Shown here: positions 1 through 64,000 of the stretch, one piece after another | How the letters are laid out: each line of letters opens with the position of its first letter | Numbering within the stretch: position 1 is the first letter of the stretch | NCBI RefSeq assembly: GCF_022026155.1 | Contig: NZ_CP085041.1 | Coordinates: 1,644,306 to 1,708,305, forward strand | Direction of reading: 5' to 3' | DNA: 64,000 bases | Source of the DNA: Dissulfurimicrobium hydrothermale | GTDB lineage: Bacteria; Desulfobacterota; Dissulfuribacteria; Dissulfuribacterales; Sh68 | Notes under the pieces: model-generated | Told to the model about the DNA's origin: nothing | The model's database searches: none | The model's input: only the letters and a program-made list of their open reading frames with translations | Translations under genes and position numbers: made by a program

Positions 1-711
1 AATCCTGCCGTCTTTGTCCTCGTCAACCCCAAAAAGAATGGCGTTCGTCGGCATAAATTGGCATATCCCTATGGCACCGAATATGGAGCCCCTTATACTC
101 AAAGGATCTATATTGTTTTGATAGGCATAATCCAAAAAGGCATGGAGCTCATGATACGCCCACTCCGACTTCTTTTGGATACTTGCCATTAGCATATCGT
201 TTTCGCTGGACGAAAAGAGGGTATCCGGAAGCCATGGACGCACTTGTTTTAGATCAGAGGCCAGGGCCATGCTTGCAAGTACATTGAAGACAAGAGCGCC
301 GCCTGGATTTCTCCCGAGATCAGTCTCAACAAGAAGTATAGCGACACATACCTCCTTTGGAACGCCATATTCCTGCTCGATCCTTGTCAATAATTGATAA
401 TTTGCATAAATAAATCTCTCAGCCCTGGCTATCCTGTCAGGACGCAGAAACTGGGCGTAATCAAGTTTTGCCTCACTGTGGGTCAGTTTTCTAGGCATTA
501 CTCTCGGGTCGAATCTAACCTCCGACCTGGCAAATAGGCGCCTCATCTTCGCCCCATCTTCACCGTCTTTTATAAGGCGTTCTATCAAAGGGGTCCAATT
601 CACAGCCACCCTGTTTGCCTCTGAAGACGGATGAGGGAGACAGACAGCAAATAAGATAGCCACTGTTATAAAAAATAACGGCCTTGAATATCTACTAGCC
701 AAGCCAGCCAT
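1..711 (-). CDS. Lytic murein transglycosylase, MltB-like (3-prime end beyond the window)
   Basis: I translated this by hand from the minus strand; the frame stays open to the window edge (237 codons). An N-terminal hydrophobic segment (residues about 13-25) looks like a signal peptide or anchor. The catalytic-Glu region of the SLT_2/MltB family is visible as VETDLGR, followed by FNVLASMALAS and then GAIGICQFMPTNA, the family's substrate-groove motif. The family cleaves the MurNAc-GlcNAc bond with formation of 1,6-anhydro-muramic acid. The ATG at 711 overlaps the end of the upstream M23 peptidase gene by 17 bases, so the two peptidoglycan enzymes are probably co-transcribed and translationally coupled. 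The C-terminus is not in the window. Confidence 0.88.
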   Translation of the reverse strand, partial: MAGLASRYSRPLFFITVAILFAVCLPHPSSEANRVAVNWTPLIERLIKDGEDGAKMRRLFARSEVRFDPRVMPRKLTHSEAKLDYAQFLRPDRIARAERFIYANYQLLTRIEQEYGVPKEVCVAILLVETDLGRNPGGALVFNVLASMALASDLKQVRPWLPDTLFSSSENDMLMASIQKKSEWAYHELHAFLDYAYQNNIDPLSIRGSIFGAIGICQFMPTNAILFGVDEDKDGRI

Positions 712-2125
712 CAGGGGGCCCTTTGACCTTGCGCAATTCCACAAATAGTACCTTTTTGGCAGGATTTTCCTGTCTTAAACAGGCCATCCATTTAGAGGAT
801 TGGGACTCAAAACGCTTGAGATCGGCCCTTGCAAGTATGGATTTCGGCATGAATTTTACGCTGAATGGGTCTTTAAACACACCTTTTACGGCAAGTCGAT
901 AATCAAGATGAGGGCCGGTGGCAAGACCGCTCATGCCAACATAGCCGATCACCTGCTTTTGCTTCACCCTCGCTCCAACCGCTATGCCCTTTGCAAACCT
1001 TGACAGATGCGCATACTGGGTCTCGATCCCGCCAGAGTGCCTTAGACGCACGGTTTTCCCAAAGCCGTTCTCCCACCCTGCGAATTCGACCTTGCCGTCT
1101 GCCGCAGCCATGACCGGAGTGCCTATAGGGGCTGCAAGGTCAACACCCAGATGGGGGCGTTCAGACCCCAGGATCGGGTCCAATCTGTGAAAGCTGAATC
1201 TGGACGTGATCTTGATTACTGGAAGAGGCGACCTCAGAAAGGCCGTACCTATCTCACGTCCGTTTGCATCGAAATAATGCCCTTCTTTGGCCCCTTTCCT
1301 CCTGAAATAATAGGCGTTTATATCTTTCAACACCCCGTCGTACCTGGCTGCCAGTATCCGGCCATACCCTATGAATCTGCCGTGTTTAAAATACTTTTCG
1401 ACGATCAGGTCGAACCTGTCTTCCGGCATGGATTCGGTATTGAAATCTATCTGTGATGAAAAGATATTGGCAAAGGCCCGTGCCAGCTTCGGCTGCTCGC
1501 CGATATTCGAAAAACCGTCGAAAAGCGAATCACCTACGACACCGGACAACTTGACCACCTTGCGTTCAAGCGTCACATCTTCTTGATAGACCTTATATCC
1601 GCCGTCTTGATCGGGTTCGATGGCATACAGCTCAAAGGGCCCTCTCTCGTATGTACATCTTACAAGGTGCCCTGCATAATCTGTAGAGACGGAAAAGACG
1701 TCGCCGGGTTGCAATCTTTTAAAATTTATAAGTCTAGAGAGCTTCTTTGTCACGTCCGCGGCCAACTCGTCCCCGATATCTCTTTTTTGAAAAATCTTGT
1801 CTATCAAGGCCTGGAAGCTGTCCCCTTGTTCCAGCGTCATAGATGTCGTCTCAAGCCTTTTACCTTCGGCAGAGGGGCCATGGTATTGGATCCTTGACGA
1901 TTGCGCACCAAAAATAAAGGACGGTCTAGCTGCTGATCCTGGTGCATCCGGATACCCGGCCGATTGTAAAAGAGGACCATAAGGATCTGTTTGCATAAAG
2001 GTAATAAAATGCGACTGCGGCCTGACCCTTTCTTTTTTATAGACTACTCTGTAGACAATTGGTGCGGAAAATCCAAAAACAATCAGGGAAAAGATCGATA
2101 TGAATCTCAGATGAGGCCTGATCAT
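695..2125 (-). CDS. M23-family peptidoglycan endopeptidase, membrane-anchored
   Basis: About 476 residues. The N-terminal hydrophobic stretch (residues about 8-22) is a likely membrane anchor. The middle carries an OapA/LysM-like region (EQGDSFQALIDKIF, LQPGDVF) and the C-terminal third is a peptidase M23 (LytM) domain. It has the first zinc motif HLGVDLAAP, the conserved YAHLSRF segment and GPHLDYRL. The last motif reads H-L-D where most active members have H-x-H. An ATG at 2143 lacks a ribosome site; the ATG at 2125 follows GGGAGG at good spacing and is preferred. The neighbour is a transglycosylase, which fits envelope remodelling. Substrate cross-link type cannot be told. Confidence 0.88.
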   Translation of the reverse strand: MIRPHLRFISIFSLIVFGFSAPIVYRVVYKKERVRPQSHFITFMQTDPYGPLLQSAGYPDAPGSAARPSFIFGAQSSRIQYHGPSAEGKRLETTSMTLEQGDSFQALIDKIFQKRDIGDELAADVTKKLSRLINFKRLQPGDVFSVSTDYAGHLVRCTYERGPFELYAIEPDQDGGYKVYQEDVTLERKVVKLSGVVGDSLFDGFSNIGEQPKLARAFANIFSSQIDFNTESMPEDRFDLIVEKYFKHGRFIGYGRILAARYDGVLKDINAYYFRRKGAKEGHYFDANGREIGTAFLRSPLPVIKITSRFSFHRLDPILGSERPHLGVDLAAPIGTPVMAAADGKVEFAGWENGFGKTVRLRHSGGIETQYAHLSRFAKGIAVGARVKQKQVIGYVGMSGLATGPHLDYRLAVKGVFKDPFSVKFMPKSILARADLKRFESQSSKWMACLRQENPAKKVLFVELRKVKGPPDGWLG

Positions 2126-2249
2126 GACACGGCATCCTCCCATTTTGAGATAAATCTGCCGTCGTTCTTCCGGCAGTTGCTATGCAAGGGCAAAAAACTG
2201 GCGATTATCCGACAACAAAGGTCGATTATTTCTTACCATACAAACCGGT

Positions 2250-2648
2250 TCAGGACAACCTTCCAATCTTAACCCAGATCTGCCTTGACCTTGGACCGTC
2301 AAACTCACAGAAAAATATCCTTTGCCATCGCCCTAAATAAAGGTCGCCATCCTCAACAATAACTGTTGCACCTGAACCAACGAGCGAGGCCTTTATATGG
2401 GCGTGAGAATTGCCCTCAAGGTGTCGATAATCAAAACCCCGCGGGACGATCTTCTCCAACATATTAATGATATCCATCTTGACCGCCGGATCTGCACCTT
2501 CATTTATAGTAATCCCCGCCGTTGTATGCGGTGAATAGATAAAGACCATGCCGTCGTTTACGCCTTTTTTCTTGATAACGCGGTGTATTTGATCTGTAAT
2601 ATCCACCAAATCGGTATGAACTTTTGTCTCAATTGGTATAATTTCCAT
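2250..2648 (-). CDS. YjbQ/UPF0047 family protein (secondary thiamine-phosphate synthase type)
   Basis: About 132 residues, normal for the family. Conserved signatures are SPHTTAGITINEGAD, GNSHAHIKASLVG and the C-terminal LGRWQRIFFCEFDGPR. Members have weak thiamine-phosphate synthase activity in E. coli, but the physiological role is unsettled. The second of two close Met codons (2648) sits eight bases after AGGGGG, so it is chosen over 2654. It stands alone between the M23 peptidase and the divergently read miaA. Confidence 0.88.
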   Translation of the reverse strand: MEIIPIETKVHTDLVDITDQIHRVIKKKGVNDGMVFIYSPHTTAGITINEGADPAVKMDIINMLEKIVPRGFDYRHLEGNSHAHIKASLVGSGATVIVEDGDLYLGRWQRIFFCEFDGPRSRQIWVKIGRLS

Positions 2649-2854
2649 GTTCATATCCCCCTATATCCATAATTTTTATTATAATTATGCCTTATCATAG
2701 GCAAAATCCTGCACCATCAGCCTGCTCGGTCCAGACAGGATGAGCATACCGCTGAACAGGATTCCTGCTGCCGAGAAGAAATATATTAGATCTACCAAAC
2801 CATGGATGGATATCTACACAAAGGCTTTGCTTGAATCCCCCTGGAGGCATTACT

Positions 2855-3793
2855 TTGAAACACAATCTACCTTGTCCTTTCCCGATGATAGCAATCCTTG
2901 GCCCGACGGCAATAGGAAAGACGGGCATAGCCCTGCGCCTTGCTGCGGAAATCAAGGGTGAAATAATAAATTTTGATTCCATTCAGGTCTATAAAGGCCT
3001 TGATATAGGGTCAGCAAAACCGACAAAGGATGAAATGGCAACCATACCGCATCATCTCATCGACATACTTGAACCCGACGAACCGTTCGATGCGGCCATG
3101 TTTGCCGCAAGGGCACAGATGACCATACGCTCTATAAAGCTTAAAGGGAAGATTGCTATCCTTACAGGGGGCACTAACCTCTATCTAAGGGCGCTCATTG
3201 AGGGCCTTGCGCCTTGTCAGGGCGAAGACCGCGCCTTGAGGACAAGGCTCAAGCGGATCCTGATGGAATCAGGACGAGAGAAATTGTACAGATTTCTCGC
3301 CACCATAGACCCCAAAACAGCTGCCCGTCTACATCCCAACGACAGCTTCAGGGTGATACGGGCTATAGAAATTTACATCCTAACCGGTCAGCCGCTTTCT
3401 ATGTGGCATGAAATACACCGAAATAACACAAAAATTAGGCCTTACTGTATCAAGATAGGCCTCATACGCCCTATAGATGAACTCTATACAAAGATAGACA
3501 GACGAGTTGATAAAATGATCAATGCCGGCCTTGTCGATGAAGTAAGGCGACTCCTGGCAATGGGCTTCGATCCTAGGCTCAAGCCCTTGCAGTCGCTTGG
3601 CTATCGGCATATTATCCGGTTTCTTGCAGGCGAGGTCAGCTTTGCCGATACTATAAGGCAACTTAAGATGGATCACAGGCGTTACGCTAGGCGCCAGCTT
3701 ATCTGGCTCCGCAAGGAACCAGGGGTGAAGTGGTTTCACCCAGACGATCTCGTAAGGCGGGGAAAGATATGGCCCGCAATCTCAGGGGGTTAG
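2855..3793 (+). CDS. miaA: tRNA dimethylallyltransferase MiaA
   Basis: Transfers a dimethylallyl group to N6 of A37 in tRNAs reading UNN codons. Visible motifs: P-loop GPTAIGKT at about residues 15-22, the DSIQVYKGLDIGSAKPT substrate segment, IPHHLIDI, GGTNLYLRALIEGL and the C-terminal QSLGYRHI. The start is a TTG at 2855 placed seven bases after GGAGG; an upstream in-frame TTG at 2831 has no ribosome site. pgsA follows after four bases, so the pair is one transcription unit. About 312 residues, normal length. Confidence 0.95.
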   Translation: MKHNLPCPFPMIAILGPTAIGKTGIALRLAAEIKGEIINFDSIQVYKGLDIGSAKPTKDEMATIPHHLIDILEPDEPFDAAMFAARAQMTIRSIKLKGKIAILTGGTNLYLRALIEGLAPCQGEDRALRTRLKRILMESGREKLYRFLATIDPKTAARLHPNDSFRVIRAIEIYILTGQPLSMWHEIHRNNTKIRPYCIKIGLIRPIDELYTKIDRRVDKMINAGLVDEVRRLLAMGFDPRLKPLQSLGYRHIIRFLAGEVSFADTIRQLKMDHRRYARRQLIWLRKEPGVKWFHPDDLVRRGKIWPAISGG

Positions 3794-3797
3794 GCAA

Positions 3798-4349
3798 TTG
3801 AACATACCAAATCTTTTCACTTTGATACGGATCGTCCTGATCCCCATTTTGATCATATTTCTAATAAACGGGAGATTTTTTGAGGCGCTGATCGTATTCA
3901 GCCTGGCAGGAGTGACTGATGCCCTTGATGGACTTATAGCGAGGATGCTCAGACAAAAGACAAAGATCGGGGCGATCCTCGATCCGATAGCTGATAAACT
4001 GCTTTTGACATCATCTTATGTAACGCTGGCGGTTGTCGGAAGGCTGCCAAACTGGCTCGCCATCGTAATAATAAGCAGGGATATCATAATAGTAGCAGGC
4101 GTCCTGATCCTATTCCTGCTTCAAGAAGACGTAGAGATAAAACCTACAGTCCTCGGAAAGCTCACTACGCTTTCACAGCTTGGGACTATATTCATAGTCC
4201 TTCTAGGCCAACAGATTGGGGTATTTGCGCCTCTTGTCCGAGTTTCAGGTCTCCTGACGGCAGCGCTTACGGTCTCGTCAGGGGCACACTATATGTTTTT
4301 AGGGATAAGCCTCTTGGGAAAGCTAGATACTGGAATGCACAGGCACTAA
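3798..4349 (+). CDS. pgsA: CDP-diacylglycerol--glycerol-3-phosphate 3-phosphatidyltransferase
   Basis: Makes phosphatidylglycerol phosphate, the first step to phosphatidylglycerol, in the inner membrane. The CDP-alcohol phosphatidyltransferase signature D-x2-DG-x2-AR-x8-G-x3-D-x3-D is complete (it begins DALDGLIAR and ends LDPIADK, residues about 41-67). Four to five hydrophobic segments surround it. Starts with TTG behind a GGGGG element; 183 residues is typical. It lies directly after miaA and converges on the HDOD gene with five bases between stop codons. Confidence 0.93.
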   Translation: MNIPNLFTLIRIVLIPILIIFLINGRFFEALIVFSLAGVTDALDGLIARMLRQKTKIGAILDPIADKLLLTSSYVTLAVVGRLPNWLAIVIISRDIIIVAGVLILFLLQEDVEIKPTVLGKLTTLSQLGTIFIVLLGQQIGVFAPLVRVSGLLTAALTVSSGAHYMFLGISLLGKLDTGMHRH

Positions 4350-4354
4350 TCAAG

Positions 4355-5251
4355 TTAAGAAGACATGCTGCGCCAAAGGTCTTCGATCCCTCGTGCCTTT
4401 GCCTTGACCGACTTCTTTATCTCATCAAAAGCGTCGTCGCATATAGCCAGACGTCCCAACACCATCGGATCAATCTCTTTTTCAGGCTTATTTACTACTG
4501 TCGCGCCCATGTAGTGCACCAAATAATCGGCCAGCGCTATCCTTACCAGATAATCAGGCGGATCAAGCTCGAGAAATGGATCATGATGCCTCAGGGCGAC
4601 TATCTGAAACGGCTCGGGGAGCCCCCATCTTTCAGCCAGTCTGGCACCCCAAAGCTGGTGATCGACCCCCCATAGCCATTCAGCCTCCTGCCTAGTGGTG
4701 CCTTCCTCCTCCGCGAGCCTAATCATGACCATCGGTGCCTGCGCCATAAGTACCAGCCATCCGATATCGTGTAACAGCCCGAGTGTATAAAGATCGGCCT
4801 CTTCCCCGCCATCAGGCGCAAGGTCTTGTGCTATGACAGCGGTAGCGATAAGGTGCCTCCAGAGGGCCTCGGCGTAAAGGCGAACCTCGGGGGCTACGGT
4901 CAAGAAACGCTCTGACATGACGACCCCAAATGTGATTCTTACTATCTCTTTGAAACCGAGAAGCGATATCGCGTGTTTTATGGATGTAACCTCTACCCCT
5001 ATGGAATAAAATGCATTATTTACAACCTTGAGCACCCTGATCGCCATGGTGGGGTCTCGGCTTATAATATCGGCCAGATCAGATATCTTTTTTTTGTCAT
5101 CGCTTGCAACCGCAAGTAGTTTATGGACAACTGAAGGAAGGGTTGGTAGGTCTTCTCCCGCCCAGTCTATGGTCAAAATCTGTCTGCAAGACCTTGCCAT
5201 CAACAAGTCCGCCTTCAAGCAATTCAAAAAACCCATGCCTGGCCTATCCAT
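4355..5251 (-). CDS. HDOD-domain signalling protein
   Basis: About 298 residues. An HDOD domain fills residues about 30-225, with typical segments LPTLPSVVHKLLAV, IISRDPTMAIRVLKVVN, NAFYSIG, AISLLGF and the relic HD motif LLHDIGW. HDOD proteins are regulatory and usually lack phosphodiesterase activity; many act in motility, chemotaxis or surface-associated signalling. No other signalling gene is adjacent, so the role is unknown. The start is uncertain: Met codons at 5251, 5236 and about 5200 are possible and none has a clear ribosome site. Confidence 0.82.
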   Translation of the reverse strand: MDRPGMGFLNCLKADLLMARSCRQILTIDWAGEDLPTLPSVVHKLLAVASDDKKKISDLADIISRDPTMAIRVLKVVNNAFYSIGVEVTSIKHAISLLGFKEIVRITFGVVMSERFLTVAPEVRLYAEALWRHLIATAVIAQDLAPDGGEEADLYTLGLLHDIGWLVLMAQAPMVMIRLAEEEGTTRQEAEWLWGVDHQLWGARLAERWGLPEPFQIVALRHHDPFLELDPPDYLVRIALADYLVHYMGATVVNKPEKEIDPMVLGRLAICDDAFDEIKKSVKAKARGIEDLWRSMSS

Positions 5252-5496
5252 TCAATTGCCCAACCAACCGGATAGAGGCTGTGGACAGGATATCCATATT
5301 AAAAGGAGTCCAACCGGAACAGCAGCACAGAGGTTTTTTATTTCTATCACAAAATGAACATGAATCTCATAATTTTTATACTATTTCATCTAACAAATGG
5401 CAACGGATTTATTTATTGCATGCCTTTATTGCAGCCTCTTATCCAATAAAAATGCATCCCGACAGAAAGATCATAATCCTTTTCAGTTTTATAGTT

Positions 5497-5576
5497 TTAA
5501 AACAGCCACTTAAGCCCTGCCCAAAATGTCCTTGCCGGCATCGGATAGTTAGGACGTAAACGTAGTTCCTATCAAA
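5497..5576 (-). pseudogene. Remnant of the 3-prime end of a TonB-dependent receptor gene
   Basis: On the minus strand, about 26 codons ending at a TAA (5497-5499) read LFDRNYVYVL, then after a one-base loss YPMPARTFWAGLKWLF. This matches the C-terminal beta-strand of the intact receptor at 6796-8796 (LFDRAYQYVLSYPMPGRT...RWLF) more closely than that of the receptor at 21182. It ends in Phe as outer-membrane beta-barrels do. Nothing of the rest of the gene remains; upstream it is joined directly to the permease remnant. From 5252 to 5496, between this scar and the HDOD gene, I see no gene, RNA or clear promoter. Confidence 0.72.
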
Positions 5577-5691
5577 ATAGACAGCACCTCAAAAAAAACG
5601 ACGGGTTGTATGCCCCCATAAATATGGAAAACATACCTGCAAGGATCGGGGACAAAAGCACTATCCATACCACCGGCCTTTTACTGCGCAA
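5577..5691 (-). pseudogene. Remnant of the 5-prime end of a FecCD-type ABC permease gene
   Basis: The first codons of a permease, starting with TTG at 5691 inside the end of the binding-protein gene exactly as in the intact copy (20199). It reads MRSKRPVVWIV and on to the first membrane segment, nearly as in the intact permease. It then has eight T residues where the intact copy has six, which breaks the frame. Homology ends at about 5577, where a receptor-gene tail is fused. The remaining nine-tenths of the permease are missing. This is a deletion scar of a former receptor-binding protein-permease locus. Confidence 0.8.
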
Positions 5692-5847
5692 TTTTATCTA
5701 TCTCCCCATAGGAAACCCCGAAGACATTCCTGTAAAAGCGGTCAACCACACCATCGAAATCTACGTCCTTGAAATATTCCGGATAGGTCTTCATGGCCAT
5801 CCAGAGGGCGATGGGCGCAAGCCTCGGAGACCATGTCGACCATTCAG
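5604..5847. repeat. 244-bp identical block, copy 1 (partner 20112-20355)
   Basis: Every base I compared is identical to 20112-20355 in the same orientation. The block covers the last 50 or so codons of the binding-protein gene plus the start of the permease remnant. Outside it, the two loci diverge at once. Identity at synonymous sites next to strongly diverged flanks points to recent gene conversion or a recombination event rather than to conservation by selection. Confidence 0.9.
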
Positions 5848-6754
5848 GGGCCTTATAGACCCTGCCGTCTTTTACCGCCTTTATACACCTCCACTGGGGG
5901 TTATTAAGGATGTCCAGGGCCTTATATGGCGCATATCCCCAGATGAAGATTACATCAGGATTCCAGGCGATTATCTTCTCCATGGATACATCGGCGCTCC
6001 CGCCCCAGCCTTGTGTAATAGATGATGCGGGATTTACCGCACGGATCTCCTTGAGCACGTCGGCCAGGAGGCTGCCCTTACATGCAACGCTTGTCGGTCT
6101 CCCTCCGTAGTAAACCCAGAGGACCCTTCTTATCTTGTCGGCAGGTATCCTGGACACCCTTTTCTGAATGAGCCTGAAGATCCCTTCCATCTCGTTGATG
6201 GTCTTCTCTGCCTCTCTTCCCCTCCCAAACAGCCTTCCAAAAAGATCTATCACACCATAGAATTCATGAAGGGTCTTCGGGTTTATCTCTATGACCCTCA
6301 ATCCGTTTTGCTCCATGAATCTTACCGTCTCATGGGAGTATGACCATGTAATGACAATATCGGGCCTGAGTCTAAGGAGCGCCTCTATGTTCACATCAGC
6401 CATGCCGCTGGCTACAGGTACGACATTGTCCTTCCAGTCCGGCTTTGCGGCCTTGAGCAGATTATCATGAGCATATGTATAAGTGCTGACGCCGACGACC
6501 TTGTCCCAGATATTCAGAGCAGGGATCAAATCACTGGGACCTACGAGGATTACGGCTCGTTTCACAGGGACCTGTATCTTGACAGCCCTGCCTAGATAGT
6601 CCTGACAGGTTATTTCCGCAGCCCACGATATGGACGCCGAATATATCAAGGCCAGAGGCAACAGAGACATGATCAACCGCACCCCTGCGCGTCCGCCGAC
6701 AGCAATGACACTTTTCCACAGCCGCCATTGCGGGGGGCGCCTATGCCCAGCCAT
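5681..6754 (-). CDS. Periplasmic substrate-binding protein of a cobalamin/siderophore-type ABC importer
   Basis: About 357 residues with a signal-peptide-like hydrophobic run (about residues 24-45, ending near SWAA). The TroA/BtuF-like fold is supported by YLGRAVKIQVPVKRAVIL, a mid-protein LRPDIVITW and NPDVIFIWG. It follows the riboswitch-controlled receptor gene with a 41-base gap, so it most likely delivers cobalamin or another corrinoid (BtuF-like role). Its own permease downstream is destroyed, so it must borrow the permease at 19192-20199 or be an orphan. The last 60 residues are almost identical to the second binding protein (20189-21178) whereas the rest is only moderately similar. 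Start is uncertain: ATG at 6754 or 6670, or the TTG six bases before the latter. Confidence 0.85.
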   Translation of the reverse strand: MAGHRRPPQWRLWKSVIAVGGRAGVRLIMSLLPLALIYSASISWAAEITCQDYLGRAVKIQVPVKRAVILVGPSDLIPALNIWDKVVGVSTYTYAHDNLLKAAKPDWKDNVVPVASGMADVNIEALLRLRPDIVITWSYSHETVRFMEQNGLRVIEINPKTLHEFYGVIDLFGRLFGRGREAEKTINEMEGIFRLIQKRVSRIPADKIRRVLWVYYGGRPTSVACKGSLLADVLKEIRAVNPASSITQGWGGSADVSMEKIIAWNPDVIFIWGYAPYKALDILNNPQWRCIKAVKDGRVYKAPEWSTWSPRLAPIALWMAMKTYPEYFKDVDFDGVVDRFYRNVFGVSYGEIDKIAQ

Positions 6755-6795
6755 GCCCTGATCATGGAGTTATGCAAGGGTCTCATCGGCGCATC

Positions 6796-8796
6796 TCAAA
6801 ACAGCCACCTTGCCCCGACGGCTATAGTCCTGCCAGGCATGGGATAGCTCAGGACATATTGATACGCCCTGTCAAAGAGGTTTTCCACAGACGCCGTAAG
6901 TTCAAGGTGTTTTATAGGTCTATAGGAGCCTTTTATACTGACGACGGTAAAGCCACCCTTGTTTACCACGACCTTTCCATACGATGGCGGGCTCCAGTCC
7001 TGCACCTTTTCACCCCCTGTGTAATTTGCAATGAGCCTGGCGTCCCACCTCTCCTGACCGGCCTTCACGCCGAACGCCCCGGTCCATCTGGGGGTATAGA
7101 GAAGCGTTTTTCCGTATTTGCCGATCTCAAGCTCGTCCTTGCTCGAATATCTTGTGAGGTAGGTGATATTGGCAAACGGCTCAATGGATAGATTTAACCC
7201 GGCCGCCAGCCCCGCATCATAAGAGATATTGGCCTCAATGCCCTGGATGGCCGCCCCGTCAACGTTTTTAAAGGTCTGGGCCTTGAGCGCACCGTCGTAA
7301 TAGCTCAATATCTTGTCTTTAAAGTCCGTATGAAAGAATGTGAGACCACTCTTAAAAAGACCTTTTGAATACCCAAGCCCTGCGTCATATGTCGTGCTCT
7401 TCTCAGGTCTTAGACCCGGATTCCCGATATAATGCGTCCCCCAATCTGATACATAGTCTGTCGCCAGCTCGTCAGGCGCAGGCGCACGGAAGGCAGTGCC
7501 AATGCTTCCCTTGAGCTCGAAGCTATCTGTGACTTTATATACCAGCCCACCCCTTTCCGTCACATGGTCCAAGGTTTCCTCCCTTGGATTAAGGCCCTTT
7601 ATACCTGCTGTTGAAAGTATCTTGTCCTCGAAATAGTCATAACGAAGCCCTGCACTCAGCAAAAGTTTTTTATTGAGCAGACTGAGCCTGCCTTCTGTAA
7701 ATGCGCCATAGCTGTCATATCTTGAATTCGGGCTATAAGGCGCACCTATGTTTCTCGAACTATCAACCTCTATCCTGTCCCATTGGCCGCCTGTGACAAG
7801 CCTGAAGTCACCGCCAAGATCGAATGTCTTTTGAAGATTAGCCCCCTGCGTATATGTATCTATCGATGTGATATTTGAGTTGCCGGGGCCGAAATTCATG
7901 CCCCCATGCCATTCGCCCTTTTCGGTTACGTGATAATAGCCTGCGTCGATCGTTTTTGTCTTGTATTCCACATCAACGCCGTCCCTTTCCTTCCTGTCAA
8001 AATTATCAGGATCAGGGGCATATCTCGGCCCTGGAGAGCCTATGGCCCATCCCCTCCAGTGCTGAAGGCCCATGGATATGTGATGGCCGTCGAGAAACTT
8101 GTAACCCAGACGTAGCGACGCCGTCTCGTCGTTATAAGCCGTATTCCTAATCCTGCCGTAGTTCCTGGTATCATAGTCATCCTCTGACGAACGGCTGCCG
8201 GAGAAATAAAAATCAAAGGGCCCCTTCTTTCCGCTCAGCTCCGCCTCTGGTCTCCAGTAGTCGTATGAGCCGGCCTCGCCGCCAATGGAGCCGTGGACGC
8301 CCTCTTTTCTCCCTTCTTTTGTTATGACGTTGATGACACCACCCATTGCAGAAGAGCCGTAGAGGACAGATGCAGGGCCTTTTACTATCTCAATCCTTTC
8401 GATATCGTCAACAGGTATCTCTGCAAGATTTACCGTGCCTGCATAATGGCCATTGATAAGGACAAGCACCCTGCTTTTCAGCTCACTCATAAGATCTGTT
8501 GTCAGGCCTCTCAATTCAATTCTGCCTGTAAGTGCGCCTGGATATTTGTGGACATGGCCGATCCCAGCCTCTGCAATGAGGTCTCCGGCATCCCTGGCGG
8601 TAGAATTCTTTATGTCTTCCTGGGTGATTACCTGGACAGATGCAGGGACGTCTTTTTCAGGCTCCGCAATCTTTGTTGCAGTTACGACGACCTCGCCCAA
8701 TGGCATGGCCGCTTCATCTGCAGACGCAGAAGCGGCAAAAAGGATAAGAACCAAGGAAAAAATAAGATTTATTGCTGAAAATAGCGTATTTTTCAT
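6796..8796 (-). CDS. btuB: TonB-dependent outer-membrane receptor under cobalamin riboswitch control (BtuB-like)
   Basis: About 666 residues. Signal peptide at residues 1-26 (ends SASA), a TonB box like GEVVVTATK, a plug domain (PASVQVITQEDI, then LRGLTTDL, RIEIVKGPASVLYGSSAMGGVINVIT) and a beta-barrel ending in a terminal Phe (RWLF). The start at 8796 follows GGGAGGAAGAG; longer readings would run into the riboswitch. The upstream B12 riboswitch is the main reason to call it a corrinoid receptor; plug and barrel alone do not reveal the ligand. The binding-protein gene at 5681-6754 follows in the same unit. Confidence 0.9.
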   Translation of the reverse strand: MKNTLFSAINLIFSLVLILFAASASADEAAMPLGEVVVTATKIAEPEKDVPASVQVITQEDIKNSTARDAGDLIAEAGIGHVHKYPGALTGRIELRGLTTDLMSELKSRVLVLINGHYAGTVNLAEIPVDDIERIEIVKGPASVLYGSSAMGGVINVITKEGRKEGVHGSIGGEAGSYDYWRPEAELSGKKGPFDFYFSGSRSSEDDYDTRNYGRIRNTAYNDETASLRLGYKFLDGHHISMGLQHWRGWAIGSPGPRYAPDPDNFDRKERDGVDVEYKTKTIDAGYYHVTEKGEWHGGMNFGPGNSNITSIDTYTQGANLQKTFDLGGDFRLVTGGQWDRIEVDSSRNIGAPYSPNSRYDSYGAFTEGRLSLLNKKLLLSAGLRYDYFEDKILSTAGIKGLNPREETLDHVTERGGLVYKVTDSFELKGSIGTAFRAPAPDELATDYVSDWGTHYIGNPGLRPEKSTTYDAGLGYSKGLFKSGLTFFHTDFKDKILSYYDGALKAQTFKNVDGAAIQGIEANISYDAGLAAGLNLSIEPFANITYLTRYSSKDELEIGKYGKTLLYTPRWTGAFGVKAGQERWDARLIANYTGGEKVQDWSPPSYGKVVVNKGGFTVVSIKGSYRPIKHLELTASVENLFDRAYQYVLSYPMPGRTIAVGARWLF

Positions 8797-8836
8797 CTCT
8801 TCCTCCCTCGAGAAGTCTGTTGTTGAGTTTTCATGG

Positions 8837-8995
8837 TCTGGATAGGTCTTCCGGCTTAAGGGCAACGTCAATTTCCTACTCGCCCGCCTTCCCATCATGG
8901 TGTTACCCAGGACAGTGGCTTTAAATCGGGCTTTCGTTCCCTTTTACGGCTGCGGGGCAGCGGGAGAATCACACTCCTCTTCCCTGGCATCCAAA
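8837..8995 (-). ncRNA. Cobalamin (adenosylcobalamin) riboswitch
   Basis: Read on the minus strand, the conserved core is present in order: a P1 stem (TTTGGAT at 8995-8989 pairing with ATCCAGA at 8843-8837), AGGGAAG, CGCTGCCCCGCAGCCGT, a GAAAGCC element, GCCACTG, TGGGAAGGCG and the B12 box AAGCCGGAAGACCT near the 3-prime end. It lies 40 bases before the receptor start codon. There is no clear terminator hairpin after it, so control of ribosome access is the likelier mode, with corrinoid lowering expression. It does not precede the long operon, which starts near 23.4 kb and ends at 9084. Confidence 0.95.
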
Positions 8996-9083
8996 CTATA
9001 GTATTTTTAGAAATTCCTTATCGATTTAAAAAACATGCGGTAATCGCCTGCAATCACCCCCCTTCAAAACCGTATACAACTGG

Positions 9084-10973
9084 TCAAAAACCAAAAACTC
9101 CTACCTTTTTCATCTGTACCATCTCAACAAGGCAGTCGGCTCTCAGTCCTTCAATAGTATGATAATCAGCACCAAGCTGTGACGCTATCTGAAGGGCCAG
9201 ATCGGTCTTGATGAACCCACTCTTGTCTTCTGTATCCACAACGATGTAATCTGTCAAGCTCAATTCACTGAGGAGTTGGGCCATCTTTCTGACCTCTTCA
9301 CCTATCGGGGCCCCTGAAATACCCTGGTTGGCCCTACCGTCTGTTATGAGCACGCCGATAGCCCTCATTTCAGGCGATTTGACCGTTGCCCGTTTGATAA
9401 GTCTGTAGGCCTCCAAAAGCCCCGCCGCCAAAGGGGTCTTGCCGCCGACAGGGATTTCCCTCAGTCTCCTTGAGGCGTTTTCAACGCTTGATGTAGGCGG
9501 CAGTATGACCTCGGCCCTGTCTTTTCTAAAGACTATCATGGAGACCCTGTCTCTTTTCTGATAACAGTCCATGAGCAGGGACTGGACAGCCCCTTTGGTC
9601 TCCACCATCCTTCTCCTGGCGCCCATTGAGCCCGACCCGTCCACAACAAAGACTACGAGGTGACCCATCTTTTTCTCCCTCTGCTTGAATCTCAGGTCAT
9701 CGTCGCGAATCAGGATCACCTCTGTCCTGCCCCTTGCCTTTTGATGAGGGGCCGCGGCCCGGAGCGTTGCATCGATGGCTATATCATCCTTCTTTCTCTG
9801 GACGCTCTTTACATACCTGCCGCTCTTGTCCCTTGACCCTGTCTTTGTCCTTCTGCCGGATACAGACCGGTTTACCCGGTCCTTTCTGAGTATTATCCTT
9901 TTTGTCTTAAACAGCCCGCCGGTCTCAAAGACCTCTTCTTTGGGGTTTGATTCCATCTGTTGGCGGCCGCCGTCATCCGGCCCGTCCATTCCGGCCTGAT
10001 CGGGGCGGGACCCATCAGGCTCACGGTGTTTACCGCTCGATTGAGACCCATGCTGTTTCTCCTGCCCGTCAGACCCTGTCTGTTCCCCGTGTTCCTGACG
10101 CCCCTCCTGTTGTTCCGTCTGCTGCTCCATCTGCTGCTGTTGCTGTTGCTGGGATACCCTTTTCCTGTGCGCAAGCACAAGAGGGGCGACGGCGTCCACG
10201 TCATCCCTCGTCACTTCTTTGCGGCCGCAATAGGCGGCATGGGCCCGTGCGGCATACATGAGATATATGTCGCCCCTCGATCCGGGGATATTGTTTTCAA
10301 TGCACAATTGCGCGATATAATCCCTTGTCTCAGCCGGGATGACCGTATCTTTCAGAACAGAACGACAGGAACGGATCTTATCCCTCAGGCATCGGTCCTC
10401 CCTGCTCAAAGACCGGCCAAAGACATCGGGCGCCGCCTTTTTAATAACCTCTATCCTCTGCGGCCCTTCTTTTAACCCTTCCCACAAGACCATCATACCG
10501 AAACGGTCGAGCAGATGGGGCGAAAGCACCCCTTCCTCCTGGTTCATGCTTGCAACCAGGATAAACCGTGAGGGATGTCTCAATGCAATCCCTTCCCGCT
10601 CAACGATGTTTTCTCCGCGGCCCATGGCCTCGAGGACAAGCGAGGCTATATCGGGTGAGAGCAGATTGACGTCATCAATATAGACAACGCCACCATCGGC
10701 GCGGCCCAGGACACCAGGCTGAAAGACCCTCCTGCCTGTCTTTATCGTATCTTCAATATTTACGCCCCCCATAAGGGCGTCTTCCGTGATATTGAGCGGG
10801 AGGTCTATAAAAGGGAAGGCTTCAGGCAGTATCTCTTTAAAAAGCCTTGAGAGCGTTGACTTGCCGCTCCCCTTTTCACCAGCGAACAAAACACCCCCAC
10901 AATTAGGATCTATGGCATTTAAGATCAACGCAAGTTTCGCATCGTCATGCCCGACAAAGTCACTGAATGTCAT
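9084..10973 (-). CDS. ChlD/BchD-like chelatase subunit (AAA+ plus VWA domain)
   Basis: About 629 residues. The N-terminal AAA+ module (1 to about 270) has P-loop GEKGSGKST, Walker-B-like [10 protein letters not shown] and the ChlI/D-type segment [15 protein letters not shown] charged, Gln-rich linker (about 270-400, with a run of seven Gln) leads to a VWA domain with the MIDAS motif DGSGSMG near residue 445 and the TPLAAGL segment. In Mg and Co chelatases the D subunit forms a two-ring AAA+ complex with the I subunit and drives the large H/CobN subunit. The start overlaps the ChlI-like stop by four bases (ATGA). It is the last gene of the long operon. Confidence 0.9.
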
Positions 10974-11989
10974 GCCCGCAGAACCCCGGTAAGCGCTGTC
11001 TCAAGCCTTTCCATACCTACCCCCATCTCTTCAAATGGAAGCCTCTTCATTCTGTGGCTCAGGGCGAGCTGGGCCACATCCCTGATGTCATCATCGCTTA
11101 TGGACACCCTGCCCCTGAAGGCGGCCAGGGCCATTGCCGCCTTCATCATCACGATATCGGCCCTGTGGCCATCGAGCTCAAGCGAGGTGGTGACGCCTAC
11201 GATTCTTTCAAGTGCAGCATCAGGAGGTATGATACGGCCGAGCCTCCCCTTTGCCGCCATGATCCCCTTTGAAAGCCCATCCTGTTCGGGCTGCCAAACA
11301 GCTGCAAATGCCTCTGGATCGGCATCAAAGGCGGCCCTTCGTCTGAGTATCTCTACCCTCTTCGCCTTGTCCTGGATCGATCCAACCTGCACGCACAGGC
11401 CGAACCTGTCCAGGAGCTGCGGCCTTAGGTCACCTTCCTCAGGGTTCATCGTTCCTACAAGAATAAACCTTGCAGGATGCGTAAAGGACACCCCCTCCCT
11501 TTCGACCGTATTTACCCCCATGGCCGCCGAGTCCAGCAACAGATCCACAATATGGTCTTCAAGGAGATTCACCTCATCGACGTATAAGAAATTCCTGTTT
11601 GCAGCGGCAAGTATCCCGGGCTCAAATCTCTTTTCGCCTTTTTTGATGGCGTGTTCGATATCGAGCGTGCCTATCAGCCTGTCTTCCGTGATACCGAGCG
11701 GGAGCTCGACGACCTCCATCTTCTTTCTTTCACGTTCAAGACTGCCTTCGCTCTCCAATATCTCCCTGCACCCGCTGCAAAGAAGACCGTCCGGATCGCA
11801 GTTAAAAGGACACCCTTTCACCACATCGATCTCAGGGAGGAGTTCGGCAAGCGCCCTCACTGCCGTGCTTTTGGCGGTCCCCTTCTCGCCCATTATCAAC
11901 AACCCGCCTATCGATGGGTTTATCACGTTCAATATCAATCCGGTCTTCATCTCATCCTGGCCGACTATCGCAGTAAACGGGAATATCAT
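10970..11989 (-). CDS. ChlI/BchI-like chelatase ATPase subunit
   Basis: About 339 residues, AAA+. P-loop GEKGTAKST, Walker [21 protein letters not shown], and sensor region [20 protein letters not shown] are close to the Mg-chelatase I subunit. A four-Cys cluster (CPFNCDPD...CSGC) of the kind found in this branch sits at about residues 59-75. It should power the neighbouring CobN-type subunit together with the ChlD-like protein. The gene overlaps the CobN C-part by four bases and has its own GGAGGAGG site seven bases before the ATG. ATP-driven metal insertion is the known role of the family; the metal here is not known. Confidence 0.92.
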
Positions 11990-13500
11990 TTAAGGACCTC
12001 CTCCATCTTTTTCTTCCATGCCTCCACCTCTTCCTTAGTGACAATATCTATGCCGCCTCCCTGAAAATCGCCCTTAATATCACCCATCCGTTCCTCGATC
12101 CACCCCTCTATCTCCACATACAACTGGGTCAGGGCCTCCTTGACATCTGGCGCAGGGTCCCACAGGCCCCGCTGAGCCACCTCCATCAGTCTCCTTGCCA
12201 TCTCCTCCAGCGCCCATGGATTGTTCTCTTCAAAGAATCTTCTGTTCTCCTCATCCATCATGAAGGTGCGGGCTATCTCATCGAATATCCAGTCATCCAC
12301 CTCTTGAGTGGTCGCCTCCCATCCATAGACCCTCCCCACCCTTTGCGAGATATCGCCAGCGCCCTTGTATCCATGCCTCTTCATCCCCTCAATCCACTTC
12401 GGATTGAGCAGTTTGCTCCTGACCACCCTTCTTATCTCGTCCGCCAGGTCGCGCACCTCGACGTGTTCCGGCTCCCTCGTATCGCCGTAATAGGTCTTGA
12501 CCTCCTTGCCGGAGATGGTCCTTGCCGCTGCGGTCATCCCCCCGTGGGTCCCGAAATAGCAGCAGCAGCCGAAGAGGTCGTATTCGTCCGTTACGACCTT
12601 GTTGTAGGTGACGTCAACGGTCTTGAGATTTTCGGCCAATTGTCTGTGTCTTTCAGCGCCGAATATCCCTTTGCCGTAGGCATAACCGTTCCAATAGACA
12701 AACACATCGGAGAGGTCCTTTTCTTCCTTCCAGGCGGATGCATATACGGCAAGATTGACGCCGGCCTGATAGGTGCCTGGCTTTGAGGCGAATATACGAA
12801 GCGTTGCGTCGCGCCACACGTCTTTAGATGATCGGTCATCATCCCCGATCCGGGCCAGCGTATGTCTTCTTATATGGTTCATGTCAAGCGGCTCATCCAA
12901 TGAGGCGACCGCCTGTACGGCCTCGTCCAGGAGTTCCATGCAATTTGGAAAGTTGTCCCTCGTTATGCCTGAGACACGAATTGTCAGGTCTATCCTCGGC
13001 CTGCCCAACTCGGCAAGCGGGATTATCTCAAACCCCTTTACCCTTCCGTTGGAAAGCCATACAGGTCTCACCCCGAGGAGATACATCATCTGGGACATCC
13101 CCTCGCCATCCGCCCACATGATGTCGCTGCACATCCAGAAGATAGCGATATTTTCAGGATACCTGCCTTCTTCGCTCAGATGTTTTTCAATTACGGCATC
13201 CGCCAGCCTCCGCCCAACTTCCCACGCGGCCTTCGTCGGGATTTTATAAGGATCTAGAGAATAGAAATTTCTCCCGGTCGGCAGGATGTCGTCCCTGCCG
13301 CGTGTGATGAGCCCGGATGGCCCGGCAGGGACATATCCTGCCTCAAAGCCATGCAGCAGGGCATCTATCTCCCTTGATTCCTCGATTCTCCTGTTTAGAT
13401 CGAGTATCCTTTTCTTGATCTTTATCCATGGGTAAGTATTCCACTTGACATTTACGCCTTTGGCAATATCCAGCAATGCATCTCCATCCGCGTTGAACAT
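11986..13500 (-). CDS. cobN: CobN/BchH-family chelatase, C-terminal part
   Basis: About 504 residues, equal to the C-terminal third of a CobN-type chelatase. Diagnostic segments are [42 protein letters not shown] and [19 protein letters not shown], then [17 protein letters not shown]. Together with the upstream gene it totals about 1310 residues, the normal size of single-chain CobN. A GTG at 13506 would overlap the previous stop by four bases. The ATG at 13500 sits five bases after GGAGGGG and is preferred. Having its own strong ribosome site argues for a real two-gene arrangement rather than a fresh frameshift. Confidence 0.88.
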
Positions 13501-13502
13501 CT

Positions 13503-15929
13503 TCACCCCTCCATATTTATTACCTCTTCGATCAGTCTTTTCCCTATGCGGTCTATCTCCTCCAAAAGCTCACCATGCCCCTTTTTTCTGACGGGATGGA
13601 CGCCGCCCGGGTTGGAGAGTAGTTCGCTCAAATCCAACCCCATCATCTTCGCAATCTCACGCCTCAATGAAACATCTTCACCGGCGTCATATCTCAAGAT
13701 CGAATAGATAAAACCTGCCCTCCTTTCTCCTTCAGGCAATTCTCCGAATACATGCATACCGTCCTGAATCTGGGTGTTTCTTGTCCTCGACAATGCGCCG
13801 TGGGCCTCCCTGACTATTTCGTCAAAGGGCAAGGCGTGAAGTCCTTCGTCGTCCAATTCACAAAGCCCCACCCTTTTGACCCTTCCCGTCCCTTTATCGA
13901 CGGTAGAGACCTTTATCTCCTTATCCAGGTTCGTCTTCTTTATTGCATCCATTATGAGATGCTCAAGGGCATGGACCCTGGCCTTATCCAGACCCTTCAC
14001 CTGTTCGTATTCGCCCAGAAATCGTCCCAGCTCCTCCAGTTCCTCATACACCCCCCCTTGTGTCATCACCGTCTGCATGTGGTCAACAAGGGTCGCATAA
14101 CTACGACGTTTTGCAATTGTGCCCTCTGGCGGGTTGTCGGCATTGTAGATATAGAGATGAGGGATATGACCTATAGCTATATCGGGGTAGCAGTCTCCTG
14201 AAAGGGCCGTGCCTTTGCCCGGCAGGAACTCAAGATTCCCATGGGTTCCGACATGAACGATCGCATCCGCCTTGAAGTCATACTCAAGATAGCGATAGGT
14301 CGCCATGTATTGGTGAGGCGGGGGGACATCAGGGTCATGGAGTATCTTACATACCCTGCCGTCACACCTGGCGCCTGCGCAACCACGCTTTGGCTGTACG
14401 CATACCACTGCATTCCCATAATCAACCCCTGTCACAAGGATCTTTCCATCATGGACCATGGCGGCAGGAATCCCATCTTTTTCTACCCCAGGAGGATCGC
14501 CCCAGGCCTCGCACACCCTCTTTCTTACGGTTTCAGACAGGGCATTGAACCACTCCTCGTATTCCTCCTTCGTCACCATCTTCAATACGCCACCCTTTTC
14601 TACGATTTCATCGGTTGTCGTCCACCTGAATTCTGATATCGCCTTTCGATTCATTATGGCATCAATGAGTTCCTTGCCGTCCTTCGGTGGAACGACATCA
14701 TAACCCGCCGCCTTCATTTTATTTATTATCCTTGCGACAGACTCCAGGGTATCGAGATGAGCGCCCGCCCCGACAGTTGCCTCGACTGATGCGCATGGAT
14801 TATTATGGAGCATAAAGGCTATCTTACGCCTACCTACAGGCCTTCTTTTCAATCTTATCCAGTTTGCCACCCGTCTTGCCAATTTTCCCATTCTTTCTTC
14901 AAAGGCAATGCGTTTATCGCCTCCTTTTTCTTTGAGCCCGCCTATAATTATCGGCTCTATCCTGCCCTCGAACTCCGGCATCGCAATAGACCAGCCGATG
15001 CTGCTTCCATCCGTGCCATGGGGGTCACTCCACCACTCCTCCATTGTCTTATAATAGGATGTGACCGGCATAAACACAGGGACATCGAGCCTTTTAAGTA
15101 TATCCACGCCTTCCAGGGCAACCTTTCCGCCTTCCATGGAGGCTCGGCTTGAACCAATAAGAAACATCTGAAGATTGATGAGGGCATCTATTCTTGGTTT
15201 CCCATCTTTGAGGAAGTATTCGCAGACGACCTCTCCGCTTCCCTTTGTCCCAAGGCCATCGTCCCTTACAGAATATGAAAAGACAGGGATGACGACCAAT
15301 CCAAGGGACTCGACCTTTCTTATCAAGGTATCCTCGATTCCAAGGTTTTTGTTGACCCAGTGAAAACGTGAAAAGAGGAGGCCGACAGCGCCTTCTGTCT
15401 TGGGAAAATCGGGTTTTCTTTTGTATAAACCATACCATTTCAGGTAATTTTCGATATTGTCAAAGATATCCGGCGCATCGGGATGATACAGCCCTTCCCA
15501 CGGGATCGGCTTTGGCGGCTCTACATCAATATCCACTCCACAGACTGCGTTAGCGATATAGCAGAGCATTTGAATAAAATTTTCCTCTCCGTTATAGGTT
15601 ATATAGGTATGAACCCTGGCCACAATATCCGGTTTTACATTAGACATGGCCCAGTACGACGGGTCATGACCGACGCATATTATCGGTACGGATTTTCCTA
15701 TCTCATTCAGGCTCTTTTCTATAACATCCCATATGGATTCTGTTGAACGATAAAGCAGGATTACATCTGCCTCCTCAGCCTCTTTAAGTACAACGCCTAT
15801 ATCTTCATGCCCTTCATCAAGATATCTTGATGAATAAACCCCTACATCTATAATCCCTTCCAAGGCCTTGCCCGCCCTTTTAAGTGTTCCAGAATGCGAA
15901 TGCCACATGATAGATAATATCTTTTTCAT
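13503..15929 (-). CDS. cobN: CobN/BchH-family chelatase, N-terminal part
   Basis: About 808 residues, starting MKKILSIMWHSHSGTLKRA after a CAGGAG site. It carries the family core: VGTHGNLEFLPGKGTALSGD, HLYIYNADNPPEGTIAKRR and VDHMQTVMTQGG, at about residues 560-640. A cysteine group (CVQPKRGCAGARCDGRVC) lies just before. It has no signal peptide, so it acts in the cytoplasm, presumably on a tetrapyrrole delivered by the ABC importer of the same operon. Known relatives are the aerobic cobaltochelatase CobN, Mg-chelatase ChlH and the HmuS proteins of heme uptake loci of Bacteroidota. The sequence alone does not choose among these. Confidence 0.9.
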   Translation of the reverse strand: MKKILSIMWHSHSGTLKRAGKALEGIIDVGVYSSRYLDEGHEDIGVVLKEAEEADVILLYRSTESIWDVIEKSLNEIGKSVPIICVGHDPSYWAMSNVKPDIVARVHTYITYNGEENFIQMLCYIANAVCGVDIDVEPPKPIPWEGLYHPDAPDIFDNIENYLKWYGLYKRKPDFPKTEGAVGLLFSRFHWVNKNLGIEDTLIRKVESLGLVVIPVFSYSVRDDGLGTKGSGEVVCEYFLKDGKPRIDALINLQMFLIGSSRASMEGGKVALEGVDILKRLDVPVFMPVTSYYKTMEEWWSDPHGTDGSSIGWSIAMPEFEGRIEPIIIGGLKEKGGDKRIAFEERMGKLARRVANWIRLKRRPVGRRKIAFMLHNNPCASVEATVGAGAHLDTLESVARIINKMKAAGYDVVPPKDGKELIDAIMNRKAISEFRWTTTDEIVEKGGVLKMVTKEEYEEWFNALSETVRKRVCEAWGDPPGVEKDGIPAAMVHDGKILVTGVDYGNAVVCVQPKRGCAGARCDGRVCKILHDPDVPPPHQYMATYRYLEYDFKADAIVHVGTHGNLEFLPGKGTALSGDCYPDIAIGHIPHLYIYNADNPPEGTIAKRRSYATLVDHMQTVMTQGGVYEELEELGRFLGEYEQVKGLDKARVHALEHLIMDAIKKTNLDKEIKVSTVDKGTGRVKRVGLCELDDEGLHALPFDEIVREAHGALSRTRNTQIQDGMHVFGELPEGERRAGFIYSILRYDAGEDVSLRREIAKMMGLDLSELLSNPGGVHPVRKKGHGELLEEIDRIGKRLIEEVINMEG

Positions 15930-15958
15930 TGCCTGGCTCCTGATTATCCATGTTTTGT

Positions 15959-16720
15959 CTAGCTTAATCTATACACAATAGGTATTATCAATTCCGCCTT
16001 GACAGGGGGCTTCGGAAACGGTGCCGTCTTCTCTATTGTCTTTATCGCATTTGCATCAAGGACGCCGAAGCCTGATGACTTTACGACCTTTATATCTCCC
16101 ACCTGTCCATCATCCAAAACAGTAAAAGAGACCACGACCCTGCCCGACCACCCCATCTTTCTTGCAAGCATGGGATAGGAGAGGTTTCGCATTATCATAT
16201 CCCTGATGTATGCGAAATGTTCACTTATGTATCTCTGTCTCTGCTCATCTCTGACCGACAGACTATGACCCCCAGATTGATCGCTACTTTGACCACTGAT
16301 CTGGCCGGGTTTATACGCGTCATCTGGCGCCGGCTGATCAGAGGCATCACCATCTGCCTCCGTCGGCATTTCTTTAGCGGCCTCATGGACAGGAGCCGTC
16401 TCTTTGTTCGCAATGACCTCTTCTTCAATAATATGCGCGGGCCGCTGGATCGGCCTTCCAGCCACCGCCCTTACTGCGGCCTTTGCTGTGGATCGATGCA
16501 CAATATATTTTGCCACCCCTGTTTCTTTTCTAACATCCGCCTTCAAATGCCTGAGAGCCGCCTTCTCTTCAACGCCCTTCATGTCGTCGGCAATACTGAA
16601 GTCAATGACTATCGGCGGCCTCTTGTTCCATCTGATGGAATGGGAAAGGCCGAAGACCAGCGACAACAAGACCACATGAAGCAAAAATGATATCTGAAAT
16701 CCCCTGGCGGCGTGATTCAT
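15959..16720 (-). CDS. tonB: TonB energy-transducing protein
   Basis: About 253 residues. A single N-terminal membrane segment (about 10-28, FLLHVVLLSLVFGL) is followed by a long spacer lacking the usual strict Pro-Lys repeats. The C-terminal TonB domain (about 165-253) has YPMLARKMGWSGRVVVSFTV, VVKSSGFGVLD and a terminal IPIVYRL. The start overlaps the exbD stop by four bases. It should couple the proton-motive force to the receptor encoded at the head of the operon, and perhaps also to the riboswitch-controlled receptor. Confidence 0.9.
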   Translation of the reverse strand: MNHAARGFQISFLLHVVLLSLVFGLSHSIRWNKRPPIVIDFSIADDMKGVEEKAALRHLKADVRKETGVAKYIVHRSTAKAAVRAVAGRPIQRPAHIIEEEVIANKETAPVHEAAKEMPTEADGDASDQPAPDDAYKPGQISGQSSDQSGGHSLSVRDEQRQRYISEHFAYIRDMIMRNLSYPMLARKMGWSGRVVVSFTVLDDGQVGDIKVVKSSGFGVLDANAIKTIEKTAPFPKPPVKAELIIPIVYRLS

Positions 16721-17106
16721 GGCCTGTTCGCATCAGTGGTCTGAAGGCTCAGTCTCTTGAACCCGAGACCCTTTATCCTATCCAGGACATCTACAAACCT
16801 CTGAAGCACTATGGACCTATCAGCCCTTATCAGGATTGCGGTATCTCTATCAAGGCCCTTCATTGAACCAGTCATCCCGTCAAGGGACACAGGCCTTGAA
16901 TCCAGATAAATATTGCCACCCCTGTCTATCTCTATAGTCCTGGTCTTCAACATCTCAGCGCTGTTCTTCGATGACACCCTCGGAAGCTCGACAGGGATTG
17001 CGCCGGAGGCTATAAACGCCGAGGTGGTCAGAACTATGGTGAGGAGCACGAGCATGACATCGACAAGGGGTATGACATTCATGTAATCAAAACCCTTTTC
17101 TTCCAT
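16717..17106 (-). CDS. exbD: ExbD/TolR-family proton-channel subunit
   Basis: About 129 residues. One N-terminal membrane helix with the essential Asp ([17 protein letters not shown], residues about 13-30) and a periplasmic domain with [11 protein letters not shown] and VLIRADRS-type segments. The start follows AAGGAGG at five bases and overlaps the end of exbB by 20 bases. It forms the TonB motor with the ExbB- and TonB-like products. Confidence 0.92.
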
Positions 17107-17548
17107 CTTCGCCTCCTTGGTCTCTCTTTGACCTGTCGATCTCCCACTGCATCATAACCACCTTCGCCCTTCTCAAGAGGAGGTTGTAAAGGGCTGTAGA
17201 CGGTATAGCCACAAGGAGCCCGGCTGCGGTTGCCTTGAGTGCAAGGGCAAGACCGATCATTGTCTTACCTGTGTCCATAAATCCCTCTGTCCCCATTGTA
17301 TAAAATGTCAGCATGATCCCCAGAACCGTCCCCAGGAGCCCTATATAAGGGGCATTGCTCCCTATAGTGGCTATAATATGTAGCCGCTCCGTTAGGACAA
17401 GCTCCAGCTCCCTTTTGTCAGCATAGCGCCCTGCATCTATATTCTTATAGAGAAGATACCGCTCGATGGCTATTCCGACTGAAACGAAACTTAAAAGGAT
17501 CAAAAGACCTATCACGCCGTAGTCAACGGCGACCTTAAACAATTCCAA
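17087..17548 (-). CDS. exbB: ExbB/TolQ/MotA-family proton-channel subunit
   Basis: About 153 residues, short for ExbB but normal for this compact branch. Three membrane segments: residues about 10-30, then about 62-85 ([17 protein letters not shown], the family signature) and about 98-120 ([20 protein letters not shown]). TTG start seven bases after GGAG. It lies between the ABC ATPase and exbD genes, so motor and importer are co-produced. Confidence 0.92.
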
Positions 17549-17573
17549 TACAGTTCTCCATGCCCACTAATTC

Positions 17574-18365
17574 TTAATGCAGCGTCTTCCCATCGGCTGC
17601 CGGCCCGATGGACACAAGGTGCCTGAAGCCACTGCAATCTACCTCTTCCGTCTCAACTCCATAGACCAGATTCATATTTTCCTTGCTCATGACGGAACCA
17701 GGAGGCCCTTTTGATACAAGGCGTCCGTTGTGCAGCATGACCACCTGATCCGAAAACCTGTAGGCAAGATTCAGGTCATGCAGCACGATTAAAATACCTA
17801 TCTGTCTTTGTGACGCCGCTGCCATCAAAGACTCCATGACCTCAAACTGGCGTCTTAAATCAAGATTGCTTGCCGGTTCATCAAGGAGCATATAGTCCGC
17901 CTCCTGGACAAGGACCCTGGCAAAGAGCACCCTCTGCCTCTCGCAGCCGCTCAGTTCATTAAAATCCCTGTTCGGATCCATGTTGAACGCATCAAGCACT
18001 GCGATCGTCTTGTCCACATCTTCTTCAGTGGGTTGCCATGCCGTTGAATATGATCTTCTGCCCATGATGACTACATCAAAGACCGTCATGTGGGGCCTTG
18101 GGAAATGGCCTTCTTGCGGCATGTATGAAAGGCGCTGCGAGCGTCTCGTCACCCCCATCAAGAAGGCGTCTTCGCCGTCTATGGTCACCGAGCCCTCTGT
18201 TGCTATAAATATCCTGAGGATACACCTTAAGAGCGTACTCTTTCCTGCACCGTTAGGCCCTATGACAGAGACTATCTCTCCACGGTTTATGCTAAACGAG
18301 ATGTCTTTAAGTATCTCACGGCCTTTATGTCTGAAACCTAATCCATTCACAGCCAGCATGGCCAA
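17574..18365 (-). CDS. ABC transporter ATP-binding protein (second of two, FepC/BtuD type)
   Basis: About 263 residues. Walker A GPNGAGKST, Q-loop MPQEGHFP, Walker B YMLLDEPASNLDL and H-loop VLHDLN are all present. The signature motif reads LSGCERQRV in place of LSGGE/Q, an unusual change at a nucleotide-contacting position. Two ATPase genes in a row serve a single permease gene. This one may work with the permease as an alternative subunit, or once served the permease whose remnant lies at 5577-5691. Confidence 0.9.
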   Translation of the reverse strand: MAMLAVNGLGFRHKGREILKDISFSINRGEIVSVIGPNGAGKSTLLRCILRIFIATEGSVTIDGEDAFLMGVTRRSQRLSYMPQEGHFPRPHMTVFDVVIMGRRSYSTAWQPTEEDVDKTIAVLDAFNMDPNRDFNELSGCERQRVLFARVLVQEADYMLLDEPASNLDLRRQFEVMESLMAAASQRQIGILIVLHDLNLAYRFSDQVVMLHNGRLVSKGPPGSVMSKENMNLVYGVETEEVDCSGFRHLVSIGPAADGKTLH

Positions 18366-18380
18366 TAGCCCCCTGTCTTT

Positions 18381-19187
18381 TTAATGAAGAGATAGAGCAG
18401 ACGGAATAATTATTTTCATACCATTATGATGCAGCACAAAGACATCAATTCCATAGAGCAGCCTTAAGCTCTCTTCAGATATAACCTGACTTGGCTTGCC
18501 ATGAGATATCACAGAACCATTATTGATCATTACAACCCTATCAGAAAAAAAGGCCGCAAGGTTAGGATCATGTATAGTCATGAGCGTAATCAAACCTTTT
18601 CGCATTACCATGTCTCTCACCTTTTTCAAGACGAGCAATTGATTTCTGAAGTCAAGGTGAGAAGTCGGCTCATCCAGCAGCAGGACAGGCGTATCCTGTG
18701 CAATAGCCCTCGCCATCAGGACGAGCTGCCTTTCGCCCCCGCTCAGCATGGTGTATCGACGGTCTCTAAGCCCTGCTATGCCGACCTCTTCTATCGCCTC
18801 TTCAGCCTTCATATAGTCCTTTCCTGATGGCATGGAAAAGGCCTTGACATGGGCGGTCCTTCCCATCAAAACCACATCAAAGACCGAGTAAGGAAACGGT
18901 GGCTCATGGTCCTGAGGGACACAGGAAAGGAGTTTTGCCCTCTTCTTTGGAGCCAGAGTGGTTATATCCTGATTTTCAAGATAGATTGCGCCTGATTTCG
19001 GCTTGAGTTGCCCTGATATGCACCTGAAAAGCGTGGTCTTACCTGATCCATTGGGCCCGAGTATCGCCGTAACCTCCCCGGGCATCGCCTTGAATCCGAC
19101 CCTTTTCAAGACACCGTGGCAGTCCGTCGTCTGTCCATTAGTTCTGGCGGATTGATAACCGGCGCTGATATCTTTGATCTCCAGCAT
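18381..19187 (-). CDS. ABC transporter ATP-binding protein (first of two, FepC/BtuD type)
   Basis: About 268 residues with Walker A GPNGSGKTT, Q-loop VPQDHEPPFP, signature MLSGGERQLVLMARA, Walker B VLLLDEPTSHLDF and H-loop TIHDPN. It starts four bases after the permease stop, so it is the natural partner of that permease. Family: import of iron-siderophore, heme or cobalamin. It has a canonical signature motif, unlike the second ATPase. Confidence 0.93.
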   Translation of the reverse strand: MLEIKDISAGYQSARTNGQTTDCHGVLKRVGFKAMPGEVTAILGPNGSGKTTLFRCISGQLKPKSGAIYLENQDITTLAPKKRAKLLSCVPQDHEPPFPYSVFDVVLMGRTAHVKAFSMPSGKDYMKAEEAIEEVGIAGLRDRRYTMLSGGERQLVLMARAIAQDTPVLLLDEPTSHLDFRNQLLVLKKVRDMVMRKGLITLMTIHDPNLAAFFSDRVVMINNGSVISHGKPSQVISEESLRLLYGIDVFVLHHNGMKIIIPSALSLH

Positions 19188-19191
19188 ATCA

Positions 19192-20199
19192 TCAGCCCTT
19201 AAAAAGGCCCTTTTCGCCCCTTCTCATGAGATACATAAAAAACGGCGCCCCGGAGATCGCCGTGATTATACCAACGGGTATCTCAAGGTTTGACATGCCC
19301 CTTGAGATGGTATCCGCAAGGATCATGAATGCGGCGCCCCCTGCAATGCTCAATGGAAGAAGCATCTTGTGATCAGGGCCGCTCATCATCCTTATTAGAT
19401 GCGGGACCATAAGCCCCACCCAACCTATGATCCCGCTTACCGATACGGCGATGCTTACTACAAGGGATGTCGAACCGATAAGCATCATCCGCTCCATTCT
19501 TACATTTACCCCTAGCGCCCTTGCCTCATCGTCTCCCATGCTGATGGCGTTCAGTCTCCAGCGCATGAAAAAGACCGGGGACATCCCGATGACAACACCC
19601 AGAAAGGCGATCCTTACAGAGCGCCAGTCAGAGAGAGAAAAGCTCCCCATCAGCCAGAAGACTATGCTTTGCAGCCTGTTCGGATCGACCATGAACTTGA
19701 CTATAGATAGCATGGCAGTAAAAAAAGATGACACCACCACGCCTGAGAGGACGAGAGACAGCCTCAATATCTCGCCCTGGGCGCTTGCCATAAGGAAGGT
19801 CAGGGCAACCGCCAGCATCCCGAAGAAAAAGGCGCTGACCTGAACAGGTATCCATGGCAGAAAACCGATGGAGACCGCGCAACCAAAGGCGGCCCCTGCT
19901 GAGATGCCAAGTAGATACGGGTCCACCAGGGGGTTCCTGAATATCCCCTGAAGCGCGGCCCCTGAGCCGGAAAGGGCGACGCCCACAAGCCCTGCAAGGA
20001 GTATCCGCGGAAGCCTTATGTCGAATATGATGGCGGCCTCAGGACGGCTTACCTGGGTCGCGCCTTTGAAAATCCCGTTGAACAGGATCGACAGCACCTC
20101 AAAAAATGACAGGTTGTATGCCCCCATAAATATGGAAAACATACCTGCAAGGATCGGGGACAAAAGCACTATCCATACCACCGGCCTTTTACTGCGCAA
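19192..20199 (-). CDS. FecCD/BtuC-family ABC permease
   Basis: About 335 residues with eight to ten hydrophobic segments. Family signatures include RLPRILLAGLVGVALSGSGAALQGIFRNPLVDPYLLGISAGAAFG and, near the end, GIIGWVGLMVPHLIRM. Substrate class is siderophore, heme or cobalamin. It starts with TTG inside the last codons of the binding-protein gene (11-base overlap), so translation is coupled. It is the only intact permease for two binding proteins and two ATPases in this region. Confidence 0.93.
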   Translation of the reverse strand: MRSKRPVVWIVLLSPILAGMFSIFMGAYNLSFFEVLSILFNGIFKGATQVSRPEAAIIFDIRLPRILLAGLVGVALSGSGAALQGIFRNPLVDPYLLGISAGAAFGCAVSIGFLPWIPVQVSAFFFGMLAVALTFLMASAQGEILRLSLVLSGVVVSSFFTAMLSIVKFMVDPNRLQSIVFWLMGSFSLSDWRSVRIAFLGVVIGMSPVFFMRWRLNAISMGDDEARALGVNVRMERMMLIGSTSLVVSIAVSVSGIIGWVGLMVPHLIRMMSGPDHKMLLPLSIAGGAAFMILADTISRGMSNLEIPVGIITAISGAPFFMYLMRRGEKGLFKG

Positions 20200-20355
20200 T
20201 TTTATCTATCTCCCCATAGGAAACCCCGAAGACATTCCTGTAAAAGCGGTCAACCACACCATCGAAATCTACGTCCTTGAAATATTCCGGATAGGTCTTC
20301 ATGGCCATCCAGAGGGCGATGGGCGCAAGCCTCGGAGACCATGTCGACCATTCAG
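20112..20355. repeat. 244-bp identical block, copy 2 (partner 5604-5847)
   Basis: Same-strand copy of 5604-5847, identical at every base I compared. It spans the 3-prime end of this binding-protein gene and the first codons of the intact permease gene. Sequence similarity falls sharply on both sides. Confidence 0.9.
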
Positions 20356-21178
20356 AGGCCCTGTAAACCCTGTTTTCACGCATCGCCTTTACCGACGCCC
20401 ACTGAGAGCCCTTTGTAACCGTCTCGATCGGATAGCCTGCATTACCCCATATAAATATCACATCAGGACTCCATGTAATAATCCTTTCAAGCGAGACATC
20501 CCTATTCCTCTCCTGTATATCGCCGGCAGGATTTATGCAGCCTATCATCTTAAAGATATCGTTAGTTACGCCTATGCCGCATGCAACCGTAGTGGGCTTG
20601 CCGCCAAGCCACAGGCACCTCTTTCTCTTCTCCTCAGGAATAGTTGCAACCCGCTGTCTGATGAGCCTGAATATCTCCTCCATCTTATTAATGACGAACT
20701 CCGTGCGTTTCTCTCTGTTGAACAGCCTTCCGTGAAGCCTCATCACCTCATAGAGCTCTTCGATACCCTCTGGATAGACGCCGATGACCTTAAGGCCCTT
20801 TTGTTCCATAAATCTCATGATCTCAGGCCTGTATGTCCATGTGATTATGAGATCAGGCTTAAGGGCAAGTATAGCCTCTATGTTGACATTATCCCCTGTG
20901 CCGACTGACGGTATGGTTTTTTCGGCATCCGGCATTGTCGCCTTGAATAGATCGTCATGAGAATAGGCCCATCTGTTTATCCCTGCCACATCATCCCAGA
21001 TATCAAGCGCCGGTATGAGATCATATGTGATAAGAATGACAGCCCTCTTTACCGGCGCATCAACGGTAACCACCCTGCCAAGTTTATCTTTGTATGTGAC
21101 AGTATAAGCCAATACATGACTGATATCCATCAAAGATAATATAACTATCAGGCCTGTAATGACTGTCTGTTTCTTCAT
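20189..21178 (-). CDS. Periplasmic substrate-binding protein of the long operon's ABC importer
   Basis: About 329 residues. Signal peptide at 1-24 (ends VLA). BtuF/FecB-like fold: YKDKLGRVVTVDAPVKRAVIL, ALKPDLIITWTY, TKGSQWASVKAMRENRVY, and a C-terminal DVDFDGVVDRFYRNVFG. The gene begins three bases after the receptor stop and runs into the permease. It is a paralogue of the 5681-6754 protein with an identical C-terminus at DNA level. Ligand: a metal-tetrapyrrole or siderophore; not resolvable from sequence alone. Confidence 0.9.
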   Translation of the reverse strand: MKKQTVITGLIVILSLMDISHVLAYTVTYKDKLGRVVTVDAPVKRAVILITYDLIPALDIWDDVAGINRWAYSHDDLFKATMPDAEKTIPSVGTGDNVNIEAILALKPDLIITWTYRPEIMRFMEQKGLKVIGVYPEGIEELYEVMRLHGRLFNREKRTEFVINKMEEIFRLIRQRVATIPEEKRKRCLWLGGKPTTVACGIGVTNDIFKMIGCINPAGDIQERNRDVSLERIITWSPDVIFIWGNAGYPIETVTKGSQWASVKAMRENRVYRASEWSTWSPRLAPIALWMAMKTYPEYFKDVDFDGVVDRFYRNVFGVSYGEIDKIAQ

Positions 21179-21181
21179 GGC

Positions 21182-23395
21182 CTAAAATTTTATCTCCAGC
21201 TCGCCGAACCACTGTCTTCCAGGCGTCTTGTAGTATGAGTAATAATCTCTATCAAATAAATTATCGATTGAAAAAGACAACTTTGAATAATTCGTCAAAT
21301 TATAGGATATCTTTGTATCAACCACAAAATATGGGTCATAAGATGTATAAACCCCGTTTAATCTGTCTCTGTTTTCATCATCGCCGTATCTCTTGCCGAC
21401 ATATCTTCCGATAACAGATGTCATAATCCTTCCTTCTGTATATTCACAGCCCAGGTTAAACATCTTTTCCGGCACATCCATCATCCTCTTACCCTCTGTT
21501 GATGGTTTTGCTGCATTTTCTTTTATCTTCGCATCTATATATGTAAAATTTGCGAACAGTTTTAATGAATTATACAGCTTCTGTTCCAGCTCAAGCTCTA
21601 TGCCTTTTGACTCCGCCCTTCCTGCATTTATAAGTTCCTGATATTTATCCGTTACTATCTTTCTGTAGATAACGTCTTTCAGATAATTTTCAAAATAGAC
21701 AGCCTTTATCTTTGCCCCTTTCCAAAGCCCCTGTTCAATCCCTGCATCCCATGATGTGGTCTTTTCAGGCTTTAGATTTGGATTTCCTGCATAAGTTATA
21801 CCTGATACTGCTGTCCATGTCCTGTATAACTCATAGACAGTAGGTGGCCTGAATGCCTGCCCTACAGATGTCTTCAATGTCATTTCTTTGAACGGATTAT
21901 ATACAATGGCAAGTTTTGGACTGAATGCAGAGTCAGTATTTGAGCTGCAATCTATTGGATAGCCCTTTGAACCAATCTGATTTATATATCCATCGTATGT
22001 CTTCCACCAGTCCTGCCTTGCTCCGATAAAGAGGGTCAAGTTGTCAAGTATAATGTATTCATCCTGCACAAACAGCGCGAATATCCGATCCTTTCCCTTC
22101 GACTGATATGAAATAGCCCCCTTTTCGTCTTCCACCTGCCAATTAGGCAATTTATGTTCTTTAGTATCTGCCTGCCCCTGTCTGAAGGATGAGCCGAAGG
22201 TGAGTATATGACTGTCCATGACCGGCAGGGTAAACTGGAGGTCACCGCTGTAATTTTTGGACGGTGTGTTTGATACCTTGCCAGGACCGCCAAATCTCGT
22301 TGCAGATGACGAATCGGCCATGGTGTACCATGAATCATCCAGTTCAGAGATCCCAAGGTTCAGTTTTGTCTGAAGGCTTCCGAACCTTGTCTTGTATGAG
22401 ATGTTATAGATATCCTGTTCCTTTCCACCCGGACCTGAAAGATAGGATGCCTCCCTTACCTTGCCATAGGACCACACAGGATCGCCCTTGCCATCCCTCA
22501 GATATGTATGCGGATAGTCGTAATTATATTCGTATCTCGCCCTCATGAACATAAACTCGATTGCCGAGTCCTGAGAGATGTCATAGCCCCCTCTCAGCGT
22601 AAGAGAGTCGTTCCACCACCTGTTGTCGCCGGTATCTCCGATCAGATACCTCGGCTCACCCTTCGGCGTCTTTGAAGACCTGTAACCCGTAACGCCCGCC
22701 GGAGGTCTCGAGCCCTGAAGATCAAGGCCTGCCGGATAGCCCTCGGTGGTCTTGAAGCCATAGCTCAGAAAGAGGCTGAACCGGTCTTTATATCTGTCTC
22801 CATAAGAGACATAATCCGTCCGGAGGTCATCGAGGGCATTGCCCCTGTCCCAGCTTGAGCCATAGCCCGTCTTTAGTTTGAACTCCCTCTTTTGCGGCAA
22901 CTTCGTGATGAGATTGATGACGCCGCCCATTGCATAGCCCCCGTAGAGGCTTGAAAACGGCCCTTCAACCACCTCTATCCTGTCTATGTCTTCAGGCGAA
23001 TAGGCGCCCCATGGGACGCCGCCTGAGTAGGCGTCATTCAAGATGACGCCGTTCAACATGACGAGGTTTCTCTGCTGACCGGATATACCGCGCATGGAGA
23101 CCGCAGCGATGGAATCCAGCATCCCCTTTCCGCGGCTGGAATACACGCCCGGAAGGGTGTTGACGGCCTGATCAATAGACTGGATATCCCTTTTTGACAT
23201 CTCATCCTTTGTCACCACATAGGCCGAACCGGGCGCCGATGACAGGGACTGCTCCGTCCTTGTGGCCGTGACCAGGACATCCTCCAGGGAAATGGCGTCA
23301 TCAGACCCTTCTCCAAGGGCAATACCCGCCATGCCGCCTGATGCCAAAAAAAACATCCCCAAAAAGATATGCGCCAGTATCTTCACCCTCTCCAT
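21182..23395 (-). CDS. TonB-dependent outer-membrane receptor heading the chelatase operon
   Basis: About 737 residues. Signal peptide (first 28 or so, ends in a Gly/Ala-rich stretch), TonB box LEDVLVTATRTEQ, plug domain (SAYVVTKDEM, RIEVVEGPFSSLYGGYAMGGVINLIT) and a 22-strand-type barrel with FRPPTVYELYRTW, NLKPEKTTSWDAG and a terminal Phe. No riboswitch precedes it. An in-frame TTG at 23401 is possible but the ATG at 23395 has GGGGAG ten bases upstream. It is first in a 12-gene run that ends with the ChlD-like gene. The ligand is unknown; heme-, corrinoid- or siderophore-type are all possible. Confidence 0.9.
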   Translation of the reverse strand: MERVKILAHIFLGMFFLASGGMAGIALGEGSDDAISLEDVLVTATRTEQSLSSAPGSAYVVTKDEMSKRDIQSIDQAVNTLPGVYSSRGKGMLDSIAAVSMRGISGQQRNLVMLNGVILNDAYSGGVPWGAYSPEDIDRIEVVEGPFSSLYGGYAMGGVINLITKLPQKREFKLKTGYGSSWDRGNALDDLRTDYVSYGDRYKDRFSLFLSYGFKTTEGYPAGLDLQGSRPPAGVTGYRSSKTPKGEPRYLIGDTGDNRWWNDSLTLRGGYDISQDSAIEFMFMRARYEYNYDYPHTYLRDGKGDPVWSYGKVREASYLSGPGGKEQDIYNISYKTRFGSLQTKLNLGISELDDSWYTMADSSSATRFGGPGKVSNTPSKNYSGDLQFTLPVMDSHILTFGSSFRQGQADTKEHKLPNWQVEDEKGAISYQSKGKDRIFALFVQDEYIILDNLTLFIGARQDWWKTYDGYINQIGSKGYPIDCSSNTDSAFSPKLAIVYNPFKEMTLKTSVGQAFRPPTVYELYRTWTAVSGITYAGNPNLKPEKTTSWDAGIEQGLWKGAKIKAVYFENYLKDVIYRKIVTDKYQELINAGRAESKGIELELEQKLYNSLKLFANFTYIDAKIKENAAKPSTEGKRMMDVPEKMFNLGCEYTEGRIMTSVIGRYVGKRYGDDENRDRLNGVYTSYDPYFVVDTKISYNLTNYSKLSFSIDNLFDRDYYSYYKTPGRQWFGELEIKF

Positions 23396-23441
23396 CCCCA
23401 AAAATCTCCCCTAAAAAATCTTCGCAAAAACCCGAAACGTA

Positions 23442-23473
23442 TTTATGTAACACTTTTTTAAATTTTGTGTAAC
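23442..23473 (-). repeat. Direct repeats over the transcription start region of the receptor operon
   Basis: On the minus strand GTTACACAAA (23473-23464) and GTTACATAAA (23451-23442) match at nine of ten bases. They are spaced 22 bases apart, two helical turns. They lie between the -10 element and the start codon, a position where a bound repressor would block transcription. No regulator can be assigned. Confidence 0.5.
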
Positions 23474-23501
23474 TATAACTTAAAGATCAATAATATGTCA
23501 A
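23472..23501 (-). promoter_or_regulatory. Sigma70-type promoter for the receptor/transport/chelatase operon
   Basis: Minus strand: -35 TTGACA (23501-23496, full consensus), an 18-base spacer, -10 TATAGT (23477-23472). It gives a leader of about 70 bases before the ATG at 23395. A tandem repeat lies immediately upstream of the -35. Confidence 0.7.
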
Positions 23502-23505
23502 GAGG

Positions 23506-23553
23506 AATAGATGATCATCGCCCGAACCTCAATAGATGATTATCGATAACCTC
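23506..23553. repeat. Tandem direct repeat (two units) upstream of the receptor operon promoter
   Basis: Unit 1 (23506-23530) and unit 2 (23531-23553) both begin AATAGATGAT, then C or T, then ATCG, and both end in AACCTC; they abut with no spacer. Unit 1 contains the palindrome GATGATCATC and unit 2 contains TTATCGATAA. The position, four bases upstream of the -35, is typical of an activator site. The neighbouring OmpR-type regulator is a candidate by proximity only. Confidence 0.65.
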
Positions 23554-23634
23554 GAAACAGATTTTGCAAGGATATAGCCCAACCAAAAGACCGATAAATC
23601 AATAGGTTAAGGATGAATCAAATCCCCTCTTTTG

Positions 23635-24300
23635 CTAATCGAACTTATATCCAACACCGTAAAGCGAATGGATAAAATCAGCATCAGGGGCAACCGATTT
23701 GATTTTTTTGCGCAGCTTTTTGATATGACTGTCAATGGTGCGATCACCGACAATGCGCTGGTCGTCGTATATGTAATTCATAAGTTGGGTGCGACTGAAA
23801 ATACGGCCTGGATGGGCAGCCAGGATGCTGAGCAGTTTAAATTCTACGGCGGTAAGCTTCAGGTCATGCCCATTAAAAGTCGCCCGATAACGGATCTCAT
23901 CAAGTACAAGCCCTTGCGCAGCCGCTGGCTGTCCACCAGATGCACGCCGCAAAACGGCCTTTACCCTTGCCACAACTTCACGCGGGCTAAATGGTTTACA
24001 GACGTAATCGTCCGCTCCAAGCTCTAGCCCGAGCAGCCGATCAATCTCTTCAATACGGGCCGTTACCATGATGATCGGCACGCCTGAAAATGAACGTATG
24101 TCCTTACAGACCTCCATGCCGTCACGACCTGGAAGCATCACGTCAAGAAGGATCAGGGCCGGGGCGTTCTGGCGCACCCATGGGACAACATCCAGGCCGT
24201 TATCCAGGCAAGAAGGCTCAAATCCCGCCCGTTTCAAATAGTCGCTCAGCAGGCTCGCAATCTTCGATTCATCTTCGACAATCAATATCTTATTGTTCAT
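23635..24300 (-). CDS. baeR: OmpR-family response regulator, BaeR-like
   Basis: About 221 residues. Receiver domain with the acidic pair VEDE, phospho-acceptor LLDVMLPGRDGMEV (Asp near 53) and Lys in CKPFSPREVVAR. The winged-helix C-terminus ends SRTQLMNYIYDDQRIVGDRTIDSHIKKLRKKI, very close to E. coli BaeR. BaeSR answers envelope stress by inducing spy and efflux genes; a Spy-like gene lies just beyond the kinase, divergently oriented. The start overlaps the kinase end by four bases in the kinase-regulator order. Confidence 0.9.
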   Translation of the reverse strand: MNNKILIVEDESKIASLLSDYLKRAGFEPSCLDNGLDVVPWVRQNAPALILLDVMLPGRDGMEVCKDIRSFSGVPIIMVTARIEEIDRLLGLELGADDYVCKPFSPREVVARVKAVLRRASGGQPAAAQGLVLDEIRYRATFNGHDLKLTAVEFKLLSILAAHPGRIFSRTQLMNYIYDDQRIVGDRTIDSHIKKLRKKIKSVAPDADFIHSLYGVGYKFD

Positions 24301-25763
24301 TGATCTTGTTCCCTGTCTTCACCCGGATAACCGGTCAAAGGCAGCAAGATCTTGATCCACAGACCACCGAGAGGCGATGGGTGGGCCTCTATTCTCCCAC
24401 CGTGATCCTCGACAATCTTCTTACATATCGCTAATCCCAGACCTGCCCCTCCTGAAGCCCTGCTGCGGGAACTCTCGACACGATAAAGTCGGTCGAACAG
24501 CTTCCCTATTTCAGAGGCCGGCACACCTGGTATGCTGTCCATGATATCGACTATCGCCCATCCGTGCCCGTGCCCCAGATTGATTTTGACCTGGCCGCCC
24601 GGATCGGTGTATCTCTTCGCATTCTCCAACACGTTATCAAATAGCTGACTAAGTCGCTCATGATCGGCGACAAGCCACATTTTACTCCTAGGCAGGTTGA
24701 CAGTCATGGCTATAGATTTCTTTATTATCTCAGGCCTCACCCTGTCCACCGCCTCGACAAGGACCTTAGATAGATCTATCTTTGTCTTCTTGTAAACCAA
24801 CGCGCCGACATCGGACAATGCCAACTGGTAGAGATCATCCACCAGTCTGCCAAGACGTATTACCTCAGAATGGAGAGAGCCTATCGCCTCTACAGTCGGC
24901 TGCCTGACACCATCCTGAAGCGCTTCGATCTCTCCCCGCAGCACAGCGAGAGGCGTACGTAATTCGTGGGAAATGTCGGCCACAAACTGGCGGCGCGCCT
25001 GCTCATTCTTTTTGAGCGTCTCAGCCATCAAATTGAAATCCTTGGAAAGTTGTCCCAGCTCGTCAGTGGAGTTGTCGGGAACGCGGATATCATACCGCCC
25101 TGAAGCGAGAAGATATGTGGCATCGGCCAGATTTTTAAGCGGCCTGACAAGATGGCGCGCAAGAGGCAGAGACAGCCCTACGGCCACTACTAGCATTATG
25201 CAAGCCGTAATAATTAGGATCAGTTTCTGTTGTTTCAAAAAGTGGAGCTGGTGCACGTCCGAGAGATATTTGCGCGGCCTAAACCCCACATAGCCGACTA
25301 CGCGGCCTTCATAGGTAATTGTTTTAAAGTTGTTGATTTCGGAAGCAGTCCCGGTTCCGAATATCGGTCTATGCTTAGAGTCAAGCAAAAAGATGCGCTT
25401 TCCCAGATGATAACACTTATATCTTAATCCAAACGACCCTAACGGTCTTTGATTCGCCCATTTGTCACCTGACTCTGGCGCAGGCAAGCGGCTGACCTGA
25501 GGAGCGATCTCATACATGGTCTCTGCTATGAATTGATACATCTTTTCCGGGTCATCACGCAGGAAATTCCAGTTGTGGTGTTCGGCATATGCGCTTCCAA
25601 GTTTCTCGGCAAGATCTTCAAGCCTATCTTCTTCAAGCCTGTTGACATAGCCCAAAAATCCATGGCCGACACTCCATTGCATGATCAAGAGCATACAGAT
25701 AACCACAATACAACTAGCAGTAAGAATTGCCAAGAAAATCCGTTGGGTAATGCTTAAATTCAC
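24297..25763 (-). CDS. baeS: Sensor histidine kinase, BaeS-like
   Basis: About 488 residues. Two membrane segments (about 9-29 and about 178-200) bracket a periplasmic sensor with the BaeS-like AEHHNWNFLRDD. A HAMP domain (LARHLVRPLKNLADAT), the HisKA box FVADISHELRTPLAVLRGE and a HATPase domain (DNVLENAKRYTDPGG, GAGLGLAICKKIVEDHGG) follow. All catalytic boxes look intact. It is the upstream gene of the two-gene unit; the 274-base gap to the divergent spy-like gene should hold both promoters, but I could not fix either by eye. Confidence 0.92.
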   Translation of the reverse strand: MNLSITQRIFLAILTASCIVVICMLLIMQWSVGHGFLGYVNRLEEDRLEDLAEKLGSAYAEHHNWNFLRDDPEKMYQFIAETMYEIAPQVSRLPAPESGDKWANQRPLGSFGLRYKCYHLGKRIFLLDSKHRPIFGTGTASEINNFKTITYEGRVVGYVGFRPRKYLSDVHQLHFLKQQKLILIITACIMLVVAVGLSLPLARHLVRPLKNLADATYLLASGRYDIRVPDNSTDELGQLSKDFNLMAETLKKNEQARRQFVADISHELRTPLAVLRGEIEALQDGVRQPTVEAIGSLHSEVIRLGRLVDDLYQLALSDVGALVYKKTKIDLSKVLVEAVDRVRPEIIKKSIAMTVNLPRSKMWLVADHERLSQLFDNVLENAKRYTDPGGQVKINLGHGHGWAIVDIMDSIPGVPASEIGKLFDRLYRVESSRSRASGGAGLGLAICKKIVEDHGGRIEAHPSPLGGLWIKILLPLTGYPGEDREQDQ

Positions 25764-26037
25764 GTCGCCTCCATTTGGCCGGACATGATGCGCAAATTGA
25801 TTCCATTGCTACCATAAAAAATTACAAGAAAAAAAATAAAATTTGAACCCCAAAGAAAAATTTCCTTATTCCTTTCATATTTTTTCCTTTTTTGTTTCGT
25901 ATCTTTTTTCCAAAAATCAAGATAATCTTTAAAAAAGGAGGTGAAGATAAGGATTATGTATCCTGCTCATTATCCAATCTGAATTGGAGTTTAATCTTAT
26001 CTCTAACTTAGAAAATAACTTCGAAGGGAGTTTATTT

Positions 26038-26520
26038 ATGAAAAAGCTAAAAATAATTTGCACTATCTTAACTATCTTAATTATTCCGTCTTCTTCTTAT
26101 GCAGACCAACTACAGGATAAACATATGGGTCAGATGATAAGCTGCATAGGATGTGAAAAACACAGAAAACAGATGATTGAAGCGAGGATACAAAAACTTC
26201 AAAAAGAACTAAATCTCTCTAATGCCCAGGTGGAAAAGATAAGGGCTATAAAGAAAGAAGGTTTTGAGGCATTCAGAAATGCCAGAAAAAATCTGAAAAA
26301 TCCTATGCTGGAAGCCACTAAATCTCCAATTTTTGACAAGGCCGTCTTTATATCCACAGCAGTGGATAACACTAAGACTCTTGCCCAGATAAGGGCGGAG
26401 AATTTTGAAAAATTCTATAGCATCTTAACCCCTGAGCAAAGACAAAAATTCGTTGCTATATTAAAAAGTAGAATGACGCGTCATTTCAAGCGACCTATAT
26501 CGGCCCATCGGCCCATATAA
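26038..26520 (+). CDS. Spy/CpxP-family periplasmic chaperone-like protein
   Basis: About 160 residues. Signal peptide at 1-23 (ends SSYA). The mature part is helical and charged, with the LTxxQ motif as LTPEQRQKF near the C-terminus and an N-terminal NLSNAQVEKIRAIK. A CxxC pair (SCIGCEKH) early in the mature chain is not seen in E. coli Spy. The ATG at 26038 follows GGGAG; a longer reading from 25984 uses TTG without a site. Divergent placement next to a BaeSR-like pair mirrors BaeR control of spy in enterobacteria. A chaperone or metal-binding envelope stress role is inferred. Confidence 0.82.
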   Translation: MKKLKIICTILTILIIPSSSYADQLQDKHMGQMISCIGCEKHRKQMIEARIQKLQKELNLSNAQVEKIRAIKKEGFEAFRNARKNLKNPMLEATKSPIFDKAVFISTAVDNTKTLAQIRAENFEKFYSILTPEQRQKFVAILKSRMTRHFKRPISAHRPI

Positions 26521-26624
26521 AGATTCTGCTTTCATTCTTTTAACAGGGATGATTTTTATTTTTGCAAATCAAATTAAGTATGTTTTTTTGCTTTTATAAA
26601 AAAATTATAAGGAGGCACTTTACC

Positions 26625-26914
26625 ATGCAAATTTCCAGCATTACTTCACTTCAACCAGCAACCTTGACAAACACAACTAGCAATTACAAGCAATGGCGCA
26701 CCGACTTTCAGCAACTTGGCAGGCCCTTCAGTCAGGCGATCTGAGCGGAGCTCAGCAGGCATTCAGCAATCTGCAACAGGCTATGCAAGGTCATCATCAT
26801 GGCCATCATCATGGCGGGGGAATCAATACTACTGTAAGCACCACAGCCGCAATTACAAACTCTTCTTCTACTTTTAATGCCACTACTGGCGCCACTGTAA
26901 ATACTGTTGCATAA
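26625..26914 (+). pseudogene. Small Gln/His-rich protein gene interrupted by a one-base frameshift
   Basis: The ATG at 26625 follows AAGGAGG with good spacing. The frame reads MQISSITSLQPATLTN... to DFQQLGRPFSQAI and stops at 26744. A -1 change near 26718 would instead continue into QALQSGDLSGAQQAFSNLQQ, the expected repeat-like core of this small-protein family. It then runs through HHHGHHHGGG and a Thr/Asn/Ala-rich tail to 26914 (about 96 residues). No slippery heptamer is visible at the switch, so a real deletion or a read error is likelier than programmed shifting. The His cluster could bind metal. It follows the spy-like gene in the same direction. Confidence 0.6.
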
Positions 26915-27400
26915 TTAAGATATCGCTAAGTGCTATCAATTAGAAGTAGTTTTTTAAAATAATATTTATCAATATAACATAATTTATCTAGAAAACTAAA
27001 TTTTTAGCGTACAAGGGCAGGCCAAGTAACCTGCCCTTGTGAATAGGGCAAAAAAGCGCCTTCTCTTGCAAAGGATTTTTGAAATGCTCCGCCTTGATAT
27101 TTGATTGGTTGGATTACAGCCCAAGTTACAAGATTGACTTGGTTTTCAATCCGGTATTTTCGCTTCAACCAAAAAGATTGCCAATATGGCCGAGAGATTG
27201 AATAAAGAATGAAACCCAGGCCAGGAGATGGTAACCGAAGAATCCGTCTGTTACCGAATTCTTGCATTTATATAAAAATGGAATTACATTGGGAATTAAA
27301 TTTGAGAGGAAGGATGCGTAAAAATCTTTCCTAACCTCAAAAGATTCAGCGCTGCAATTTCAAACAAAAATCTTGACAGTGCCTTTGGGAGAAAAATATC
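26915..27400. other. 486-base intergenic stretch without a supported gene
   Basis: AT-rich. The only structure I see is the hairpin at 27011-27040. A minus-strand open frame (27004-27267) lacks a ribosome site and recognisable motifs and is not called. The stretch may be decayed sequence left by an insertion, but I recognise no inverted terminal repeats or transposase motif. Confidence 0.5.
27011..27040. terminator. Perfect 11-bp hairpin, possible bidirectional terminator
   Basis: Arms ACAAGGGCAGG (27011-27021) and CCTGCCCTTGT (27030-27040) are perfect inverted repeats with an eight-base loop. Neither side has a good T-run (AT-rich on the left, read from the minus strand), so intrinsic termination is uncertain. 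It could equally be an operator or mobile-element relic. Confidence 0.4.
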
Positions 27401-28762
27401 ATGATTAAAAAGAGTATATCTTGCCTAGTGATGGGCAATTTTTACCTGACTCTTTTCATTTATGCCATCTTAAACGGAGTGGCCTACGCCGGTCCATTGG
27501 CCTATATAACAAATTTCGATCAAGATTCAGTCTATGTCATAGATACTACAACTAATACAGTTATAAGTGAGATAGGGGTTGGCAGATGGCCTTTTGGCAT
27601 AGCTATCACATCAGATGGATCAAGAGCATATGTAACAAACAATCTTGATAATACAGTTTCTGTCATAGACATAGCACAAAATAAAGTTATTGCCAATATT
27701 AAAGTAGGCAATGAACCGATGGGAATAGTTGTAACCCCAGATAATGCAAAAGTATATGTAGTAAATCACGATGATTCTGATATTAATGCAAGCGATGTAT
27801 CGGTTATAGATACATCAACAAATTCAGTTATTAAAAAAATCACCGTAGATTATGGACCATGGGGCGCCGCAATTACTCCTGATGGATCAAAAGTTTATGT
27901 AACAAATAATATGGCCAATACAGTTTCAGTAATAGATACAACTACTAATAATGTCATTAAAACAATATCAGTAGGCAACGGACCTCATGGTATAGTAATA
28001 TCACCAGATGGAACAAAGGCTTATGTAGCTAATAGTGGAAGTGCAAGTGTATCAGTAATTGATATAAATTCAAACATGGTTTCAGCAACTATACCAGTAG
28101 GTAATATACCTTATGGTTTAGCAGTTACGCCAGATGGTTATAAAGTCTATGTAACAAATAATGCAGATAATACAGTTTCGGCTATCGATACAATTACAGA
28201 TACAGTCTTTTATATAATCCCAGTAGGAAGTGGACCAGTTGGTATAGCCTTTACACCTGATGGTTCAACTGCCTACGTAGTTAATAATGGCGATAACAGC
28301 ATATCTGTCATACCACTGGCCACAAATATAGTTTCTACTACTATCCAAGTTGGAAAACAACCTATAGCCTTTGGAAATTTTATAATGGGTAAACCATCAC
28401 TTATCATAAATGCACATGCTCAACGTAATGATAAAAATGAAGTAACCCTTACTAATCCTGTCAATTTAGAGTATGAAATAAAAAACAGCATGCCAGGAGA
28501 TGAACTATTTCTTATTTTATATGCCCCACAACTCGGGATAAACTGGTCATACCTCAATAGCCAGGCACAGTGGATTCCTTTGCCTAACGATCTAAGTCAA
28601 GTTACTCCATTTGGCTATACAACAGCCAACGGCATATTTTCGCTATATAAAGGCGACCTCCCTCCAGGCGACTATATCCTTTATATGGGATTCGATTCAA
28701 ATAAAAATGGTTTTCTCGACAACAGCGTTGTATATGACGGCATAACAATCCATGTCCAGTGA
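27401..28762 (+). CDS. Secreted YVTN-repeat beta-propeller protein
   Basis: About 453 residues. Signal peptide at 1-30 (ends VAYA). Residues about 31-330 hold seven blades of about 42 residues. Each has the pattern AYVTN-(N/G)-x-D-N-T-V-S-V-I-D-T-x-T-N-x-V, then I-x-V-G-x-x-P-x-G-I-x-x-T-P-D-G. The C-terminal 120 residues (from PSLIINAHAQ) form a separate beta-rich domain with a FDSNKNGFLD calcium-loop-like segment. YVTN propellers are surface or periplasmic binding scaffolds. The gene is clearly richer in A and T than its housekeeping neighbours, which suggests transfer. Confidence 0.88.
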   Translation: MIKKSISCLVMGNFYLTLFIYAILNGVAYAGPLAYITNFDQDSVYVIDTTTNTVISEIGVGRWPFGIAITSDGSRAYVTNNLDNTVSVIDIAQNKVIANIKVGNEPMGIVVTPDNAKVYVVNHDDSDINASDVSVIDTSTNSVIKKITVDYGPWGAAITPDGSKVYVTNNMANTVSVIDTTTNNVIKTISVGNGPHGIVISPDGTKAYVANSGSASVSVIDINSNMVSATIPVGNIPYGLAVTPDGYKVYVTNNADNTVSAIDTITDTVFYIIPVGSGPVGIAFTPDGSTAYVVNNGDNSISVIPLATNIVSTTIQVGKQPIAFGNFIMGKPSLIINAHAQRNDKNEVTLTNPVNLEYEIKNSMPGDELFLILYAPQLGINWSYLNSQAQWIPLPNDLSQVTPFGYTTANGIFSLYKGDLPPGDYILYMGFDSNKNGFLDNSVVYDGITIHVQ

Positions 28763-28816
28763 AATGCAGCAAAAAATTATTTCATAATTGTTAATGGTAC
28801 ATAAATTGTAGATCAA

Positions 28817-29701
28817 TCAAAAAATAAGCGCATTTTTGATTATTTCCCAGGCCTCCTCGGCTGTCTCTACATATTGGAAGATATTCAAATCCTCTGATGA
28901 AATAACCCCTTCTTCCACTAAAAAATCAAATCCTACGGCCTTTTCCCAAAATTCCTTGCCAAAGAGCAACACCGGAATGGGTTTTATCTTTTTGGTCTGG
29001 ATGAGGGTCAAGGTCTCAAAGAGCTCATCCATAGTACCAAATCCACCCGGAAATGCCACAAGGGCCCGTGCGCGCATGAGAAAATGCATCTTTCTTATGG
29101 CAAAGTAGTGGAACTGAAAACACAGCTCGGGCGTAATATAGTTGTTAGGCCTCTGCTCATGCGGCAGCACGATATTCAACCCTATGCTTTTTGCATTTTT
29201 TTCAAATGCACCGCGGTTTGCAGCCTCCATGATCCCAGGTCCGCCACCGGTTATCACAAATATCTTACACATCTCATTGTTGTTACAATGTTCGGAAATT
29301 ATGCCGGCAAGCCGACGCGCCTCCTCATAGTAGGAAGATTTTTCCACAAGCCTTGCCGCTATCTTCAACTTCTGGGCTGCGGCTGGATCCTGCGGATCTT
29401 TCTCTACCTCCTTAAATGCCTCATCCATGACCTTTTTTGCAATTGCCGGATCAGGTATCCTTGTACTGCCGAAGACCACAACCGTCGCCTCAATGCCATG
29501 TTCCTCAAACATGATCTCGGGTTTCATGAGCTCAAGCTGGAGACGGATCGGTCTCAGTTCGTCCCGAACGAGGAAATCCCTATCCATATAGGCAAGCCTG
29601 TACGATGGTGACAGGGTCTGTGGAGATTCCACGAAGAGTTCAGCGGCCTTTAAGTCTTCCTGCGCTGATGGAAATGGTTTTTTACGTATCTTTTCTGACA
29701 T
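28817..29701 (-). CDS. LOG-family protein (Rossmann fold, lysine decarboxylase-like motif)
   Basis: About 294 residues. The family motifs GGGPGIMEAANRGAF and PGGFGTMDELFETLTLIQT are present. Plant LOG enzymes and some bacterial relatives release cytokinin bases or cleave nucleoside 5-monophosphates; the older lysine-decarboxylase label is not supported. The long N-terminal extension (about 90 residues) is typical of the larger bacterial members. Divergent from glgB, with 129 bases between. Confidence 0.88.
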   Translation of the reverse strand: MSEKIRKKPFPSAQEDLKAAELFVESPQTLSPSYRLAYMDRDFLVRDELRPIRLQLELMKPEIMFEEHGIEATVVVFGSTRIPDPAIAKKVMDEAFKEVEKDPQDPAAAQKLKIAARLVEKSSYYEEARRLAGIISEHCNNNEMCKIFVITGGGPGIMEAANRGAFEKNAKSIGLNIVLPHEQRPNNYITPELCFQFHYFAIRKMHFLMRARALVAFPGGFGTMDELFETLTLIQTKKIKPIPVLLFGKEFWEKAVGFDFLVEEGVISSEDLNIFQYVETAEEAWEIIKNALIF

Positions 29702-29830
29702 ATTGCTATCCTCGACTTGAAATTGTTATTATGGAAATCCAAGGGTTCACCATCGCTGGCCGTCCAAAACTAATAAATGCGCAACTCATTGATCAAGTGC
29801 ATTAAAATTTAAAGTGGAGCAACAATCAAT

Positions 29831-31741
29831 ATGCATGAAGAACAAAAGACTCTGTTGACCGACTACGACCTCCATCTCCTCATGGAAGGGACACACCTTC
29901 GAGCCTGGACGAAGCTGGGTGCCCATCCCTGTAAATCAAACGGAAGAAACGGGACATGGTTCGCCGTATGGGCACCAAATGCCGAGAGTGTATCCGTGAT
30001 AGGAGATTTCAACAACTGGGATGAGACAAAAAACCCTCTCGCCTGCCGTGGGGATTCCGGCATATGGGAAGGATTCATAACCGGGGTAGGTCACGGTTAT
30101 CTTTATAAATATGCAATAACCTCGAGATACAACGGCTACAAGGTACAAAAGGCCGACCCGTATGGCTTTTTTTTTGAGATAAGGCCCAATACGGCCTCTG
30201 TCGTCTGGGATATCTCAAACTATAGTTGGAGCGACGGCGAATGGATGGCGACGAGACGGGGCAAAAACAATCTAAACAGCCCGATCAGTATCTATGAGGT
30301 GCACCTCGGATCATGGATGCGCGTGCCAGAAGAGGGCAACAGATGGCTTACCTATAGAGAGATAGCGCCAAAACTCGCTTTATATGCCAAGGAAATGAAT
30401 TTTACCCATATAGAATTCTTGCCTGTGACCGAGCACCCGCTTGACGCCTCCTGGGGTTATCAGACAATCGGCTACTTTGCTGCTACCAGCCGTTTCGGCA
30501 CACCGCAGGACTTCATGTACCTGGTTGACCATCTCCATCAAAACGATATCGGCGTCATTCTCGACTGGGTCCCGGCCCATTTCCCAACAGATGCCCACGG
30601 GCTTTGCTTTTTTGACGGCACCCACCTCTATGAACATGAAGACCCGAGAAAGAGGGAACACAAAGATTGGGGCACATATATATTTAACTACGGAAGACAC
30701 GAGGTGGCCAATTTCCTCCTTGCCAACGCCCTTTTCTGGCTTGAGGTATACCACATAGACGGCCTGAGGGTGGATGCAGTGGCCTCAATGCTCTACCTCG
30801 ACTATTCAAGGAATGAAGGTGAATGGGTGCCGAATATCTACGGCGGAAGGGAAAATCTGGAGGCCATCGCGTTTCTGCGCCATCTTAATGAGACTATCTA
30901 CAAGGAACACCCGGATACCATGACCATTGCAGAGGAATCGACGGCATGGCCCATGGTCTCAAGACCTACCTATCTCGGCGGCCTGGGATTTGGTTTTAAG
31001 TGGAACATGGGTTGGATGCACGACATGCTGCTTTATATGTCAAAAGACCCGATCCACAGGAAATATCACCACAACAACCTCACATTCAGCCTGCTCTATG
31101 CCTTTCACGAAAACTTCATCCTACCCTTCTCGCACGATGAGGTCGTACATGGCAAGGGCTCAATGATCGGCAAGATGCCGGGCGACGAGTGGCAGAAATT
31201 TGCGAATCTAAGGCTCCTATATGGCTATATGTACATGCATCCAGGGAAAAAACTCCTCTTTATGGGGAACGAATTCGGACAATGGGCCGAGTGGAACTTT
31301 GAAACAAGCCTTGACTGGCATCTACTTCAGTATCCGCCTCACAAAGGGCTTAGAAAATGGGTGATGGATTTAAACTGGTTTTTAAAAACCACACCGGCGA
31401 TTTATGACCTTGACTTTGAACCGGCAGGGTTTGAATGGATAGACTGCAACGACAGCAACCAAAGCATCGTCTCGTTTATCCGCAGGGCACGGAATGGCGA
31501 TATGATAGCCTGCGTATTCAACTTCACGCCGGTCCCGAGACATAATTATGTCATCGGCGTACCATGTGGCGGTCATTGGAGAGAGACAATCAACAGTGAC
31601 AGGGAGACTTATTGGGGAAGCGGCCAAGGGAATCCAGGCCACATTACGGCACACCCCATCCCTGCCCATGGAAAGAATTATTCCGTCGAGATAACTATAC
31701 CACCCCTCGGCATGGTAGCATTGAGTCCGGATACTGACTAA
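29831..31741 (+). CDS. glgB: 1,4-alpha-glucan branching enzyme GlgB
   Basis: About 636 residues. An N-terminal CBM48 domain ([23 protein letters not shown]) precedes a GH13 barrel and C-terminal beta domain. Catalytic regions: nucleophile Asp in [15 protein letters not shown], acid Glu in TIAEESTAW and the transition-state Asp in [15 protein letters not shown]. It forms alpha-1,6 branches in glycogen. No other glycogen gene is adjacent. Its stop overlaps the convergent DUF1992 gene by four bases. Confidence 0.95.
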
Positions 31742-32130
31742 CCAGCACCTTTCGTATTTTTATAAACACGGACCTTTTCAGCCACTTTTCTGTAATAGAG
31801 CTGGTTCACTTCAAGATTTACCGGTCTTTTTCTTGCAAGGTTTATCTTTGTTATCATGATATTTAATTTCCTTACCTGCCTATAGCGCTCCTCCTCGTCG
31901 GTAAGCCCATTGAGGAGGTCAATGGCCGTCCTAATCTCCTTGCCTTCCTGAAGTTCAGGCGGAAGGAAACCGGCATTTTTTAAAATCTTGTAGGCCATCC
32001 GGAGATCAGGCGGGACAAATGAATCGTCTTCATAGACAAGCGGCCTGCCCTTGCCTTTTATATTGTCGAAGTCACCCCGCTCCATGGCCTCCCTTATCCT
32101 CTTCTCGGCCATCTGCTCTATAAAAAACAT
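31738..32130 (-). CDS. DUF1992 (DnaJ homologue C member 28-like conserved domain) protein
   Basis: About 130 residues. The conserved domain occupies the N-terminal half: [24 protein letters not shown], then [22 protein letters not shown]. Function is unknown; in eukaryotes the domain occurs with a J domain, which is absent here. Convergent with glgB (four-base overlap) and divergent from recN. Confidence 0.88.
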
Positions 32131-32171
32131 CTGTTAATCCCAACTCCTTTCAGCCCTGAAACAAGATATAC

Positions 32172-32200
32172 TTGAACGTCATCATAGGTTAAGTTAATAA
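32172..32200 (+). promoter_or_regulatory. Sigma70-like promoter for recN
   Basis: TTGAAC (32172-32177), 17-base spacer, TAATAA (32195-32200). The -10 ends only seven bases before the recN ATG at 32208, so the transcript would have almost no leader. No Shine-Dalgarno sequence is seen before that ATG. Confidence 0.5.
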
Positions 32201-32207
32201 ATTAATC

Positions 32208-33866
32208 ATGCTACTTGAGATTAGTCTAGAGAATTTCGTACTTATAAAACATCTGCACCTTTCCTTCGCCCCAGGCCTCACAGTAGTGACTGGAGAAACC
32301 GGCGCCGGCAAGTCGCTGCTCATTCAGGCCTTAAAGATAATCTTGGGGGCAAAGGCAGCCCCGCAACATATACGCACCGGCGAAGAACAGGCCGTTATCC
32401 AGGCCGTCTTCGAGACCCCTAAGGGATATGGGGTAATTCTTGATAGATACGGGATACCAGAAGACGACGTCATAATAATCCGTAGGAACCTGACAATAAA
32501 TGGACGGACAAAAAATTATATCAACGGTGCAATGGTCAACCTCCAGACCCTGAGAGAGATTGCGGCCCCGATCGCAAGCCTTGGGGGTCAACATGAATTC
32601 CAAGGACTTTTAAGCACAGCAAACCACTGCGTGTGGCTGGATCGCTTTGGGGACCTAGAGCCATATGTTTCAGAGGTTTCAAACCTGCATCAAGCGCTAC
32701 TCTCTGCCAAAAAGGCCTTTGACATGGCATTGAAAGAAAAGAAGGCTACCGAAGAGACTGTATCGAGACTTGAAAGAGAGTTACAGGAGATCGCGTCGGT
32801 TGCGCCTGTACATGGAGAAGATGAGACATTGGATCAGGAATTGAAGGTATTGAAAGAGGCTGCAAATCTAAAAGCAATTGGTGAATCGTGCTATAATGAA
32901 TTATATATCCAAAAGGGCTCCCTTCTTGAAGGGCTCGCTAGATGCAAGGCAGCCCTTGAGCGCATGAGCGCCGTTGACCAAAGGGTTAAAAAGGCGGACC
33001 AGGAATTTGCATCGGTTATCTATCAGGCTGAAGAGACGGCCTTTTTCCTCAGAGACTACCTCAAAGACCTGCCTTCTGACATCTCACGACTAGACGAGGT
33101 GGAGGAGCGTATACACAGACTAAGGGAACTTAAGAGGCGTTTCGGCCCTGAACTTTCGGACGTCCTCTCTTATAAAACAAAGATCGAAAAGAGGCTTGAT
33201 GAGACAAAAAATCTTGACGGGACCATTGAAGACCTCGAAAAAGAAATCTCAAAAAAAGAAAACGAACTGCTGGCCTCGGCGTTGAGACTCTCAAAAAAGA
33301 GAAAAGAGGCGGCGATGAGGCTGTCTCGCGCAGTCGAGGCAGGCCTTAAGGAATTAAATTTTTCGAGATCGGCCTTTTTAGCCGAAGTAACAGGTCCTGA
33401 ACATCCTAAGGCTGAAGATGTCAGCCCAAATGGCCTGGATGAGGTAAGGTTTATATTCAGTCCCAATATAGGAGAGCCACCTCGTCCGATTGAGGAGATA
33501 GCCTCCGGCGGTGAGCTTTCCCGTGTAACGCTTGCATTAAGGGCCGCCCTTGCCGAAAAATTCGGGATCGAGACGATAATATTTGACGAAATAGACGCTG
33601 GACTCGGTGGCGAGACCGCTGGCTGCGTCGGCCAGAAACTCAAGGCCCTTGCCGATCGGGGGCAGGTTATTGCGGTAACACACTTCCCGCAGATAGCTGT
33701 GCTCGCCGATCACCATGTAGTGGTAACCAAGACCGTTGAAGAAGGCAAGACATTGACCAAAATAAAAAATCTCACAGCTAGCGAACGCATGGATGAAATT
33801 GCAAGGATGCTCGGCGGGGATCAGGCCACGGCCAAAAGATATGCGAAAGAACTCCTCTCGTCTTGA
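32208..33866 (+). CDS. recN: DNA repair ATPase RecN
   Basis: About 552 residues, SMC-like. Walker A GETGAGKSLLIQAL near the N-terminus, a long coiled-coil middle (about 150-360), then the C-terminal ATPase half with SGGELSRVTLALRA, Walker B TIIFDEIDAGLGGETA and VTHFPQIA. RecN promotes double-strand-break repair. I see no LexA box. The next gene begins inside its last codons. Confidence 0.95.
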   Translation: MLLEISLENFVLIKHLHLSFAPGLTVVTGETGAGKSLLIQALKIILGAKAAPQHIRTGEEQAVIQAVFETPKGYGVILDRYGIPEDDVIIIRRNLTINGRTKNYINGAMVNLQTLREIAAPIASLGGQHEFQGLLSTANHCVWLDRFGDLEPYVSEVSNLHQALLSAKKAFDMALKEKKATEETVSRLERELQEIASVAPVHGEDETLDQELKVLKEAANLKAIGESCYNELYIQKGSLLEGLARCKAALERMSAVDQRVKKADQEFASVIYQAEETAFFLRDYLKDLPSDISRLDEVEERIHRLRELKRRFGPELSDVLSYKTKIEKRLDETKNLDGTIEDLEKEISKKENELLASALRLSKKRKEAAMRLSRAVEAGLKELNFSRSAFLAEVTGPEHPKAEDVSPNGLDEVRFIFSPNIGEPPRPIEEIASGGELSRVTLALRAALAEKFGIETIIFDEIDAGLGGETAGCVGQKLKALADRGQVIAVTHFPQIAVLADHHVVVTKTVEEGKTLTKIKNLTASERMDEIARMLGGDQATAKRYAKELLSS

Positions 33867-34887
33867 GACAATCTGCCTGTTGCTCTATTCAGGCGGTCTT
33901 GACAGTATCATTGCATATAAAATACTTGAGAGACAGGGCCTCACCGTCAAGGCCCTAAGGTTCATAAGTCCGTTTTTCGGGCATGAATTCAAAAACCGCG
34001 AGGATGAAGCAAGGCTGGAGGCCCTTGAAAAATATGGGATAGACCTCGAGATTATAGATGTCTCAAGGGATTATCTAGAGATATTGAGATCGCCGAGATA
34101 TGGATATGGTAGATACCTCAACCCATGCATCGATTGCAAGATATTCATGGTCAAGCAGGCCATTGCAAGGCTCGACAGCCTCGGTGCAACCTTCATAGCA
34201 ACAGGAGAGGTTGTCGGCCAAAGGCCATTTTCCCAACGCAGGGATACGATCAACCTCATAGAGAAAGAGGCAGGGGCCAAAGGATTGATATTAAGGCCTC
34301 TCTCGGCCCTAAATCTCCCGCCGACCCCCATGGAAAAAGCGGGCCTTGTGGATCGATCGAGGCTCTTGGGGATAAGTGGACGCAGCAGGAAGCCCCAGAT
34401 CGCACTTGCCGAAGAATTCGGCATAACTGACTATCCGCAACCCGGCGGTGGCTGTGTACTTACAGACCCAATTCTATCCAAAAGCATCAAAAGATTCATA
34501 GAGATCCAGCCTTCATTCGGACCTGACGACGTATTTCTTGCCATAATAGGCAGACGATTCCTGTTTCCCGATGGATCATGGCTGATACTCGGAAGGAACG
34601 ATAATGAAAATAAACGCATCATGTCCCTCTTAAAAAAGGGCGATATATGTCTCTGCACAGCCGAAGGCACAGGACCGCTTGGACTCTGGCGAAAAATGAT
34701 ACGACGAGATGATGATATGGCGCCCAATTATGAAAGATGGTATGAAAGGCACAAAACCGAGGTGGAAAATATATTTTCGCGATATGCCAAGCGCGGCAGA
34801 GGCGTATTGTTCATAGAAATCTCTAGAGACAAGGCGCTTGATCTGGACCGGCTATCAAATAACGAAAGGAAATCTTTTCTATGCTAG
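33841..34887 (+). CDS. PP-loop ATP pyrophosphatase, tRNA thiolation-type (MnmA/ThiI-like)
   Basis: About 348 residues. The PP-loop LLLYSGGLDSIIAYKIL is near the start, followed by CIDCKIFM, TGEVVGQRPFSQRR and a conserved DYPQPGGGCVLTDP. This belongs to the group usually labelled tRNA 2-thiouridylase or thiouridine synthase-like; the exact modified base is not known. No rhodanese or THUMP domain is visible. The ATG at 33841 overlaps recN by 26 bases; an earlier in-frame ATG at 33793 is less likely. Confidence 0.8.
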   Translation: MRKNSSRLETICLLLYSGGLDSIIAYKILERQGLTVKALRFISPFFGHEFKNREDEARLEALEKYGIDLEIIDVSRDYLEILRSPRYGYGRYLNPCIDCKIFMVKQAIARLDSLGATFIATGEVVGQRPFSQRRDTINLIEKEAGAKGLILRPLSALNLPPTPMEKAGLVDRSRLLGISGRSRKPQIALAEEFGITDYPQPGGGCVLTDPILSKSIKRFIEIQPSFGPDDVFLAIIGRRFLFPDGSWLILGRNDNENKRIMSLLKKGDICLCTAEGTGPLGLWRKMIRRDDDMAPNYERWYERHKTEVENIFSRYAKRGRGVLFIEISRDKALDLDRLSNNERKSFLC

Positions 34888-36473
34888 ATCTTATCAGACG
34901 CAATGCCAGCTCCTGGATTTTGAAATTCATCCTTGGGGCCATAGTCCTCGTATTTGTCTTTTGGGGGATTGGGAATTTCCGCTCCCAAAGGTTGCAGACA
35001 GTGGCGCAGGTGAACGGTGAAAAGATAACCGTCGATGAATACCGCAGCGCCTATTCCGACGCCGTCAATCGATACAGACAGATGTTCCAGGGAAAGATAC
35101 CGGAAGGGCTCCTTGAAAAACTAAACATCAAGCAACAGGTCATAGACGGACTCATCCAACAGGCGCTTGTGCGCCAAGCAGCTGATAAAATGGGAATCAA
35201 GATAAGTAATGAAGAGCTTCAAAAGGCTATAGCATCCATACCGGCCTTCCAACGAAACGGCGTGTTCAACAAGGTTATATATGAAAGGACGCTGAGGAGC
35301 CAGGGGATGCTTCCCGCATCTTTTGAAAACAAAGTAAGGGATGAGCTCCTTGCGGAACGGGTGGTCGGCCTGCTGAGTGCAGGACTTATGGTTCCAGATG
35401 ATGAGGCAAGAGACCATTACATGTATGAAAACCAACAGATAGACCTTAATTATGTGATGGTGGATGCAAACGAATGTAGAAACGAGGCCAAGGCGACCGA
35501 TCAGGATGTGACTACATGGTACAATGCACACAAAGAAAATTTCAGGACCGAACCACAGATAAATATAAATTATCTTTTTTTCGATCAAGAAGGGCTCTTG
35601 AAGGGCATAAGTGTGACTGATGATGAAGAAAAAAATTATTATCAAGAACATAAAGCTGAATTTGTCAAAGACAAGGCAAAGCCAGGGGAGCTACTGCCAT
35701 TTGATGAGGTAAAAGATAAAATCGCCGAGAAAATAAAGGCTGCAAAGGCAAAAGACCTTGCATGGAAAAAGGCGAATGAGGCCTACAATGAGATCGTCGG
35801 CCTAGGAAGCCTTGCTGAATATGCAAAACGCCATAATATCAAGCTTGAGGCGACGGGCCTCTTTTCTGAAAAATCCCAACCCAAAGGCCTAATGCTTGGA
35901 TCTGATGCAGCAAGTCAACTGTTTAAACTAGGTCAGGGTGAGCTCAGTTCTATAATAGAAACCCCAAAAGGGTTCGTCATAGCACAGATAGCGGAGAAGA
36001 AGACGTCCTACATCATGCCCCTCGACGAGGTGAAAGACAGGGTAGAGGAGGCTGTAATCAACAAAAAATCCAAGGATCTCTGCAGGGCGAAGGCCGTGAA
36101 ACTGCTCGACACAGCAAAGAAGATCGGCCTTGATCAAGCCGCCAATGAGATGGGCCTCAAGGTGCTTGAGACAGGCTTTTTCAAACGTTCCGACATCACA
36201 GCGAACGGAAAACTGCCAATGCAGGCCGCAAAGGTCGGGCTCTCCCTCTACGGAGATAAACGTCTGCCGGATGATGTAATAGACACTGGGGACAGATTTT
36301 ACGTCTTGTCTTTCAAGGATAAAAAAGATGCGGATCCAAACGGGTTTGAAGGACAAAAAGATGAAATCGTCAAGCAACTACTCTCCCTCAAACAAAGGAC
36401 ACTTATCCAAGACTGGCTTGCCAATCTAAAAGCAAGGGCGAAGATAAAGATATACGACAAGGCTGTTCTTTAA
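34881..36473 (+). CDS. SurA/PpiD-like membrane-anchored periplasmic chaperone
   Basis: About 530 residues. An N-terminal anchor (about 12-32, FILGAIVLVFVFWGIG) and the SurA_N-type helical domain (VNGEKITVDEYRSAYSDAVNRY, LNIKQQVIDGLIQQALVRQAADKMGI) match PpiD. The usual parvulin signature (SHIL-type strand) cannot be found near 230-300; only a degenerate region with ELSSIIETPKGFVIAQI remains. It is about 90 residues shorter than E. coli PpiD. It therefore likely acts as a chaperone rather than a prolyl isomerase. It overlaps the upstream gene by seven bases. Confidence 0.82.
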   Translation: MLDLIRRNASSWILKFILGAIVLVFVFWGIGNFRSQRLQTVAQVNGEKITVDEYRSAYSDAVNRYRQMFQGKIPEGLLEKLNIKQQVIDGLIQQALVRQAADKMGIKISNEELQKAIASIPAFQRNGVFNKVIYERTLRSQGMLPASFENKVRDELLAERVVGLLSAGLMVPDDEARDHYMYENQQIDLNYVMVDANECRNEAKATDQDVTTWYNAHKENFRTEPQININYLFFDQEGLLKGISVTDDEEKNYYQEHKAEFVKDKAKPGELLPFDEVKDKIAEKIKAAKAKDLAWKKANEAYNEIVGLGSLAEYAKRHNIKLEATGLFSEKSQPKGLMLGSDAASQLFKLGQGELSSIIETPKGFVIAQIAEKKTSYIMPLDEVKDRVEEAVINKKSKDLCRAKAVKLLDTAKKIGLDQAANEMGLKVLETGFFKRSDITANGKLPMQAAKVGLSLYGDKRLPDDVIDTGDRFYVLSFKDKKDADPNGFEGQKDEIVKQLLSLKQRTLIQDWLANLKARAKIKIYDKAVL

Positions 36474-36481
36474 CTGCCCCC

Positions 36482-38395
36482 ATGAAAACGCCGTTTTTGC
36501 AGATCATAAGGGAAAGGGTTGTGCTCGGGGACGGGGCGATCGGTACATATCTCTATGAAAAGGGTGTGGATTATGGTGAAAATATTGACATATTAAACCT
36601 AGTTGAACCTAATCTGATATTTTCGGTCCATGAAGATTACATAAGGGCTGGTGCCGAGGTTATCGAGACCAATACATTCGGGGCAAACAGATTCAAGCTA
36701 AGGCCGAACAAGGGCTATGAAAACCGCGTCAGGGAGGTCAACCTTGCAGCCGCAGCCCTGGCATTAAAGGCCGCCGGAAAGGAGATATATGTTGCTGGAT
36801 CCGTGGGCCCTACCGGCATGGATTTCCCTCTTGACGAGGATATAACCAAAGAAGATGTGAAGGCGGCCTTTTTCGAACAGATAGCGGCCCTGCTGGAGGG
36901 CGGCGTCGATCTCCTTTTTATCGAGACATTCATCCATCTTGATGAACTCCTGATCGCCATAGAAGCAGCAAGAGACCTCTCAAGCGACATACCGATCGCG
37001 GCCCAGATGGTCTTCCCGACCCAGGGAAAGACGGCGCGTGGTCTAGACGCAATAGACTGTGCCGAGGCCGCAGCCGAAAAAGGCATCTCTATCTTTGGAT
37101 CTAACTGCGGCAGGGGCGTAAAGGCCACACTGCAGGCCATAGAAAGGCTCTCCACCCTTAAAGATCGTATACCTTTGTCCGCATTCCCCAATGCCGGCCT
37201 CCCTGAAATCATAGGGCAACGGACCGTCTATTCCGCCCAGCCAGCATATATAGCAAAATCCATCGTCGAGATGATAAAACTCGGCGCAAGACTTGTAGGA
37301 GGCTGCTGCGGCACAACGCCCGCCCATATCCATGAGTTTAAAAAGGCCCTTCATCTCAAAAAGAGCAATGCCTCGGCCCTTATCCCGCGGGCGATTTACG
37401 GCGGAGAAAAAGGCAGATCAACAGATCGCAAGGGCCTAGGGCGGGGCGGTATGTTGGAAAGTCTGAAGCCAGGCAGGATACCAATCCTGGTTGAACTTGA
37501 TCCGCCTCAACACCTCGATGCAGCAGGTACAATTGACGGGGCGAGGGTCTTATCCGAATCCGGCGCGGACGCCATAACCCTGGCCGAACATCCCCTTGCA
37601 ATCTTAAGGGCCGACAACCTCTCTCTGGCGCATCTGATCCGCACTGAAACAGGTATCCAGACAGTAGTACATCTTACCTGCAGAGACAGGAATGTCCTTG
37701 GACTGCAGAGCCAAATCATGGGCGCCCATCTCCTCGGTATAGAGGCGATTCTCGCCATAACTGGAGATCCAGCGTCATCCAGCGATCAGCCGGGGGCAAA
37801 TGGGGTCTTCGACCTGAACTCCATCGGCCTGATAAGGCTTATCAATCAATTCAATCAAGGCTACAATATGGCTGGCAGCCCTATGCGGAAAAAGACAAAT
37901 TTTTCCATCGGCGCAGCCTTCAGCTACAGACCATCGAGTCCTGGGCTTCAAATAAAGAGGCTGGAACAAAAGATAGCAAATGGCGCTCGTTTTGTAATGA
38001 CCCAACCGATATTCGACCTAGCCGATGCAGAGGCAATGATGGAGGCGGTGGCCTACCTCGGGGCCCCTATCTTTATAGGCGTGTTTCCCTTGCTCTCAGC
38101 CAGAAACGCCGATTTTCTACACAACGAAATACCGGGAATCACCATCCCATCCAATCTCAGAAAAACCTTGTGGAGCTATGAAAAGATCGACGACCAGCGA
38201 AAGGCGGCCATGGAATTTACAGAGACCCTTATAACAAAAATTGCGCCATGGGCGGATGGTCTTTACATAATAAGCCCATTAAACAAGTGGGAAGTATCCG
38301 CAAGGCTTGTAAAGATGATAAGAGATGCGAATTTCAAGGGAAGCGGTAGGGCCTTACAGCAACAAGGCCCTATCTTGCCACCATTGAGCGCATGA
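36482..38395 (+). CDS. Bifunctional homocysteine S-methyltransferase / methylenetetrahydrofolate reductase
   Basis: About 637 residues. The N-terminal half is a Zn-dependent homocysteine methyltransferase (GDGAIGTYLYEKG, ETNTFGANRFKL; Zn Cys in GSNCGRG and GGCCGTTPAHI). The C-terminal half, from about residue 335, is a MetF-type TIM barrel (LVELDPPQHLDA, LTCRDRNVLGLQSQ, AITGDPA, FVMTQPIFD). The same fusion is known in Bacillus YitJ. It joins reduction of methylene-THF to methionine formation or S-methyl salvage. It ends 26 bases inside the convergent PhoU-like gene. Confidence 0.92.
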   Translation: MKTPFLQIIRERVVLGDGAIGTYLYEKGVDYGENIDILNLVEPNLIFSVHEDYIRAGAEVIETNTFGANRFKLRPNKGYENRVREVNLAAAALALKAAGKEIYVAGSVGPTGMDFPLDEDITKEDVKAAFFEQIAALLEGGVDLLFIETFIHLDELLIAIEAARDLSSDIPIAAQMVFPTQGKTARGLDAIDCAEAAAEKGISIFGSNCGRGVKATLQAIERLSTLKDRIPLSAFPNAGLPEIIGQRTVYSAQPAYIAKSIVEMIKLGARLVGGCCGTTPAHIHEFKKALHLKKSNASALIPRAIYGGEKGRSTDRKGLGRGGMLESLKPGRIPILVELDPPQHLDAAGTIDGARVLSESGADAITLAEHPLAILRADNLSLAHLIRTETGIQTVVHLTCRDRNVLGLQSQIMGAHLLGIEAILAITGDPASSSDQPGANGVFDLNSIGLIRLINQFNQGYNMAGSPMRKKTNFSIGAAFSYRPSSPGLQIKRLEQKIANGARFVMTQPIFDLADAEAMMEAVAYLGAPIFIGVFPLLSARNADFLHNEIPGITIPSNLRKTLWSYEKIDDQRKAAMEFTETLITKIAPWADGLYIISPLNKWEVSARLVKMIRDANFKGSGRALQQQGPILPPLSA

Positions 38396-39758
38396 TGTCG
38401 GCGGCGTTTTCTGCACGATCAGCCGTCTTGCCGACAAGTTCCACCAGCTTTATGAGATAGAATGTCTGCAGAGGGTCCAGATCCAGTGTAAAGACCTCTT
38501 TTTTAAGCCCATGTTCCATGAGATCGGCCTCGTGCTCTTTAACCCTCAATTTATATATGTTTTCCTTGATATGCTTCCTGACATCTTCGTCACCTGTCTC
38601 AAAAAACGTGCGCGCGGCGTTTATAATCGGTGGAAGCATCTTTGTGACCTCAAGGCATTTATTCAGGAGGTCATCGAGGCCACTCCGCAAGACCAAAGGG
38701 ATTTCCATCTTTTTATATGTCAACCATTCAAGGACGTCTTCAGCCGTGTCGGCGATGGAATCCTGTTCATTAAGATATAGAAACAGTTCAAACTTATCTA
38801 TGGGCATAATGATGCCTTTTGGCAGATGGGCCCGCACATTGCGCTTTATCAGGTCGGCTGCATGCTCTATCTCGCTCACATCCGCGATCGCCTTTTTAAA
38901 GAGCTCTTCATCGTCATTTATATAGGCCGTCACGCCTGCCACGGCCTGCTCCATACACTGCACAACCTGCTTCGCATGGTTTTCGAGACATTCGAGCGGC
39001 TCGCGCCTCTTGCCCAGCTTGGCCGAACAAGTGCCTACCGCATCCACCTCAGAAAGACCGACTTCGCCTTCACTAGCGCCACCTACAGACAAAGGAAGCC
39101 CTTCGCCGTGACGGGCAAGCCTCCCCTCCACGAGAAAAATCACGTCCTCCGCAATATTAGTTGCAAGATCCGCGATCCTTTCGATATTAAGCGCAAGGAT
39201 TATATGATAGACGCCAGACCTTATATCGCTTTTATTCAGGCCCATAGATTCGATCTCTTCCTTAAGGACCAAGGCGTAGAGATCATCGACCTCCTTGTCC
39301 TTCTTAAGGACCTCGTAGGCCATGCCCGAATCGCTGTAGACAAAGGCGTTGATGCTACTTCCAAGCATCTTGATCGCTGAATTAGCCATGTCCTTCAAGG
39401 CTGAAGAGGAAAGATCTATAATATCAGACTTTCGAATCAGGGATACAAGCTGCTCGGCCATATTGACCGCATGATCTCCGACACGCTCCAACTGCTCGGC
39501 TATCTGCATGGCCGACGTCAGGAACCTCAAATCAACAGCCATAGGCTGTTGAAGCGCCAACGTCTTGAGGACGAAATTGTCTATGTCAAGTTCCATCTTG
39601 TCGATCTCGTGGTCAGCATCGATGACCTTGTCTGCAAGTTCGACATCTTGTTTCTGGCAGGCCAAAACCGCTGAACGCACAGCCTCTTCCACAAGACCTG
39701 ACATCTCAAGGAGCATATTTTTAATCGCTGTTATGTCACGCTTCATTCGTGTGGTCAT
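38370..39758 (-). CDS. PhoU-DUF47 fusion protein (phosphate regulation)
   Basis: About 462 residues. Residues 1 to about 215 form a PhoU domain of two three-helix bundles (LVEEAVRSAVLAC, EQLERVGDHAVNMAEQ, ERIADLATNIAEDV). After a short Gly-rich linker, residues about 250-462 match DUF47/PhoU-like proteins (EIEHAADLIKRNV, LNEQDSIADTAEDVLEW, KTADRAENAADIM). PhoU restrains the PhoR/Pst system; DUF47 proteins usually pair with Pit transporters. No phosphate transporter lies in the window. The metal-binding E-x3-D-type helices of both halves are visible. Confidence 0.85.
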   Translation of the reverse strand: MTTRMKRDITAIKNMLLEMSGLVEEAVRSAVLACQKQDVELADKVIDADHEIDKMELDIDNFVLKTLALQQPMAVDLRFLTSAMQIAEQLERVGDHAVNMAEQLVSLIRKSDIIDLSSSALKDMANSAIKMLGSSINAFVYSDSGMAYEVLKKDKEVDDLYALVLKEEIESMGLNKSDIRSGVYHIILALNIERIADLATNIAEDVIFLVEGRLARHGEGLPLSVGGASEGEVGLSEVDAVGTCSAKLGKRREPLECLENHAKQVVQCMEQAVAGVTAYINDDEELFKKAIADVSEIEHAADLIKRNVRAHLPKGIIMPIDKFELFLYLNEQDSIADTAEDVLEWLTYKKMEIPLVLRSGLDDLLNKCLEVTKMLPPIINAARTFFETGDEDVRKHIKENIYKLRVKEHEADLMEHGLKKEVFTLDLDPLQTFYLIKLVELVGKTADRAENAADIMRSMVAR

Positions 39759-39780
39759 AAAATACCCCTGGCCGTTGCCT

Positions 39781-40179
39781 TCAATTCTTTATTATTGCTG
39801 CAGCGTCAAATGCACAGATTATATGTTCTATCTCAGACCGTCCATCTCTGAAAAAATTGATTGCCAGCACATCGAAACGCACGTCCCTGTCAAGCCATCC
39901 GCGTCCCTGGAGGTAATGTTGAGCCGCCTTTAAAATCTGGCGCTGTTTCCGCAGTGTAACCGCCTCTTGAGGAAGCCCACAGCCCCGACCCCATCTTGCC
40001 TTAACCTCCACAAATACCAAAATATCTCCAATGGTCAAGACCAGATCTATCTCTCCACAGGAGACGCGATAGTTCCTTTCAAGGACAGTATAGCCCTTTT
40101 TAATAAAAAAATCCGCAGCAAGCTTCTCTGCCAATATGCCTGCATCCCTCGATGAGTCAGGCCTTAAGCCAGTCTTCAT
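39781..40179 (-). CDS. YraN/UPF0102 family nuclease-like protein
   Basis: About 132 residues. Restriction-endonuclease-like core: AEKLAADFFIKKGYTVLERNYR, GEIDLVLTIGDILVFVEVKAR (the D-E-V-K triad) and RFDVLAI. Biological role is not settled. It overlaps the start of rnhB by four bases and follows it, as in many bacteria. Confidence 0.9.
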   Translation of the reverse strand: MKTGLRPDSSRDAGILAEKLAADFFIKKGYTVLERNYRVSCGEIDLVLTIGDILVFVEVKARWGRGCGLPQEAVTLRKQRQILKAAQHYLQGRGWLDRDVRFDVLAINFFRDGRSEIEHIICAFDAAAIIKN

Positions 40180-40889
40180 GAAAGATCATGGTCAGTTTCT
40201 GTAAAGAACTCCCTGACCCCCTTGAACGTCCTACGGTGCATCGGACAGGGACCATAGAGTTTTAGAGCGCAAATATGCCCCCTCGTTGGATAACCTTTGT
40301 GCCTGGCGAAGTCATATTGCGGATATTTAGAAGACAATCTCTCCATGATCGTATCCCTTAAGACCTTTGCAATTATCGACGCTGCAGCAATGGTGAAGGA
40401 ACGGCTGTCTCCCTTGACTATTGTCTTTTGAGGCAATGGATAAGGTATAGGCTGATTCCCGTCGATAAGCAGGACACCGGGCCTAATCCTCAGTCTATCT
40501 ACAGCTATAGCCATCGCCTTGAGACTGGCCCTGAGGACATTGATCCTATCTATCTCGTCAGGCCAGACTACGCCAGTGGCTATCGCACTTGCAGCCTTCC
40601 TTATAAATCCTTCAACTGCTATCCGCCCATTCGACGTAAGGACCTTCGAATCCCTTACCTCAGGTATAAAGGAACCGCGTGGAAATACAACTGCTGCAGC
40701 CACCACCGGCCCTGCAAGGCAACCCCTCCCCACCTCGTCAACCCCTGCAACAGGTCCAAGACCGATGGTCTGCATTGAATTCTCAAAAAAAAGGGGATCA
40801 TTGAGGTCATCACAGGCGACAGACAGGCCACTACCCCGAAGTCCCTCACTCAAGAATAGCCCGCGACATCCGGAATGACTTGTAGCCAT
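40176..40889 (-). CDS. rnhB: Ribonuclease HII
   Basis: About 237 residues. Removes RNA from RNA-DNA hybrids and misincorporated ribonucleotides. Active-site signatures are GVDEVGRGCLAGPVVAAAVVFP (Asp-Glu), VLLIDGNQPIP and IAAASIIAKVLRD, then HKGYPTRGH. The N-terminal 35 residues before the DPLFFENS segment are less conserved, so the true start may be further in. It follows rplS by 18 bases. Confidence 0.93.
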   Translation of the reverse strand: MATSHSGCRGLFLSEGLRGSGLSVACDDLNDPLFFENSMQTIGLGPVAGVDEVGRGCLAGPVVAAAVVFPRGSFIPEVRDSKVLTSNGRIAVEGFIRKAASAIATGVVWPDEIDRINVLRASLKAMAIAVDRLRIRPGVLLIDGNQPIPYPLPQKTIVKGDSRSFTIAAASIIAKVLRDTIMERLSSKYPQYDFARHKGYPTRGHICALKLYGPCPMHRRTFKGVREFFTETDHDLS

Positions 40890-40907
40890 AACTAAAGATA
40901 AAAGGCC

Positions 40908-41255
40908 TTATCGCCGACAGACCTTCTGTTTGGCCGCCTTGCCCTTGAGATTTCTGAGATAAAAGAGTTTAGAGCGACCATGGCGCCCCTTAGAGGTGAC
41001 CTCTATCTTCTCTATGCGCGGCGAATGTATGGGGAATATACGTTCAACACCAACTCCATAGGAGATTTTTCTTACAGTGCATGTCTCATTGAGGCCGCTC
41101 CCCTTCCTACTGATAACCACGCCCTCAAATATTTGAATACGCTCCCTTTCCTCAGTCTCCTGTATCTTCACATGAACGCGCACAGTGTCTCCAGCCCTGA
41201 ATGGCGGGATGTCCATACGCATCTCTTCAAGCTCCAATCTTCTAACGATTTCCAT
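40908..41255 (-). CDS. rplS: Ribosomal protein bL19
   Basis: 115 residues, standard size. Typical segments: [22 protein letters not shown]-like stretch, [33 protein letters not shown] and [14 protein letters not shown]. Belongs to the conserved trmD-rplS-rnhB gene order. Confidence 0.96.
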
Positions 41256-41330
41256 CTGTTTCCTCCTGGCTGACTTAATTTTTTGACATCCACCAATTCA
41301 TAAAAAGATTAAAAATATACCATCAAAAGG

Positions 41331-41894
41331 CTATATGTCCATATAGTTTGAAAATAGCCTGTCAAGGGCTATGGCCGCAGCACTTCTTACGGAAAGATGA
41401 TTATATCCGGCTACACCTTCTATGGGCGCCAATGCACCATCAACCAGATCGAACACCTCAGGGGCAAGACCAAAAGCGGTCCCAAAGATCAAGAGGAGAT
41501 TGAACCCTTTATCCCGAAGCTTCTCCCTTAAAGACCTCCATCCTATGGAACCAATGACCTCTCGGGCCGTAGTTGCATAGACCACCGGACGCCCGCCTGT
41601 CTTGAGAGCAATATCATCACAAACGTCTTTCAAGGAACCAGCCACCCTTACTAATTCGAGGGCCGTCCGTCTATCAGGACTTATCGCCGATCCGACGCCG
41701 TCAGACCAGTGCCTTACCAATTCCTTGACCAATGCCTGCTGCTCGCCGACAGGTGTCACGACATAATAACCATCCACGCCATAAGTCATTGAAGCCCTTG
41801 CTATATCATGTATATCTAGATTGGTCACTGCAGAGACTATAACCTCACCTCTACGGTTTAAAACAGGATAATGGACAAGAGCGAGATGGATCAC
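41331..41894 (-). CDS. SPOUT-type RNA methyltransferase-like protein (Methyltrn_RNA_4 family)
   Basis: About 187 residues. Segments LALVHYPVLNRRGEVIVSAVTNLDIHDIAR and LLIFGTAFGLAPEVFD with a closing YNHLSVRSAAAIALDRL are typical of the family found next to trmD in Desulfobacterota and relatives. A SAM-dependent SPOUT knot is inferred from family knowledge; the target RNA is unknown. Its start overlaps the trmD stop by four bases. Confidence 0.85.
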   Translation of the reverse strand: MIHLALVHYPVLNRRGEVIVSAVTNLDIHDIARASMTYGVDGYYVVTPVGEQQALVKELVRHWSDGVGSAISPDRRTALELVRVAGSLKDVCDDIALKTGGRPVVYATTAREVIGSIGWRSLREKLRDKGFNLLLIFGTAFGLAPEVFDLVDGALAPIEGVAGYNHLSVRSAAAIALDRLFSNYMDI

Positions 41895-42628
41895 CTGCCT
41901 CTCCAGCCGATCTTATTCAAGAAGACCATGTCTTCTTCATTAAGTCTCGCCTTGGCAAGCATGTCAGGCCTTTTCTCCATAGTCAAGGCCAACGATTGCT
42001 CCCTGCGCCACCTCGCAATCCTGGCGTGGTCGCCTGAAATAAGCACCTCGGGCGTCTTGATCCCCATATATTCAAGAGGCCGCGTATACTGAGGATATTC
42101 CAACAATCCATCGCTGAATGAATCTTTACATGCCGATGTTTCGCAACCCAACACACCAGGTATTAACCTGCTCAGAACATCAATAACCACAAGAGCGGCA
42201 GGCTCACCCCCCGATAGGATATAGTCCCCGATCGACAACTCAATATCTGCAAGGCATCTATGAATGCGTTCGTCAACCCCTTCATAACGGCCGCAAATGA
42301 ACACGAGCCTTTCCATGTCAGCCAATTCACAGGCAAAGGCATGATCGAGCACCCTGCCTCTTGGACTTAAGAGCAACACCTTCGGCAACGGGGGTTCCGA
42401 CCTAAGCATCTTAACCGCCCTAAATATAGGCTCCGGCTTCAATACCATCCCCTCGCCACCGCCATATGGTCTGTCGTCTACCGTTCGGTGCCGGTCAAGG
42501 GCAAAATCCCTTAAATTGACAATCCTAACCTTTACGATCCCGCGCTCGATCGCCCTGCCAAGTACGCCTTCGCGCAAGGGAGAACTGAAAAACTCGGGAA
42601 AGATAGTCAAGATATCAAAGAGCATCAA
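41891..42628 (-). CDS. trmD: tRNA (guanine-37-N1)-methyltransferase TrmD
   Basis: About 245 residues. SPOUT motifs VDDRPYGGGEGMVLKPEPI, LLSPRGRVLDHAFACELA, FICGRYEGVDERI and the knot-forming LSIGDYILSGGEPAALVVIDVLSRLIPGVLG are intact. Methylates G37 next to the anticodon and prevents +1 slippage. Preceded by rimM (12 bases). Confidence 0.96.
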   Translation of the reverse strand: MMLFDILTIFPEFFSSPLREGVLGRAIERGIVKVRIVNLRDFALDRHRTVDDRPYGGGEGMVLKPEPIFRAVKMLRSEPPLPKVLLLSPRGRVLDHAFACELADMERLVFICGRYEGVDERIHRCLADIELSIGDYILSGGEPAALVVIDVLSRLIPGVLGCETSACKDSFSDGLLEYPQYTRPLEYMGIKTPEVLISGDHARIARWRREQSLALTMEKRPDMLAKARLNEEDMVFLNKIGWRGR

Positions 42629-42640
42629 ATTATTTCTTGA

Positions 42641-43174
42641 TTATCCTAAGTCGTCCAAAAGTCCACTAATCAAAGCAACTTTTATTATACCGGCCTCCAA
42701 GTCTATCTCCTTGACTACATCTTTAATGGCTGGTATCAAGACATCTTTCCCGGATGTCTTGACGACATAGACATCGTTTGCGCCCGTCTCAATGATGTCA
42801 GACACCACCCCGAGCCTTCCGCCATCAAAAGTCATAACCTGAAGACCTATTATCTCATGCCAATAATACTCGCCTTCGGGCAGTTTGGGCAGTTTCACCT
42901 TTTCCAAAAAAAGTTCGAGACCTACGAGCCCTTCTGCCTGACCCCTATCCTTAATACCCTCGATACCCAGGATCACCCTGGCTGAATCAGCAAACCTAGC
43001 AGTCTTTATATTTAAAGAACCTATCCACTTTGCGGCGCCGCGAATCAAAAATATCTTTTGATCAAAAAAAATACCCTTATCTCTCACATAAGGATAGACT
43101 TGGACCTCTCCCTTGTTGCCATGCGCCTTTGTTATCTTGCCCACGGCGACCACTTGGGACAAATCCACCTCCAT
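42641..43174 (-). CDS. rimM: 16S rRNA processing protein RimM
   Basis: About 177 residues. The N-terminal beta-barrel (VAVGKITKAHGNKGEVQVYP) and PRC-barrel (GEYYWHEIIGLQV, GANDVYVVKTSGKDVLIPAIKDVVKEID) are typical. It binds uS19 and helps 30S maturation. Three bases separate it from the khpA stop. Confidence 0.94.
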   Translation of the reverse strand: MEVDLSQVVAVGKITKAHGNKGEVQVYPYVRDKGIFFDQKIFLIRGAAKWIGSLNIKTARFADSARVILGIEGIKDRGQAEGLVGLELFLEKVKLPKLPEGEYYWHEIIGLQVMTFDGGRLGVVSDIIETGANDVYVVKTSGKDVLIPAIKDVVKEIDLEAGIIKVALISGLLDDLG

Positions 43175-43177
43175 AAA

Positions 43178-43408
43178 CTACTCAAGTATCTCGAGCACGG
43201 ATTTCCTTTTCAGCTTGGCAGACGCAGCACTCAATATAGTCCTGATGGCCCTAGCTGTACGACCCTGTCGGCCTATCACCTTGCCAAGATCGTCTCTGGC
43301 CACCCTTAATTCGATGACCGCCGTCTGTGCACCCTCGATCTCATTTACCTGAACGGCCTCTGGATTATCAACCAACGCCTTTACAATATATTCAATCAAG
43401 TCTTTCAC
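43178..43408 (-). CDS. khpA: KH-domain RNA-binding protein KhpA
   Basis: 76 residues, one KH domain with the GxxG loop in [18 protein letters not shown]. Usual neighbour of rpsP and rimM. In firmicutes the homologue works with KhpB in RNA binding; here only its position is known. Confidence 0.92.
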
Positions 43409-43491
43409 TCAGCACCTCTCAAGAAGAGATATGACCGACGACTGGACGCCATCTTATCCCTAATCCAAGACGCCCTAAACAGGAACGGCCC

Positions 43492-43731
43492 TCAGGCCTT
43501 TCGCCCTTTCAATAGATTGCCAACCGTTCCACTTGTCTGGGCACCCTGACCAAGCCAATATCCAAGCCTCTGGGTATTTATCTTAAAATCAAACGGATCC
43601 TTGAGTGGGTCATACGTACCCAAGATCTCGAGGAACCTTCCGTCACGTTTTGCACTCGATTCAGCCGCCACCACCCTGTAAAAGGGTCTTTTTTTGCGGC
43701 CGCATCTTGTCAATCGTATCTTTACAGCCAT
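43492..43731 (-). CDS. rpsP: Ribosomal protein bS16
   Basis: 79 residues; [25 protein letters not shown] and GTYDPLKDP are diagnostic. Preceded by AAGGAGG at good distance. Lies between ffh and khpA in the standard order. Confidence 0.96.
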
Positions 43732-43790
43732 ATATACCTCCTTATTGATTTAAGACCTCATCCACTGCGCATCAGAACTGCATGCTTTTT

Positions 43791-45122
43791 TTAAAATGGG
43801 GGAGCCCCTTTTGAAAAGCCCCTGAATCTCGTCCTTTTCATTTTTTTAAGCATTTTTTGCATCTCTGCATAATTTTTGAGAAGGGCATTTACGTCTTGTA
43901 CCGTTGTACCGCTACCAGCGGCTATTCGTCTACGACGGCTAGCATTTATTATGGTATAGTCACGCCGCTCTTTAGGGGTCATAGAGTCTATAATCGCCTC
44001 AATGCGGACGAGTTCTTTCTCATCAGGTGCAAAGTTCTTAAGCTGTTTTATCTTATTGAGGCCAGGGATCATGGAAATAATCTGTTCGATACTCCCCATT
44101 TTCTTCACCTGCCTGAGCTGTTCCCTGAAATCTTCAAGCGTGAAGGTATCCTTTTTGAGTTTGCTCTGAAACTCAAATGCCTTTTTCTGATCTATGGTCT
44201 CTCTTGCCTTTTCGATCAAGGTAAGAACATCGCCCATACCAAGTATACGATTTGCCATGCGGTCCGGATGAAACGGCTCGATGGCGTCAAGCTTTTCGCC
44301 AACACCCACAAACTTTATGGGCTTTCCCGTAACCGCCTGTATAGACAATGCCGCTCCACCTCTGGCGTCGCCCTCTAGTTTTGTAAGAATCACACCGGTT
44401 ATGGAGAGCGTCTCGTCGAATTTCTTGGCCATATTTACCGCGTCTTGGCCGGTCATGGCATCGGCCACCAGGAGGATCTCCTGAGGCGACAGGACGTTTT
44501 TTATATCTCTCAGCTCCTGCATCAGGGCCTCATCGATATGTAGTCTACCGGCCGTATCTATTAAAACGGTATCTTTGTGTGCCGCATCTGCCATCAAGAC
44601 CGCCTGTCTTGCTATCTCAACCGGAGACTGTGAGGCGTTTGATGGATACACATCTATCTTGAGTTGGGCACCTAAGGCCTTGAGCTGTTCTATAGCCGCC
44701 GGCCTGTAAACATCAGCAGGTACCAGATATGGCCTCCTGCCCTTTGCCCGCAACCAACGGGCTAGCTTTGCCGCAGTTGTGGTTTTGCCTGAACCCTGAA
44801 GGCCCACAAGGAGTATAACGGCTGGCTGACGCCCGGCCAAATTAAGCCCCTGATTGTGGCCGCCCAGCAGGCTGACCAGCTCGTCACGGACTATCTTGAT
44901 CACCTGCTGGGCAGGGGTAAGGCTCTCCATCACATCCTGCCCAACAGCCCTTTCCTTGATCCTTGAGATGAAATCCTTAACCACCCTGAAGTTCACATCT
45001 GCTTCAAGGAGGGCAAGGCGCACCTCACGAAGTCCTTCCTGGATGTTCTCTTCAGAGAGCTTCCCATGGCCCTTGAGGCGCTTGAAAATCAGATTCAACC
45101 GTTCGCTCAGGCTGTCAAACAT
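43791..45122 (-). CDS. ffh: Signal recognition particle protein Ffh
   Basis: About 443 residues. N domain, GTPase G domain (GLQGSGKTTTAAKLA, DTAGRLHIDEALM, TKLEGDARGGAAL) and the Met-rich M domain (GSIEQIISMIPGL, RRRRIAAGSGTTVQDVNALLKNY). Co-translational membrane targeting with 4.5S RNA and FtsY. The ATG at 45122 (MFDSLSERL) is the family start; a TTG five codons earlier is possible but unlikely. Confidence 0.96.
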   Translation of the reverse strand: MFDSLSERLNLIFKRLKGHGKLSEENIQEGLREVRLALLEADVNFRVVKDFISRIKERAVGQDVMESLTPAQQVIKIVRDELVSLLGGHNQGLNLAGRQPAVILLVGLQGSGKTTTAAKLARWLRAKGRRPYLVPADVYRPAAIEQLKALGAQLKIDVYPSNASQSPVEIARQAVLMADAAHKDTVLIDTAGRLHIDEALMQELRDIKNVLSPQEILLVADAMTGQDAVNMAKKFDETLSITGVILTKLEGDARGGAALSIQAVTGKPIKFVGVGEKLDAIEPFHPDRMANRILGMGDVLTLIEKARETIDQKKAFEFQSKLKKDTFTLEDFREQLRQVKKMGSIEQIISMIPGLNKIKQLKNFAPDEKELVRIEAIIDSMTPKERRDYTIINASRRRRIAAGSGTTVQDVNALLKNYAEMQKMLKKMKRTRFRGFSKGAPPF

Positions 45123-45217
45123 ATGTCCACATACCAATCTTCAACTTTAATATAAAATCAAATTAAATTACTTAACCAAGAGATATATGTCAATGTTAAG
45201 TTTTCGTCCCAAACCTT

Positions 45218-47023
45218 TCAAAGCTGTCGTCTCTTCGGTCTATCGTTTGCCTTTAGTATGCGTTTTCTGAGACGTATATTGCAAGGGGTCACCTCCACAA
45301 ACTCATCCGCCGATATCCATTCAAGCGCACGCTCAAGCGTCATCGCTACAGGCGGAATGAGGCGCAATGCCTCATCCGAACCCGATGCCCTCATATTCGT
45401 AAGCTTCTTCTCCTTGGTTACATTGACATCGAGATCATTTCCTTTGCTGTTTTCCCCGACTATCATGCCTTCATAGACATCTATGCCGGGACCTAAAAAC
45501 AATGCACCACGCGGCTGTATGTGGTAAAGGGCATAGGTCGTGGTCCTGCCAGGCCGGTCTGCAACCAATGCACCGGAGGTACGCTCCGGCATATGGCCCT
45601 GCCAAGGTTTATAGCCGTTGAAAAGGCTGTTCATGATACCTGAGCCCTTGGTATCTGTAAGGAATTGTGACCTGTAGCCTATAAGACCCCTCGAGGGTAT
45701 TTCAAACTCCAGTCTGGCCCTGCCGTGACCGTGATTTGTCATCTTTATCATTCTGCCGCGCCGCGGCCCTAATCCCTGGGTCACCACACCGATAAACTCT
45801 TCAGGGCAATCCACAACAACAAGCTCCATCGGTTCATACATAACGCCGTCTATCTCTTTCGTAAGTATCTCAGGCCTTGAGACACTCAGTTCATAGCCTT
45901 CCCTGCGCATGGTCTCAATAAGGATTGCAAGCTGCAGCTCTCCGCGCCCCTTTACCCTGAATGCATCCATGGCAAGGGGTTCAAGCTTGAGGCTTACGTT
46001 ATGCAGCATCTCCTTTTCAAGACGCATCCTAAGATGCCTGGATGTGACATATGATCCGTCTCTGCCTGCAAACGGCGACGTATTCACAGAAAAGACCATG
46101 GCGATCGTGGGCTCATCTACGACGATGCGCTTCATGGGCGTAGGCCGTTCGAGGTCGACAAGGCTGTCTCCTATAGAGACCTCTTCTATACCGGAAACAG
46201 CTACTATATCGCCGGCCATGGCCTCGCCCACCTCAATCCTTCTAAGGCCGTCGTGGCTGTAGATAAGACCGGCCTTGACTTGGATGAGGCTATCCTCACG
46301 TGCCAAACCTATTACGCTGCCAGCCTTCAGTCTGCCGTTGAAGATGCGCCCAACGGCGAGCTTCCCCACAAAGCTACTATATTCAAGGTTCGTGATGAGC
46401 ATCTGTAGAGGGACCCCTGGATCACCGGAAGGGGGTGGAATGGTCTTTATTATTTCGTCAAATAAGGGCTTGAGATCATCTGGATCGCCGCCCATTTCTT
46501 TCAAGGCAAAGCCTTTTTTTGCATTCGTATAAAGCACAGGGAAATCCAACTGTTCATCCGTGGCATCAAGGTCGATAAAAAGATCGTAGATCTCATTTAA
46601 GACCTCGCCCGGCCTGGCGTCAGAACGGTCGATCTTGTTTATGACAACGATAGGCGGAAGCCCTAATTCGAGGGCTTTCTTAAGGACATAGCGCGTCTGG
46701 GGAAGCGGTCCCTCCGCCGCATCGACCAGCAGGATGACCCCGTCGACCATCTGGAGCGTGCGCTCCACTTCTCCGCCGAAATCCGCATGACCTGGGGTAT
46801 CGACGATATTTATTTTTATGCCCCCATAATGAATTGCGGTATTTTTGGCAAGGATCGTAATCCCTCGTTCACGTTCAAGGATGTTTGAGTCCATCACACG
46901 CTCCTCGACCAGCTGATTCTCCCTAAAGACCCCACTCTGCCAAAGCATGGCGTCTACAAGTGTAGTCTTACCGTGGTCGACATGGGCTATAATCGCCACA
47001 TTCCTGTAAGGAAGTCCACTCAT
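45218..47023 (-). CDS. typA: Ribosome-binding GTPase TypA/BipA
   Basis: 601 residues. G motifs [51 protein letters not shown]; then EF-G-like domains and the TypA-specific C-terminus ([35 protein letters not shown]). Needed for 50S assembly under stress or low temperature. The slipin gene lies six bases upstream. Confidence 0.95.
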
Positions 47024-47029
47024 AATCTT

Positions 47030-47788
47030 TTAACCATCTCCTTTATAATGAGCCCCCATAAATGGCCTTAAAATATCTATCGGCACAGGGAAAATGGTGG
47101 TCGAGTTGTTTTCAGCCGCCACCTCCCGCAACGTCTGGAGATAGCGAAGCTGCAGGGCCTCGGGAAACTTCCTTATTATGGCCGCGGCCTCCGACAGCTT
47201 TTCAGCCGCCTGGAACTCACCCTCCGCATTTATTATCTTAGCCCGGCGCTCCCTTTCCGCCTCAGCTTGCCTCGCCATGGCACGCCTCATCTCTGCAGGG
47301 AGATCTATATCCTTGACCTCGATCTTTATGACCTTTATCCCCCACGGCGCCGTATCAATATCCAATATATCCTGTATCCTTGTATTGATCTTCTCGCGCT
47401 CCGACAAGAGTTCATCCATCTCGGCTTGACCGCAGATGCTCCTCAATGTGGTCTGGGCGAGCTGAGACGTTGCAAAAAGGTAGTTTTCCACCTCAACAAC
47501 GGCCATTACAGGGTCAACCACCCTAAAATAGACCACTGCACTCACCTTGACGGAGACATTGTCCCTTGTGATTACGTCCTGAGGCTGGACATCCAAGGTG
47601 ACTGTCCTCAAGTCCACCTTCTGCATCTTGTCGATGACCGGAATGAGTAGGATAATACCCGGCCCCTTGGCTCTTATCACCCTGCCCAAACGAAAGACCA
47701 CCGCCCGCTCGTACTCATTCATGATCCGAATGGCCGATGCAAGGAAACTTACCGTCAAAAAGATCAAAAAAAGGATAGAAAACCCCAT
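47030..47788 (-). CDS. SPFH/stomatin-family membrane protein (slipin)
   Basis: About 252 residues. One N-terminal membrane helix (about 3-20), then an SPFH/band-7 domain: [65 protein letters not shown], and [24 protein letters not shown]. Forms membrane microdomain scaffolds. A partner NfeD protease, usual in this family, is not adjacent here. Confidence 0.92.
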
Positions 47789-48060
47789 GATTACCCCCTT
47801 TCAGTAAATTGAACCGTAAGGTCCACTGTTGTGAAAAATAAGGACATACCTGAATATCGCAGAGACTAAACGCCTTAAATTCCACCACCGTTTAAATAAA
47901 ACGGTCAATCAGGAAGGCGAAGACGCAGGCAGGTCTGAAAAATTCAATAATCTTTTAAAATATACCTGACAAGACCAGCATATTCAAGAAACTTCAAGGG
48001 TAAAGAAACAGCTCATAATTTTTCTCTATAATGAATCATTTTCCCATAAATATTAACTAT
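47789..48060. other. Intergenic region upstream of the slipin and DsrE-like genes
   Basis: AT-rich gap between divergent genes, about 335 bases in all up to 48124. It holds a 7-bp perfect inverted repeat, ACCGTTT-AAATA-AAACGGT (47888-47906), that may be an operator, and the promoter listed at 48061. No gene or RNA is recognised. Confidence 0.5.
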
Positions 48061-48090
48061 TTGACTTTTCAATGAAACCACAGCTATCTT
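48061..48090 (+). promoter_or_regulatory. Sigma70-like promoter for the DsrE-like gene
   Basis: TTGACT (48061-48066), 18-base spacer, TATCTT (48085-48090), ending 34 bases before the ATG at 48125. The spacing is one base over optimum. Confidence 0.5.
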
Positions 48091-48124
48091 GCCTTTCAAA
48101 AATCAAACAAGGAGGGTTTGTAAA

Positions 48125-48532
48125 ATGAAGATTAAAATTTTTTTAATGACGGTTCTGGCAGCAGTGTTGTTGGCATGCGCCGGAGGATTTGTGCAATCAG
48201 CCCTTGCAGGGGAAAAACTCGGGATCATCATCTATTCCGACGATGCAGAGACTGCATGGAACGCCTTACGGCTTGCCAATTTCTCCATGAAAAAAGGGGG
48301 TGAGGTAAGCGTATTTTTTCTTGGAAAAGGCGTAGTGGGTGCTCAAAAAACAAATGAAACTTTTAATGTTAAGGAACAGGCCGAAGACCTTGTAAAGGCC
48401 GGAGGTAAGGTTTACGCCTGCAAGGTCTGTCTCAAACTACACAAGCTCGAACCGTCGGAAACATGCCCTGTTTCAACAATGGAAGACCTCTATAGCCTCA
48501 TTATGTCCAATAACAAGGTACTTACCTTTTAA
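48125..48532 (+). CDS. Secreted DsrE/DsrF-like protein
   Basis: About 135 residues. Residues 1-27 are an export signal (ends SALA); a possible lipobox LLAC lies inside it, so lipidation at Cys16 is an alternative. The mature part has the DsrE fold core: LGIIIYSDDAETAWNALRLANFSMKKG, VSVFFLGKGV, and a CxxC-type pair in YACKVCLKLH with a third Cys further on (ETCPVSTMEDL). Cytoplasmic DsrE/TusD proteins carry persulfide; an exported form suggests sulfur handling in the periplasm. ATG at 48125 follows AAGGAGGG. The heptaheme cytochrome gene follows after 107 bases. Confidence 0.85.
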   Translation: MKIKIFLMTVLAAVLLACAGGFVQSALAGEKLGIIIYSDDAETAWNALRLANFSMKKGGEVSVFFLGKGVVGAQKTNETFNVKEQAEDLVKAGGKVYACKVCLKLHKLEPSETCPVSTMEDLYSLIMSNNKVLTF

Positions 48533-48639
48533 TTATATTTAAAAATAACGATTGACGGCGTTTCTCTTGACTTCCTGTTAATTTTATTTTATACCTGCAA
48601 GCATTAGGGTTCTAAATTTTAGCAGGGAGGGAATAGCTT

Positions 48640-50037
48640 ATGAAAAAGTCGTGGTTGTCGTTTGTAATCGTATGCATGGCGGTCATGGTAGGCATGGCCT
48701 ATGCCGACTCGGATAGGCACCATCAAAACGAAGGTACAGCAACCTCAACTAGCAGTTCCAGTACAACCAGCAGCAATTACGTAGTATTCGCAACAAACGA
48801 CCTGGGCATGCACTGTGCATGCCCAGGGGCAGATACATTTCTGTTACTTCCGCCGTTCAACACCCTTAGGGCCCAAGTGATCCGTAGAGGTGACGATCCG
48901 GAGGTAATCACCGATCCGAATCAAATCACCGTTACCTACAGCATCCTTGAAAATACAGATGCCTCCCTAAAGGCTGATCCGTACTTTCAAAGCTGGATAA
49001 ACAATTCCCCCAAGATCTTTCCAGGCTTTCAGCCAATCAGGGCCGACGGCCGAATACAGGGCCTGACCGGCGCCACGTTGAGCGGCAACATGGTCCCGAT
49101 GCCTGGCGGCTATTGGGAAGTGGCCGGCATACCGGCATACCCTGCCCTGGACCCAAACGGTGTCATGATAGACCCACTAGGCGGTCCGAATCGCAATCCT
49201 TATCTCACAGGCCAGATAAAAGTCTACAGCAAATCAAACGGTGCGCTTCTGACGCAAGTCAACACGGTCGTTCCCGTCGCATTTGGCGGTTGTTGCAGCT
49301 GCCATCTGAGGGTCGCACAGGATTATGGCAGGGTCAACCCTACACCAAGAGACTCCTTTGAGGTCATGGGGATGCTCCATGCCCGCAGCTCAGGGATAGA
49401 TTTTTCAAAAATCGACCCTGATGGCGATGGAATCGGCGGACCGATCAGATGTTCCAGGTGTCATCTCGACCCGGCAATGGGCGAATCCGTTCCACCCGGT
49501 TACGCTGGATATCCGACATCCAAATATACCTTTTCCGACGTAGTTCACAGATTCCACGTCCAGAGCGCAGCCGTCCAAGTATATGACCCGAATATCGCCA
49601 ACAACTGCTATGACTGTCATCCCGGCAACGGAGTGAACTGTTACAGGGACACCCATCGTACAAAAACTATAAACGGTCACAACATCTGGTGCAGCGACTG
49701 TCATGGAGACCTCAACCAGCGCGTGGCGAGCGGACAGCTGCTGAAACCTTGGTCGGATCAGACCCTGCCGACATGTTCCAAGTGTCATTCAAACACCGGA
49801 GAGGGCGAAGGATACTTGAACACAGGGCTGTTCGGCAAATTCCTAAATAGCAGAGGGCATAAAGACCACAAGATACTATGTTCATCATGCCACGGCGAAC
49901 CTCATGCCCTTTATCCATCCACGCTTGCAAAAGACAATGCCGAACCAATGACAATCCAAGGCGACCCAAGGGCCGTCGGCAAATGCAGCGTCTGTCATAC
50001 GGATAGAAGCAGCAGCTGGGGCATGCCTCCGCATTAA
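48640..50037 (+). CDS. Secreted multiheme (seven CxxCH) cytochrome c
   Basis: About 465 residues. Signal peptide at 1-22 (ends MAYA), a Ser/Thr-rich linker, then an N-terminal domain with LGMHCACPGADTFLLLPPFNTLRAQV, a conserved but uncharacterised element of some Desulfobacterota cytochromes. Seven heme motifs follow: CCSCH, CSRCH, CYDCH, CSDCH, CSKCH, CSSCH, CSVCH, with extra His as distal ligands. No transmembrane segment beyond the signal, so periplasmic or extracellular electron transfer is inferred. A terminator follows at 50077. Confidence 0.9.
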   Translation: MKKSWLSFVIVCMAVMVGMAYADSDRHHQNEGTATSTSSSSTTSSNYVVFATNDLGMHCACPGADTFLLLPPFNTLRAQVIRRGDDPEVITDPNQITVTYSILENTDASLKADPYFQSWINNSPKIFPGFQPIRADGRIQGLTGATLSGNMVPMPGGYWEVAGIPAYPALDPNGVMIDPLGGPNRNPYLTGQIKVYSKSNGALLTQVNTVVPVAFGGCCSCHLRVAQDYGRVNPTPRDSFEVMGMLHARSSGIDFSKIDPDGDGIGGPIRCSRCHLDPAMGESVPPGYAGYPTSKYTFSDVVHRFHVQSAAVQVYDPNIANNCYDCHPGNGVNCYRDTHRTKTINGHNIWCSDCHGDLNQRVASGQLLKPWSDQTLPTCSKCHSNTGEGEGYLNTGLFGKFLNSRGHKDHKILCSSCHGEPHALYPSTLAKDNAEPMTIQGDPRAVGKCSVCHTDRSSSWGMPPH

Positions 50038-50076
50038 TGCACGATCGGACCAACAACGGCTAACGTTAAAAAACAG

Positions 50077-50116
50077 GGGCGGCAAGGCGACATCCTGCCG
50101 CCCTTTAATTCTTTTA
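50077..50116 (+). terminator. Rho-independent terminator after the cytochrome gene
   Basis: GC-rich hairpin: GGGCGGC(A)AGG from 50077 pairs with CCTGCCGCCC to 50103, followed by TTTAATTCTTTT. The stem has one bulged A. Confidence 0.85.
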
Positions 50117-50145
50117 AATAAAAACCTCAAACGATCGGGACATAC

Positions 50146-51156
50146 ATGAAAAATCTCCTAATCACCTTTTCGGCATTTTTGACATTACTTCTCTGGTCTT
50201 TGGACCCCGCGCACCCTTTGCTCGGAGCCGACAGCCCAGCAAGAGACAACTGGACCTATGATTGGTCAAAAACTAAAAACTTTATTGAAGCCTGGTCCAA
50301 AAGGCCAACTTTCCCTGACTCCATATCATTCGCCTATTATTTTGTCTATTCGAAAAGGGCATTGGGCCTGGAAATTTCAAAAGATGAGCGAAATAAACTA
50401 CTGAATTTCATAAAAGACTGCCAGACAAAAGATGGCGGTTTTGTGTCGGAGCCAAAATTTGACAAAGACAGCAATATCATCAGCAGTTTCTATGCAATAA
50501 AGGCCCTTGACATGCTCAAAGAACCGCATTTGGTGAACGAAAAAAGACTAGCCGGATTTCTCCATTCCATGTTCACTAAGGAGGGAGGGATGCGCCTGAG
50601 CAGCAACACCAAAGAGGCGTCGCTGGCCGGAACCGCCTTGGGTGTTGTACTTCTAAACAGGCTATCCGACTTGACAGATCGAGAAAAGAGGCTCGCAACT
50701 GCCTATATCCTGAAATACAAGACGCGGGATGATGGTTTCGGGCTGGTCGGCAACAAGGTCTCTTCGATAAGGGCCACGGCCATGGCGGTTGCGGCCTTAA
50801 AATCAATGAACGCCATTGGAGACATAAAGAAAGATGTGATATGCTTCCTTAGTCAAAGCCGATATTCCGGACTGATCAAAGAAAAGAGGTTCAAGACCCT
50901 GCCATCCATGGAAGAGATGGCGCAATTCCTTGCAACGGTCAGGCTTGTTGGATCATCAGACAAAAAAATAGCAGATCCCCAAAAGATATCAAAGTTTGTA
51001 AGATCGCTCTATATACCGGAAAATGGGGGATTCGGACCGGAACCAGGGCTTGGGACTACACCGCCCAGCACGTATTATGGTCTATTCTGCCTAGTCGAAC
51101 TGGGCAGGTTAAAGCCAGCCGACATGACCGGCATGTCTGGTTTCTTTTCATTCTAA
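50146..51156 (+). CDS. Secreted prenyltransferase/squalene-oxidase-type repeat protein
   Basis: About 336 residues. Signal peptide at about 1-28. At least four alpha-toroid repeats with the signature Q-x-x-D-GGF: QTKDGGFVSEPKFDKDSNIISSFYAIKALDML, FTKEGGMRL with LAGTALGVVLL, KTRDDGFGLVG with RATAMAVAAL, and ENGGFGPEPG with STYYGLFCLVELG. The fold is that of protein prenyltransferase beta subunits and terpene cyclases, but a secreted form probably binds or scaffolds rather than prenylates. No zinc-ligand set is clear. It lies downstream of the terminator and may have its own promoter. Confidence 0.78.
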   Translation: MKNLLITFSAFLTLLLWSLDPAHPLLGADSPARDNWTYDWSKTKNFIEAWSKRPTFPDSISFAYYFVYSKRALGLEISKDERNKLLNFIKDCQTKDGGFVSEPKFDKDSNIISSFYAIKALDMLKEPHLVNEKRLAGFLHSMFTKEGGMRLSSNTKEASLAGTALGVVLLNRLSDLTDREKRLATAYILKYKTRDDGFGLVGNKVSSIRATAMAVAALKSMNAIGDIKKDVICFLSQSRYSGLIKEKRFKTLPSMEEMAQFLATVRLVGSSDKKIADPQKISKFVRSLYIPENGGFGPEPGLGTTPPSTYYGLFCLVELGRLKPADMTGMSGFFSF

Positions 51157-51198
51157 GAAATCATCCGGTCAAAACACAACTGGGGCATAATAATTTAA

Positions 51199-52464
51199 TT
51201 AAATCTTATAGTTCGAATAAAACACCTCGGCTATATGTATAGCCTTTAGGTTCAAAGACGACGGGGTATTCATCCTGAACTGCAATAGACACCCTGAACA
51301 CGTTGTTACAACCAGATCCACGCCCTTGTCCTTTCCTACCACGGCCTCAAGCCTCCTCTCAAAGATCTTTCTTGAAAGGCCGGCGTGCTTGAGGCTGAAT
51401 ACACCGCCATGTCCACAGCAACCACTGCGGGTTGATCTGAAACCGGCAGGGCTAAGCCGTCCCAAAAACCCTTCCATCGCCCCTGCCTTACCCTTCCCGC
51501 CCGATGCGAAACGCTCGTGACAAGGCGCATGATATGTCATCACAAGACCGGCATAGCATTCGGATATCTTGAGCACGTGGCCGGCCCTAACAAGGAGATC
51601 GCCAAACTCCATCACGCTAGATGCTATCTTTAGTGCTGCATCTCTATCAGGGCCATGTTCAAAAAGAACCGGCCATCGCCTTATCATGGCCGCACATGAG
51701 GCGCAGCCCGTAACTACCGCATCAAAGATACCTGCATCCTCAATCGCACGGATGTTTGCAAGCGCAAGGGCCCTTGCCTGATCCATAAGGCCAGACGCAA
51801 AGGCCGGCATCCCACAACAGACCTGGGCGGCGGGTACTATAACAGCGCCACCCAAAAGGCCTGCTATAGCCTCAGCCACATCTGTATAGATATAATTCTG
51901 GATGCAACCTATGAAAAACACCGTCTTTTTTCCTTCAGTCAGTCCATAAATGCCTCGTTTAACATCATAAAATCCGCGAGACAAGTGCAAGACCGCAGGC
52001 CTTGGCGAAATATCCGGCAAGGAGATCTGCGTCAAACCTTCTGACATATCCAGAAAACCCAAAAGCCTCAATATGAGGCCGCTATCCATCGGAAGCATTC
52101 GGGAGATGCCTGATAAAAATCGGGCTAGGCGCAACGCAAAATAAGGTCTATTCAAAATAGTCCGTAAAAAAAAAGAGCCAGGACTACCCAAGCGCCGCCT
52201 GGCGTCTCGAACGATATCGTCCACTTCAACCCCGGCAGGACAGACAAAACTGCATCCACCGCACTGGAGGCATGCATTCAACGTCTCGAAGACCTTCTCC
52301 TTTTTTAGAAAGGCTGGCCCAAAGCAGACGGAGGCCCCTCCCTGAAAAAGCCTTGCCTTTCCCCTGGGAGAAAACAATTCATGCCTGGTAAGATCATATA
52401 CAGGACAGACAGAAAGGCATGCCCCACAACGGGTGCATTTGCCATTATCCAAACCCGTAGCCAT
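51199..52464 (-). CDS. Fe-S oxidoreductase subunit with two CCG domains (GlcF/GlpC/HdrD type)
   Basis: About 421 residues. Two [4Fe-4S] ferredoxin motifs at the N-terminus (CTRCGACLSVCPVY and CLQCGGCSFVCPAG). Two CCG domains follow (VCCGMPAF with TGCASC; GCCGHGGVF with TTCSGC). Such proteins take electrons from a FAD oxidoreductase (GlcD-type) to quinone or disulfide; no GlcD-like gene is in the window. It starts ten bases after the holA stop, so it is transcribed with holA. Confidence 0.88.
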   Translation of the reverse strand: MATGLDNGKCTRCGACLSVCPVYDLTRHELFSPRGKARLFQGGASVCFGPAFLKKEKVFETLNACLQCGGCSFVCPAGVEVDDIVRDARRRLGSPGSFFLRTILNRPYFALRLARFLSGISRMLPMDSGLILRLLGFLDMSEGLTQISLPDISPRPAVLHLSRGFYDVKRGIYGLTEGKKTVFFIGCIQNYIYTDVAEAIAGLLGGAVIVPAAQVCCGMPAFASGLMDQARALALANIRAIEDAGIFDAVVTGCASCAAMIRRWPVLFEHGPDRDAALKIASSVMEFGDLLVRAGHVLKISECYAGLVMTYHAPCHERFASGGKGKAGAMEGFLGRLSPAGFRSTRSGCCGHGGVFSLKHAGLSRKIFERRLEAVVGKDKGVDLVVTTCSGCLLQFRMNTPSSLNLKAIHIAEVFYSNYKI

Positions 52465-52473
52465 GATGACCCG

Positions 52474-53634
52474 CTATCTTTCAATTATCTCAAGGATCAG
52501 TCGTTCAAGTATAACCCTTGAAGGGCACTGTCCGCCCTTTAGGGCAAGATCGACATCAGGGAGCCTGGCAAACAGTTCAAGTACCTTTTCAAGCCTAAAC
52601 CTGTGTGCATCCCTGTACATAATATAAAGTGCATAGGGATGAAGGCCTTTTAATGCATGAGGAGCGGGCTCTCCCCAAAAGGCCTTGAGATTTGGAAGAA
52701 TTTCCTTCTGAAAGACTTGATAGGTCATGCCTTGCATCGACAAGACGCCCTGCTTATCTGAAAGTGCAGCAAGGATAAGCGCCATCTTTCTAAGGAAGTT
52801 GGCGATTGTTTGCAATATTATAAGAGGATGGACATCATCGGCCAATAGCCTGGAAATTACCTCGAACGCTGAGGCCTTGTCGCGTCTCAAGATTGCATCG
52901 GCAAGTCTAAAGACCTCCTCCTCCCTCTGTCTCGAGATCGCCTCTCTTACATCGTCCAGACCGATCCGTTCCCTGGGGCCTGCAAGGCTTATTAATTTGT
53001 CAATTTCAATGCCAAGCGCGACAGGATCGTGGCCCACTTGATCCAAGATCAAGTCTACAACCCCCTTGTCAGCCTTTTTCCCCGCCCTTTGCAATAATCC
53101 ATTGACATAGGCGGAGGCCGCATTTTTCGTATCTTTCGAGCTATCCCCACCTATTCCTACATCTATTACTACAGGGCCAAGTCTTTTAAACCTTGAAAAG
53201 GCGCCGATCCTTTTGTCAACGCAATCGCTCTCGATGACTAGAATAGACCGGATGTCCTTCTGGGACGAAAGCCATAAAAAAACCTTCTCCCAGTCCTGGG
53301 CCTCGGCTTCCCAGCGGCCGTCTGCGCCGGCACTGGTCAAAAACGGCGGATCCTGTAAAAGGACCACCTTTCTGCCTGGTCTGCCTGGGGAGAAAGGCCT
53401 GGTCTTAACTGCCTCAAGGACTGCCCCAGCCGTACACGCCTCCTGGGCAATAGTCTCGAGATTGAATTCCAGAGAGGCCTCACCGATGAGCGCTGTTATC
53501 AGACGCTGCACCAACGGCGCTGTCAACGGGTGCTGTCCGATAAACAGATAGCAAGGTGAGATCTCATCATTTGATACCGACTGGACAAAATCTTCACCGC
53601 CCTGCAAATGACCATTATTTATTTGCCTTTTCAT
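52474..53634 (-). CDS. holA: DNA polymerase III subunit delta (HolA)
   Basis: About 386 residues. Clamp-loader delta fold: SPCYLFIGQHPLTAPLVQRLI at the N-terminus, TRPFSPGRPGRKVVLLQDPPFL, a central ILDQVGHDPVALGIEIDKLISL and the AHRFRLEKVLELFARLPDVDLALKGG end. It opens the sliding clamp. Sequence is divergent, as usual for delta. Confidence 0.88.
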   Translation of the reverse strand: MKRQINNGHLQGGEDFVQSVSNDEISPCYLFIGQHPLTAPLVQRLITALIGEASLEFNLETIAQEACTAGAVLEAVKTRPFSPGRPGRKVVLLQDPPFLTSAGADGRWEAEAQDWEKVFLWLSSQKDIRSILVIESDCVDKRIGAFSRFKRLGPVVIDVGIGGDSSKDTKNAASAYVNGLLQRAGKKADKGVVDLILDQVGHDPVALGIEIDKLISLAGPRERIGLDDVREAISRQREEEVFRLADAILRRDKASAFEVISRLLADDVHPLIILQTIANFLRKMALILAALSDKQGVLSMQGMTYQVFQKEILPNLKAFWGEPAPHALKGLHPYALYIMYRDAHRFRLEKVLELFARLPDVDLALKGGQCPSRVILERLILEIIER

Positions 53635-53753
53635 CCCAACACTGATGTGCCCTTATATGCCATCTTTAAACAGGCCACGAAGATGCCTCGCATCCGCTGG
53701 GTTGGGTGGTGATCATTTGCCTGCAACCCGCTAATGCCTCTGATAGGAATGAA

Positions 53754-54572
53754 TCAGGTATGCCCGCCTAGTTCCATTGAACGCCTGACTGCCGCCCTCA
53801 CGGCATCCATCAAAAGCCCTTTAAACGCCCCCTTTTCAAGCATATAAAGCCCATCGATGGTGGTGCCGCCCGGGCTCGTCACCATGGATGCAAGCTCGGA
53901 TGGATGCCTTCCAGTCTCCTTGCACATGACAGCTGAACCAATAACGGTCTGCAAGACAAGCTCGGCCGCCACAGGCCTTGACAGGCCTTCTCTGACCCCT
54001 GCATCTATCAATCCCTCTATAAATGCGAATACATATGCCGGCCCACTGCCGCTCAAGCCGGTTACCGCATCCATGAGATGCTCAGGCAACACAACGACTA
54101 TACCGACCGCACCCATTATATCCCTTGCAAGCATAATGTCTTCTTCCCTCGCGAAGCTCCCGGGAGACAAGGCCGCCGCACCATATCCCACAAGGGCCGG
54201 TGTATTGGGCATGACACGGACGACCCTGGTGTCGCGTGGAAGACCGTCTTGAAGCAGTCTGAGCGGTATGCCTGCTGCTATGGACAGGACAAGGTGATCC
54301 ATCGTTACATACTCGTTGATCTCTTCGAGCACCCTTGAAATGACCTGCGGCTTTACTGCAAGCACAATGATGTCGGAACTCGACACCACCTCTTTGTTGC
54401 TGTCTGTCGCCCTTACGCCGTATGTCTTGGCGAGGTGGTCCCTGCGACCTACCGCTGGATCAGAGGCGATGACCTTTTCCTTTGATACAAAGCCAGCGGA
54501 TATGAGCCCTTTTATAAGGGCCTCGGCCATTTGCCCGCCGCCGATAAATCCGATACCTTTCTCAACAGCCAT
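53754..54572 (-). CDS. proC: Pyrroline-5-carboxylate reductase
   Basis: About 272 residues. Last step of proline synthesis. NAD(P)-binding GIGFIGGGQMAEALIKGL, VKPQVISRVLEEI, RVMPNTPALVGYGAAAL, GLSGSGPAYVFAFIEGLIDAGVREGLSR and TSPGGTTIDGLYMLEKG are all diagnostic. The ATG at 54572 follows AAGGGG at six bases; longer readings upstream would enter the fur-like gene. Confidence 0.95.
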   Translation of the reverse strand: MAVEKGIGFIGGGQMAEALIKGLISAGFVSKEKVIASDPAVGRRDHLAKTYGVRATDSNKEVVSSSDIIVLAVKPQVISRVLEEINEYVTMDHLVLSIAAGIPLRLLQDGLPRDTRVVRVMPNTPALVGYGAAALSPGSFAREEDIMLARDIMGAVGIVVVLPEHLMDAVTGLSGSGPAYVFAFIEGLIDAGVREGLSRPVAAELVLQTVIGSAVMCKETGRHPSELASMVTSPGGTTIDGLYMLEKGAFKGLLMDAVRAAVRRSMELGGHT

Positions 54573-54607
54573 ATGCAACCCCTTAAATCGACGAGAACTA
54601 TAAAAAA

Positions 54608-55381
54608 CTAATGACCCCTGCTTTCCGTCTGGCTTACCATGATCTTCTGCGCTAGGCCGCGCCCTACGGCCAGACGACTCCCCTTCAAATTTATAATTAT
54701 CGGGCCACAATTGCTGACCACCTCTATCTCCTCGCCCGGCGAGATCCCCATCGCCGTAAGCCTGTGCCTAATGTCATAACCGCCTATCAGCCGCTCCACC
54801 TTGAGTTTTTCCCCGCTTGCTGCCATAGAAAGGGGCATACCTGGCCCAGCGCGCGAGGCCCTTTTGCATGCAGGGCAGAGTCCGATAATCGTCAACTTGT
54901 GGGAAAGCGGTTCAAAATCATATCCGCCCGATATCTCCCTGATGAGCTCGCCGATCTCCGGACTGTTGAACTCCGTCACCTTGCCGCATTTTGGACACAA
55001 GAGATGATCATGCTTCGAACCGAGATGCAGATGTTCATACCACGGCCCATCCCCGTCAAGGTATATACGCTGGGCTATACCGTAACGACAGAGTATGTCG
55101 AGCACCTTATTTATAAACTCTATGTCGAATTTATGCCCAGCCTTCTTCAGGCCTTCCTGAATGGCCGATGTGGAGATATGCCCTTCGGTATCCAAAAAAT
55201 AATTAAGTATCAAATCCCCGCCGTCAGGTAATGGCTCCTCCATCTCTCTCAAGAGCCTGAACAATTCGTCCTTTTCGCTCATATGGAACCTACGGATGCC
55301 CTCACCCTCACAGCGTGCGCACGGCTCGGAATTGCTTTTTACACTGCATCTCCTCTTTTTGCCGATTTCACAAAACCACAT
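54608..55381 (-). CDS. Fur-family regulator fused to a FeoA domain
   Basis: About 257 residues. A Fur winged helix (about 38-115) with a dimerisation/metal part (EHLHLGSKHDHLLCPKCGKVTEF and GLCPACKRAS) is followed by a FeoA-type SH3 domain (about 185-250: LIGGYDIRHRLTAMGISPGEEIEVV, then LAVGRGLAQKIMV). Iron or another metal is the likely co-repressor. A Cys-rich N-terminal extension (CEIGKKRRCSV, then CARC) precedes the helix. The ATG at 55381 sits nine bases after GAGGTGGAG; an ATG at 55282 would drop this extension and has only a weak site. Confidence 0.85.
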   Translation of the reverse strand: MWFCEIGKKRRCSVKSNSEPCARCEGEGIRRFHMSEKDELFRLLREMEEPLPDGGDLILNYFLDTEGHISTSAIQEGLKKAGHKFDIEFINKVLDILCRYGIAQRIYLDGDGPWYEHLHLGSKHDHLLCPKCGKVTEFNSPEIGELIREISGGYDFEPLSHKLTIIGLCPACKRASRAGPGMPLSMAASGEKLKVERLIGGYDIRHRLTAMGISPGEEIEVVSNCGPIIINLKGSRLAVGRGLAQKIMVSQTESRGH

Positions 55382-55598
55382 TTCAAATATCTCCACCTCA
55401 AGATTGCCTGGACATGCTTCAGACCTATGAACTATAAAAAACGGCTTGCGTCAATACAAAAAAGCAACCGCGATCATCAGACCTTGCCTTGGCCGTATCG
55501 GGCATCCGCCGTCAAAATAGAACGATTAAAAACATTTGCTTTTTTTCGTTGCTGGCATTATAAAAAAACATGATTCATCCATCCTGTAAGAGGTGCGT

Positions 55599-55919
55599 AT
55601 GGCAACAATAAAAAAAATCATCCCCTATTTGGCGGTTTTGGTCGCATGCATGTTTTTTACAAACGGCTGTGTCAGTATGGGTAGGGACTTTCCGGTCGAT
55701 GCGGTGCCGAAGATCCAGATAGGAAAAACCACGAAGGAAGACATAGTCCGTATGTTCGGACCGCCCTGGCGCACAGGTCTGGAAGACGGAAAGACAATCT
55801 GGACATATGGGCATTATAATTATTCCTTGATCGGGAGCAGCAATACATACGACCTAGTCATAAGGTTCAATGCCAATAATATCGTTGAGTCATATACTTT
55901 CAACACCTCTGCGCCATAA
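55599..55919 (+). CDS. Small BamE/SmpA/OmlA-like lipoprotein
   Basis: About 106 residues. Signal peptide with Cys at the cleavage point (FTNGC), so probably lipidated. The mature domain has the SmpA pattern IQIGKTTKEDIVRMFGPPWRTGLEDGKTIWTYGHY, then LVIRFNANNIVESYTF. BamE helps beta-barrel assembly, but many small OmlA-like proteins have other roles. The ATG at 55599 follows GAGG; a GTG two codons earlier is less likely. Confidence 0.82.
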   Translation: MATIKKIIPYLAVLVACMFFTNGCVSMGRDFPVDAVPKIQIGKTTKEDIVRMFGPPWRTGLEDGKTIWTYGHYNYSLIGSSNTYDLVIRFNANNIVESYTFNTSAP

Positions 55920-55996
55920 TCACGGCCGTCATTGGGTCTTGAATCTTGAGGCAGCCTTCGGCTGGACCAATGCCTTAAGGATCTTCAAATTATATC

Positions 55997-56024
55997 TTGA
56001 CAGAGAAACGATGCTCTTTATATT
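55997..56024 (+). promoter_or_regulatory. Promoter of tRNA-Gly
   Basis: TTGACA (55997-56002), 16-base spacer, TATATT (56019-56024), 17 bases before the tRNA. Close to consensus. Confidence 0.75.
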
Positions 56025-56041
56025 ATGGCACAAAATTCTCG

Positions 56042-56116
<75 letters not shown>

Positions 56117-56132
56117 GATAGCATGCACATCA

Positions 56133-56167
56133 GGGGCGGCAATGATAACCGTCCCTTTTATTTTTTT
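56133..56167 (+). terminator. Rho-independent terminator after tRNA-Gly
   Basis: Stem GGGGCGG (56133-56139) pairs with CCGTCCC (56149-56155) with one G-T pair, followed by a long T-rich run. The TPR gene's ribosome site (GGAG) begins right after the run. Confidence 0.75.
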
Positions 56168-56175
56168 GGAGAAAC

Positions 56176-56616
56176 ATGAAAAAGGAATTGGAAGACCTGT
56201 TTATCGAAGGACAGTTTAAGCTCATGGACGGGGATCTTAACGGTTCCATCAAGATCTTTTGTGAAATAATCGAGAAAGATCCCGAGGCCGGACAGGCCTA
56301 TCAGGCGAGAGCGGTTGCATATATGAAACTTGATAATATAGATGCGGCCGTAAGCGACATAAATTCGGCCATATCGTGTGAACCCCAAAATGTGCGCTAC
56401 ATATATCGAAAAGGCATCATTCTCTTTAAAAAGGGCGATATCCAGGAGGCACTTGACTCCGTCAATCATGCACTGGAAATAGACCCGACTTATCCGGCCG
56501 CCTATGTCTTGAGGTCAAAGATTTACGAAAAACTCGGGGACAACGAACAGGCCGCCGCTGATATGAGCCATGCGATGATGCTGAAAAAAGAGACCACCAA
56601 GATGGTCGACTGGTAA
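56176..56616 (+). CDS. TPR-repeat protein
   Basis: About 146 residues, no signal peptide. Three tetratricopeptide repeats can be read: EGQFKLMDGDLNGSIKIFCEIIEKDPEAGQAYQARAVAYMKLDNIDAAVSDINSAISCEP..., then KGDIQEALDSVNHALEIDP and YVLRSKIYEKLGDNEQAAADMSHAM. A protein-protein adaptor of unknown partner. It lies just beyond the tRNA-Gly terminator. Confidence 0.85.
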   Translation: MKKELEDLFIEGQFKLMDGDLNGSIKIFCEIIEKDPEAGQAYQARAVAYMKLDNIDAAVSDINSAISCEPQNVRYIYRKGIILFKKGDIQEALDSVNHALEIDPTYPAAYVLRSKIYEKLGDNEQAAADMSHAMMLKKETTKMVDW

Positions 56617-56651
56617 GAGATGTTGACTTCCGCCCTAGAGGCGGCCTCCAC

Positions 56652-57377
56652 CTAGGTCCTGTTGCGTCCGGTCGCCCAGAGTATCTGTCTGCAAAGACCT
56701 CTTACTAGCCTTACCTCCCTTGACCGCAGCTCGACCCTGGCGAAGAGCCTTCTAACGTTTCTTATCCAATAATCCGGATTTTTGGGATCTATAAGGCCTA
56801 TGGCCAAAAAGGCCTCCTTCAGATGTTCGTACATCGCTTCAAGCTCTTTCAATGAAGCAAGCCTGGGTTTGAAGCCAGGCTCCTGGATGTCGGCGGCAAA
56901 TATCTCGTAACACAATATCATCACGCTCTGCGCAAGGTTAATAGATGAAAAACCGGCTGTAGGTATGGTTACAATGGACTGGCATAGGCACAGATCTTCG
57001 TTGGTAAGCCCCCATTTCTCCGAACCGAACACAAGCGCCACTTTGTTCGTGTGGCTCAATGCCGCAACGGATGCGGCCATTTCCCGCGGGGTATCGGTCG
57101 GCCTACGCCGCCTCCCTGTACGCGCCGTGGAACCGACAGCATAATTAAATGATGATAACGCCTCTTCAAGACTATCATGGACTGACATGCCATATATTAT
57201 TTCAGCCGCCTCATGTGTGGCCATCTTGAGCATCTTCTCACGGTTGAGGTCATGAGGGCGCACCAAGACAAGACGCCATATACCCATATTCTTGCAACAC
57301 CTTGCAGCAGCCCCTATGTTTTCTGGGTACTTAGGCTCGACCAGCACCACGCCTATATTTTCCATAACTGCACTCAT
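56652..57377 (-). CDS. trmJ: TrmH-superfamily RNA methyltransferase, TrmJ-like
   Basis: About 241 residues. SPOUT motifs VVLVEPKYPENIGAAARCCKNMG, ALVFGSEKWGLTNEDL and TIPTAGFSSINLAQSVMILCYEI match TrmJ (2-prime-O-methylation of tRNA position 32). The C-terminal helical extension is present. Start is unsure: ATG at 57377 or 57365 (MENIGVVLV); neither has a clear ribosome site. Confidence 0.85.
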   Translation of the reverse strand: MSAVMENIGVVLVEPKYPENIGAAARCCKNMGIWRLVLVRPHDLNREKMLKMATHEAAEIIYGMSVHDSLEEALSSFNYAVGSTARTGRRRRPTDTPREMAASVAALSHTNKVALVFGSEKWGLTNEDLCLCQSIVTIPTAGFSSINLAQSVMILCYEIFAADIQEPGFKPRLASLKELEAMYEHLKEAFLAIGLIDPKNPDYWIRNVRRLFARVELRSREVRLVRGLCRQILWATGRNRT

Positions 57378-57523
57378 GGTGGCATAGAATAACACAAATG
57401 CCGACCAGGCCAAGACGCAAGACAAGGTGCAGGCCATATTGCAACGACCGACATGAATTGTTTACATCCGTAGAGAATGGATTAAAATCAGCATATTGAT
57501 AATCTTATTGTGGGTTGAAGGCC

Positions 57524-58051
57524 ATGACATCCAAGTGTGGTTCGCCGATATTTATAAAGATTCCTTGTTATCTTACAGGTCGTCTTGTATTGGATACAGA
57601 CAGGGAGCGCATAAGACAGAAGCTTGCCAAATTTCTCATCAATGAACGCGGATACAGGATAGACGACTTCATGCTTGACAGAGAGATCCTTCTTGAAATA
57701 GACGGCCGAAAACTCATAGCACTGATAGATATGACAGTAAAGATCAACAACCGTTCACTCATGATACTCAGAGGAGGCCCAGGCTCTGTCGTGACAAGGG
57801 AGTCCGGGACCATTGCCGCGGCCCGTCTTATAGAACCGGACTATATAGTGCCATGGGCTGTGCAGGCGAATCTGTTCGACGCCGCGCTCATTGATGTACG
57901 ACTAAAAAAGTCCGTCGGCTACGGCTGGGATATCATTCCCTCAAGACAAAGGCTCCTCGACATGACCTCTGATTGGCCTCCGCCGAAACTCCCGGAAAAA
58001 CGCATCCCGATAGAGAGGCAAATACTATACTCATACGACAGCCACGGCTGA
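57524..58051 (+). CDS. Stand-alone HsdR N-terminal-like (HSDR_N_2) domain protein
   Basis: About 175 residues. The segment RQKLAKFLINERGYRIDDFMLDREI, then ALIDMTVKINNRSLMILRGGPGSV, resembles the nuclease-fold N-domain of type I restriction R subunits. The expected D-ExK nuclease triad is not intact: the E-x-K position reads MILRGG. No methylase, specificity or helicase gene is nearby, so a restriction role is unlikely. Function unknown. It starts with ATG after GAAGG; an earlier TTG at 57515 is possible. Confidence 0.7.
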   Translation: MTSKCGSPIFIKIPCYLTGRLVLDTDRERIRQKLAKFLINERGYRIDDFMLDREILLEIDGRKLIALIDMTVKINNRSLMILRGGPGSVVTRESGTIAAARLIEPDYIVPWAVQANLFDAALIDVRLKKSVGYGWDIIPSRQRLLDMTSDWPPPKLPEKRIPIERQILYSYDSHG

Positions 58052-58108
58052 CACAACAGACTCCAGGCGTCAGGTGACGTCTTGATCTGTAAATAAAAAG
58101 AAACGGCA

Positions 58109-59677
58109 TTGGACTGGCTGCTCCCAATCATCTCAGGTCTCCTTCTGACCTCAATATTTCCACCCTTTTCCATCGGTGTCTTGATACCAGTGGCCCTTGT
58201 GCCGCTCCTGTGCACCATTAAAAAAAAGACATGGAAAGAAGCGTTTAGATACGGCTTCGCAGCCGGTATCTGCCATTTCGGCACGCTTCTCTGGTGGATA
58301 GCCCCCACTATCGCCAGATATGGCAAACTCCCGCTGTGGGCTTCATGGCCAGTGGTCGGACTCCTCGCCTGCTACCTAGCTGTCTATCCGGCCGCGTGGT
58401 CGGCCTATATCTCCATTGTTTCGAGCAAAAGGCACCCCATCCATCTCATCATCTCTGTCCCAGCGGCCTGGGTCATCCTTGAATGGATCAGGGGACATTT
58501 TCTGAGCGGCTTTCCGTGGGGGAGTCTTGCCTACAGCCTTGTGCCGAACCCATCCTTCATACAAACGGCCGACATCTACGGCCCTTATGGCCTCTCATTT
58601 CTGATCGTCCTGGCCAACATGATCCTCTGGGATCTGGGGGAAACAATAAAGACAAACGGCATTTCAGACCTCAAAAAACCTACCATAGCGGGAGAGGCCG
58701 CTCTCCTGATCTTCGGCACTGCCTTTTTGTGGTATTATGGCGAGATGCAAATAAATCGCATCGCAAGCAAAGATGCCCTCTACCCAGCCCATTTTGCCGC
58801 AGCCATTCAAGGCTCCATCCCGCAAGATGAAAAATGGGATCCAGCCTTTCAACAAGGGACAATCGGGATCTACAAACGCCTGAGCAAAGAAGCCGTAGAA
58901 AACGCCAGAGCGTTCAATAAAAATAATCCTAAAAATCCAATAATTATCTGGCCGGAGACCGCTGCCCCATTTTATTTCCAGGATGGCAGTCCGTTAAGTA
59001 GACAAGTACTCTCTCTTGCCAAGGAGTTGAAGGCCATTATACTCTTCGGAAGCCCTTCCTATAGCCTTCGCAAAGGCAGCGGAGACACGGAATTCTTCAA
59101 CAGTGCCTATGCCGTCACCCCAAACGGCATGGTCGCAGGCAGATATGACAAGATCCATCTGGTGCCATTTGGAGAATATATGCCTTTCGGATGGGTAACC
59201 GCCTGGGCAAAGGAGTTTATACCTACTGCAGGGGAATTTCAGGCCGGAAGTTCACTTAAACCAATTTCGTGGGATGGCGTCCATATAGGAACGCTTATAT
59301 GCTTTGAAAGCATATTCCCTGGATTGGGGGCAGGTCTTGTCAGGCATGGCGCCAATCTGATCGCAATCATTACAAACGACGCATGGTTCGGACATACCGG
59401 AGCCCCTTATCAGCATGAAGAAATGGCGGTCTTGAGGGCGGTTGAGACCAGAAGATGGGTGATCAGGGCCGCCAATACAGGCGTGAGCTCTATCATATCG
59501 CCGTGGGGAGAGAGATCCTCCTATACAAAGATATTTCTCCCGTGCTACACGACAGGCGTCGTGCATCTGAGAGACGACCTCACCTTCTTCGTCAGACATG
59601 GGGCGGGTTGGGTCTTGGCCATATTTTTTGTTGCCGCTATTATGCCGTTTTTGTATTTTAAAGAAAAAAAGAGGTGA
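58109..59677 (+). CDS. lnt: Apolipoprotein N-acyltransferase
   Basis: About 522 residues. N-terminal half with six to seven membrane helices, C-terminal nitrilase fold with the catalytic triad: Glu in WPETAAPFY, Lys in YDKIHLVPFGEYMPFG, Cys in LICFESIFPG. Adds the third acyl chain to lipoproteins in the inner membrane. TTG start. prfB begins eight bases after the stop codon. Confidence 0.94.
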   Translation: MDWLLPIISGLLLTSIFPPFSIGVLIPVALVPLLCTIKKKTWKEAFRYGFAAGICHFGTLLWWIAPTIARYGKLPLWASWPVVGLLACYLAVYPAAWSAYISIVSSKRHPIHLIISVPAAWVILEWIRGHFLSGFPWGSLAYSLVPNPSFIQTADIYGPYGLSFLIVLANMILWDLGETIKTNGISDLKKPTIAGEAALLIFGTAFLWYYGEMQINRIASKDALYPAHFAAAIQGSIPQDEKWDPAFQQGTIGIYKRLSKEAVENARAFNKNNPKNPIIIWPETAAPFYFQDGSPLSRQVLSLAKELKAIILFGSPSYSLRKGSGDTEFFNSAYAVTPNGMVAGRYDKIHLVPFGEYMPFGWVTAWAKEFIPTAGEFQAGSSLKPISWDGVHIGTLICFESIFPGLGAGLVRHGANLIAIITNDAWFGHTGAPYQHEEMAVLRAVETRRWVIRAANTGVSSIISPWGERSSYTKIFLPCYTTGVVHLRDDLTFFVRHGAGWVLAIFFVAAIMPFLYFKEKKR

Positions 59678-59684
59678 TGACCAA

Positions 59685-60813
59685 ATGAAAAAAGAAGACC
59701 CGAGCGCAAAGACGCTCATGCTTGAAAAGATTAAGAGATATCTACAGGAAACTGGCTGCGGGCTTGAACACCTGAGAGGTTATCTTTGATGAAGAAGAGA
59801 TAAACGAGCGCCTCTCCCAAATAGAACATGAGATGCTCAGCCCAGGTTTTTGGGACGATCCAGCCTCAAAAGAACTCTTAAGGGAGCGCTCTGCCCTTGC
59901 CAGCCAGAAAGAACTAATCAAACGTCTTTCAACTACACACGAGGAACTCGTACTGCTGTTTGAGATGGCCGAGGACGAGGGTGACGACGAGGCGCTTAAA
60001 GAGGTTTTTAAAGGCCTTGAATCACTGAAAGAGGAGATTGAAAGGGCCGAGATATCCAGGCTGCTTTCAGGTCCGCACGACAATCTGAATGCGATTGTGA
60101 CCATCCATGCCGGTGCAGGCGGCACGGAGGCCCAAGACTGGGCGGAAATGCTTTTGAGGATGTATCTAAGATGGGCTGAGCGGCGGGGTTTTTCTGTAAA
60201 GCTCCTGGACCTTATGCCCGGTGATGAAGCAGGGATAAAAGGCGCAACCTTCCTCGCCGAAGGTGCTTATGCCTACGGATATCTCAAATCAGAGGCCGGC
60301 ATCCACCGTCTTGTCCGCATATCGCCGTTTGATGCCTCAGGAAGGAGACATACATCCTTTGCTTCCGTATTTGTGGCCCCTGAGCTCGACGAGTCCATAG
60401 AGATTGAGATAAATGAAAAAGATCTGCGTATAGACACCTACAGGGCAAGCGGTGCAGGGGGGCAACACGTAAACAAGACAAGCTCAGCTGTCCGCATAAC
60501 GCACATCCCGACTGGGATCGTTGTACAGTGCCAAAATGAACGCTCGCAGCACAAGAACAAGGCCATCGCAATGAAGATACTCATGGGGAGACTCTATGAG
60601 CTTGAACGCTCGAAAAAAGAGGCCGAGAAACAAAAAATCCATGGCGACAAAAAGGAGATAGCCTGGGGCAGTCAGATCCGCTCATACACCCTTCAGCCCT
60701 ACCAACTGGTAAAGGATCACAGGACGGAGCTTGAAATAGGAAACGTCGGAGCGGTGCTGGACGGCGATATAGATCCATTCATAAACGCCTATCTTAAACA
60801 AAACGCTGCATAG
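59685..60813 (+). CDS. prfB: Peptide chain release factor 2 (programmed +1 frameshift)
   Basis: About 375 residues after shifting. Frame 1 runs from the ATG at 59685 (site GAGGTG) for 34 codons to CTT then TGA at 59787. Reading resumes one base later at GAT (59788) and continues to the TAG at 60813. Domain 2 has the stop-codon-recognising SPF (RISPFDASG) and domain 3 the catalytic GGQ (GAGGQHVNKTSSAVRI). It terminates at UGA and UAA. Without the shift only a 34-residue peptide is made. Confidence 0.95.
59774..59790 (+). promoter_or_regulatory. prfB: Programmed +1 frameshift site of prfB
   Basis: Internal Shine-Dalgarno-like GAGAGG (59774-59779), three-to-four-base spacer, slippery CTT (59784-59786), in-frame TGA (59787-59789). 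Low RF2 makes the ribosome slip forward one base on CTTT, giving autoregulation. The base after TGA is T rather than the common C. Confidence 0.93.
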
Positions 60814-60827
60814 CCAGCTGTCCTACT

Positions 60828-61775
60828 TCATGGCAAATCAAGGTAACGTATCTCGCCAGTATTCACCGTGACCTCCTCCCCATCATCAAGTGCGAGCAGC
60901 AGACCGCCGTCGTCTGTCACGCCGACCGCAGTGGCAACAAATTCAGGGGCATTGTCAGCATCAAATCCAAACACACACCTCCTGCCGATCGTATCGCTTG
61001 CAAGGACAAAGGCCCTGAGCACGGGATTGGGCGCCCAGGTATCATCAATAATATCCAGCCTTGACAACTCCCACTTGTGGAGGTCGGCGAACACCAAACC
61101 TATCCTCGAAAGGAGATGCGCTGCTAAGGAAACGGCCGGCCACGGTCTTTTTGTTGCGGTCAAAAGGGATGCGGCCTGTGGGAGATGCGACGGAAAGGCC
61201 TCGATGTTTATATTCAATCCTATACCGAAAAGTATATAACTTTCGCTTGAGCCTGGGCACGTTATCACCTCCGTAAGCGTGCCGGCCACCTTCTTGCCGT
61301 GCACCAGGACGTCGTTTATCCACCTTACTGATACACTTGACAGCCCCCACTCCCTCAAGACCTGGGTTATGGCAACGCCTATACCAAGACTGTAGAAAGA
61401 CCAAAACTGCTTGGAAAGCCTCGGATAAATAGCGATGCAAAGATAGATTCCGCCTGCAGGCGACCACCACTGGCGCCCCATGCGGCCCTTTGCCTGGGCC
61501 AGACTCTCAGCCCACCAAATACAGCCTGATGGATGGCTCAAGCCGGTTTCGTCGGCCCTTAAAATGGCCTCTTTTGCCAGAGGCATAAGGCGCGGAGCCC
61601 TTTCAAGGCAGATAATCTCACGGCCTACGATGTCCTTGGCCCTTGATGCAAGTTCGACCGCATCTTCTCTTGTACTGGACATAATGGCGACATCCTGCGC
61701 CATATAACAGTCGATGAGCCTCTTTAAGGCCGCAGCCCTTTCCTCGTTCCTTGACATCGATTGATAAACACCCAT
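60828..61775 (-). CDS. birA: Biotin--[biotin carboxyl carrier protein] ligase (BirA-type, no DNA-binding domain)
   Basis: About 315 residues. The lipoyl/biotin transferase core is seen: AKGRMGRQWWSPAGGIYLCIAIYP (GRGRxGR motif with K for the first R), VRWINDVLVHGKKVAGTLTE (the normal WPND reads WIND) and FGIGLNINIEAFP. No winged helix, so it is not the repressor type. N-terminal 90 residues are unusual. Start could also be ATG at 61757. Biotin ligation is inferred; a different lipoate-like substrate is not excluded. Confidence 0.82.
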   Translation of the reverse strand: MGVYQSMSRNEERAAALKRLIDCYMAQDVAIMSSTREDAVELASRAKDIVGREIICLERAPRLMPLAKEAILRADETGLSHPSGCIWWAESLAQAKGRMGRQWWSPAGGIYLCIAIYPRLSKQFWSFYSLGIGVAITQVLREWGLSSVSVRWINDVLVHGKKVAGTLTEVITCPGSSESYILFGIGLNINIEAFPSHLPQAASLLTATKRPWPAVSLAAHLLSRIGLVFADLHKWELSRLDIIDDTWAPNPVLRAFVLASDTIGRRCVFGFDADNAPEFVATAVGVTDDGGLLLALDDGEEVTVNTGEIRYLDLP

Positions 61776-61807
61776 ATTTTAAAAAATAAGCCATTGAGGT
61801 GGATATT

Positions 61808-62611
61808 ATGATACGAAAACCTGCTGTTGCAAACCAGTTTTATGACGGCGATCCATTGAGACTGCACCATGAGGTGGGCAGACTTATAAGACGCATAACA
61901 GGACCAAGGCCGGCATTGATGGTCGTTTCTCCACATGCAGGTTATATGTATTCCGGCCATGTGGCAGGGGCGGTGTTCAGAATGATAGATGTGCCAGAGA
62001 CCTGCGTTATTCTTGGTCCGAACCATACAGGTCTTGGAGAGCCAGCAGCAGTAATGACAAGCGGCTCATGGGCCATGCCGATGGGGACTATACCTATAGA
62101 AGAATCGCTGGCGGCGGAGTTGATCAAAGAATCCGGATACCTTGCAGACGATGCAAACGCCCACGTCTATGAACACTCCATTGAGGTGCAGTTGCCTTTC
62201 TTACAATATCGCCAGCCCGATTTAAAGATCGTCCCGATCTGCCTGAGCGTGCTCAGCTACCAAATCTGCAAAGAGATAGGTCTTGCGATTGCAAGGGCGA
62301 TCGTGAGATTCTCGAAACCAGTCCTGTTGGTTGCAAGTACGGATATGAGCCATTATGAACCGAGGGATTCCGCCGAGTCGAAGGATAAAGAGGCATTAAA
62401 ATACATCCTGAACCTCGATCCGGAAGGCCTCTATAACACGGTCCGTGCAAGAGGGATATCTATGTGCGGCGTAATACCTACTGCAGCGGCCCTCACGGCC
62501 GCCATCTCTCTCGGCGCTTCAAAGGCCTCTCTGGTCAAATATACGACAAGCGGGGACATAACTGGCGACTACCGTAACGTTGTGGGCTATGCGGGATGTG
62601 TCATCGAATGA
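61808..62611 (+). CDS. MEMO1-family protein (AmmeMemoRadiSam system protein B type)
   Basis: About 267 residues. Conserved metal and active-site residues: VVSPHAGYMYSGHVAGAVF, LGPNHTGLGEPAAVM, HSIEVQLPFLQYR, STDMSHYEP and CGVIPTAAAL. The family is related to LigB dioxygenases; its biochemical role is unknown. The usual AMMECR1 and radical-SAM partners are not adjacent. The ATG at 61808 follows GAGGTGG; a GTG at 61799 is less likely. Confidence 0.88.
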   Translation: MIRKPAVANQFYDGDPLRLHHEVGRLIRRITGPRPALMVVSPHAGYMYSGHVAGAVFRMIDVPETCVILGPNHTGLGEPAAVMTSGSWAMPMGTIPIEESLAAELIKESGYLADDANAHVYEHSIEVQLPFLQYRQPDLKIVPICLSVLSYQICKEIGLAIARAIVRFSKPVLLVASTDMSHYEPRDSAESKDKEALKYILNLDPEGLYNTVRARGISMCGVIPTAAALTAAISLGASKASLVKYTTSGDITGDYRNVVGYAGCVIE

Positions 62612-62629
62612 CATCCTTTGGCGGCATAC

Positions 62630-62658
62630 TTGACTTTTTGCCTGTCTAACTTTATAAA
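62630..62658 (+). promoter_or_regulatory. Promoter of tRNA-Gln
   Basis: TTGACT (62630-62635), 17-base spacer, TATAAA (62653-62658), 17 bases before the tRNA. Strong match. Confidence 0.8.
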
Positions 62659-62675
62659 AGATGCCAGTGTTCTCA

Positions 62676-62749
62676 TGGGGGATCGTCTAACGGCAGGACC
62701 GCAGACTCTGGATCTGCTTATCGGGGTTCGAATCCCTGTCCCCCAGCCA
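62676..62749 (+). tRNA. tRNA-Gln (anticodon CTG)
   Basis: 74 bases with encoded CCA. Acceptor TGGGGGA pairs with TCCCCCA, discriminator G. D arm TCGTCTAACGGCAGGA, anticodon arm GCAGACTCTGGATCTGC (CTG), T arm GGGGTTCGAATCCCT. The U1-A72 pair is the usual bacterial tRNA-Gln feature. Confidence 0.97.
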
Positions 62750-62782
62750 AACAATCCAACTCTATTCTACCTGGAACATTAA

Positions 62783-63373
62783 ATGATCCGTCTGCCCAAA
62801 CCGATCGCCCCTTCAGAGATTGCATTTGATATAGACGGCGTCATTGCTGACACGATGGAGTCATTTTTAAATATCGCCAGGAAGGAATTCGGCATAACAC
62901 ACCTTAAAAAAGATCACATCACCTCTTATTGGCTTGAAGATTGCATTTCTATACCCATCCATATTACCCACGCTATAATAGACCGCCTTGTTAAAGACCC
63001 TTTCGGCACGGCGCTGACCCCGATCGAAGGGGCAAGGGAGGCCCTTTCGACCCTCATCCCTCACTCTTCCTTGACCTTTGTCACGGCAAGACCTGACAGT
63101 GGCCCTATAACCGAATGGCTCCATTCCATCCTGCCTGAAGCAACGCGGCACAGACTGAACGTCATCGCAACTGGTGAACATGCCAAAAAAGTGGATGTGT
63201 TGAAGGCCATCGGCGTCTCCTATTTTGTAGAAGACAATCTTGATACATGTGACAGCCTATATAGAGAGGGCATCAATGCTATTGTATTTGATCAACCGTG
63301 GAACAGGGGTCATACGCCATTTTTAAGAGTGACCTCATGGAAAGAAATCATGGAGATGATAAAATTTGATTAG
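62783..63373 (+). CDS. HAD-superfamily hydrolase (5-prime-nucleotidase-like)
   Basis: About 196 residues. Motif I FDIDGVIADTMESF carries both Asp (DxDGV); a later ATRPDSGP-type VTARPDS (motif II/III) and VEDNLDTCDSLYREG (motif IV) are visible. Similar to the NT5C-type putative nucleotidases. Substrate is not known. Its last codons overlap the P-type ATPase start. Confidence 0.85.
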   Translation: MIRLPKPIAPSEIAFDIDGVIADTMESFLNIARKEFGITHLKKDHITSYWLEDCISIPIHITHAIIDRLVKDPFGTALTPIEGAREALSTLIPHSSLTFVTARPDSGPITEWLHSILPEATRHRLNVIATGEHAKKVDVLKAIGVSYFVEDNLDTCDSLYREGINAIVFDQPWNRGHTPFLRVTSWKEIMEMIKFD

Positions 63374-64000
63374 GGATGACGCCCACTGCCTCGATACAAT
63401 CGTCGTGGCAAAAAAACTCAAGACCGATCTAAATCAAGGGCTTACAGTCGATGAGGCCAAACGCAGGCTGGAAGATATAGGTCCAAATGCACTCCCCGAG
63501 GAAAAAAGACGCGGACTTGCAGAGCTTTTTCTCGACCAGTTCAAAGACTTCTTGATCATCCTACTCATCGCCGCAGCAGCAGTCTCCGGCGCCCTGGGCG
63601 AATATGTAGACGCAGCGGCCATTGTAGTCATCATAACCATAAACGCTGTCATAGGGCTTGTGCAGGAATACAAGGCAGAGAAGGCCATCGAGGCCTTGAA
63701 ATCCTTGGCAGCCGCCCATGCCCTGGTGAAAAGGGACGGTGCGGTAATTGAAATACCCACCTCCGAGCTGGTGCCTGGCGATCTAGTGCTCCTTGATGCA
63801 GGCAGGATAGTCCCAGCCGATCTGAGACTAATAGAAGGCACCATGCTCAAGGTACAGGAGGCCGCACTTACGGGCGAATCCATACCTGTTGACAAACGAC
63901 CCGATAAGGTCTTCGCATCCAATGCCCCGATAGGAGACAGGCAGAACATGGTCTTCAAAGGGACACAGGTGGTGCTGGGCCGTGGACTAGGCATAGTGGT
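63366..64000 (+). CDS. P-type Ca2+-type cation-transporting ATPase (5-prime part; runs off the window)
   Basis: Translated by hand: TTG at 63366 overlaps the HAD stop and the frame is open to the end (about 211 codons). The cation-ATPase N-domain (LNQGLTVDEAKRRLEDIGPNALP) comes first, then a membrane pair (FLIILLIAAAAVSGALGEY, AAIVVIITINAVIGLVQEY). The actuator domain follows, with VPGDLVLLDAGRIVPADLRLIEG and the hallmark TGES in ALTGESIPVDK. The phosphorylated Asp lies beyond the window. Related to SERCA/PMR1-type Ca2+ pumps; Mg, Na or K transport is possible. Confidence 0.9.
   Translation, partial: MIRDDAHCLDTIVVAKKLKTDLNQGLTVDEAKRRLEDIGPNALPEEKRRGLAELFLDQFKDFLIILLIAAAAVSGALGEYVDAAAIVVIITINAVIGLVQEYKAEKAIEALKSLAAAHALVKRDGAVIEIPTSELVPGDLVLLDAGRIVPADLRLIEGTMLKVQEAALTGESIPVDKRPDKVFASNAPIGDRQNMVFKGTQVVLGRGLGIV

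Follow-up and report, generated by a model that had tools for sequence, protein, structure and literature searches.

The window analysed here is a 64,000-nucleotide stretch (positions 1,644,306–1,708,305) of the Sh68 genome of the heat-loving bacterium Dissulfurimicrobium hydrothermale. Within it, a single-strand run of genes begins with a TonB-dependent receptor (R2), a binding protein (B2), a permease (P2), and two ATPases; proceeds through ExbB, ExbD, TonB, CobN (two genes), and ChlI-like and ChlD-like genes; and continues with a cobalamin riboswitch, a second receptor (R1), a second binding protein (B1), a permease stub, and the tail of a further receptor (R3), after which an HDOD gene follows (Table 1). 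R2, B2, and P2 belong to a canonical R-B-P-A-CobN-ChlI-ChlD cluster (receptor, binding protein, permease, ATPase) that occurs once each in many genomes of the phylum among the loci compared.

Table 1. Features of the R1-B1 and R2-B2-P2 loci, in window coordinates.
Feature	Position	Strand	Basis or remark
HDOD/HD gene, conserved backbone	4355..5251	-	Synteny with sister genus
R3 tail, lost third TonB-dependent receptor, R1-type	5497..5576	-	Last 26 codons and stop; 65% amino acid identity to R1
Diverged end of copied segment, up to R3-tail junction	5577..5603	-	P2-derived codons; T6 to T8, 2–3 substitutions
Exact tract, 244 bp	5604..5847	-	Permease start (5604–5691) overlaps B1 end (5681–5847)
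B1, hybrid BtuF-like periplasmic binding protein (PF01497)	5681..6754	-	N-terminal 302 aa of own lineage, C-terminal 55 aa from B2
R1, TonB-dependent receptor (PF00593/PF07715)	6796..8898	-	BtuB-like by its riboswitch
Cobalamin riboswitch (RF00174) before R1-B1	8824..9009	-	77.4 bits
P2, sole FecCD/BtuC-type permease of the genome, source of stub	19192..20199	-	Profile match and genome-wide count
Donor copy of the 244-bp tract (B2 end/P2 start)	20112..20355	-	Sequence comparison
B2, binding protein of canonical R-B-P-A-CobN-ChlI-ChlD cluster	20189..21178	-	Cluster comparison
R2, TonB-dependent receptor of canonical cluster	21182..23401	-	Cluster comparison

Several peculiarities of the clusters compared may be recorded at this point. 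CobN is encoded in the window as two adjacent genes (11986–15929, minus strand), as it is in the Thermodesulfobacterium-type loci L027, L029, L030, L032, L103, and L109, and it forms one ORF in L100–L102, L107, L108, L110, L111, and L113; the split is an old gene fission and not a recent frameshift. The contig of L029 is binned as Archaeoglobaceae, yet its TonB receptor/ExbBD/CobN cluster is of Thermodesulfobacteriota type; since to our knowledge archaea of the Archaeoglobaceae group lack a TonB outer-membrane system, the archaeal assignment is probably a binning error.

Because the riboswitch overlaps the start of the long, mechanically called R1 ORF, the real start of R1 is probably the downstream MKNTLF. 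Cobalamin riboswitches also precede several R1-type receptors in other genomes; none was detected before the canonical R2-type clusters scanned (L032, L097, L100, L101, and L103). B1 is an intact ORF of 357 aa that matches PF01497 at 88.6 bits against a cut-off of 27.5. Its closest solved relatives are ABC-transporter periplasmic proteins annotated as nickel- or iron-binding (4ls3, 4ino), and no BtuF structure was found among the matches of the B1 sequence to solved structures. Candidate ligands of B1 and B2 are a corrinoid, cobalt, or nickel complex; for B1 the ligand is putatively of B12 type, because R1-B1 follows a cobalamin riboswitch. As P2 is the only FecCD permease left in the genome, B1 probably hands this ligand to P2 in trans.

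The B1 and P2 loci, approximately 14.5 kb apart, share a tract that is 100% identical over 244 bp (offset 14508). On the minus strand it comprises the last 55 codons of B1 and the first ~29 codons of a permease frame. It is the sole direct repeat of at least 40 bp found in positions 1–26000, and a whole-genome search returned these two copies only; additionally, no second copy of the receptor tail or of the permease stub was found elsewhere in the genome. Identity falls to approximately 0.2–0.4 just beyond the tract on the permease side and to 0.48–0.66 in the adjoining 150 bp of the binding-protein side. In-frame comparison of B1 with B2 gives 99.4% nucleotide and 100% third-position identity over the last 55 codons (dS 0), whereas over the 259 codons beyond the tract dS is saturated and the identities are 57% (nucleotide) and 38% (third position). 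Because protein conservation cannot yield such a contrast in third-position identity, a transfer of DNA between the B1 and B2/P2 loci is virtually certain. The initial annotation, made from the sequence of the window, had described the identity of 5604–5847 with 20112–20355 between diverged flanks, a tract spanning the end of a binding-protein gene and the start of a permease, and conversion between the loci; the alignment of the two loci with silent-site counts that it proposed bears this out, with near-identity inside the tract and saturation outside it, and the contrast supports an ectopic, conversion-like transfer.

A repeat of this kind could in principle reflect repeat collapse or a false join in the assembly. 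The Sh68 genome is a hybrid assembly of MinION long reads and 150-nt Illumina reads, built with Unicycler on the short-read graph (PMC8780430). The 244-bp repeat exceeds the length of the Illumina reads, and one or two minor differences between its copies might have been merged in that graph. However, both copies lie on one closed contig to which MinION reads contributed, the unique flanks differ between the two places, and the stub end carries differences of its own beyond the exact repeat. A false join at the scar is thus unlikely in a hybrid long-read assembly, long reads should bridge its layout, and an artefactual origin is regarded as extremely improbable.

The direction of the transfer is given by the conflicting phylogenies of the two parts of B1, as expected of a conversion recipient. 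In a tree of the N-terminal part, B1 and the second Thermodesulfobacterium hydrogeniphilum binding protein (L026) form one group with support of 0.99. In a tree of the C-terminal part, which is based on just 55 residues, B1 and B2 group together with support of 1.0 and the T. hydrogeniphilum protein falls elsewhere. B2 lies among the binding proteins of canonical clusters, whose N-terminal parts resemble B2 more closely than B1. B2-P2 was therefore the donor and B1 the recipient. In T. hydrogeniphilum, the second binding protein is encoded in a receptor-B-CobN locus with no permease beside it, and that genome has a single FecCD permease, yet an R-B pair without its own; its gene content parallels that of Sh68, in which R1-B1 likewise lacks an intact permease of its own and one FecCD permease is present.

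The permease frame of the stub starts at a TTG at 5691 and is broken after codon 33 by a run of eight Ts where P2 has six; these two extra Ts had been recognised earlier, though with the break placed about 38 codons in. The stub, best regarded as dead, codes for a peptide of at most 39 residues that departs from the permease frame. Over the codons NLSFFEVLS, with the 2-nt insertion set aside, stub and P2 share 24/27 bases, the first four of which fall within the exact tract; the orthologues of P2 (n = 21, proteins roughly 56–66% identical) share 6–14/27 with P2 over the same codons. Because this match lies far above the range of the orthologues, the stub is itself derived from P2, and the copying was as recent as that of the exact tract or nearly so. 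An old paralogous permease, aged as the B1/B2 split, would resemble the orthologues; a relic of an older, separate permease is thus not supported, and neither is the initial proposal that the stub descends from the separate permease of a receptor/binding-protein/permease array.

Beyond the stub, translation at 5576–5497 reads FDRNYVYVL / NYPMPARTFWAGLKWLF-stop; a 1-nt deletion, overlooked earlier, shifts the frame after FDRNYVYVL, so the tail is not one open frame. It matches the C-terminus of R1 at 65% identity over 26 aa (E about 1e-11) and those of many R1-type receptors at about 45–67%, and it carries the last-strand motif of TonB receptor C-termini, ending in the aromatic residue F. The earlier description of a junction at about 5577 with the 26 C-terminal codons of a different TonB receptor, and the comparison with receptor C-termini suggested for 5497–5576, thus agree with the present result. 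At RTF and at GLK/GLR the tail has family-typical residues where R1 has others. A decayed duplicate of the R1 tail is disfavoured, as RTF and GLK match the family and not R1. Because the tail follows the family consensus where R1 differs, a third R1-type receptor once existed or was brought in. The genome encodes only two TonB barrels, and the comparison supports a third receptor gene once present whose body is now lost.

A sister genus keeps the gene order up to and including HDOD; synteny ends just past this gene, so the receptor tail adjoins the breakpoint, and the gene that comes next in the sister genus lies approximately 0.5 Mb away in Sh68. Neither a close homologue of the binding protein nor an R1 cluster by HDOD was found in G001, the sole genome of the same family compared, with which synteny ends at HDOD. 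The gap between tail and HDOD (5252–5496), at the breakpoint, is AT-rich (36% GC); six-frame translation of it gave no recognisable frame, and it has no alignable similarity to the upstream region of the sister genus.

These data bear on the initial model, in which deletion collapsed an old array of three or more receptor/binding-protein/permease units that each had a diverged permease, and conversion followed later. Its third receptor stands, given the tail and the two barrels left; the data neither require nor contradict a receptor-permease array. Tandem organisation is known: G170 (L146) carries a true R-B-P-A-R-B-P-A array, in the order R1-type receptor, B-P-A, and R2-B2-P2-A1. (The R1-type receptor there, at L146 6710–8703, lies in two overlapping frames and is possibly broken by the frameshift.) Against an old array, the stub beyond the tract shows less divergence than expected of an old paralogue, no permease is present at the B1-type locus of T. 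hydrogeniphilum, and each canonical cluster in the compared loci has R-B-P just once; as a whole, the model is very improbable.

The best explanation, to which we assign a probability of roughly 0.6, is that positions 5577–5847 are a 271-bp copy of the B2 end and P2 start (from about 20085–20355) laid over the 3′ end of B1 in a single homology-anchored event. One end of the patch would have been anchored by homology within the C-terminal part of the binding-protein gene, and the other, non-homologous end would have come to abut the last 26 codons of R3, by gene conversion or a template switch with an illegitimate far end. The event may have removed the receptor body, or the receptor may have been truncated before the patch was joined to it. 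Later mutations would have given the non-coding end the change from T6 to T8 and two to three substitutions, and the receptor tail would have lost its one nucleotide. Such a copy accounts for the conversion, the stub, and the junction together, and from this we infer one single event. Because the R3 body is gone, no microhomology is diagnosable at the junction of stub and R3. Two findings argue against a single event: identity in the homologous region upstream of 5847 is approximately 60–70%, which is low for RecA-dependent exchange, and the ~3 differences between stub and P2 are all confined to the final 27 of ~104 non-coding bases (p ≈ 0.02), a clustering that better fits an older copy re-homogenised over 5604–5847.

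That clustering lends weak support to the earlier view of conversion as a later, second step. In a two-step history, a B2-P2 copy or a recent R2-B2-P2 tandem duplicate would have been placed after B1, reduced by deletion to a stub joined to R3, and left to decay before the exact tract was re-homogenised; the R-B-P-A-R-B-P-A array of G170 offers a precedent. More events are required, however, and the stub is P2-like even beyond the tract, so its decay cannot have been long; we consider this history rather unlikely. An unequal crossover between B1 and a recent B2-P2 duplicate in a tandem array, producing a hybrid B1 with deletion of the intervening DNA and no conversion proper, would explain the one breakpoint within B1 (5847) and why the permease start still follows in its native order. 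It demands a second, lost B2-P2 copy of which the genome holds no other trace, and is distinctly unlikely.

The patch might also have been favoured by selection: B1, having lost its own permease or never had one, would have taken its last 55 residues from B2 and thereby come to dock on the single shared permease P2. Though this proposal is a long shot, it would, if true, represent a natural domain swap that rewired one receptor/binding-protein pair onto the transporter of another. If the hybrid B1 works with the remaining permease, it would be a case of natural transporter sharing made by domain exchange.

The gene content of the two units resembles the BtuB-BtuF-BtuC-BtuD uptake system in its TonB receptor, Peripla_BP_2 protein, FecCD permease, and ATPases, and in the riboswitch before R1. 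It differs in that the riboswitch unit, R1-B1, lacks an intact permease, while the sole permease sits in the second unit, for which no riboswitch was detected. Gene conversion between bacterial paralogues homogenises tracts of tens to hundreds of bp, and the B1/B2 tract is likewise short, sharply bounded, identical between saturated flanks, and one-way. Unlike such conversion, the copied piece passes the gene end into a permease without counterpart at the target; homology is found at one end of the tract, and on the permease side the sequence enters a receptor unlike the continuation of the donor. Homology-facilitated illegitimate recombination, known from naturally competent species and from Escherichia coli conjugation, similarly integrates a small piece with one homologous and one illegitimate end (PMC3240628). 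The donor here, in contrast, would be the cell's own chromosome (or the DNA of a sib), and the event is known from its scar alone. The junction anatomy, with one homologous and one non-homologous end, fits this process, which may have acted here in a single event. The scar is of an ordinary recombination type. It matters as a well-preserved short ectopic patch that has homology at one end and an illegitimate joint at the other, and it warns that a gene fragment beside a conversion tract is no proof of an older gene array.
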